A stretch of DNA of 32,531 bases from Ruminococcus sp. GTDB lineage: Bacteria; Bacillota; Clostridia; Oscillospirales; Acutalibacteraceae. The translations under genes and the position numbers were made by a program. Below the pieces are notes generated by a model. That model was not told where the DNA came from and searched no databases. It saw only the letters and a list, made by a program, of their open reading frames with translations. The stretch is taken from positions 1-32,531 of the forward strand of contig JAFQNJ010000007.1 of assembly GCA_017395925.1 (NCBI GenBank), in the 5' to 3' direction. This document shows positions 1-32,531 of this stretch, piece after piece (position 1 is the first letter of the stretch; every line of letters begins with the position of its first letter).

Positions 1-1
1 C

Positions 2-2197
2 ACCATGGACGAGGGTTGCTCCGATGCAGTTAAGGAAGTATTCGTCAGCCTCTATGAGAAGGGTCTCATTTACCGCGGCGAGAGAATCATCAACTGGTGC
101 CCCCATTGCTGTACCTCTATCTCTGACGCAGAGGTTGAGTTTGAGGAGCAGGACGGCTTCTTCTGGCATCTGAGATACCCCCTTTCAGACGGTTCAGGCT
201 ACCTTGAGCTTGCCACCACCCGTCCCGAGACACTTCTGGGTGATACTGCCGTTGCAGTTAATCCCGATGACGAAAGATATAAGGATTTCGTTGGCAAAAC
301 CGTTACTCTCCCTCTGGTAGGCAGAGAGATTCCCGTTGTTGCCGACAGCTATGTTGATATGGAGTTCGGTACAGGCGTTGTTAAAATCACCCCTGCACAC
401 GACCCCAACGACTTCGAAGTAGGTCTTCGCCACAATCTGCCCATTATCAATGTAATGGACGACACCGCCCATATGAATCAGGCGGCAGGCGAGAAATACT
501 GCGGAATGGACCGCTACGAATGCAGAAAAGCCATTGTCAGCGACCTTGAGGAGGGCGGCTTCCTTGTGAAGGTTGAGCCCCACGCTCACAATGTCGGCAC
601 CTGCTACCGCTGCTCCACCACCGTTGAGCCCAGAGTTTCAATGCAGTGGTTTGTTAAGATGCAGCCCCTTGCAGAGCCTGCTATCGATTGCGTTCGTTCC
701 GGCAAGACAAAGTTTATACCCGAAAGATTCGAGAAGGTTTACTTCCATTGGATGGAGAACATCCGTGACTGGTGTATTTCCCGTCAGCTCTGGTGGGGTC
801 ACAGAATCCCTGCTTACTACTGCGACGACTGCGGCGAGATGACCGTTTCCAAGGATAACGTTACTGTTTGTCCCAAGTGCGGCTCCACTCACGTTCGTCA
901 GGATGAGGACACTCTGGACACATGGTTCTCCTCTGCACTCTGGCCCTTCTCCACTCTCGGCTGGCCCAATGATACTGAAGAGCTCAAGTTCTTCTATCCC
1001 ACCAGCACTCTGGTTACAGGCTACGATATAATCTTCTTCTGGGTTGCCAGAATGATCTTCAGCGGTATGGAGAATATGGGTGCCGAACCCTTTGAGAATG
1101 TATTTATCCACGGCATTATCCGTGACTCACAGGGCAGAAAGATGAGTAAATCCCTTGGAAACGGCGTTGATCCCCTGGAGCTTATCGACAAATACGGCGC
1201 AGACGCTCTCCGCTTCTTCCTTGCAACAGGTAACTCCCCCGGAAACGATATGCGTTTCTCCGAGGCAAGAGTTGAGTCCTGCCGTAACTTTGCAAACAAG
1301 CTTTACAACGCAAGCCGTTTCGTTCACATGAACATCGACGACTACGATGTACCCTGCACACTTCCCGAGGAGCTCACCACCGAGGACAAGTGGATTATCT
1401 CCTCTGTAAACCGCGTTGCCAAGGAAGTTTCCGACAACCTTGACAAGTTTGAGCTGGGTATGGCAGTTCAGAAGCTCTACGACTTCATCTGGGACTGCTA
1501 CTGCGACTGGTACATCGAGCTTACCAAGTCCAGACTCCGTGAGGAAGGCGAAACCGCACAGAACGCCCGCCGCGTTCTCACCTGGGTACTGGAGAGAACA
1601 CTCCGTCTTCTCCATCCCTTTATGCCCTTCATCACCGAGGAAATCTGGCAGACTCTCCCCCATGCAGCTGAAGCAGGCGAGACAATTATGCTGGAGAAGT
1701 ACCCCGAGTACTGTGACTCTCTCAACTTCCCTGAGGCTGTGAAGGCAACCGAGACAATTATGGAGGCCATCACCGCTATCCGTACAAGACGTAACGAGAT
1801 GAATGTTCCCCCCTCAAAGAAGGCAAAGGTATTTATCGCAACAAAGAATGCCGAGACCTATAAGCAGGGTGAGAAGTTCATCATAAGCCTTGCATCTGCA
1901 AACGAGGTTGAAATCGCCGAGGAGTTCGACCTTGAGGGTGCAGTTACCATCATCGTTTCCGATGCAAAAATCTACATTCCCATGAACGAGCTTGTAGACA
2001 AGGAAGCAGAGATTGCACGTCTTCAGAAGGAATACGCTCAGGTTGAGAAGCTCCTGAAGCAGGACGAAGGCAAACTTGCAAACGAAGGCTTCATGGCAAA
2101 GGCTCCTGCCGCCGTTGTAGAAAAAATCAAGGGTCAGGCAGAGAGAGAAAGAGAGAAGCTCTCCCTCATTCAGGCAGCCATCGACGCACTTAAGTGA
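2..2197 (+). CDS. valS: Valyl-tRNA synthetase, 3' part (5' end outside window)
   Basis: Class I aminoacyl-tRNA synthetase that charges tRNA-Val and edits mischarged threonine in the cytoplasm. The frame is open to the left edge, so the gene starts upstream; about 730 residues are visible of a usual 870-890, and the HIGH motif is outside. Seen: the CP1 editing-domain signature [12 protein letters not shown] near the start, a zinc-ribbon-like CDDC...CPKC pair, the conserved [12 protein letters not shown], the KMSKS loop at 1139-1153, an anticodon-binding helical domain, and a C-terminal Glu/Lys-rich coiled coil (about the last 65 residues) that is typical of ValS. It ends at a strong hairpin shared with the convergent nth gene. 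No sign of damage. Any internal ATG is not the real start. Confidence 0.97.
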
Positions 2198-2240
2198 TTT
2201 TCGGAAAGTTTTCCGTAAATTAATATTAACTATAAGATAA

Positions 2241-2268
2241 CCCCCGAAGACTTAAAAATCTTCGGGGG
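2241..2268. terminator. Bidirectional terminator between valS and nth
   Basis: A 10-bp perfect stem (CCCCCGAAGA with TCTTCGGGGG) and an 8-base loop, followed on the plus strand by a T-rich run (ATTTTTATTA). It sits between two convergent genes and can serve both. Confidence 0.9.
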
Positions 2269-2282
2269 TAATTTTTATTACT

Positions 2283-2909
2283 TTACTTCTTCTTTCTGCA
2301 AAAGTCCTTCATGCAACACTCGTCACACTTGGGGGTGGGGGCTTTGCAGACTGCTCTGCCGTGGAGGACAAGTCGGTGGCAAAAATCATTGCTCTCCTCA
2401 GGAGGAAGCAGGTCGCGGAGGATTTTTTCTATCTTTGCGGCATCCTTTTCGGTATGAAGTCCCAGACGTCTTGTGATGCGGATACAGTGGGTATCCACCA
2501 CTACCGCAGGCTTGTGATACACATCACCTACAATGAGGTTTGCGGTCTTCCTGCCCACACCCGAAAGGGATGTAAGCTCCTCAATGGTATCGGGCACCTC
2601 GCCGCCGAACTTCTCCATTATGGATTTTGACATCTCCACAAGGTCACGGCTCTTGGTATTGAAAAAGCCACAGCTTTTTATAAGCTCCTTTATCCTCTCC
2701 ACATCCGCCTGCGCCATACTCTCCGCATCGGGAAACTCCGCAAAAAGAGCAGGGGTTATCAGATTAACTCTGGCATCGGTACACTGTGCCGCAAGGCGTG
2801 TGGCAACAAGGAGCTGAAAGGGACTCTCATAGTCCAGAGAGCATATTGCATCGGGGTATTCTGCCTTGAGGCTCTCCACCGCCAGAAGGGCTATTCCTTT
2901 TTTTGTCAT
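2283..2909 (-). CDS. nth: Endonuclease III (bifunctional DNA glycosylase/AP lyase)
   Basis: Base-excision repair enzyme that removes oxidised pyrimidines and nicks at the abasic site. The 208-residue product has the helix-hairpin-helix LSGVGRKTAN with catalytic Lys121, the catalytic Asp139 in VVVDTHCIRI, and a C-terminal [4Fe-4S] loop with cysteines 188, 195, 198 and 204 in the standard C-x6-C-x2-C-x5-C spacing (Cys199 is extra). The length fits the family. I chose ATG at 2909 because GGAG (2918-2921) lies 8 bases upstream; the longer reading from GTG 2918 would overlap that ribosome binding site. Monocistronic as far as can be seen, convergent with valS. Confidence 0.96.
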   Translation of the reverse strand: MTKKGIALLAVESLKAEYPDAICSLDYESPFQLLVATRLAAQCTDARVNLITPALFAEFPDAESMAQADVERIKELIKSCGFFNTKSRDLVEMSKSIMEKFGGEVPDTIEELTSLSGVGRKTANLIVGDVYHKPAVVVDTHCIRITRRLGLHTEKDAAKIEKILRDLLPPEESNDFCHRLVLHGRAVCKAPTPKCDECCMKDFCRKKK

Positions 2910-3060
2910 TATTCTCACTCCATAACAAATTGATATATTCTCGAGTTCCTCATTTTTATGATTTTCGTGTGCAATATTACATATTGATTATAGCACTAAT
3001 TTATGAACTTTCCTGTTTTTTGTGATTATTTCAGATAAATCCCTTTTCTTTTAAAAATCA

Positions 3061-3072
3061 TTGTGCTATAAT
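3061..3072 (+). promoter_or_regulatory. Extended -10 promoter for the HAD gene
   Basis: TTGTGCTATAAT: a perfect TATAAT (3067-3072) preceded by TGC, about 30 bases before the start codon. No good -35 is seen at 17 bases, as is common for extended -10 promoters. Confidence 0.6.
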
Positions 3073-3102
3073 CAAAGCGTATTTTTATAGGGGGTGGATG
3101 AA

Positions 3103-3831
3103 TTGTTTAAGAACTACATTTTCGATTTATACGGAACTCTTATTGACATCCGTACCGACGAAGAAAAAATTGAACTCTGGGAAAAGATGGCTATCTTTTA
3201 CGGCTATCGAAAGGCAAACTACTCCGCCTTTGAGCTGAGACAGACCTACCACGCAATGTGCGATGCCCTCAAGCTCGAAACCCAGAAAAAGCATCCCGAT
3301 TATCAGAAGGTGGACTTTGACCTCACCAGAGTTTTCCGCAAGCTCTACGAAGCAAAGGGCGTGACAGTATCCGACGAACTGGCAAGTATGACCGCCAACG
3401 TCTTCAGATGCTACTCCACAGACTTCATCAAGCTCTATGACGGAGTTGAGGACCTGCTGAAAACTCTCAAAAGCAAGGGCAAGCATATCTATCTGCTCTC
3501 CAACGCACAGCACGACTTCACCCTGCCCGAGATCGATATGCTGGGACTTCGCGAGTATTTCGACGATATCCTCATCAGCTCCGACTTTGAGTGTTCAAAA
3601 CCTGACACCCACTACTTTGAGATTCTCTTCGAGCGCAACTCCCTCAAAAAAGAGGACAGCATTATGATTGGTAACGACTGCGTTTCCGATATCAAAAGTG
3701 CTCACAATTTCGGCATCAAAAGTCTCTACATCCATCAGGAGATTTCGCCCCCCATCACCGTAAAGCTTGAGAGTTCTTGGAATGTTATGGATGGCAGCGT
3801 GAAGAAAATCAAAAAGATGATAGTAAGATAA
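3103..3831 (+). CDS. HAD-family hydrolase (haloacid dehalogenase-like phosphatase)
   Basis: Cytoplasmic HAD hydrolase, probably a small-molecule phosphatase; substrate unknown. All four motifs are present: motif I FDLYGT with nucleophile Asp8 and Tyr at the +2 position (the variant shared with L-2-haloacid dehalogenases), motif II LLSN, motif III Lys in CSKPD, and motif IV GNDCVSD with the metal-binding acids. A helical cap of about 80 residues follows motif I. I favour TTG 3103 because GGGGGTGG (3090-3097) lies just upstream; GTG 3094 would sit inside that site and add three residues. Single gene with its own extended -10 promoter and a downstream hairpin. Length (242 aa) is normal. Confidence 0.88.
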   Translation: MFKNYIFDLYGTLIDIRTDEEKIELWEKMAIFYGYRKANYSAFELRQTYHAMCDALKLETQKKHPDYQKVDFDLTRVFRKLYEAKGVTVSDELASMTANVFRCYSTDFIKLYDGVEDLLKTLKSKGKHIYLLSNAQHDFTLPEIDMLGLREYFDDILISSDFECSKPDTHYFEILFERNSLKKEDSIMIGNDCVSDIKSAHNFGIKSLYIHQEISPPITVKLESSWNVMDGSVKKIKKMIVR

Positions 3832-3868
3832 AAAAGTCCTAAAAATTCAATACTTGAATTTGCTTTTT

Positions 3869-3903
3869 CAGCGATGTCTTATTCGGATGTCGCTGATTTT
3901 TTT
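3869..3903 (+). terminator. Terminator after the HAD gene
   Basis: 10-bp stem CAGCGATGTC / GATGTCGCTG with two G-T pairs, 7-base loop, then seven T residues. An AT-rich inverted repeat (AAATTCAA-TAC-TTGAATTT, near 3843-3861) lies just before it. Confidence 0.75.
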
Positions 3904-4244
3904 ATCCGAACCACGATTTTAGTCTTACTTGAGCTTCGATTTCAGGGTGGCAGATTTTCTTTCTTCATAGTATCACAAAGTCCTTTTGATTTCAACCTAT
4001 CACCGTATGCAAGCCGAATTCTGTCGATATTTACTGCAGTTGTGATACATTTCTCACAACTCTACTGACAGTAGAATTGCCATTTTCATCGGTGTAGAGA
4101 GCCGTCACAGGAGTAGGTTGCCGCCTTGCCCCTCACTCAGGTATAATTTGGGTATAAATCGCGATGCTGTTGTGGATTTGTTGCCTTTTGATTAATTTCT
4201 GAAGCCTCAGACTTCGACGGCGTTTTCAAATCGTCAGAGATATA
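3902..4244 (-). pseudogene. Decayed coding sequence of unknown identity
   Basis: This stretch between two plus-strand genes has no intact gene. The minus strand shows consecutive open pieces in different frames that read like real protein: one from 4244 to a stop at 4137 (with SEASEINQKATNPQQHRD), one from 4132 to a stop at 4031 (with VTALYTDENGNSTVSRVV), one of about 35 codons to a stop at 3942 (with IDRIRLAYGDRLKSKGLCDT), and one to a stop at 3902 (with EIEAQVRLKSWFG). The last two join if one base is removed near 3943. I read this as the frameshifted remains of one gene or gene tail, perhaps from a mobile element, but I do not recognise the family. The pieces are short, so chance remains possible. 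Confidence 0.33.
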
Positions 4245-4317
4245 TTAGAGTAGGAACCTTGTCCCTGTAAACTTTTTACTCAAAGCTCTGCTAAAATCAA
4301 ATTATCCGGAGGATTAT

Positions 4318-5205
4318 ATGAACGACTACATCATCAGCACCTGCACCCCCGCAGACCTCACCAAAGAACATTTCGAAAATCAGGATATCAGATATGCCTG
4401 CTTCCACTACAACATTGATGACAAAACCTACGACGACGACCTTGGCCTCACAATGACAATGAGCGAGTTCTACAAGGCAATGGCAGATGGAGCTATGACC
4501 TCCACCACCCAGCTTAATCAGACTGAGTACGCAGAGTATTTTGAGAAACTTCTCAGCACAGGCAAAGATGTGCTTCATATCTCTCTGAGTTCCGGACTCT
4601 CGGGCTCATTCAACTCTGCCCGCAATGCCGCTGAAGCAGTAAGAGAAAAATATCCCACACAGAAGCTCTATGTGGTGGACTCCCTGGGTGCCTCTTCGGG
4701 AATGGGACTCATTGCCGACACCCTTGCTGATATGCGTAAAAGCGGCAAAACTATTGACGAGGCTTACGAGTGGATAGAAGAAAACAAGCTCCGTATGCAT
4801 CACTGGTTCTTCACCACAGACCTCACCTACTTTGTACGCAGCGGCAGAGTCTCAAAGATATCAGGACTTTTCGGCGGAATTCTGGGAATCTGTCCCCTGC
4901 TCAACTGCGATGTTGAGGGCAAACTCATCCCCAGACAGAAAATCCGTGGCAAGGCAAAGGTGCTTGAGGCAACTGTAGAGAAAATGGCAGAGCACGCCGA
5001 TGACGGTACCAACTACAGCCAGAAATGCTACATCTCCCATTCTGCCAGCTTTGAGGATGCCGAGACACTCAAAAAAATGGTGGAGAGCCGCTTCCCCCAC
5101 CTCAAAGAAAAGGTTCTTATCAACGAAATCGGTCCCACCATCGGCAGCCACTCCGGTCCCGGCACAGTAGCTCTCTTCTTCTGGGGCGACAAGCGTACAG
5201 ACTAA
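4318..5205 (+). CDS. DegV family fatty-acid-binding protein
   Basis: DegV proteins bind a fatty acid; FakB members present it to the FakA kinase for phospholipid synthesis. The 295-residue product shows the family landmarks: the N-terminal strand IISTCTPADL (where many members have DS(T/S)xDL), TSTTQLNQ, the lipid-contacting HISLSSGLSGSFNSA, FVRSGRVSK, and the C-terminal GPTIGSHSGPGTVALFF. No fakA is nearby, so FakB function is an inference from the family. ATG at 4318 follows GGAGGA (4308-4313). An extended -10 TGCTAAAAT (4289-4297) lies just upstream. Single gene closed by the hairpin at 5244-5270. Confidence 0.93.
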   Translation: MNDYIISTCTPADLTKEHFENQDIRYACFHYNIDDKTYDDDLGLTMTMSEFYKAMADGAMTSTTQLNQTEYAEYFEKLLSTGKDVLHISLSSGLSGSFNSARNAAEAVREKYPTQKLYVVDSLGASSGMGLIADTLADMRKSGKTIDEAYEWIEENKLRMHHWFFTTDLTYFVRSGRVSKISGLFGGILGICPLLNCDVEGKLIPRQKIRGKAKVLEATVEKMAEHADDGTNYSQKCYISHSASFEDAETLKKMVESRFPHLKEKVLINEIGPTIGSHSGPGTVALFFWGDKRTD

Positions 5206-5243
5206 CCGACTATTCCTCTTACTCCCTTTAATATAATCATCGC

Positions 5244-5270
5244 AAAACCGTCTGCATCGCAGGCGGTTTT
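5244..5270 (+). terminator. Terminator after degV
   Basis: 12-bp stem AAAACCGTCTGC / GCAGGCGGTTTT with one G-T pair and loop ATC; the T-run is the end of the 3' arm. Confidence 0.75.
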
Positions 5271-5336
5271 GTGCTGTATGTGTCAATTAGCATAAAACCG
5301 CGAAAATTATCTTTCATTTAATGATTAAAATGCAAA

Positions 5337-5376
5337 TTGACTATTATCCCCCATTGATATATTATATATGTATAAT
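5337..5376 (+). promoter_or_regulatory. Promoter of the MBOAT-DHHW operon
   Basis: TTGACT (5337-5342), 17-base spacer, TATTAT (5360-5365). A second -10-like TATAAT lies at 5371-5376. The start codon is about 80 bases downstream. Confidence 0.6.
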
Positions 5377-5448
5377 GGATAGTTTCGGGTTTTAAACCCT
5401 CTTTCACTTTGTTTTACATAAATATTTACCTGAAAGGAGGATTTATAT

Positions 5449-6840
5449 ATGGTATTTTCAAGCCTTACATTCTGGTTTTTCTATCTGCCTGCTGTACTGC
5501 TTGTTTATTACATCGTCCCCAGAAAGCTCCGCAACTGGGTGCTGTTCTTTGTGAGCCTTGCATTCTACGGATGGGGCGAGCCTGTATATATTCTCCTGAT
5601 GCTTATAACCATCGCCATAAACTACATCTCGGGTATGCTCATTGAGAGGAACAAAAACAAACTGCATCTGAAACGGATGTGGCTGATTCTCTCTGTTGTG
5701 CTGAATCTGGGAATCCTTGTATTCTACAAGTATTCGGGAATGATTGTGGACACCATCAATCTCCTTCCCTTTGCGGATATTAATTTTGATGCACCTTCTC
5801 TTCCCATCGGCATCAGCTTCTACACCTTCCAGGCTATGAGCTACACCATTGATGTCTACAGAGAGGACACCGAGGTCCAGAAGAATCCTATGCTTCTGGG
5901 TACTTACGTTACCCTCTTCCCCCAGCTTATTGCAGGACCTATTGTCAGATACAGAGATGTTGCTTATGACCTCTCTCACCGCAAGGAAACCCTCGACAAG
6001 TTTTCAAGGGGTGTTATTCTCTTCCTTGTGGGTCTTTCCAAGAAAATTCTCCTTGCCAACCAGTTTGCCGCCATGTGGCAGAATCTGGGTGCCGAGAATG
6101 CCGAGGGCATCCTTGCCCGATGGGCGGGACTTGCAGCTCTTACCTTGCAGATTTACTTCGACTTTTCAGGCTACAGCGATATGGCACGAGGCCTTGGCAA
6201 GATGATAGGCTTCGAGTTTATGGAAAACTTCAACTATCCCTACATCGCAAAGTCAATTACCGATTTCTGGAGACGCTGGCATATCTCCCTCTCCACCTGG
6301 TTCAGAGATTATCTCTACATCCCTCTTGGCGGCAACCGCCACGGTATGGTGCGTCAGATACTCAACCTCTTCATAGTATGGGCTATGACAGGTTTGTGGC
6401 ACGGTGCCGCATACAATTTCCTCTTGTGGGGACTTTACTTCTTCGTACTCCTTGTAGTTGAAAAACTCTTCCTGCTGAAACTTCTCAAAAAAGCCCCCTC
6501 TTTTGTGGGTCATATTTACGCTCTGTTCTTCATTATGATAGGCTGGGCAATATTCAACTTTGACGATATGAGTGCACTGTTTTCATATCTCGGCGGACTC
6601 TTCACCGCCCCCGACGGACTCTTCTCTCAGGAGAGTGCCTCTGTGATGCTCTCATATCTGCCCGTCACCATTGCAGGTGCTGTACTCAGCACACCTGTTC
6701 TGCGAATGCTCAACACAAAGCTCCAGGACAAGAAGATTTACACCCCTCTTATGTGTGTATTCTGCATTCTGGCCATGCTCCTGTGCACAGCATCACTTGT
6801 AAATGACAGCTACAATCCCTTCATCTATTTCCGATTCTGA
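5449..6840 (+). CDS. MBOAT family O-acyltransferase (AlgI/DltB-like)
   Basis: Polytopic membrane-bound O-acyltransferase that moves acyl groups, usually acetyl, across the membrane for transfer onto extracellular polysaccharide or another envelope glycan. The 463-residue product has many hydrophobic segments, the family core around residues 273-296 (FWRRWHISLSTWFRDYLYIP, LGGNR), and the catalytic His318 in TGLWHGAAYNFLLWG. GPIVRYRD near 163-170 is also typical. ATG at 5449 follows AAAGGAGG by 8 bases. The next gene encodes a DHHW/AlgX-like protein 38 bases downstream, the usual partner that completes transfer outside the cell. The acceptor cannot be told from sequence; no alginate or D-alanylation genes are present. 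Confidence 0.94.
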   Translation: MVFSSLTFWFFYLPAVLLVYYIVPRKLRNWVLFFVSLAFYGWGEPVYILLMLITIAINYISGMLIERNKNKLHLKRMWLILSVVLNLGILVFYKYSGMIVDTINLLPFADINFDAPSLPIGISFYTFQAMSYTIDVYREDTEVQKNPMLLGTYVTLFPQLIAGPIVRYRDVAYDLSHRKETLDKFSRGVILFLVGLSKKILLANQFAAMWQNLGAENAEGILARWAGLAALTLQIYFDFSGYSDMARGLGKMIGFEFMENFNYPYIAKSITDFWRRWHISLSTWFRDYLYIPLGGNRHGMVRQILNLFIVWAMTGLWHGAAYNFLLWGLYFFVLLVVEKLFLLKLLKKAPSFVGHIYALFFIMIGWAIFNFDDMSALFSYLGGLFTAPDGLFSQESASVMLSYLPVTIAGAVLSTPVLRMLNTKLQDKKIYTPLMCVFCILAMLLCTASLVNDSYNPFIYFRF

Positions 6841-6878
6841 TATAAATTCTTAAGATAACCGCCAAGGAGGTGAGCAAA

Positions 6879-8018
6879 TTGAAAAGCAAAAAGTCGGCTA
6901 TAGCAATAATCGCAATATTCCTTGCATTTACCTTTACTCTCTCGGCACTTTTCTTCATTATTCCCAAAGAGGATTACAGTTCCTCCGAGAAAAGATACCT
7001 GAAGGAGCTTCCCGAGATTTCTCTGGAAAACTTCCTCTCGGGCGGTCTTACCAAAGGACTTGAGGGCGATGCAAACGGCGGATACATCCCCGACCACTTC
7101 CCCTTCAGAAGCTTCTTTGTAGGCGTTAATTCATATTTCAATCTGCTCACGGGTTCTACTGCTGACAACGGTTACTACTTCGCTAAGGATGGTTATATTG
7201 TCACAAAGCCCCCAGCCAGCAACAGAAGCGAAAGTAATATGAGCATCATCAATCGCTTTTCCGCTTCCTTTGATGAGGTCACTCTGGCAGTGGTCCCCTC
7301 CCCCGGATATATTATGGAGGATATCCTCCCCCTTAATCACATCGCCTATCCTGACGATACAGTCTATGGCTATATAAATGAAAACAAAGCTCCCAACATA
7401 AGCTCCGTCGATATGCGACCTGCTTTGTCTGATGCTTTCACAAAGGGCGGCGAGCTTTACTATCACACCGACCACCACTGGACCACAGAGGGTGCGTATC
7501 TGGGATACCTTGAAATTTGCAAGTCCCTTGGCATCACTCCTCTGGACAAAGAGAGTTTCACCGTTTCCTCTTATGACAATTTCTACGGCACCACCTATTC
7601 TTCTTCAGGCTATTTCCTCACAAAGCCCGATACTCTGGAAATCTGGGAAAACGAGGCTCTCACCGATATTACCGTAAGAATAACAGAGGGTACAGATACA
7701 AAAGAATATGACAGTATGTACTTCCTCTCTCATCTTGAGGAAGATGATATGTATCCCGTTTTCCTTGACGGAAACCACGCACTGGTTGAAATCGAAAACA
7801 AAAATGTAGAGAACGACAAAACCCTGGTAATTGTCAAGGACAGTTTTGCACACTGCCTCACCCCCTTCCTCTCGGCTCATTACAGCAAGGTAATAATGGC
7901 GGACCTGAGATATTACAAGGACTCTGTCAGCACTCTCTGCACAGAAAATTCAGACCTGCTCTTCCTCTACGGAATGAACAACTTCTGCACCGACAGCAAC
8001 CTTGCGTATCTTGAATAA
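6879..8018 (+). CDS. DHHW family protein (AlgX/AlgJ-like SGNH acyltransferase), partner of MBOAT
   Basis: Probably an extracytoplasmic SGNH-type enzyme that passes the acyl group delivered by the upstream MBOAT protein to a surface glycan. The 379-residue protein has an N-terminal membrane anchor (about residues 7-28), then the hallmark HTDHHWTTEGAY at about 196-207 (DHHW 198-201), and VIVKDSFAHC (about 318-326) where the family places its catalytic Asp-Ser. I chose TTG 6879 because AAGGAGGTG (6864-6872) is well spaced for it; GTG 6870 lies inside that site. It follows the MBOAT gene by 38 bases and precedes the zinc-ribbon gene by 14, so the three are one operon. Confidence 0.88.
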   Translation: MKSKKSAIAIIAIFLAFTFTLSALFFIIPKEDYSSSEKRYLKELPEISLENFLSGGLTKGLEGDANGGYIPDHFPFRSFFVGVNSYFNLLTGSTADNGYYFAKDGYIVTKPPASNRSESNMSIINRFSASFDEVTLAVVPSPGYIMEDILPLNHIAYPDDTVYGYINENKAPNISSVDMRPALSDAFTKGGELYYHTDHHWTTEGAYLGYLEICKSLGITPLDKESFTVSSYDNFYGTTYSSSGYFLTKPDTLEIWENEALTDITVRITEGTDTKEYDSMYFLSHLEEDDMYPVFLDGNHALVEIENKNVENDKTLVIVKDSFAHCLTPFLSAHYSKVIMADLRYYKDSVSTLCTENSDLLFLYGMNNFCTDSNLAYLE

Positions 8019-8032
8019 CAGGAGTGTTGCGT

Positions 8033-8596
8033 ATGAAACTCACTGACAAAAGAATAAAAACCGCCTCCGCTTCAGCAAATCCGATTGCAAGCAGCCTTCT
8101 GTCCTGCGGTAATATTATTTTTATCGCGGCTGTTGTTCTCGCTTCTCTTGAGATTTTCGGGGGATTTATTGCAGGCTTGGTTCTGATGTGCGACTATGCC
8201 GTTTTGGAAGGGTTCATTACCATAATCGCAAGTATCCTTTCCTCAATCTGCACACTGGGCGCCGCATTATTTGTCCGCCTTATCCTCACATCCTTCGCCG
8301 AGCTTATACAGATCAACTATCGCACACAAATGCTCACAGAGTTGTGGCTCTCTGCCCACGCAGAGGAAGATAAATCTGCTCCTGTCGTCCGTACAATCCG
8401 ACAGGATGCTCCTAAACCCCAAACTACCACACCTGAAACAACCCCCTCTACAGCAACAGGAAACACTTCCGAGGAGGGTATTGTTTTCAAGAGAGTGACT
8501 TCAGGCGAAACAGGTTTTATCACCTGCCCCCATTGCAAGAGAAAGCAGACTGCCGAACACATCAACTGTATGATATGCGGAAAACCGCTGAGATAA
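8033..8596 (+). CDS. Zinc-ribbon membrane protein of unknown function
   Basis: A 187-residue protein I do not recognise as a named family. It has two strongly hydrophobic segments (about residues 20-50 and 60-90), a Pro/Thr-rich low-complexity linker (QTTTPETTPSTA), and a C-terminal zinc ribbon with CPHC and CMIC pairs that probably lies in the cytoplasm. ATG at 8033 follows AGGAG by 8 bases; a GTG-started longer reading would begin inside that site. As last gene of the MBOAT-DHHW operon it may assist or regulate acylation, but only position suggests this. Confidence 0.75.
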   Translation: MKLTDKRIKTASASANPIASSLLSCGNIIFIAAVVLASLEIFGGFIAGLVLMCDYAVLEGFITIIASILSSICTLGAALFVRLILTSFAELIQINYRTQMLTELWLSAHAEEDKSAPVVRTIRQDAPKPQTTTPETTPSTATGNTSEEGIVFKRVTSGETGFITCPHCKRKQTAEHINCMICGKPLR

Positions 8597-8620
8597 AACA
8601 ACTGAACACAAACATAAAAA

Positions 8621-8650
8621 CTCCCCTGAAAAATTTCTCTTTCGGGGGAG
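8621..8650. terminator. Bidirectional terminator between the MBOAT operon and the Nudix gene
   Basis: 10-bp stem CTCCCCTGAA / TTCGGGGGAG (one G-T pair) with a 10-base loop. A T-rich stretch follows on the plus strand, and AAAAA precedes it, which gives a T-run on the minus strand. Confidence 0.88.
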
Positions 8651-8670
8651 TAATTTTATTTATGGGTCTA

Positions 8671-9369
8671 TTAGATAACGTTGGGGTGCTCCTGAAGATA
8701 TTTTTTTACCTTCTCGATAACCCTAGTGTCATTATCATAGTTAAGGGAGCTCTTTGTACCGTTTAAGGGAATCCAGGTGTAGCTGTCAATTTCGCTTTCC
8801 TGAATTTTGATATCATCGGTCTTTGCCGTTGCCAGAAAGAACACAACCCTCTTTCGGATTTTTCCGAAGGGACAATAGTCGCTGATTTCTCTGAATCCGT
8901 CCAGAATTTCAACATCCAGATTGGTCTCTTCTTTAATCTCTCTGACGGCGGTTTCCTTCTCTTTTTCCCAAAGCTCAATGTGACCCTTGGGAAAAGAATA
9001 AAACCTTCCGTTGTGGTTTCTCACCATAAGTATCTTAATCTCATTTGTCTTTTTGTCGCGGTGCAGAATAACCGCACCGCAGGACTTCTCGTAAAGACAA
9101 CTGATTTTCTCAATGCTGAGAGAGCGGAGCTTGGAGAGTCTGGAGCGAATCTCAGGCTCATAAAGAATATCACTTTTCTGCGATACTATCAGCTTCTCAC
9201 TGCCGTCAGTGAGGGTAATCACCGCAGTGACAATACCGAGAAAAGTATCGTGAACAGGTCTCCTGCTCATAATATAGACGTTTTTGCCGCCGTTTTCGCT
9301 GATATATCCGGAATAAAGTCCCTGCGAGAGAGAGCCGTAAACCGAAACAAACACTTCATTTGCAAGCAT
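8671..9369 (-). CDS. Nudix hydrolase with an N-terminal pyrophosphatase-like region
   Basis: The C-terminal half (about residues 95-230) is a Nudix domain: Gly129 opens a box that reads GHIELWE...REIKEET and fits GX5EX7REUXEEXGU, except that Asn replaces the late Gly. Such enzymes cleave nucleoside diphosphates linked to another group; FPKGHIE recalls Ap4A and related hydrolases. The first 90 residues (SGYISENGGKNVYIMS, then RPVHDTFLGIVTAVI) resemble the fold of soluble inorganic pyrophosphatases but are short and lack a clear acidic active site. ATG at 9369 follows AAGGAGGAATTAAG. It begins 34 bases after the minus-strand DHHW gene, so both are probably one transcript. Confidence 0.85.
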   Translation of the reverse strand: MLANEVFVSVYGSLSQGLYSGYISENGGKNVYIMSRRPVHDTFLGIVTAVITLTDGSEKLIVSQKSDILYEPEIRSRLSKLRSLSIEKISCLYEKSCGAVILHRDKKTNEIKILMVRNHNGRFYSFPKGHIELWEKEKETAVREIKEETNLDVEILDGFREISDYCPFGKIRKRVVFFLATAKTDDIKIQESEIDSYTWIPLNGTKSSLNYDNDTRVIEKVKKYLQEHPNVI

Positions 9370-9403
9370 CTTAATTCCTCCTTCAGGGGTATCGGTACAA
9401 ATC

Positions 9404-10696
9404 TCAGCTCACGGAGTCGCTGATGAGTGATACCTGAGAGGGAGTGTTGGCAGACATGGTGTTGTTGAGGAAAAGCACCTCGGTAATGCCGTTTTTGCTC
9501 ATATAATCCTTGAGGTTGCCGCTCCAGTATCTGTAGTCGATAAGGTGTACCTCATCATAGTTTGCAGTAAGATAGGGAGCAAATGCGTTGCCGTAGGAAT
9601 CCTTTACAACGGCAATTTTCTTTCCTGTGTTTGCTTCGGAATGGATTACAAACTGTGCAGTATCACCCCAGCAGAACACACCATAGGTAAGTGAGCCACC
9701 GGTGGATGCAGGATAGTACATGGAAACCCTGAGAGTATCAGAGCTCATTCTCTCCTTCATATATGCATATGTATTTACAGGCATATCGTAATACTGTACT
9801 GTATCGGCATTTGCCGCAAGGCTTGAGTTTCCTGTTGCTGTGTAGAAGGAACCGGTGAAGCCAGGGATGGAGTGCTTCTCCAGAGTATTTATATCCACAG
9901 CCTTCTGCCCTGTCTGCTCACAGAATGCTGTGTATGCATAGTATGCACCCAGAGATGTCCAGTGGTGGTCGGTGTTGTAGTAGATATACTCATTTGCGTG
10001 AGCAGAGAGTGCATTGTAGCAGTTAACCTTCACGATATCCTTGCTGAGATTATCATAGATACATTTGATATTATCTGACTGCGGGGTAGTTTTTATACCG
10101 CTTTGAATAATTCTCTGAGGCAGACCGAATTCGGTCTGGTTGGGAACTACCATATTATAGACGGTCACCTTGTCACCCAGCGTCTTTGCAACATCGTTGA
10201 TGGTCTTGGAGTAATTCTTTGCCACCTTGTCAGTGCTGGAGAAAAGGTTGAAACCTCTGCCATTCCAGAGATAGAGGGTGCTTGAATGAAGTACACCGTC
10301 GGTGCCGTCATCGGCGATTACGGGCTTTATATACTCGCCCTGAGGCTCTGTGGGAGGTTCCGTGGGGGGTTCTGTCGCAGGCTCTGTGGGAGCAGTAGTT
10401 TCGGGCTCGGTTTCATCTGCAGTTGCAGGAAGAGTTTCCTCGGTGTCATTTCCGTCAGATGCCGCCGCCACGGTGGAGCTTACATCCAACATTGAGATAA
10501 GACCTCCTACTGCGGGAATAACCGCAAAATAGCTGACTGCTACCAAAGCCGCTGTCAAGACACAAACCGCACCTATAGTCAGCACTCTTTTGAGCACTAC
10601 GCGGTTTTTTCTCCTTCTTTTCATTTTCTTGTACTTCTGGTTTGCGGCATATAAATCCACCATACCGATGAAGTATTCATCCTTTTTTCTTCTCAA
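9404..10696 (-). CDS. DHHW family protein (AlgX/AlgJ-like), orphan copy without its own MBOAT
   Basis: A second DHHW protein, 430 residues. Order: basic cytoplasmic N-terminus, one membrane segment (about 36-60), a Thr/Glu/Pro-rich linker (about 85-120, with repeats of TEP and PPTEP), then the extracellular domain with NTDHHWTSLGAY (DHHW 243-246) and AVVKDSYGNAF (Asp366-Ser367). The layout matches the protein at 6879-8018 but the two are far diverged. TTG at 10696 is preceded by GGGAGGCG with 7-8 bases spacing; the next ATG codons would cut off the basic start. No acyltransferase lies beside it, so it may share the MBOAT protein at 5449-6840. A Nudix gene follows 34 bases later. Confidence 0.85.
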   Translation of the reverse strand: MRRKKDEYFIGMVDLYAANQKYKKMKRRRKNRVVLKRVLTIGAVCVLTAALVAVSYFAVIPAVGGLISMLDVSSTVAAASDGNDTEETLPATADETEPETTAPTEPATEPPTEPPTEPQGEYIKPVIADDGTDGVLHSSTLYLWNGRGFNLFSSTDKVAKNYSKTINDVAKTLGDKVTVYNMVVPNQTEFGLPQRIIQSGIKTTPQSDNIKCIYDNLSKDIVKVNCYNALSAHANEYIYYNTDHHWTSLGAYYAYTAFCEQTGQKAVDINTLEKHSIPGFTGSFYTATGNSSLAANADTVQYYDMPVNTYAYMKERMSSDTLRVSMYYPASTGGSLTYGVFCWGDTAQFVIHSEANTGKKIAVVKDSYGNAFAPYLTANYDEVHLIDYRYWSGNLKDYMSKNGITEVLFLNNTMSANTPSQVSLISDSVS

Positions 10697-10736
10697 GACT
10701 TACGCCTCCCTAATCGAATAGTATAGCCATTTTTAC

Positions 10737-10766
10737 ATAATAGAGTATAATACATACACAAGTCAA
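10737..10766 (-). promoter_or_regulatory. Promoter of the DHHW-Nudix operon
   Basis: On the minus strand TTGACT (10766-10761), 18-base spacer, TATTAT (10742-10737), about 40 bases before the TTG start. Confidence 0.6.
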
Positions 10767-10874
10767 AGGCAATAAAAGTAACCGAATTGTGATTAAGTGG
10801 CATATTTATTGTAATTTTTACACACAAAAAATTTAAATTCTGTTACAGAATTTAAGAAAAACCTCGATATTTTG

Positions 10875-10917
10875 TTGCACAAGGCGATTTATTGTGCTAA
10901 AATAACTCTATTATAAT
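10875..10917 (+). promoter_or_regulatory. Promoter of the aminotransferase-trpS operon
   Basis: TTGCAC (10875-10880), 17-base spacer, TAAAAT (10898-10903) with extended TGC. A second -10-like TATAAT lies at 10912-10917. Confidence 0.6.
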
Positions 10918-10941
10918 TATTTTTAGAAAGCGTGAATTATT

Positions 10942-12123
10942 ATGGAATATAAATTCGCTGACCGCATCTGCGGCCTCAAGCCCTCTGCTATCAGAGAGAT
11001 TTTTAAATATGCCGCTGACCCCGAGGTAGTATCTCTGTCAGCAGGCAACCCTGCTCCCGATGCCTTCCCCGCAGAAGCTCTAGAGAAGATTTCCGCACGC
11101 CTTATGAAGGAGAATCCCACCCTGGCTCTCCAGTACAGCATCACCGAGGGCTACGCACCTCTCAGAGATGCACTGGGTACATATATGGCGAAATACAATA
11201 TAGGAAAAGAGTTTGACAGCCTCATCGTCACCTCAGGTGCACAGCAGGTTATGGACCTCACCACCAAGGCACTCGTAAACTATGGCGACGAGATCATCTG
11301 TGAGGCTCCCTCTTTCATCGGCTCACTCAACACCTTCCGCAGTTACGGTGCAAAACTTCTGGGTGTACCTATGGAAGAGGACGGTATGGATATGGAGGCT
11401 CTTGAGGAAACCCTCAAGACTCACGACAAGGTTCGTTTTATCTACACCATACCCACCTTCCAGAATCCCTCAGGTATTACAATGAGCCTGGAGAAACGTC
11501 GCCGCCTTTACGAGCTTGCCAAGGAATACGGCGTTCTTATACTGGAGGACAATCCCTACGGCGAGCTTCGCTACAAGGGCGAAGACCTCCCCACCATCAA
11601 GTCCTTCGACACCGACGGAATTGTTATCTATGCAGGTTCCTTCAGCAAGATCATCTCTCCCGGTATGCGTGTGGGCTGGTGTGTGGCTCCCGAGGAGATT
11701 ATCCAGAAACTTACCGTCTGCAAGCAGGGCAGTGACGTTCACACCAATATCTGGTCTCAGGTTCTCTGTCATGAATTTATGACAAAGTATGACTTTGAGG
11801 GACATCTTCAGTACCTCCGCGACCTTTACAGCAAAAAAGCAGAGTTCACCATGGGTCTTCTCAGAGAGCACCTCAGCGATACAATTACCTACGGCGATAT
11901 CGACGGCGGTCTCTTTATCTGGTGCACACTTCCCGAGGATGTAGATATGCCTCAGTTCTGCCTTGATGCAGTAAAGAACAAGGTATGCGTAGTTCCGGGA
12001 ACCGCTTTCCTCACCGACGAAAGTGCTACCTCTCACAACTTCAGAATCAACTTCTCAACCCCCACCAACGAACAGCTTGAGAAGGGCATCAGAATACTCG
12101 GCGAGCTTTCAAAGAAGCTCTGA
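10942..12123 (+). CDS. PLP-dependent class I/II aminotransferase (2-aminoadipate/aromatic type)
   Basis: Fold-type I transaminase, 393 residues, cytoplasmic, with a PLP internal aldimine at Lys236 in AGSFSKIISPGMRVGW. Other expected residues are seen: YSITEGYAPLRDAL near 65-77, Asn175 in PTFQNPSG, Asp203 and Tyr206 in LEDNPYGELRY, and the substrate-carboxylate Arg in the late FRINFS segment. The overall pattern is that of the LysN/aminoadipate and MocR-catalytic-domain group, here without the GntR DNA-binding part. The exact amino acid substrate is not determined; linkage to trpS (15 bases apart) makes an aromatic amino acid plausible but proves nothing. The SD before ATG 10942 is weak. Confidence 0.9.
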   Translation: MEYKFADRICGLKPSAIREIFKYAADPEVVSLSAGNPAPDAFPAEALEKISARLMKENPTLALQYSITEGYAPLRDALGTYMAKYNIGKEFDSLIVTSGAQQVMDLTTKALVNYGDEIICEAPSFIGSLNTFRSYGAKLLGVPMEEDGMDMEALEETLKTHDKVRFIYTIPTFQNPSGITMSLEKRRRLYELAKEYGVLILEDNPYGELRYKGEDLPTIKSFDTDGIVIYAGSFSKIISPGMRVGWCVAPEEIIQKLTVCKQGSDVHTNIWSQVLCHEFMTKYDFEGHLQYLRDLYSKKAEFTMGLLREHLSDTITYGDIDGGLFIWCTLPEDVDMPQFCLDAVKNKVCVVPGTAFLTDESATSHNFRINFSTPTNEQLEKGIRILGELSKKL

Positions 12124-12138
12124 TAAGGAGATACATAT

Positions 12139-13170
12139 ATGAGCAACGAAATTTTAACAACTCAGCCTGCTGAGAAAAAGAAAATTGTATTCAGTGCAAT
12201 CCAGCCTTCCGGCACCATCACTCTGGGCAACTATCTGGGTGCTTTAAGAAACTGGGTAACTATGCAGGAGGAAGGTCAGTACAACTGCATCTATGCTCTT
12301 GCAGACCTTCACACCATCACCGTCAGACAGGAGCCTGCGGTTATGAGAAAGAACATCCTTGAGGCTTATGCCTCCATTCTCGCCTGCGGTATCGACACCG
12401 AGAAGAGTGTGTTCTTTATTCAGAGCCACGTCAATGCTCACGCACAGCTTGCATGGCTTCTCAACTGCTACACACAGTTCGGCGAGCTTTCCAGAATGAC
12501 CCAGTTCAAGGATAAATCCGCAAAGCACGCAGATAATATCAATGCGGGTCTTTTCACCTATCCCTGCCTTATGGCGGCGGATATTCTGCTTTATCAGGCA
12601 GACCTGGTGCCTGTCGGTGCAGACCAGAAGCAGCACCTTGAGCTCTCCCGCGATATCGCCGAGAGATTCAACGGCAGATACGGCAACGTATTCACAGTTC
12701 CCGAGGGATTCATTCCCAAAAATGGTGCAAGGGTTATGAGTCTTCAGGACCCCACCAGAAAGATGAGCAAATCCGACGAAAACGTCAATGCCTGCGTATC
12801 TCTCTTGGACACTCCCGAGGTTATTATGAAGAAGTTCAAGCGTGCCGTCACCGACAGCGAAGCAAAAGTCTGCGTAGGCGAAGGTAAAGAAGGCGTCAAC
12901 AACCTCATCGGCATCTACTCCGCCGTTACAGGCAAGACCGCCGAGGAAATCACCAACGAGTTCGAGGGCAAGGGCTACGGCGACTTCAAGGTGGCTGTAG
13001 GCGAAGCCGTTGTTGAGGAGCTCCGTCCCGTCAGAGAGAGATACGAGCAGTACATCAAGGACAAGGCATATCTGGAGGAAAGCTGGCGCAAGGGCGCAGA
13101 GTTTGCCGACAGACTTGCACAGAGAACTCTCGCTAAAACAATGAAGAAAATCGGCTTTGTAGGCAGATAA
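12139..13170 (+). CDS. trpS: Tryptophanyl-tRNA synthetase
   Basis: Class Ic synthetase that charges tRNA-Trp. The 343-residue protein has the HIGH equivalent in [14 protein letters not shown] (about 23-36), the KMSKS loop as RKMSKSDEN (208-212), and conserved [21 protein letters not shown]. Length is normal. ATG 12139 is preceded by AAGGAGATACATAT. It is cotranscribed with the aminotransferase. No T-box leader is seen in the 15-base gap or before the operon. The large open frame on the opposite strand is a shadow. Confidence 0.97.
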
Positions 13171-13196
13171 ATCAGCGATTTTCAAGTTAAAAATTA

Positions 13197-13229
13197 AAGG
13201 TGGAGGAACCAAAACGGTTCTTCCACCTT
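13197..13229. terminator. Terminator after trpS, shared with the convergent gene
   Basis: 14-bp stem AAGGTGGAGGAACC / GGTTCTTCCACCTT with one G-T pair and a 5-base loop, then TTGTTTTTATTT on the plus strand. Confidence 0.9.
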
Positions 13230-13233
13230 GTTT

Positions 13234-14976
13234 TTATTTATAAAGTTTTCCGATAACTTCTTCTTCTACGATTTTCCAGTTTGCAAAATCCTTACCGCTT
13301 CCCTTTATTTCGTATGTATAGTTTACATCGGGGTCGGCGTTCCAGGTCTGGAAATAGTGAGTTCGTGTACTGCTGCTGTCGGCTTTCACGTCAGAAACCG
13401 CTGTGCCGTAGCCTCTGTCCACCTGAAGTCCTGCCGATTTAACAATACTTGCCAGATAATTATCCTGGGAAACAGGCACATCCGACTCCGCAAAGGGCGT
13501 TCCCGCCTTGCCGCTTTCCTTAATCATAAAAGCTGTGAGTTCAGGCTCAACATAAAGTTTTTTGTCACTTCTCAGCGCCGCGTGGTCACCGAGAATAACA
13601 ACAGTTGCGTCCTCATAGAGCCCCTTGTCCTTCATCTGCTGAAGGTATTCGCGGATAAACTTAAGTGTTCCCTTGGTCTGCTCGTAGGAGCCTACTGAAT
13701 TCTCCTCAACAGGGTTGCACTCCTCATCCATTGTAAAGGGAGAGTGGCATCCGCGCAGATGCAGGAAAGTAAAGTTATTCTGTCTGCTCTGGGTGTAAAG
13801 TCCGCTCTCGCAGAATTCCTGATAAACCTTAACGTCATCAAGCTCGTATTTTGTCAGGTTCTTGAGAGCCATAACGCCCTCGTTCATAGCTGCAAGGGAC
13901 ACCTTCTGAGACTTGAGCATATCGGGAAGCCAGAAGTACGCACCCCTCTCTATCATACCCAAAGCAATAATGAATCTATCTCCGATGGAAAACTTGCTGT
14001 TGGAGCTGGCATTTGCTACCCTGCCGTCGAAGGAGTCCGCATTGTCATAGGCGTACATTTCAGGAATATATACGTTAATCTTATAATTATTCTTTTCCAG
14101 ATCCTTGAGGAAGGGTGACTGGGAATAAACCTTATTGAAGTAAGCTCCCTTTGACATGGAGAAGTCGGAATATACACCCGAAAGCATAGAGGATATTGCA
14201 GGGTATGTTCTGGGAAACTTTGCAATGTAGTCAGAATAATATGTAAATCCGTCAAAATCCTTGAAGGCATCGGGGTCTTTTGCCACCTGTGCATCATAGT
14301 ACTTGGTGTCAAAGCGGTCCACAACAAAAACAATTATATTGTCCTTCTTTGAAACCTCAAACATATTCTCTGTAGTGAGAAAAGACTTTTGGGTGCTGGC
14401 TGCTGCCGCCGATGCTGTTTCGTTAACTGCTGAAACCATACCGGGAATTACCGCTACGCACTGAAAAATCAGGGCAACCGACATCATAAGTGCCAGCATC
14501 TTTCTGCCTGCATTTGATTTGTTCCACAAAATGCCGAACCAGACGGACGCCGCGATAATAGTCACCCACATTGAGAAGTTGAGTATCAGCTTCCACACCG
14601 CGTCGGAAACCCATCCGCCGTCAGCAGGAAAGCCCTCAAAAGAAGCCGAGGTCAGTGCATTCTGCAGAAACGCCGCCACCGTAATGCCTGCAGACAAAGA
14701 GAAAATGGTATTTCTCACGGTTGATTTTGTAAAAAGAAGCACCGCTGTCAGAATTGCCGATACCAACACAAACATAACTATTACTACGGGGAAAAATTCC
14801 CACAGCCCCATATAAAGTTCCTTTGCCATCTTGGAATAGGCAGTGAGGGTAGGCAGGAGAATGGTAGCCAGAGGCAGACCGCATCCTGCAAGCAGGGATG
14901 TAAGGATTTTCGTTTGCTTTGGAGAAAGCGTCTTTTTGGCTTTAGCCTCGGACTGAACTTTATTAGTATCACTCAT
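13234..14976 (-). CDS. Membrane-anchored alkaline-phosphatase-superfamily protein (sulfatase/LTA-synthase-like)
   Basis: The 580-residue protein has about five membrane segments in its first 185 residues, then an extracellular domain of the sulfatase/LtaS fold. Seen in that domain: metal-ligand Asp220 in IIVFVVDRFD, a likely nucleophile Thr257 in FPRTYPAISSMLSG, His410 in HLRGCHSPF, and Asp463-His464 in VVILGDHAAL. This is the layout of phosphoglycerol and phosphoethanolamine transferases, but it lacks the standard LtaS wording, so the substrate is open. ATG 14976 follows AAAGGGTGA; the TTG-started longer reading (15012) has no site. It has its own promoter and is convergent with trpS. Confidence 0.78.
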   Translation of the reverse strand: MSDTNKVQSEAKAKKTLSPKQTKILTSLLAGCGLPLATILLPTLTAYSKMAKELYMGLWEFFPVVIVMFVLVSAILTAVLLFTKSTVRNTIFSLSAGITVAAFLQNALTSASFEGFPADGGWVSDAVWKLILNFSMWVTIIAASVWFGILWNKSNAGRKMLALMMSVALIFQCVAVIPGMVSAVNETASAAAASTQKSFLTTENMFEVSKKDNIIVFVVDRFDTKYYDAQVAKDPDAFKDFDGFTYYSDYIAKFPRTYPAISSMLSGVYSDFSMSKGAYFNKVYSQSPFLKDLEKNNYKINVYIPEMYAYDNADSFDGRVANASSNSKFSIGDRFIIALGMIERGAYFWLPDMLKSQKVSLAAMNEGVMALKNLTKYELDDVKVYQEFCESGLYTQSRQNNFTFLHLRGCHSPFTMDEECNPVEENSVGSYEQTKGTLKFIREYLQQMKDKGLYEDATVVILGDHAALRSDKKLYVEPELTAFMIKESGKAGTPFAESDVPVSQDNYLASIVKSAGLQVDRGYGTAVSDVKADSSSTRTHYFQTWNADPDVNYTYEIKGSGKDFANWKIVEEEVIGKLYK

Positions 14977-15021
14977 AGGGTTCACCCTTTCGCAAAGATA
15001 ATCTGATAACAAATCGAATAC

Positions 15022-15050
15022 ATTATATCATCATTACTGCAAAAAATCAA
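15022..15050 (-). promoter_or_regulatory. Promoter of the sulfatase-like gene
   Basis: Minus strand TTGATT (15050-15045), 17-base spacer, TATAAT (15027-15022), about 45 bases before the ATG. Confidence 0.65.
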
Positions 15051-15101
15051 CGCATAGGAAAAGCAACGCAAAGAAAATTTGAAAAATTTTTCAAAAAATT
15101 A

Positions 15102-15130
15102 TTGACAAAACGGGTATACTATAATATAAT
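15102..15130 (+). promoter_or_regulatory. Promoter of the tRNA operon
   Basis: Perfect TTGACA (15102-15107), 17-base spacer, perfect TATAAT (15125-15130), about 28 bases before the first tRNA. The best consensus promoter in the window. Confidence 0.85.
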
Positions 15131-15158
15131 TACTTTTGCTACGTTTGTGTAGCTTCGT

Positions 15159-15235
15159 GGCGGAATAGCTCAGCTGGCTAGAGCATTCGGTTCATACCCG
15201 AAGTGTCGTAGGTTCAAGTCCTATTTCCGCTACCA
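15159..15235 (+). tRNA. tRNA-Met (CAT), elongator type
   Basis: 77 bases with encoded CCA. The acceptor stem GGCGGAA / TTCCGCT closes with a G-T first pair. The anticodon loop is TTCATAC with stem TTCGG / CCGAA, so it lacks the three G-C pairs of initiator tRNA. The arms resemble Bacillus elongator tRNA-Met more than tRNA-Ile2 with CAT. Confidence 0.93.
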
Positions 15236-15238
15236 CGT

Positions 15239-15313
15239 GGCCCGGTGGTCAAGAGGTTAAGACACCGCCCTTTCACGGCGGTAACACGAGTTCGATTCTC
15301 GTCCGGGTCACCA
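15239..15313 (+). tRNA. tRNA-Glu (TTC)
   Basis: 75 bases with encoded CCA. Acceptor stem GGCCCGG / CCGGGTC, anticodon loop with TTC. It starts three bases after the tRNA-Met end. Confidence 0.95.
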
Positions 15314-15326
15314 TTTTTATTTATCT

Positions 15327-15413
15327 GCCGGTGTGGTGGAATAGGCAGACACAAGGGACTTAAAATCCCTCGGAGTAAAATCCGTACCGGTTCAAGTCCG
15401 GTCACCGGCACCA
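15327..15413 (+). tRNA. tRNA-Leu (TAA)
   Basis: 87 bases with a long variable arm (CGGAGTAAAATCCG) as expected for class II tRNA-Leu. Acceptor GCCGGTG / CACCGGC, anticodon loop CTTAAAA, encoded CCA. Confidence 0.95.
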
Positions 15414-15432
15414 CATTATGGTTGAAAGTAAT

Positions 15433-15457
15433 GTCGAGCATTGGCTCGGCTTTTTTT
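15433..15457 (+). terminator. Terminator of the tRNA operon
   Basis: 7-bp stem GTCGAGC / GCTCGGC with loop ATTG, followed by seven T residues. Confidence 0.88.
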
Positions 15458-15490
15458 ATTTTCTGCACCTTTAAACTTTTACCCAAAAAG

Positions 15491-15517
15491 AAACTCCCGA
15501 CCTCTAGTCGGGAGTTT
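15491..15517 (-). terminator. Terminator of the dockerin gene
   Basis: Perfect 11-bp stem AAACTCCCGAC / GTCGGGAGTTT with a 5-base loop. Read on the minus strand it is followed by TCTTTTTGGG. Confidence 0.88.
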
Positions 15518-15531
15518 TGCGTTTATTCAGC

Positions 15532-16494
15532 TTATTTACCGATGGGATAGTCAACGTCCATTCCTGCAACGAATTTCTGAATTGCAGTTGCATCCTTAAC
15601 ATTCACCTTGGTGTCGGCATCAACATCTGCACAAGCCTCGCAGAGAGTAATCTCAAAGCCTGCGGCAAACTTCTGGATAGCGGTTGCATCCTTAACATTT
15701 ACCTTGCCGTCGCCGTCTGCATCGCCCAGAACACACTCATCGGGAGTTGTTTCATCAGGGGTTGTCTCGTCGGGAGTAGCCTCGTCGTCGGTGGAGGGCA
15801 GATACTCCTCAAGTGCTGCGAGGATCTCATAGAGCTCTTCCTCGGTGAACTGGAAATCAAAAATGAGCTTGTAGACAATCTCCTCGGGAGCCAGACCTGT
15901 CATCTTAACTGCATTCTCAAATCTGCCGTTAACTACAAAGTCAATGAAAAGGTCAACATCTGTCTTTCCCTCGGGAAGTGCTGTACCTACAACATTGCCG
16001 ATAGATGTAATCTGCTTAACGGGACCGTAAACTGCAGGGTCCTGATTCATCCAGAAAGCAGAGAGGCAAACCTTTGCGCTATCCTCGGGGTTCTCGTACA
16101 TAATATCGGTATCACAGTACATAGTGTCACCGAAGCATTCTGTTCCCATAAATGCATCGTAGGTCTGTGCGCCTGTATCGGCAGAGAAGATTACACAGTA
16201 GAGCTTGCCCTCTTCCATAGTACCTGCCTTGCTGATGTTGTAGGAATATACGTCCTCTGCATCAGTAGCGGTGCACTTTTCCTTCTTTGTCTGCCAAGCC
16301 GCAAACTCGTCACCCTCGTACTCCCAGATGTGACAGAAAATGCTCTTGTAGCCTGCCCACTCCTGGGGAACTGTGAAGTAAATCACGGGCTCCTCTGAAG
16401 GTGTGAATTCCTCTGCGGATACGCCCACAGCACAGGTTGCAAGGGCTAAAAGCATAACCAGTGCTACGGACAGAATTTTCTTAAAACTGTTCAT
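15532..16494 (-). CDS. Secreted protein with C-terminal type I dockerin
   Basis: A 320-residue exported protein. Signal peptide with cleavage likely after Ala27 (VSA-EE). Residues about 30-175 form an aromatic-rich beta-type module (IYFTVPQEWAGYKSIFCHIW) that is not a catalytic domain I know; it recalls starch-binding modules of ruminococcal amylosome proteins, with low certainty. Residues 180-235 look helical. A TPDE repeat linker (about 238-254) leads to a dockerin (about 257-315) with two copies of the calcium loop and helix: GDADGDGKVNVKDATAIQKF and DVDADTKVNVKDATAIQKF. The dockerin would dock the protein on a cohesin scaffold; no cohesin is in the window. ATG 16494 follows AGGAGG. Own promoter and terminator. 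Confidence 0.88.
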   Translation of the reverse strand: MNSFKKILSVALVMLLALATCAVGVSAEEFTPSEEPVIYFTVPQEWAGYKSIFCHIWEYEGDEFAAWQTKKEKCTATDAEDVYSYNISKAGTMEEGKLYCVIFSADTGAQTYDAFMGTECFGDTMYCDTDIMYENPEDSAKVCLSAFWMNQDPAVYGPVKQITSIGNVVGTALPEGKTDVDLFIDFVVNGRFENAVKMTGLAPEEIVYKLIFDFQFTEEELYEILAALEEYLPSTDDEATPDETTPDETTPDECVLGDADGDGKVNVKDATAIQKFAAGFEITLCEACADVDADTKVNVKDATAIQKFVAGMDVDYPIGK

Positions 16495-16523
16495 AATAGT
16501 CCTCCTAAAAGAAAATTAATTAT

Positions 16524-16552
16524 ATAATACCTGACCCTACATATTAATGCAA
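16524..16552 (-). promoter_or_regulatory. Promoter of the dockerin gene
   Basis: Minus strand TTGCAT (16552-16547), 17-base spacer, TATTAT (16529-16524), about 30 bases before the ATG. Confidence 0.65.
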
Positions 16553-16602
16553 GTCGGTAATAAACATTTGTATTTGGTAAATAAAGGAATCAAATCTCCT
16601 GC

Positions 16603-17256
16603 TTATTCACAGAGTGCCTTGAGGTTTTCTATTGCCGCTTTCGCATCCTCTGCCTTGAAGACCGAGGTACCTGCAACGCAGATATCAACGCCTGCTTCCT
16701 TGGCAAGACGGATATTACTCTCGCCGATGCCGCCATCGATTTCTATAAGGAAACCCTCAAGCCCCAGACGGTCTGCCTCTTCTCTGATAGATGTTACCTT
16801 GGGGAGCATATCCGCCATAAAGGACTGTCCGCCGAATCCCGGCTCCACGGACATTACAAGCACCATATCAAGGTCCTGAAGATAAGGGAAAACCGCCTCG
16901 GCAGGGGTTTTGGGCTTAATAACAAGTCCTACCTTGATGCCGTGGGACTTAACCTTGTCGATAGTCTCTTTGATGTCGCTCTGTGCCTCCACGTGGAAGG
17001 TGATGATATCCGCACCTGCCTCGGCAAAATCGTCAATATACTTAAGGGGCTCGGAAATCATCAGATGCACATCGAAGGGCTTGTCGCTATACTTTCTCAC
17101 CCATTTGATAACGGGTGCGCCAAAAGTGAGGTTAGGGACAAAGTGTCCGTCCATAATATCCAGATGCATATAGTCGGCACCTGCTTTGTCCATTCTTGCA
17201 ATCTCCTCGCCGAATCGGGAAAAATCGCAGGAAAGAAGGGATGGTGCTATAAACAT
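16603..17256 (-). CDS. rpe: Ribulose-phosphate 3-epimerase
   Basis: Pentose phosphate pathway enzyme that interconverts ribulose-5-phosphate and xylulose-5-phosphate. The 217-residue TIM barrel has the signature MHLDIMDGHFVPN with metal-binding His31 and Asp33, FDVHLMI, the MSVEPGFGGQSF loop, and the catalytic Asp in IEIDGGI. Length is normal. ATG 17256 follows GGAGATGATTTT. It is the last gene of a minus-strand run and starts 39 bases after the degenerate P-type-ATPase-like gene. Confidence 0.97.
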   Translation of the reverse strand: MFIAPSLLSCDFSRFGEEIARMDKAGADYMHLDIMDGHFVPNLTFGAPVIKWVRKYSDKPFDVHLMISEPLKYIDDFAEAGADIITFHVEAQSDIKETIDKVKSHGIKVGLVIKPKTPAEAVFPYLQDLDMVLVMSVEPGFGGQSFMADMLPKVTSIREEADRLGLEGFLIEIDGGIGESNIRLAKEAGVDICVAGTSVFKAEDAKAAIENLKALCE

Positions 17257-17295
17257 AAAATCATCTCCTGTATCTTATGATAAATTTTAAGTAAT

Positions 17296-19860
17296 TCAGG
17301 GTTTCTGTATTGCAGGGGCAATAATTGCAGCCGCAGACCAGAAGAGTATGAATATCAGTACCTCAACACCCTTGAGTGCACCAACACCTGCACAGAGTGC
17401 CAGAGTTGCCGCCAAGAGTATTCCAAGAATAACTCCGATAAGCTGAATGACCACCGCCAGAGAAATATTGCTCTTGAGGCGGACACAGCCTGAAATTGCA
17501 CGGAGCAGAGAGAAGAAGGAACCCCTTGTGGCAAGGTATGCTCTGGAGGTATCCTCTTTCTGTGAGGTTATTTCGATGCAGACGTTTCCAAGTCCTGTGG
17601 GAAGCACCTTGACGCTTCTGAAGAAAATACCGAAGTCGTCGGCAATTTTCTCACCTGTTACGTTGCAGTCTGTAGTCTGCACAAGCAGACTCACACCGTT
17701 TGCCTCTGCCTGCTGAAGAAGCTGAGCAATGCGAAGGGTTGAGGCATAGGAAACCACAAACATAGCAACCAGCTCTCCCGAGCGGGCAAGATATGTAACT
17801 GTTCTGCCTTCAATTTTGTGCTTGTTTTCAAACTCCTCCTCGGGAGTGGTAATGGCGTATTTCTCCATAAGGGCACGGTTGCCCACAAGAATTCTCTCGC
17901 CCTTGACCCAACCTACAAGTCCCAGCTTGTCCTCGTAGAGAACGCTCTCAACCTTGGGAAGTGCAGAACCCTTTTCCTCAACAATTTTGTCGAAGATACA
18001 AGCCATGGGATTCTTGGCTTCAGTAAGCACCGCCGCCGCAGAAAGCATGGTATCCTCCACGCCGCGGTTTGTGAAGGCTTTCACTCCTTCCAGAGTGATG
18101 CTGTCCATGGGATAGAGGTCCCTTGCCTCGCAGATAACCGCCTTTGTGTCGCAGAACTGTCTCACCGAGGGATATCCGCTGAGCATTGCATTCTTCTGGA
18201 GAGTATCCTTGGAAAGCTTATAGAGAGGCAGATTAACTGCCAGCAAATCGCATACGGGGGTGGATACTGCAGTCATTAGAGCGAGTACCGAAAACGCACC
18301 CACCACATCTTTTGCCACAATACCGTAAAGCACCGACGCAAAGAGTGAGCATAAAAGCGTTACTGGTGCAAGTTTGCTTGCCATATCTTCCGAAGGGTCG
18401 GGGGAATATGAAAGTCTCAGGAAGTCCCCCATAAAGTCGGTCCTGTGCTGATATGCCACAATGGGCTTGTCCTGAGTGGTACCGCTTAAAAGCTTTCTTG
18501 CTATATCCTCGTTGGTATATATCTTTCCTGCGTAGAGAGGAGCCTTCTGGGACACGAACTTGAAGTTCTCCTTGACACGCATTACCATAAAGAGCTTACC
18601 CAAGGAGTTCAGCAGAAGGGCAACTATTGCTATGGTTGAATAAAGATGATATGCACCTGAATAGAACTTTGTGGGGAAAATCAGAGAAACAATTCCCTGC
18701 ACCACCGCCGCCGCGGCACAGATTGCCGCGCCTGTGTCGGAATTTCCTTTGAATCTCTTGAGAGCAGTTAAACCGTTTATCAGCGTAACTCTGTTTACCC
18801 AGCAAGAAGCACCCAAAAGCCCCAAACTCACAAGAGAGAGAACAACCGATGCCACCACGCTCTGGGATATTGCCTCTGATACAATTCTGCAAACCACAGA
18901 GAGAATCAGGGAAATCACTCCGAATGCTCCTGTGTAGATACTGTTCACGAACATCTTGCGGATATTTGCATTAACCTCGGTCATAATTGACTTGGCATCC
19001 TGATGGGAGCGATAGTCCTCTATCTGTATGGTCTTTTCCTTGAAATCGTTTTCCGAATCCTCCTCCGGCGATGAGAAGAAGCCCACGACTTTGCTCATAA
19101 CGTTGCCTGCAATTTTCTTTGCGGAGGGTTTGCCTTCTTCTGCCTCGGGGGACATCTCTGCTTCCTTGGTAATGGTCTGAGAGATTACAGGATTGGGAGA
19201 AGCCAGATATTTCTTGTATTCATTCTCCACTACCGCAGAAAACTTACCTGCACGGACGTGGACCTTGTCCACCTTGCTCTCATGCTGATATACAGGCACT
19301 CTGGACACAACGGTCTGAGCAGCACTCACAGGCTTAGGCTTACCGAAAAGTCTCTCAAAACTGCTGAGCTCTCCGCCCTCAACTTCCTTTGGCATGGGGG
19401 GGTTCTTCTTGATATCCGCCGAGGGGATTTCGCTCTTTTCTTCCTCGGATTTTTCATCATCCAAGGAGATATCAATGGTATCAACGTCCTGCAGATTAAT
19501 GGAGCGGACATTGAGGCTGTCCACGTCGTCAATAATCTCATCGCTGACAGTGGTGTTCTCGTCGTATGTAGGCTTCAGTGTTACCAGAGTTTCCTCCTCA
19601 GCCTCTTTGGGTGTCTCGGTGCCCTCTATCTTCTCAATGTCGATATCATCAGGGTCCGCCTCCAGAGGATTCTGGCTTTTGAGTCTGACTTCCTTACTTT
19701 TGTTGCTGAAAATCTCTTCCATGCGGGGAGGCTTACTCATCTTGGCAGCTTCCTTTGCCATTTTCTCCTGTTCAGACAGGAATCGGGTTTCTTCAATAAT
19801 GGAGTCTATGGTAATATCCTTCTTGTCACGGGAGGGTTTTTCTTTTTTATTTTTGCCCAT
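17296..19860 (-). CDS. Large membrane protein: degenerate P-type-ATPase-like protein with acidic cytoplasmic N-terminus
   Basis: An 854-residue protein. Residues 1-300 are hydrophilic, acidic and probably disordered (EAEEE and DDEKSEEEKSE tracts). About eight membrane segments follow, at roughly 306-327, 334-356, 378-396, 404-424, 496-515, 517-545, 797-822 and 826-850. The part between 545 and 795 reads like the P and N domains of a P1B-type ATPase: VSTPVCDLLAVNLPLYKLS matches the membrane CPx segment, LVGWVKGERILVGNRALMEKY matches the nucleotide-binding loop, and GRTVTYLARSGELVAMFVV plus GEKIADDFGI match the domain core. But DKTGT is DTKAV (571-575; codons from 18150 down), the hinge TGDN is TTDCN (729-733), no TGES and no GDGxND are visible. 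So it is probably not an ion pump. It lies 12 bases after rlmB. ATG 19860 follows AAGGAAG. Confidence 0.7.
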   Translation of the reverse strand: MGKNKKEKPSRDKKDITIDSIIEETRFLSEQEKMAKEAAKMSKPPRMEEIFSNKSKEVRLKSQNPLEADPDDIDIEKIEGTETPKEAEEETLVTLKPTYDENTTVSDEIIDDVDSLNVRSINLQDVDTIDISLDDEKSEEEKSEIPSADIKKNPPMPKEVEGGELSSFERLFGKPKPVSAAQTVVSRVPVYQHESKVDKVHVRAGKFSAVVENEYKKYLASPNPVISQTITKEAEMSPEAEEGKPSAKKIAGNVMSKVVGFFSSPEEDSENDFKEKTIQIEDYRSHQDAKSIMTEVNANIRKMFVNSIYTGAFGVISLILSVVCRIVSEAISQSVVASVVLSLVSLGLLGASCWVNRVTLINGLTALKRFKGNSDTGAAICAAAAVVQGIVSLIFPTKFYSGAYHLYSTIAIVALLLNSLGKLFMVMRVKENFKFVSQKAPLYAGKIYTNEDIARKLLSGTTQDKPIVAYQHRTDFMGDFLRLSYSPDPSEDMASKLAPVTLLCSLFASVLYGIVAKDVVGAFSVLALMTAVSTPVCDLLAVNLPLYKLSKDTLQKNAMLSGYPSVRQFCDTKAVICEARDLYPMDSITLEGVKAFTNRGVEDTMLSAAAVLTEAKNPMACIFDKIVEEKGSALPKVESVLYEDKLGLVGWVKGERILVGNRALMEKYAITTPEEEFENKHKIEGRTVTYLARSGELVAMFVVSYASTLRIAQLLQQAEANGVSLLVQTTDCNVTGEKIADDFGIFFRSVKVLPTGLGNVCIEITSQKEDTSRAYLATRGSFFSLLRAISGCVRLKSNISLAVVIQLIGVILGILLAATLALCAGVGALKGVEVLIFILFWSAAAIIAPAIQKP

Positions 19861-19872
19861 AAATGCACTTCC

Positions 19873-20643
19873 TTATCTTCCGTCACTTGCGCGGTACATC
19901 AATATACCCGCCGCAACGGATGCGTTAAGAGAATTGATTTTTCCTTTCATCGGCAGAGAAACAATAACGTCGCATTTTTCTCTGACAAGTCTGCCGATAC
20001 CCTTGCCCTCGTTGCCGATGACCAGCGCCACCGCTCCTGAAAAATCGCATTTGCGATAGTCCTCGCCGTCCATATCGGCACCGAACACCCACAGACCTTT
20101 CTCCTTGAGCGTGTCAATAACGGAGGGGATATTGGGCACTCGCACCACAGGCACGTACTCAACGGCACCTGCAGAGGATTTTCCAACTGTGAAGCTGAGC
20201 CCTGCGCTTCGGCGGTTTGGGATAATAACACCGTGAGCACCTGCGCACTCTGCGGTACGGATAATAGCACCCAGATTATGAGGGTCTTCTATCTCGTCAA
20301 GAACGATTACGAAGGGAGCCTCTCCGCGGCTCTCGGCAAGTTCAAAGATATCAGAGAGCTCTTTATAGTCACACACAGCCGCCACCGCCGCAATGCCCTG
20401 ATGATGACCGCCTTTGCACATATAGTCCAGTTTCTTGGAGTCAACCTCTTTGACTCTGAGATTTTTCTCCTTTGCCTTGGCAAGAATTCCTACAATTGCA
20501 CCGGTCTTGGCACCCTTTGCCACAAGGACGGAATCTATGGCTCTGCCGCTTCTTATCGCTTCGCTGACGGGATTTCTGCCGAAGATGATTTCATCTGAGC
20601 GACCTTCTCCCTGATTAACATTTTTTCTGCTGTTATCCTGCAT
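19873..20643 (-). CDS. rlmB: 23S rRNA (guanosine-2'-O)-methyltransferase RlmB family (SPOUT/TrmH)
   Basis: SPOUT-class RNA 2'-O-methyltransferase that uses SAM. The 256-residue protein has the substrate-binding N-terminal domain (IIFGRNPVSEAIRSGRAID) and the three knotted motifs: NLGAIIRTAECAGAHGVI, VIGNEGKGI, and SLPMKGKINSLNASVAAGI. The length fits RlmB. I chose ATG 20643, preceded by AAAAGGAACGATAAT; a longer in-frame reading from 20793 adds about 50 residues that do not belong to the family and overlap the upstream gene. An extended -10 (TTGTGATACAAT on the minus strand, 20693-20682) may start a transcript here. The exact rRNA target is inferred from the family. Confidence 0.93.
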   Translation of the reverse strand: MQDNSRKNVNQGEGRSDEIIFGRNPVSEAIRSGRAIDSVLVAKGAKTGAIVGILAKAKEKNLRVKEVDSKKLDYMCKGGHHQGIAAVAAVCDYKELSDIFELAESRGEAPFVIVLDEIEDPHNLGAIIRTAECAGAHGVIIPNRRSAGLSFTVGKSSAGAVEYVPVVRVPNIPSVIDTLKEKGLWVFGADMDGEDYRKCDFSGAVALVIGNEGKGIGRLVREKCDVIVSLPMKGKINSLNASVAAGILMYRASDGR

Positions 20644-20681
20644 ATTATCGTTCCTTTTCGCAAAATACTTATACATATTAA

Positions 20682-20693
20682 ATTGTATCACAA
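20682..20693 (-). promoter_or_regulatory. Extended -10 promoter before rlmB
   Basis: Minus strand TTGTGATACAAT, with TGA before TACAAT, about 40 bases before the rlmB ATG. No clear -35 at 17 bases. Confidence 0.4.
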
Positions 20694-20749
20694 AACACGC
20701 CGTTTGAGAATAGCAAATAACAAAAAAATAAGGGCGATGCGGAACTTTT

Positions 20750-21340
20750 TTATCGTACAAAATCACACTTTTCACAAAGCACACGAAAGGCACCGTCCAG
20801 CTCTCCCGCTTTCACCCCAAAGCCTCCCGTCACATTGTCCCTGAAAAGGAAAATCTTGGGCGGATAATAGCTGAAACACAGTATCATTATAAAAATCAGT
20901 ACCAGCATCATCACCGCAACAGGAAAGTAACTGCTGAGTTTTACCGAGCTTTGTGTCAGTTTCATCGACAGCATCTGCGAAAGTACCACGAATATAAAAG
21001 ATGCACCGATATCAAGCACCAAATACGCTCTCTTTGTAAAAAATGTGTAGGTGTAGAAAAATATAGTTATAGAAATAAGCAGAAAGCACACACCCAGAGT
21101 TTTCGCCACCACGAACTGCCTCATAGGCGGATTTGCCCACAAAAGCTCCACCGCACCCCAGATAAGATATGCCTGTGCAAATATTTTCAGATGCTCCCAT
21201 ACACTCTCATTAACTGCCCCCACAAGTGCACCCAGAACACTCCTGCCGCTCCACTCATAAATGCCGTGAAGGAAGGACGCCATAAGAAATACAACAGGTA
21301 TACCCCACAGTTCCAAAGTCCTAAAAAGTTTTTTGTTCAC
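20750..21340 (-). CDS. Polytopic membrane protein, DUF6512-like
   Basis: A 196-residue protein with about six membrane helices and no known activity. The conserved part is near the N-terminus: FLHGIYEWSGRSVLGALVGA followed by VNESVWEHLKIFAQAYLIW. I connect this pattern with the family of unknown function DUF6512, from memory. A short soluble tail (GVKAGELDGAFRVL) closes the protein. The start is GTG 21340; its GGAGG (21353-21349) is part of the 3' arm of the hairpin at 21350-21383 and six T residues lie between SD and start. Confidence 0.7.
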   Translation of the reverse strand: MNKKLFRTLELWGIPVVFLMASFLHGIYEWSGRSVLGALVGAVNESVWEHLKIFAQAYLIWGAVELLWANPPMRQFVVAKTLGVCFLLISITIFFYTYTFFTKRAYLVLDIGASFIFVVLSQMLSMKLTQSSVKLSSYFPVAVMMLVLIFIMILCFSYYPPKIFLFRDNVTGGFGVKAGELDGAFRVLCEKCDFVR

Positions 21341-21349
21341 GCAAAAAAC

Positions 21350-21383
21350 CTCCGCATATATACTGCTATATGTATATGCGGAG
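21350..21383 (-). terminator. Terminator-like hairpin that contains the SD of the next gene
   Basis: Minus strand: CTCCGCATATA pairs with TATATGCGGAG (11 bp perfect, extendable by two), loop about 10 bases, then six T residues. The 3' arm supplies GGAGG for the GTG at 21340. It can end the transcript of the gene at 21398-21670, or mask that SD. Confidence 0.7.
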
Positions 21384-21397
21384 ATTTTAACAGAAAT

Positions 21398-21670
21398 TCA
21401 GAATATAAGGTGCAGAAGTCCGGATACTGCCGCCCCCACAAGTGCAGCCGCACCAAGCCTCAGCACCCAGAACATCAGAGCTCTCTTTGGCTTCATGGCA
21501 GAGGGGCTGTCCATTTCTCGGAGCAGTCGCTTTGCTTCCTGCTCCAGAATCCTCCTCTCCACTCCTGCGTACTCGGGTTTTACCACTAACCATGCTTTGT
21601 CGTAATATGTGTTCTTTGTATCGCTTACCTCAATAATCTGACGGCTAACACCTTTAATCAGAATTCTCAT
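21398..21670 (-). CDS. Small protein with C-terminal membrane anchor, unknown function
   Basis: A 90-residue protein that I do not recognise. Residues 1-65 are soluble and charged, with helix VERRILEQEAKRLLREMD at about 37-54; residues 68-90 are one hydrophobic segment at the very C-terminus, so it would be tail-anchored in the cytoplasmic membrane. The start ATG 21670 has GAGAGG directly before it, an unusually short distance. It precedes the DUF6512-like gene by 57 bases with a hairpin in the gap. Coding is supported by composition and codon pattern only. Confidence 0.55.
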   Translation of the reverse strand: MRILIKGVSRQIIEVSDTKNTYYDKAWLVVKPEYAGVERRILEQEAKRLLREMDSPSAMKPKRALMFWVLRLGAAALVGAAVSGLLHLIF

Positions 21671-22089
21671 CCTCTCATTATTATTTTCCTTTATGTTTGA
21701 CTCCTTTGGGATTTTTATACAATGAGATATGGAAGATTTCCAAGCATCACAAAAATATTTTTTATTTTTTTATTTTCACATTGACTTTATATATATTACA
21801 AATAGTAAACGAAAACGACTCAAAACCCCTTTTTAGAATTATTGTTGTCAAATTATTTTTTCATTCCAAAAAGGAATTTTTCAATAATTTTAGGAAAATT
21901 CAGGGGGTTGAGCCTTAGTTGTTCACATTTTCCACATAGTTTTCAACATTTTTGTTGGGAAATACGAATAATACTTTCCGTATAGTTCCTTAAGGCAAAA
22001 TTGAATGATTTTTCAAAAGAATTAAAGCGGCTCTCTTTACGATAAAAAACAAGAAACATCGCTCATAAAGCAAAAAAGACAAAAAGAAA
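21671..22089. other. AT-rich intergenic region with no recognised gene
   Basis: About 420 bases, clearly richer in A and T than the genes around it. The only open frame (73 codons, plus strand, 21697-21918) is low in complexity and has no ribosome binding site. A short inverted repeat CAACATTTTTGTTG lies near 21943-21956. I see no tRNA, riboswitch or insertion sequence. Confidence 0.6.
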
Positions 22090-22117
22090 GGTGCTACACC
22101 CGTCAGAATGTAACACC
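22090..22117 (-). terminator. Terminator of the PAP2 gene, overlapping its stop codon
   Basis: Minus strand GGTGTTACA / TGTAGCACC (9 bp, one G-T pair), then TTTCTTTTTGTC. The loop includes the stop codon at 22105-22103. Confidence 0.75.
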
Positions 22118-22651
22118 GATTTTTTCAATAATATAATTAAACAAAGGAACGGATACAAATCCGCACACAAGACCCAGAAAAATTCCTACCACAACGTCGC
22201 TTAAATAATGCACTCTCAGGTAAAGTCTGCTGAAAGCAATAAGGATGGCAACAATAATGACGGGAACAAAAATATATGGCGGACATCTCAGTATGGTCAC
22301 CGCGGCAACCGCAAATGCCGCCGAAGAATGTCCCGAAGGGAAAGAGTAATACTTGGGGCGCTTGACAATCTGCTCCTCCTCGGGAAGAGTTTCGCTGGGG
22401 CGGACACGAGCCACAATGTGCTTTATGAGGATTTCCCCCATAAACAGGTTGATAAGCAACGCAAACATCAGGTTTACCGCCGCTTCTCTCATTGACCTGG
22501 TAAGGAGCATGGGAAGTGCCAACGCAAACCAGATAAATCCGCCTGTACCCAGATGGGTGATAAAGGTCATTATTCTGTTGTTTGTTTTGGAATGAAGCTT
22601 TTTGATTTTTACAACCACAAGCTTATCCAACTCCATAATCTTCCGAATCAT
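22103..22651 (-). CDS. PAP2 family membrane phosphatase
   Basis: Integral membrane acid phosphatase of the PAP2 superfamily, 182 residues with about five membrane helices. The three catalytic motifs are complete: KHIVARVRP, SFPSGHSS, and SRLYLRVHYLSDV with its catalytic His and Asp. Likely substrates are undecaprenyl pyrophosphate or phosphatidylglycerol phosphate; the sequence does not decide. ATG 22651 follows AGAGG by 8 bases (a TTG one codon earlier is also possible). It has its own promoter and terminator. Confidence 0.92.
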   Translation of the reverse strand: MIRKIMELDKLVVVKIKKLHSKTNNRIMTFITHLGTGGFIWFALALPMLLTRSMREAAVNLMFALLINLFMGEILIKHIVARVRPSETLPEEEQIVKRPKYYSFPSGHSSAAFAVAAVTILRCPPYIFVPVIIVAILIAFSRLYLRVHYLSDVVVGIFLGLVCGFVSVPLFNYIIEKIGVTF

Positions 22652-22688
22652 CAATCTGTACCTCTGTATTAACTCGCCAAAACAAACT

Positions 22689-22717
22689 TTAATATACTAT
22701 ATAATACCATATCGCAA
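22689..22717 (-). promoter_or_regulatory. Promoter of the PAP2 gene
   Basis: Minus strand TTGCGA (22717-22712), 17-base spacer, TATTAA (22694-22689), about 40 bases before the ATG. Confidence 0.5.
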
Positions 22718-22845
22718 AACTTTTGAAAATATCTTTTATTCACAAAGTTTTAAATCGACTTTTGATTTTTTATTACAATTAGAAGACCCTCGGGACAGGA
22801 GCTGTCCAAATCTCATTTGATGAAGGCAATCCCTCTACCCCGCCT

Positions 22846-23859
22846 TTACATCTCTATTCTCACCAGATGTGCCACCGAGGGAATGCTCTGTCCTTGCTGA
22901 CAAGAGGTAGGGCTCATCATGGCACCCGTGGCAACAAAGAGCACCCTGTGAAGTTCTCCCTCGCAAAGAGAAGGTAAAATATGGCCGCAGAGAACGCTGG
23001 CGGCACAGCCGCAACCCGAACCGCCTGCGTGAACATCCTGTCGCTCCCTGTCAAATATCATCTCGCCGCAGTCCCTGTGCACGGCGGAAATATCCACTCC
23101 CTCTCTCATCATAAGTTCACGGAGAAGTTCAGAACCCACCACCCCAAGGTCGCCGGTATAGACAGCATCATAATCAGAGGGTATCGTTGCCGTATCCGAA
23201 AAATAACTCAGAAGCGTTTTGGCGGCGGCAGGTGCCATAGCTGCTCCCATATTGTTGGCATCGGTAATCCCAAGGTCCGTAATCATCCCCACAGTTGCTC
23301 CCGTAATAAGCGGAAATTTCCCCTTAACTTCCGAAGCCACAATGCATGCACCTGCGGCACTTACCGTCCACTGTGCCGTAGGGGTTCGCTGACCGCCGTA
23401 TTCAAGCGGAAATCTGTACTGTCTCTCCGCCGCACAAAAATTAGAGGAAGTCACCGCTGCACAAACCCTTGCGGCAGACGCCTCAAGCATCACCGCCGCC
23501 ATTATGAGTCCCTGCGCCATAGTGGAGCAAGCCCCGTACTGACCCAGATACGGTACAGAAAAATCCTTGAGCCCATAGGTTGAAGATATGCATTGATTAA
23601 GAAGATCTCCCGAAAAAAGAAAATCCAGTTCCTCAGCCTTGCATCCTGATTTTTCAAGTGCCAGAGAGAGAGCCTCCCGCTGAAAAGCACTCTCCGCCTG
23701 CTCCCAGGTGGCCTGACCTGCCTTGGCATCATACACCACCTTATCAAAGCCGCTTCCAAAGCGTCCCTCCGACTCCTTTTGCCCTGCAACCGCGGCATAT
23801 CCCGTAATTTTTATAGGCTTTTCAAACTCCACTGTATATCCGCCCACTCGTTTTGCCAT
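22846..23859 (-). CDS. spoVAD: Stage V sporulation protein AD (SpoVAD)
   Basis: Thiolase-fold protein of the SpoVA channel complex, which moves dipicolinic acid into the developing forespore and out at germination; SpoVAD binds DPA. The 337-residue protein shows the family landmarks: GSGFDKVVYDAKAGQATWEQ, LFSGDLLNQCISSTYGL, the YGACSTMAQGL segment at the thiolase Cys position, TSSNFCAAERQYRFPLEYGGQ, and CGCAASVLCGHILPSL. Length is normal. spoVAC and spoVAE normally flank it but are absent here. ATG 23859 follows AAAAGGAG, which is buried in the hairpin at 23865-23906. A sigma-G-like promoter lies upstream, fitting forespore expression. Confidence 0.95.
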   Translation of the reverse strand: MAKRVGGYTVEFEKPIKITGYAAVAGQKESEGRFGSGFDKVVYDAKAGQATWEQAESAFQREALSLALEKSGCKAEELDFLFSGDLLNQCISSTYGLKDFSVPYLGQYGACSTMAQGLIMAAVMLEASAARVCAAVTSSNFCAAERQYRFPLEYGGQRTPTAQWTVSAAGACIVASEVKGKFPLITGATVGMITDLGITDANNMGAAMAPAAAKTLLSYFSDTATIPSDYDAVYTGDLGVVGSELLRELMMREGVDISAVHRDCGEMIFDRERQDVHAGGSGCGCAASVLCGHILPSLCEGELHRVLFVATGAMMSPTSCQQGQSIPSVAHLVRIEM

Positions 23860-23864
23860 AAGAA

Positions 23865-23906
23865 AAACTCCTTTTGCATTTTTGTTAGCATTTGCAAAAG
23901 GAGTTT
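23865..23906 (-). terminator. Terminator-like hairpin containing the spoVAD SD
   Basis: Perfect 14-bp inverted repeat (AAACTCCTTTTGCA / TGCAAAAGGAGTTT) with a 14-base loop. On the minus strand it is followed by two more T residues and CTT before the ATG. It lies 20 bases after the VanW gene and can end that transcript; its 3' arm is the SD of spoVAD. Confidence 0.8.
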
Positions 23907-23915
23907 GTTTAATTC
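23886..23915 (-). promoter_or_regulatory. Sigma-G-like promoter of spoVAD
   Basis: Minus strand GAATT (23915-23911), 18-base spacer, AATGCTA (23892-23886). Sigma-G consensus is about GMATR, 18 bases, CATNNTA, so each element has one mismatch. It overlaps the hairpin loop. Confidence 0.4.
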
Positions 23916-23926
23916 AATATATCTGC

Positions 23927-25417
23927 TCAAGGTGCTTCCGAAGCCGCAGGTACCTCTGTCGGTGCTTCTGTGGGGTCAGAATTGATTCCCCCGCCTGTTG
24001 CAGGTTCTGTGGGATCAGGGACCGTTGTGGGAGGCTGTGTTACAGGTGTTGTATTTGTTGCCTCGGTAGCCTCTGTTGTCTCAGTAGGCTTAGTGGTCTC
24101 GGTAGGCTTGGTACTTGTGTAAGCATACTCTGAGCTGTGGAGAGATTCTCTGCGGATTTCCTGACCATCCTTGTAGTAAATTCTGTATGCACCTGCACGA
24201 TAGTAGTTCTTATCGGGATTTGCATCGTAGATATAGGACTCGGTCTTAATCTCATCAAAAGAGGGGTCTTTCCAGCCATAGAAGCTACAGGTAACCTCCG
24301 AACCCTCCATATAGCACTCAAGATAAATGGGATACTCTGTGATATTCTTAAGTTTTAAGTCAAGGTTGGGATAGTCGATGGTGGCATCAAGTCCTGCAGG
24401 AGCATAAGAAGACTGGAAGAGGTGACAATATCTCTCAACTATCTCAAGGTTTGCAAGCAGAGCCGCATTGTAAATGGTGGTGCTGGTCTGGCAGATACCG
24501 CCGCCTACACCCTGTGCGTAGTCACCATTCATAATAACGGTGGACTCAATATAACCCAGAGAAGTGAGGTTACTGTTGCCGGTGCATCCGTTGAATGACC
24601 AGATTTCACCGGGCTGAATAACCGAACCTGTGCAAGCATCCGCGGCGACCTTCATATTGTGTTCGCTGTTGGAGGAGCTTGTGGAGTAAGTTGTATATGT
24701 GGCAAGCAGCGTGACATTTCCATCAATCTGCTCCTGTGTAACTGCAGGTTTTGTAACCTTCATCTCAGCAGTTACCGAAGCCTCTGATTTCTTACCGGAA
24801 GAAAGGGCAGGTATTTCCTTCAGCATATCTTTGGTGAGCTTCTCCTGGTCAACCTGATAGCCGTCCTTTTCCTTGGTAAACTGGAGGGTTGTACCTGATG
24901 TATCAATGTTTGCATCAACAGGGAGAATGTCAACCTCGGAAGCAACGCCTGCCGCCGCCTCTTTGACGGAGTTCTCGTTTATTGTGAATGTCAGCTCAAA
25001 ACTGGGGGCATTGTTTTTATTGCCTTCGTTCTTCTCGTTATATTCAACAGCCTGTTTAAGAGATTCTTCCACGTTGGTGTCCCAAAGGAAGCTGTCCTTT
25101 TCGAAAGCAAAGCTCTTATCCTCCGCCTTAACATTCAGAATAAAGTCGCTAATCATAGCCAGACATTCTTTCTCTGCAAGTTCCTTGGCATCCTTATAAA
25201 CCCTGCCGTCCAGATTAACCGAACCCAACATAATGGGAGTTGAGAACACATAAGCACTCTCGTCAATCTGAGGACCGGTGGATTCTCCGCTATTCTCTGT
25301 CTTCTTGCATGCAGTAAGCAAACCTGCCATTGTAGCACACAGAAGTATTATGGAAACGAACATTACAAGGGGGGATTTAAAATTTCTTTTGAAAAAATCA
25401 GAATTGTGTCTTTTCAT
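23927..25417 (-). CDS. VanW-domain lipoprotein (YoaR-like) with PG-binding region and Thr/Pro-rich tail
   Basis: A 496-residue surface protein. N-terminus: basic start, hydrophobic segment and lipobox LTAC with lipidated Cys37. Residues about 55-225 fit the peptidoglycan-binding type 4 region usual before VanW. The VanW domain follows at about 235-365: GSVIQPGEIWSFNGCTG, GGGICQTSTTIYNAALLANLEIVER and YAPAGLDATIDYPNLDLKLKN. Residues about 425-496 are a low-complexity tail of TETTKPTE-type repeats. VanW proteins are linked to the cell wall and to glycopeptide resistance in some clusters, but their activity is not established; no van genes are near. ATG 25417 follows AGAGG. Divergent from the serpin gene. 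Confidence 0.9.
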   Translation of the reverse strand: MKRHNSDFFKRNFKSPLVMFVSIILLCATMAGLLTACKKTENSGESTGPQIDESAYVFSTPIMLGSVNLDGRVYKDAKELAEKECLAMISDFILNVKAEDKSFAFEKDSFLWDTNVEESLKQAVEYNEKNEGNKNNAPSFELTFTINENSVKEAAAGVASEVDILPVDANIDTSGTTLQFTKEKDGYQVDQEKLTKDMLKEIPALSSGKKSEASVTAEMKVTKPAVTQEQIDGNVTLLATYTTYSTSSSNSEHNMKVAADACTGSVIQPGEIWSFNGCTGNSNLTSLGYIESTVIMNGDYAQGVGGGICQTSTTIYNAALLANLEIVERYCHLFQSSYAPAGLDATIDYPNLDLKLKNITEYPIYLECYMEGSEVTCSFYGWKDPSFDEIKTESYIYDANPDKNYYRAGAYRIYYKDGQEIRRESLHSSEYAYTSTKPTETTKPTETTEATEATNTTPVTQPPTTVPDPTEPATGGGINSDPTEAPTEVPAASEAP

Positions 25418-25645
25418 TATCTAAACCTCTTGCTATAATATAGTTGTTCACTTTAATTTTATTACCATACTATAATACAATATAGTTACGAAAAAATAAA
25501 GTGAATTACCAAAAATTTCTTATGGTAAAACTCCCAAACTTGCATTTTTCTCTTTGGCTTTTTTTAGCCTCAATGTTCAAAGAGGTGCAATTTTTCACCA
25601 CTCAGGGAGATGTTTTGCACAATTAACTCAAGGAGATTAACAACA

Positions 25646-26932
25646 ATGAAAAAGCTAAACCTCAACAAAGCCCTCTGTATCGGACTTTGTTCTGTTACGA
25701 TTGCAGGCGCTCTCTGCGGCTGTAACACTGACTCTGTACTGTCAAAAAAAGAGAATCTTCTCTCGGGATACGAGCGCTCTTCCTCCATAGTCACATATGA
25801 CTTTACATCGGGCACTACGGCTCCGCCCGAAAACTATGATGCATATTCTGCCGCTGTGACAGAATTTTCCATAGAACTCCTGAAAAACTCTATGAAATCA
25901 AATGAAAACTCTCTCGTCGCTCCCCATAGCACCGCTACCACACTGTCGCTGATTTTAAACGGTGCATCCTCATCAACAGGAACAGAAATCAAAAACATAC
26001 TTGCCCCTACCCTGGATACACAGAGCATCAACAACTGCAACTTCTATCTCACCAGCCGACTCTCAACATTCAACACCGACACAAACGGTTATTTCAGCGA
26101 AAACTCCCTGTGGTTCGAGGACAAGTTCGATGTTAAAACAATGTATCTCCAAACTGTGGCTAACTACTACAATGCTCATATGGCGCGAACAGCCCTCTCG
26201 GACATTGATACCATAGATAAAATAAACAACGTTACCCACCACTCCACCAACGGAGTTATAGAGAGTATCATCTCCTCTGTTCCCGAAAATGCCACTGCTG
26301 TTTCCATAACCGCCTCTGCCCTTACCGATAACTGGCTGAACCCCTACACCACAGACCGCGTAAAGGAAGGCACCTTCCGCGGTACACAAAAAGATTCAAC
26401 CGCTACCTTTATGACCTCAAACGAGCGATACATAAGCGAAAGCTACGCCACAGGCTTCATCAAGAGCCTGAAGGATACCCCCATAAAATTTGCGGCAATT
26501 ATGCCCACAGAAGATATGAGCCTTGAGGAATTCGCCGAAACCCTCACCGCAAACCGTCTGCGTGCCATCTTGCTGGAAAGCAAAGCAACAAGCTTCTGCA
26601 CAGCGACCATCCCCTGCTTTGACGCGGAGACATACACCTCTCTGGATGAAACCTTGAAAAACATGGGTATAAATAAAGCCTACAACGCAAAAGAGGCAAA
26701 CTTCTCAGGAATATCTTCCTCCTCCGAGGTGCATCTCAGCACCGCACTTCTGGGTGCACAGGTAAGCCTCAGCCCCAACGGCACAACCAAGAGCGAAGCC
26801 TCCGCCCCCATTGGTGCCGCAGAATTCGAAGAATGTGATACCCGCCTCACCTTCGACCGCCCCTTCATTTACATCTTCTTCGACAACGAATCAGGCATCC
26901 CCGTGCTTATGGGATGCGTAAACAACCTGTAA
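25646..26932 (+). CDS. Serpin (serine protease inhibitor family), lipoprotein
   Basis: A 428-residue serpin with a bacterial lipoprotein signal (residues 1-26, lipobox LCGC, Cys26), so it would sit on the outer face of the membrane. The serpin fold is shown by LVAPHSTATTLSLILNGASS near the start, the shutter-region strands, FAAIMPTE, and the C-terminal FDRPFIYIFFDNESGIPVLMG, which matches the serpin signature. Inhibitory serpins trap proteases by inserting the reactive loop. Here the hinge reads NGTTKSEASAPIG, with Lys, Glu and Pro where small residues are usual, and P1 falls near Glu-Phe. So inhibition is likely but not certain. ATG 25646 follows AGGAG; a longer reading from 25610 has no site. 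Confidence 0.92.
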   Translation: MKKLNLNKALCIGLCSVTIAGALCGCNTDSVLSKKENLLSGYERSSSIVTYDFTSGTTAPPENYDAYSAAVTEFSIELLKNSMKSNENSLVAPHSTATTLSLILNGASSSTGTEIKNILAPTLDTQSINNCNFYLTSRLSTFNTDTNGYFSENSLWFEDKFDVKTMYLQTVANYYNAHMARTALSDIDTIDKINNVTHHSTNGVIESIISSVPENATAVSITASALTDNWLNPYTTDRVKEGTFRGTQKDSTATFMTSNERYISESYATGFIKSLKDTPIKFAAIMPTEDMSLEEFAETLTANRLRAILLESKATSFCTATIPCFDAETYTSLDETLKNMGINKAYNAKEANFSGISSSSEVHLSTALLGAQVSLSPNGTTKSEASAPIGAAEFEECDTRLTFDRPFIYIFFDNESGIPVLMGCVNNL

Positions 26933-26982
26933 TAAATCAATTATAGTTGAACCACAAAGCCGTTTATTTACAACACCAAACA

Positions 26983-27012
26983 AAACGCCCCGACTTTTCC
27001 GTCGGGGCGTTT
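26983..27012. terminator. Bidirectional terminator between serpin and glucokinase genes
   Basis: Perfect 12-bp stem AAACGCCCCGAC / GTCGGGGCGTTT with loop TTTTCC, between convergent genes. Confidence 0.9.
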
Positions 27013-27051
27013 GCTATCAAATATCGGTTTTCCGATAATTGTTTCTTTACA

Positions 27052-28011
27052 TTAATAAATATTATCCAGGAAAGCAGCACCGATGATGCCTGCATCGTTG
27101 CCCAGGGTAGCCTTGCAGATTACGGTCTGCTTGGGGTTGTGCTTGGTGTAACGCTCTGCCTCAATAAGTGCACGAAGAGGAGCAAGGAGAGTCTCGCCCT
27201 CGTTGGACACACCGCCGCCGATACAAAGAATATCAGGCTGGAAAATGTTGATAGTATTAACAAGACCGCATGCAAGGTAGGAAATCCACTCATCAACAAC
27301 TGCCTTACCGTTGGCATCGCCTGCACGCATAGCATCAAATGCGGTTCTGCCGTTTACCTTGTTGATATCACCCTCGCACAGAGAGAGCATATAGGAAAAG
27401 TCCAGTTTCTCGCGGAGTATTGCTTCTTTTGTCAGGTTAATGAGACCTGTTGCAGATGCATAAGCCTCCCAGCAACCCTTTCTGCCGCAGGCACACTCTT
27501 TGCCATCCTTGACAATTACCATGTGACCCATCTCTGCGCCTGCATAGTTGGAACCGGAGTAAATTTTTCCGCCGATAATGATACCTGCACCGACACCTGT
27601 GCCGATGGTGATGGCAACTGCGTTCTCTGCACCCTTTGCGGAGCCCGCAAGAAACTCACCGTAAGCGGCGGCATTGGCATCATTCTCGATGATAACCTTC
27701 TTACCGAGGCGCTCCTGCATCATCTCTACGATATTCCAGTTGTGGAAGAAAAGGTTTGCGGAATACTCAATAACACCTGTCTCGGGATTAACTGCGCCGG
27801 GAACACCGATACCGATGCTCTGAATATCATCCATCTTGAGCTTTGCTTTCTTAACAGCAGCCTTTGCCACTTCTGCCATAGAATCACAAACCTCGGATTC
27901 GGGTCTGGGAACATTTGTGGGACAGTCTGCCTTTGCAATAAGATTGTAGTCCTTGTCAACAACACCTGCAACGATATTGGTGCCGCCCAGGTCGATTCCA
28001 AGTCTATACAT
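27052..28011 (-). CDS. glcK: Glucokinase, ROK family
   Basis: Cytoplasmic ATP-dependent glucose kinase of the ROK family, 319 residues. Seen: phosphate-binding LGIDLGGTNIVAGVV at the N-terminus, IGVPGAVNPETG, catalytic Asp in IENDANAAAYGE, AITIGTGVGAGIIIGG, the zinc-binding ROK signature with His in GAEMGHM and CACGRKGCWEAYAS, and the second phosphate loop CIGGGVSN. No N-terminal DNA-binding domain, so it is an enzyme rather than a repressor. ATG 28011 follows AAAGGAAG. Single gene with its own promoter, divergent from rplM. Confidence 0.95.
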   Translation of the reverse strand: MYRLGIDLGGTNIVAGVVDKDYNLIAKADCPTNVPRPESEVCDSMAEVAKAAVKKAKLKMDDIQSIGIGVPGAVNPETGVIEYSANLFFHNWNIVEMMQERLGKKVIIENDANAAAYGEFLAGSAKGAENAVAITIGTGVGAGIIIGGKIYSGSNYAGAEMGHMVIVKDGKECACGRKGCWEAYASATGLINLTKEAILREKLDFSYMLSLCEGDINKVNGRTAFDAMRAGDANGKAVVDEWISYLACGLVNTINIFQPDILCIGGGVSNEGETLLAPLRALIEAERYTKHNPKQTVICKATLGNDAGIIGAAFLDNIY

Positions 28012-28064
28012 AATAATCTTCCTTTCACGTTTTCAAATTGTGCTCTGTGCACTCATACAAGGTC

Positions 28065-28093
28065 ATTATATCACAAACCGCCGCCGTGTTAAA
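28065..28093 (-). promoter_or_regulatory. Promoter of glcK
   Basis: Minus strand TTTAAC (28093-28088), 17-base spacer, perfect TATAAT (28070-28065) with extended TGA. The box with its extension reads TTGTGATATAAT. Confidence 0.7.
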
Positions 28094-28251
28094 GAGGAAA
28101 TTTACGATATTTATGCGGTTTTTGAGATATTTTTCAAAAAAATTTCGTAACATTTTTAAAAATAGCAAATCAGTATTTGAGAGCATTTACGAGTATTTTG
28201 GAGATTTCGGGAGTTTGTATGTCGATACATTAAAATATTTAAGAAAAAGTG

Positions 28252-28280
28252 TTGACTTTGAATTACCCTTGTGTTATGAT
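28252..28280 (+). promoter_or_regulatory. Promoter of rplM-rpsI
   Basis: TTGACT (28252-28257), 17-base spacer, TATGAT (28275-28280) preceded by TGT. Confidence 0.75.
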
Positions 28281-28324
28281 ACTGGGGCAGTAAAAAAGTA
28301 TTATAATTCAAGGAGGCTACGCTT

Positions 28325-28753
28325 ATGTCAACTTTTATGGCAAAAAAAGGCGAGGTTGAGCGCAAGTGGTATGTAATCGATGCTGCCGGCAAGCCCCTGG
28401 GTAAAGTAGCTGTTGAGGCTGCAAAACTCCTCAGAGGTAAGCAGAAGCCCATCTTTACTCCCCACGTTGATTGCGGCGACCATGTTGTTATCATCAACTG
28501 CAAAGACGCTGTTCTCACAGGAAACAAGCTCACTCAGAAGAAGTGGCAGAGACACACAGGTTATGTTGGTCACCTGAAAGAGACAGATTATAAAACACTT
28601 ATGGCTCCAAGACCCGAGAAGGCAATGGAGCTTGCTGTTAAGGGCATGATTCCTTCCAACTCCCTCGGTAGAGCACAGATGCTCCGTCTGCGTCTTTTCG
28701 CAGGTGCAGAGCACAAGCACCAGGCTCAGAAGCCTGAGGCTTGGGAAATGTAA
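28325..28753 (+). CDS. rplM: Ribosomal protein L13
   Basis: Large-subunit protein, 142 residues, normal length. Recognised from [53 protein letters not shown] and the C-terminal [23 protein letters not shown] 28325 follows AGGAGG (28311-28316) by 8 bases. First gene of the conserved rplM-rpsI operon. Confidence 0.98.
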
Positions 28754-28771
28754 GGAAGGAGGCACACGAAA

Positions 28772-29173
28772 ATGTACGATAAGGCACCTTATTTCTATGG
28801 CACAGGTAGAAGAAAGAGCTCCGTTGCAAGAGTTCGTCTCTATCAGGGCACAGGTAAAATCACCATCAACGACCGTGACATCGACGACTACTTTGGTCTC
28901 GAGACACTGAAGCTTATTGTTCGTCAGCCTCTTGAGCTTACAGAGACAGGCGCAAAGTTCGACGTTGTTTGCAGAGTTGCAGGCGGCGGCGTTACAGGCC
29001 AGGCAGGCGCAATCCGCCACGGCATCTCCAGAGCACTGCTTCAGTATGACAGCGAGGCTCTCAGAGGCGCACTTAAGAAGGCTGGATTCCTCACACGTGA
29101 TCCCAGAATGAAAGAGCGTAAGAAGTACGGTCTCAAGGGCGCACGTAGAGCTCCCCAGTTCTCCAAGAGATAA
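28772..29173 (+). CDS. rpsI: Ribosomal protein S9
   Basis: Small-subunit protein, 133 residues. It has [20 protein letters not shown] at the N-terminus, the conserved [19 protein letters not shown], and the family's basic C-terminus RRAPQFSKR, whose last residues reach the P-site tRNA. ATG 28772 follows GGAAGGAGG. It lies 18 bases after rplM. Confidence 0.98.
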
Positions 29174-29212
29174 TTTCTGCACAAGAGTTTATCCCTTGCA
29201 AATCGCACAAAC

Positions 29213-29246
29213 AAAACCCGAAGCATTTCGCTTCGGGTTTTTCTTT
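29213..29246 (+). terminator. Terminator of rplM-rpsI
   Basis: Perfect 12-bp stem AAAACCCGAAGC / GCTTCGGGTTTT with a 5-base loop, then TTCTTTT. Confidence 0.93.
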
Positions 29247-29324
29247 TGCCTTTATTTAAGGTAAGATTATGTACTTGTTCTCGGCATTTAGTTACACAAA
29301 GCAGAATCTCAATACCAAGATTTG

Positions 29325-29984
29325 TTATTTCCTTAAAAATTGAGGCTGTACTGCAATGTAGCGGTACATCATTACAAGTCCCGTACTGAGAAGCGCTCCT
29401 CCTACTATATCAGAAAGCCAGTGTACCCCCGACAGAAGTCTGGCAACTACCATAAACAGAGTAAATGCCGCTATAATCCCCACAAAAATGTATTTAAACG
29501 CCCTTGCCCTGATGCGACGGCTTAACTCAATGGCGGCAGCAGGCATCACACACATCACAAGCATAGTTGTTGACGAGGGGTATGATGCTTCCAACCGCCC
29601 CTCTATGAGTACGGGTCTGTAATTGATAACAGCAAATTCAAAGAATATATATGCCGCAATAGTGACAATATACAGTCCTCCAAGGACAAACAAACTGAAA
29701 TCCACTTTAAACAGATTTTTTCGCTTTATCCACTGCACTAGTCCCAGCATCGCAAAACCTGCTGCCACCGCAAACGGTACCAGTCCCAACCAATCCGTAA
29801 CCGTATAAAGGGTCATATTAACTCCCGTAAGTCTGTGAAACGCTCCGTTAATGGCGGCAAGCCCCACCTCTGTCCCCTGTGGTCCGATGGGAGCTCGTCC
29901 TACAAAGCACACCATTGCTGTCCATATCGCAAAAGCCAAGAGCGCACCTGACGCAATGTAAAGATTTATTCTGTTTTCTTTCAT
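29325..29984 (-). CDS. PAP2-like membrane protein with altered catalytic motifs
   Basis: A 219-residue protein with about six membrane helices and the overall plan of PAP2 phosphatases. Motif III is intact (Arg182, His188, Asp192 in VARLLSGVHWLSD) and the Arg-Pro of motif I is present (Arg123-Pro124 in NYRP). But the motif I Lys position is Glu116, and motif II reads YPSSTT with Thr139 where the family has His; the codon is ACA. It may be inactive, or act differently from the other PAP2 protein at 22103-22651. ATG 29984 has GGAGG 8 bases upstream, inside the hairpin at 29990-30045, with six T residues between SD and start. Confidence 0.82.
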   Translation of the reverse strand: MKENRINLYIASGALLAFAIWTAMVCFVGRAPIGPQGTEVGLAAINGAFHRLTGVNMTLYTVTDWLGLVPFAVAAGFAMLGLVQWIKRKNLFKVDFSLFVLGGLYIVTIAAYIFFEFAVINYRPVLIEGRLEASYPSSTTMLVMCVMPAAAIELSRRIRARAFKYIFVGIIAAFTLFMVVARLLSGVHWLSDIVGGALLSTGLVMMYRYIAVQPQFLRK

Positions 29985-29989
29985 AAAAA

Positions 29990-30045
29990 ACGCCTCCTTT
30001 TAATGCTTTGGGTTTTCCACCCGAAAACATACTAAAAGAAGGCGT
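29990..30045 (-). terminator. Terminator-like hairpin containing the SD of the PAP2-like gene
   Basis: Minus strand ACGCCTTCTTTTA pairs with the arm that ends AAAAGGAGGCGT (13 bp, one G-T pair), followed by TTTTTT. The 30-base loop can form an inner hairpin (GTTTTC / GAAAAC). It begins about 46 bases after the XRE gene. Confidence 0.65.
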
Positions 30046-30091
30046 ATATATCATCAAGAAACACTCTGTTACATCCGTGATACTCTCCGTA

Positions 30092-30697
30092 TCATCGCCA
30101 CTTAACAAGCATCAGAACCTTGATTATCAGGAAAATGAAGAGAAAAACTGCGGCATAAGGTTGCAGGCCCAATGTAAACAGCAGCACTCCCAGCACATTC
30201 AGCACCAAGGACACTTTGCTTTTCATTTGTATCCACAGTCGCTTGTTGCAGTTTTGCAGAGCAAGGGTCAGTATGCCCCACACCGCAAACACCACGACCA
30301 ATGCAAAATATATGAACCTGATATAAGGTGAAACCTCACTCAATGCAAGAAGTGAAGCTTCTCTTATTACCCCATCGCCCCTCTGTGCGAAGAACGGCAA
30401 AAATAAAAGCATTAAAGCGCAAATATCAAGCAACCCGAAAACAAGGTCCCGGATGCGACGTTCTCTCTGTCTGTTGTCTTCCTCGGCAATGTCCAAAGCT
30501 TCCTCTGTGCTGAGCAACTCATCAATGGACACCGAGAAATAATTTGCAACCGCTTTCAGGGAATCTATATTAGGATACCCTCTGCCCGATTCCCACTTGG
30601 ATACAGCGGCACGGGAAACATACAAAGCCTCGGCAAGCTCCTCTTGCGTAATGCCCTTCTTTTTCCGCAATTCCTGTAATTTTTCATTGAATTCCAT
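30092..30697 (-). CDS. XRE-family HTH regulator with C-terminal membrane domain
   Basis: A 201-residue protein. Residues about 5-62 are a Cro/C1-type helix-turn-helix (LRKKKGITQEELAEALYVSR, AAVSKWESGRGYPNI, then SIDELL). After a charged linker, residues about 85-200 contain four hydrophobic segments. Membrane-bound XRE regulators of this plan are common in Firmicutes; ligand and targets are unknown. ATG 30697 has a weak SD (CAGGGAA). It lies between the methyltransferase-like gene (43 bases) and the PAP2-like gene, which it may control. Confidence 0.87.
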   Translation of the reverse strand: MEFNEKLQELRKKKGITQEELAEALYVSRAAVSKWESGRGYPNIDSLKAVANYFSVSIDELLSTEEALDIAEEDNRQRERRIRDLVFGLLDICALMLLFLPFFAQRGDGVIREASLLALSEVSPYIRFIYFALVVVFAVWGILTLALQNCNKRLWIQMKSKVSLVLNVLGVLLFTLGLQPYAAVFLFIFLIIKVLMLVKWR

Positions 30698-30740
30698 AAT
30701 TTATTTCCCTGACCTATATCTGTTCTATTCTGTCACCAGA

Positions 30741-31412
30741 TTACCACACAAAGGGTATCAGGCGATATTTCACTTTTTTCTTGTACTCTGCATAGCCCTC
30801 AAGCTCCTGCAGGAGAAACTCCTCCTCGTCCTTGATTCGCTTTGCTATGATGAATGGATAAACCAAAAATATTGGAAGTGCAAAAACCGAACCCAAAACT
30901 ATAGGCATTGAGATAAACAAGAGCAGAGTGACACTGTACATCGGGTGACGGACTATTCCGTAGAGTCCCGTGTCCACAACCTTCTGATTTTCCTGCACCT
31001 CAATGGTACGGCTGAGGTATGTATTTTCTCTCAACACCTCTGCATAAAGCACATAGGCAGCAAGGAAAGCCACTGCACCGACAATCTTCGCCCATGTGGG
31101 CAGAATGTACCACCCGAAGCGCACTCCGAGTCCTGCCACCACAAAACCTGCAATAAACATAAGACCGCTGAACTTTACAACCATATCCTGTGCCTTGCGC
31201 TTTTCCTTTGCATTAAGTCGGGACTTCAGCAGTTTTGGATTTTTAATCATCATCACAATTCCTGCGACAAACATAGGCACAAAAAGAATCCCCATAAGGA
31301 GCCAACCTCCGAAGAAGCCAAACGTCCCTGCAGGCAGAAAAATCAGCGTGCCTACCAGTAAAACACCTAAAACGAACTTTAGAATTGCTCCGAAAAAGAG
31401 TTTAGCTGTCAC
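30741..31412 (-). CDS. Isoprenylcysteine carboxyl methyltransferase (ICMT/PEMT)-like membrane protein
   Basis: A 223-residue integral membrane protein with about five helices. The C-terminal SAM-binding part has VDTGLYGIVRHPMYSVTLL with the conserved RHP, then RIKDEEEFLLQELEGYAEY and KYRLIPFVW, the hallmark of the ICMT/phospholipid methyltransferase family. In bacteria the substrate is usually unknown; prenylated CaaX proteins are not expected. GTG 31412 follows GGAGGGGTAGGA. It starts 27 bases after the ComEA-like gene in the same transcription run. Confidence 0.85.
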   Translation of the reverse strand: MTAKLFFGAILKFVLGVLLVGTLIFLPAGTFGFFGGWLLMGILFVPMFVAGIVMMIKNPKLLKSRLNAKEKRKAQDMVVKFSGLMFIAGFVVAGLGVRFGWYILPTWAKIVGAVAFLAAYVLYAEVLRENTYLSRTIEVQENQKVVDTGLYGIVRHPMYSVTLLLFISMPIVLGSVFALPIFLVYPFIIAKRIKDEEEFLLQELEGYAEYKKKVKYRLIPFVW

Positions 31413-31439
31413 TCCTACCCCTCCACATGCAAATAATCA

Positions 31440-31817
31440 TCAAACAGTAATGAAAATCGATATCTCTTCAATCATTCTCTCACTGATTCCCTTAATGTTA
31501 ACAAGCTCATCAACAGAGGAAAAGTTTCCGTTCTCCTCCCGATAAGAAATTATCCTCTCTGCTGTCACAGGTCCTATATCGGGAAGCTTCATCAAAGTTT
31601 CCTTGTCAGCCGTATTTATGTTAATAATCAGCGACTGTGCCTCCCCGCTCTCTATCAATGCCGCCTTGTCAGCATCGGAAACATAGTATACCCGCGAAGC
31701 CTTGGGATTCTCGTCGATAAACAGCATTGCTACCCAGATTGACACCAGTAGAATGCCCGCCGCAAGAAGCAGAAATGCCTCGGGACGCCACAATTCACGT
31801 TTTCTGTCAGGAAACAT
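31440..31817 (-). CDS. ComEA-like helix-hairpin-helix DNA-binding membrane protein
   Basis: A 125-residue protein: one membrane segment at about 13-34, a short linker, and a C-terminal double helix-hairpin-helix (about 66-123) with ININTADKETLMKLPDIG, AERIISYREENGNF and DELVNIKGIS. This matches the DNA-receptor domain of ComEA, which binds incoming DNA at the outer membrane face. It lacks the SLBB domain found in full-length ComEA, so it is a minimal version. I chose ATG 31817, preceded by GGAGGGGTT; a longer reading overlaps the upstream gene. comEB and comEC are not in the window. Confidence 0.85.
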   Translation of the reverse strand: MFPDRKRELWRPEAFLLLAAGILLVSIWVAMLFIDENPKASRVYYVSDADKAALIESGEAQSLIININTADKETLMKLPDIGPVTAERIISYREENGNFSSVDELVNIKGISERMIEEISIFITV

Positions 31818-31852
31818 AACCCCTCCGCAACAATTAATATCAAATAATAGTA

Positions 31853-32353
31853 TCAAAGCAGCTTTTCAAGCTCCAGACACTTCCAGCTTTCGTCCCCTAT
31901 TTTTACAAGTTCATCACTGTATTCGCAAAAGCCGAAGGTGGAATAACACCCAAAAGCGGGCAAATTACTCTCAAAGACGCCCAGAGTAAGCCTCTGTGCA
32001 CCATAGCACCTGATAGCATAATCCTGAGCAAGGGTGAGAAGTTTTTTCCCATATCCTCTTCCTCTGATGCGGCTGTCAACAATGATATAGCCAAATCTGA
32101 CGGTATCCTTCTCATCACCCAGTCTGCGCAGTACAATGTGACCTACAGCCACACCGTCCTCCTCCGCCATAAAGATACGGACATTTTCACCGTGATTGCT
32201 TCGGATAAGCTTGTATCTGCTGATTATGTCAGAAGGATTCAAGGGATATTCGCCGTATGTATCCGCCGACCACAAACGCAAAGCACGTTCAGAGTCTATC
32301 CAGGAAAGAATCAAATCTGCATCGGAGTCAACAAAATCTCTGAAATAAAGCAT
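31853..32353 (-). CDS. GNAT family N-acetyltransferase
   Basis: A 166-residue acetyl-CoA-dependent acetyltransferase. The GNAT core is seen: the strand VGHIVLRRLG, the acetyl-CoA loop VDSRIRGRGYGKKLLTLA (R/Q-x-x-G-x-G/A), then LTLGVFESNLPAFGCYSTFGF. The start resembles RimJ/RimL-type members (LYFRDFVDSDADLILSW). Substrate unknown. ATG 32353 follows AGGAGGG; an in-frame TTG five codons earlier lies inside that site. First gene of the run down to the PAP2-like gene. Confidence 0.9.
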   Translation of the reverse strand: MLYFRDFVDSDADLILSWIDSERALRLWSADTYGEYPLNPSDIISRYKLIRSNHGENVRIFMAEEDGVAVGHIVLRRLGDEKDTVRFGYIIVDSRIRGRGYGKKLLTLAQDYAIRCYGAQRLTLGVFESNLPAFGCYSTFGFCEYSDELVKIGDESWKCLELEKLL

Positions 32354-32373
32354 TATATCCCTCCTCAAATACT

Positions 32374-32402
32374 AATATAGCATAGCTTCTGCCAACATTC
32401 AA
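32374..32402 (-). promoter_or_regulatory. Promoter of the GNAT-comEA-ICMT run
   Basis: Minus strand TTGAAT (32402-32397), 17-base spacer, TATATT (32379-32374), about 20 bases before the ATG. Confidence 0.6.
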
Positions 32403-32439
32403 GTAACTAAAGCACGGGTATCATAATCCTCAAAAATCA

Positions 32440-32516
32440 AAACCACCCGTTGAACGGGTGGTTTGCACAACCCCTATAAGGGGTTTTTACAGGCTTAACC
32501 CCTGCAGCAGGGGTAC
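32440..32516. repeat. Cluster of three hairpins at the right edge, possible end of an IS200/IS605-type or REP-like element
   Basis: Three consecutive palindromes: AAACCACCCGT / ACGGGTGGTTT (32440-32464, loop TGA), AACCCCT / AGGGGTT (32469-32485, loop ATA, then TTT), and ACCCCTGC / GCAGGGGT (about 32499-32515). The first can also terminate transcription. A tight run of GC-rich hairpins in a non-coding region is typical of the subterminal structures of IS200/IS605 elements and of REP sequences. No transposase is visible because the window ends here. Confidence 0.45.
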
Positions 32517-32531
32517 CGAATGTTTGACAAC

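Follow-up and report, generated by a model that had tools for sequence, protein, structure and literature searches.

A predicted membrane protein descended from P1B-type ATPases, without their catalytic motifs, is encoded next to rlmB in an order of gut bacteria

Introduction

Why would a bacterium keep a P-type ATPase that has lost the residues with which such proteins pump? The question is raised by a gene of Ruminococcus sp. (NCBI GenBank assembly GCA_017395925.1, contig JAFQNJ010000007.1) that lies between rlmB and rpe in the stretch of DNA analyzed here (positions 1 to 32,531, a length of 32,531 nt, hereafter the window). Pseudo-kinases and pseudo-phosphatases are well known; for a stand-alone bacterial pseudo-P-type ATPase, no description was found in the open-access literature. 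A preliminary description, made from the sequence of the window, had regarded the product as a P1B-like protein without catalytic motifs, and had suggested by inference that it serves, without pumping, as a sensor, as a scaffold or in the envelope. In this work, the descent, retention, genomic context and possible role of this protein, which we call the pseudo-ATPase, were analyzed.

Materials and Methods

The family search yielded 86 ORFs in 84 sources, 57 of which were aligned; duplicates, second pieces and same-genus copies were left out. Two of the 57 rows (L044 and L058) represent part of the protein, since two ORFs share the gene at each of these loci and the pieces were kept separate. 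Motifs were counted in these 57 homologues (56 at some columns) and compared with 14 intact CopA-type proteins used as controls, of which ten belong to the order and four to other parts of the class.

Results

The gene, its neighbors and the layout of its product

The ORF of the pseudo-ATPase runs on the minus strand from an ATG at 19860 to a stop ending at 17296, its 854 codons being fully open as previously described (Table 1). Twelve bases separate it from the end of rlmB, whose stop codon falls inside the Shine-Dalgarno-like AAGGAAGTG of the pseudo-ATPase, so that translation of both genes is probably coupled. The true start of rlmB is probably internal to its ORF, since the TIGR00186 match begins at residue 68. 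On the other side, rpe begins 39 bases downstream of the pseudo-ATPase with its own AGGAG. Both flanking genes had been correctly named beforehand, the two NCBIfam matches being over their cut-offs. Genes for SpoVAD, PAP2 and VanW are also found near the pseudo-ATPase within the window.

Three other genes of the window were recorded. A DUF6512 protein (20750-21340, minus strand) is encoded upstream of rlmB, and look-alikes, recognized by eye, occupy the corresponding position at further loci of the genus. The gene behind rpe (15532-16494, minus strand) encodes a dockerin type I domain in a product that looks secreted, which clusters with similar ORFs from a total of eight sources, itself included. 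A serpin of this gut bacterium (25610-26932, plus strand; PF00079, E 1.2e-54) has, by eye, a lipoprotein-like start.

By prediction, the pseudo-ATPase is integral to the membrane, and the pattern of its helices resembles the P1B plan with eight helices. Its M1 reads N-S-D-T where the CopA controls mostly present N-M-D-[TS].

Table 1. Position of the pseudo-ATPase gene, its parts and its two flanking genes in the window.
Feature	Position	Strand	Basis or remark
Pseudo-P1B-ATPase gene	17296..19860	-	854 aa; ORF with NCBIfam, 3rfu and profile matches
N-terminal tail, residues 1-295, net acidic	18976..19860	-	Composition
Candidate weak tail motif ITIDSIIEET, residues 16-25	19786..19815	-	Not significant, p 0.2
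Membrane helices matching MA, MB, M1, M2, residues about 305-430	18571..18948	-	Profile alignment
A (actuator) region remnant, residues 431-494	18379..18570	-	About 50 residues with TGES absent
M3-M4, residues 495-549	18214..18378	-	T534-P535-V536 in place of CPC
Glu578 codon, aligned with the phosphorylated Asp	18127..18129	-	EARDLYP in place of DKTGTLT
N (nucleotide-binding-like) domain, residues 601-690	17791..18060	-	AKNP for SEHP, KLG647 for GxG
P-like domain, second half, residues 691-790	17491..17790	-	D731 retained, no motif-III Lys, GDGxND deleted
M5-M6, residues 791-854	17299..17490	-	YN and MSxSS replaced; W841 conserved instead
Shine-Dalgarno-like AAGGAAGTG	19866..19874	-	Overlaps the rlmB stop codon
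rlmB, 23S rRNA G2251 2'-O-methyltransferase	19873..20793	-	TIGR00186, 245 bits, cut-off 160
rpe, ribulose-phosphate 3-epimerase	16603..17256	-	TIGR01163, 273 bits, cut-off 213

Descent from CopA-type pumps

The NCBIfam CopA model (PRK10671) matched residues 593-762 of the window protein (E 2.9e-13) and the heavy-metal family TIGR01525 matched with E 1.4e-8, both far under their cut-offs, and the Legionella protein LpCopA (3rfu) gave E 4.5e-11. At E 0.001, 26 of 36 diverse members of the family were matched by the CopA model and 22 of the 36 by TIGR01525. When a profile of these 36 members was compared with the PDB at the same threshold, all 53 distinct sequences retrieved (53/53) were named P-type ATPases, the top match being 3rfu (E 3.9e-37, profile positions 440-715). 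The alignment of the family profile with the 14 CopA controls (hhalign in global mode, with 55 of the 57 family rows entering the profile) reached a probability of 100% and an E value of 5.9e-57 over 637 aligned columns, with 16% identity. It paired the Pro of CPC (P397 in the controls) with P535 of the window protein and the Asp of DKTGT (D440) with E578, without any gap between them. The hhalign result and the 53 PDB sequences together place the family, by the sequence profile of its M3-M4-P-N core, among P-type ATPases by descent, and the P1B ancestry that had been proposed was thus borne out by the CopA model, by 3rfu and by the profile-profile comparison.

No Pfam match was obtained for the window protein at E up to 1, nor for ten diverse homologues at 0.01. 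PADLOC, run on three members, returned 0 defense families, and membership of a defense system was rejected on this basis. Taken at the level of sequence, the family is one of P1B-type ATPase descendants that lack the catalytic motifs and, in the 11 members tested, match no Pfam model.

Lost, kept and new motifs

DKTGT, CPC, TGE and GDG[IV]ND were present in the aligned columns of all 14 controls. DKTG, TGES and GDGxND each appeared in 0 of the 57 homologues, and the places of TGES and GDGxN are alignment gaps in the window protein. The counterpart of DKTGT is E578-A-R-D-L582; the preliminary description had chosen DTKAV (D571-V575), a string that was rejected by the alignment to CopA as lying seven residues upstream. 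At the old phosphorylated position, Glu is found in the window protein and Asp in 19/57 homologues; the first Thr of DKTGT is kept in 5/57, and 0/57 retain the Lys, the Gly or either of the later Thr residues. The string DKT does occur somewhere in 12/57 homologues, the Lys being at the aligned site in none (0/57). Homologues with an intact DKTGT, which had been named beforehand as the sign of a recent single loss, amounted to 0/57, and the loss of catalytic motifs was confirmed.

The remaining contacts were affected to variable extents. In the CPC columns the first Cys persists in 2/57 homologues and the second in none (0/57), and the Pro is kept in 48/57. The His of SEHP is kept in 0/57. The first Gly of the N-domain GxG was found in 15/56 and the second (G647) in 56/57; the motif-III Lys remains in 1/56 and the motif-II Thr in 43/56. 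Of the M5 YN pair, the Tyr is left in 1/56 and the Asn in 0/56 (G809-V810 in the window protein), and the M6 MSxSS (MxxSS) is replaced (I838..W841-S842 in the window protein). TGDN, formerly read here as TTDCN, aligns with T729-T-D-C732. D731 (55/56), N733 (51/56) and W841 (54/56) are nearly invariant, and the Asp of the M1 NxDT element is present in 33/56. In place of GTLT a new motif, [DE][LIV][FY]P, has appeared (D/E in 52/57, F/Y in 54/57, and Pro in 48/57).

None of the enzymatic hallmarks of the P-type ATPase superfamily (an Asp within DKTGT, TGE(S), and GDGxND) was found, and the set that marks P1B-1 copper pumps (CPC, YN, and MxxSS, with the SEHP and GxG contacts) was not found either. 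The loss of the Cys pair of CPC, of YN and of MSxSS leaves no known P1B metal site. To judge from its residues, the window protein, being without the acceptor Asp, the TGE loop, the hinge, the SEHP contacts and any known metal site, is not expected to go through the P-type cycle.

Spread of the family and selection

With the window protein as query, relatives were found in 91 of 98 genomes, comprising the window's own, 57/59 others of the genus and 33/38 other genomes of the order. With the family profile and a threshold of E 1e-50, matches were obtained in 137 of the order's 147 genomes. Among 291 genomes sampled from the class, the 12 members of the order were matched at E 1e-105 or better, and the best match in the 279 genomes from outside the order (E 9.9e-39) corresponded to an intact CopA. 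Outside the order, the matches listed for this sample covered about profile positions 440-720, and the four loci that were read all encoded intact CopA-type proteins. In a phylum sample of 299 genomes, the window's genome and two other members of the order passed E 1e-45, and 0 of the 296 other genomes did so. The order that carries the family is probably the GTDB Oscillospirales.

Values of dN/dS ranged from 0.055 to 0.221 in 29 of 32 pair-by-region comparisons (eight pairs, four regions), the other three having an infinite dS and many dS values being near saturation; on average, the lowest values were those of the P/N part (0.055-0.108). These values support purifying selection on the pseudo-ATPase and, together with its presence in 137/147 genomes of the order, agree with the earlier statement that the gene is under selection and not decaying. 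Decay or a recent loss of function would account for the absence of all catalytic motifs and for the internal stops in the matches of three of the 137 genomes (one TGA in G081, one TAA in G401, and two stops in G428). However, the match is free of stops in 134/137 genomes, dN/dS is low and the family is as old as the order, so that this explanation is extremely improbable and was rejected for the whole family. The match runs into the end of rlmB in two of the three genomes, by 29 bases in G401 and by 2 in G428, and their stops may therefore precede the true start of the gene. In G081 the gene appears as two abutting ORFs of 363 and 430 aa that meet close to where the M2 region ends (L044:4164-6560, contig 38). 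The split could come from a sequencing error or a genuine stop, or the protein may be made in two parts.

Linkage to rlmB

The rlmB gene was found in 137/147 genomes of the order and was located directly upstream of the pseudo-ATPase, on the same strand and contig, in 128 of the 135 genomes with both genes. Many of the assemblies are fragmented. In six of the seven unlinked cases (G391, G397, G407, G439, G464, and G477, the last assigned from the first of its two contigs) rlmB is at a contig end on the expected side; the tail of the pseudo-ATPase follows rlmB up to the contig end in G397 and G477, and in G407 rlmB is followed by the tail motif. Four other genomes (G063, G085, G431, and G452) presented one gene of the pair only, near a contig end, and in G085 the tail of the pseudo-ATPase was seen after rlmB. 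The only clear relocation occurred in G060, where the pseudo-ATPase lies behind obgE, with an L21 gene further upstream (L118:541-4281, contig 17), and rlmB is on another contig with an opposite-strand gene behind it.

Both genes were absent together from 8/147 genomes, each being missing from 10/147. As proof of coupling this joint absence was weakened, since the pair lies within one locus of about 4 kb, where one deletion or one assembly gap may remove both, and assembly gaps could produce 10 losses per gene; for this reason, only the genus g224 was retained as a case. Both genes were found in three of its six genomes and neither was above threshold in the other three (95, 97, and 64% complete), which may represent one deletion.

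Pairwise distances of RlmB and the pseudo-ATPase were correlated (r 0.90, 56 loci, Mantel p 0.0005), also outside the genus (r 0.69, 528 pairs). The pseudo-ATPase evolves faster than RlmB (median identity of 18% vs. 48%).

Other neighbors

Neighbors other than rlmB change across the order. Whether the gene order rlmB-pseudo-ATPase-rpe is conserved had been named beforehand as a point to check; its rlmB half holds across the order, whereas rpe is the direct downstream neighbor only in loci of the window's genus and was rejected as part of the unit. Outside the genus, the most frequent downstream neighbor was a gene for EF-G, surveyed in 37 of the 147 genomes, picked so that 24 of the 26 family labels (f1-f26) were represented. 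It lies directly downstream, on the same strand and 101-445 bases behind the pseudo-ATPase, in 10/37 genomes from seven families, and was not found in this position in 27/37, a count that may include pseudo-ATPase genes at contig ends. Each of the ten genomes has two EF-G matches. The two downstream EF-Gs that were scanned scored under the cut-off of TIGR00484, the canonical model, and over that of NF009381, so that they look like a paralogue. Other neighbors have no relation to the ribosome (Lon, metK, dapB, an isocitrate-dehydrogenase-like gene, and a gene with a SpoIID domain that follows the pseudo-ATPase in L061 and has a cluster mate behind the pseudo-ATPase of L063). No pump gene was recognized beside the pseudo-ATPase, most neighbors being without annotation.

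The N-terminal tail

The tail of the window protein contains 65 D/E vs. 45 K/R and, judging from composition only, is presumably disordered. The approximately 300 acidic residues of the preliminary description are thus a net acidic tail, but one of mixed charge. Among 56 aligned homologues, the length before the core varied from 16 to 508 aa (median about 310) and acidic residues outnumbered basic ones in 44. Two f10 homologues of 544-545 aa (L055 and L066) have almost no tail (16 aa) and start nearly at the membrane part.

Near the start of the tail, many lineages of the order share the motif FS[LI][DE][DE]ILxE[FV], which looks like a docking motif. With seed strings hand-picked from the same set, it scored p<0.01 in 18/33 homologues outside the genus, by leave-one-out scoring that also dropped hand-named close relatives, and the full matrix found it in 5/24 inside the window's genus; its candidacy as a universal feature was weakened by these counts. 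The regular expression of the motif matched 20/57 homologues. A DNA pattern of the motif core gave 19 matches in 18 of the 147 genomes, 16 of the 19 being at the tail of a pseudo-ATPase by coordinates, and the reversed pattern, used as control, gave 0 matches in the 147 genomes. Of the three other matches, one was in an ABC-2 type permease, at the opening of its N-terminal tail, and another was, by eye, inside a kinase-like protein. The permease (PF01061; L133:427-1749, minus strand, contig 1 of G446) opens with KFSIDDILAE, followed by a long low-complexity stretch, and this string is possibly a docking motif shared by membrane proteins of the order.

Discussion

The pseudo-ATPase shares with CopA-type P1B-1 pumps (LpCopA 3rfu; PRK10671) the order MA-MB-M1-M2-A-M3-M4-P-N-P-M5-M6, the spacing from the CPC Pro to the catalytic position, the GxxG...GNxxLM pattern of the N domain, and the T-x-D of TGDN. 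It differs from them in being without TGES, GDGxND, CPC, the SEHP His, DKTG and, in all but one of 56 homologues, the motif-III Lys, and in adding a long variable tail and the new P-domain motif. A degenerate P4-ATPase domain in which most signature residues are not identifiable is reported to be part of a working protein, the apicomplexan guanylate cyclase beta (PMC6592433). Retention of a degenerate P-type ATPase domain is common to both proteins, whereas that of the cyclase is eukaryotic, of the P4 type and fused to a cyclase (PMC6592433). RlmB (TIGR00186), a soluble enzyme unlike the pseudo-ATPase and not expected to be related to it in sequence, is a partner at the genome level only.

The constraint on the P/N body, the membrane anchor, a tail suited to binding and the identity of the partners (rlmB almost everywhere, EF-G in several lineages, and obgE at the relocation) led us to favor a non-pumping membrane scaffold or sensor that would link the membrane with translation or with maturation of the large subunit, a reading that we hold tentatively and at somewhat less than an even chance. 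The membrane part would anchor a platform, and the remodeled P/N domain would bind a ligand or a partner. Soluble partners would be recruited by the long tail, which in many lineages has a short docking motif; the platform might keep ribosomes or their maturation factors at the membrane, or report the state of the membrane to them. A narrower proposal, in which the former copper pump is a dock that holds RlmB, the EF-G paralogue or the nascent 50S and is made in step with RlmB, is speculative and rather unlikely. Several observations weigh against a ribosomal role. Linkage to rlmB may be operon inheritance without functional contact, no EF-G gene was found directly behind the pseudo-ATPase in most of the genomes surveyed, and Lon, metK and the other variable neighbors have nothing to do with ribosomes. 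In addition, the window's genus shows the tail motif weakly, the two f10 homologues are almost tailless, many dS values are near saturation, and the occurrence of the motif on an ABC-2 permease suggests one that serves membrane proteins in general, not the ribosome.

This last observation leads to the main competitor, a scaffold of the envelope or of cell division, in which the tail motif would dock to a cytosolic envelope scaffold and the rlmB link would be an old operon. The predicted membrane location, the permease tail opened by FSIDDILAE in G446, the SpoIID-domain gene in L061 and its cluster mate in L063, and SpoVAD, PAP2 and VanW in the window all fit such a role; against it, the pairing with rlmB is kept while other neighbors change, and the sole relocated copy, that of G060, sits behind obgE. 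Gene neighborhood appears to favor ribosome maturation or translation somewhat more than the envelope, and we consider the envelope scaffold unlikely. The P1B-like helices, the M1 Asp, the CPC Pro and the almost invariant G647, D731, N733 and W841 would also suit a ligand or metal sensor, or a passive permease, whose membrane part binds a small ligand while the P/N part relays a signal without ATP; with every known P1B metal site gone, however, this is distinctly unlikely. Intact CopA-type proteins do exist in relatives (ten loci of the order were read), and the pseudo-ATPase could be a regulatory pseudo-subunit of CopA or of another intact P-type ATPase, but the mostly unannotated neighborhood offers no recognizable pump gene, and we give this very little credence. 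A residual HAD enzyme of the phosphatase-like kind, whose P domain would use a DxD/E motif formed anew, might be read from the Asp at the old catalytic position in a third of the homologues, an Asp right after that position in 27/57, the D/E two positions further on in 52/57, and the frequent motif-II Thr; nevertheless, Ala follows the old catalytic position in 23/57, including the window protein and most of its genus, the motif-III Lys is nearly always lost and the GDGxN stretch is deleted, which makes this reading highly improbable.

Taken together, the sequences suggest that an old transporter has been turned into something else and kept across an order of gut bacteria. If the link to rlmB is functional, a membrane protein would be tied to ribosome maturation; and if the dock at the membrane is real, an order of gut bacteria would finish its ribosomes, or translate, partly on a former transporter. 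Whatever its role, the family is a large natural alignment of what a P-type ATPase keeps after pumping ends.
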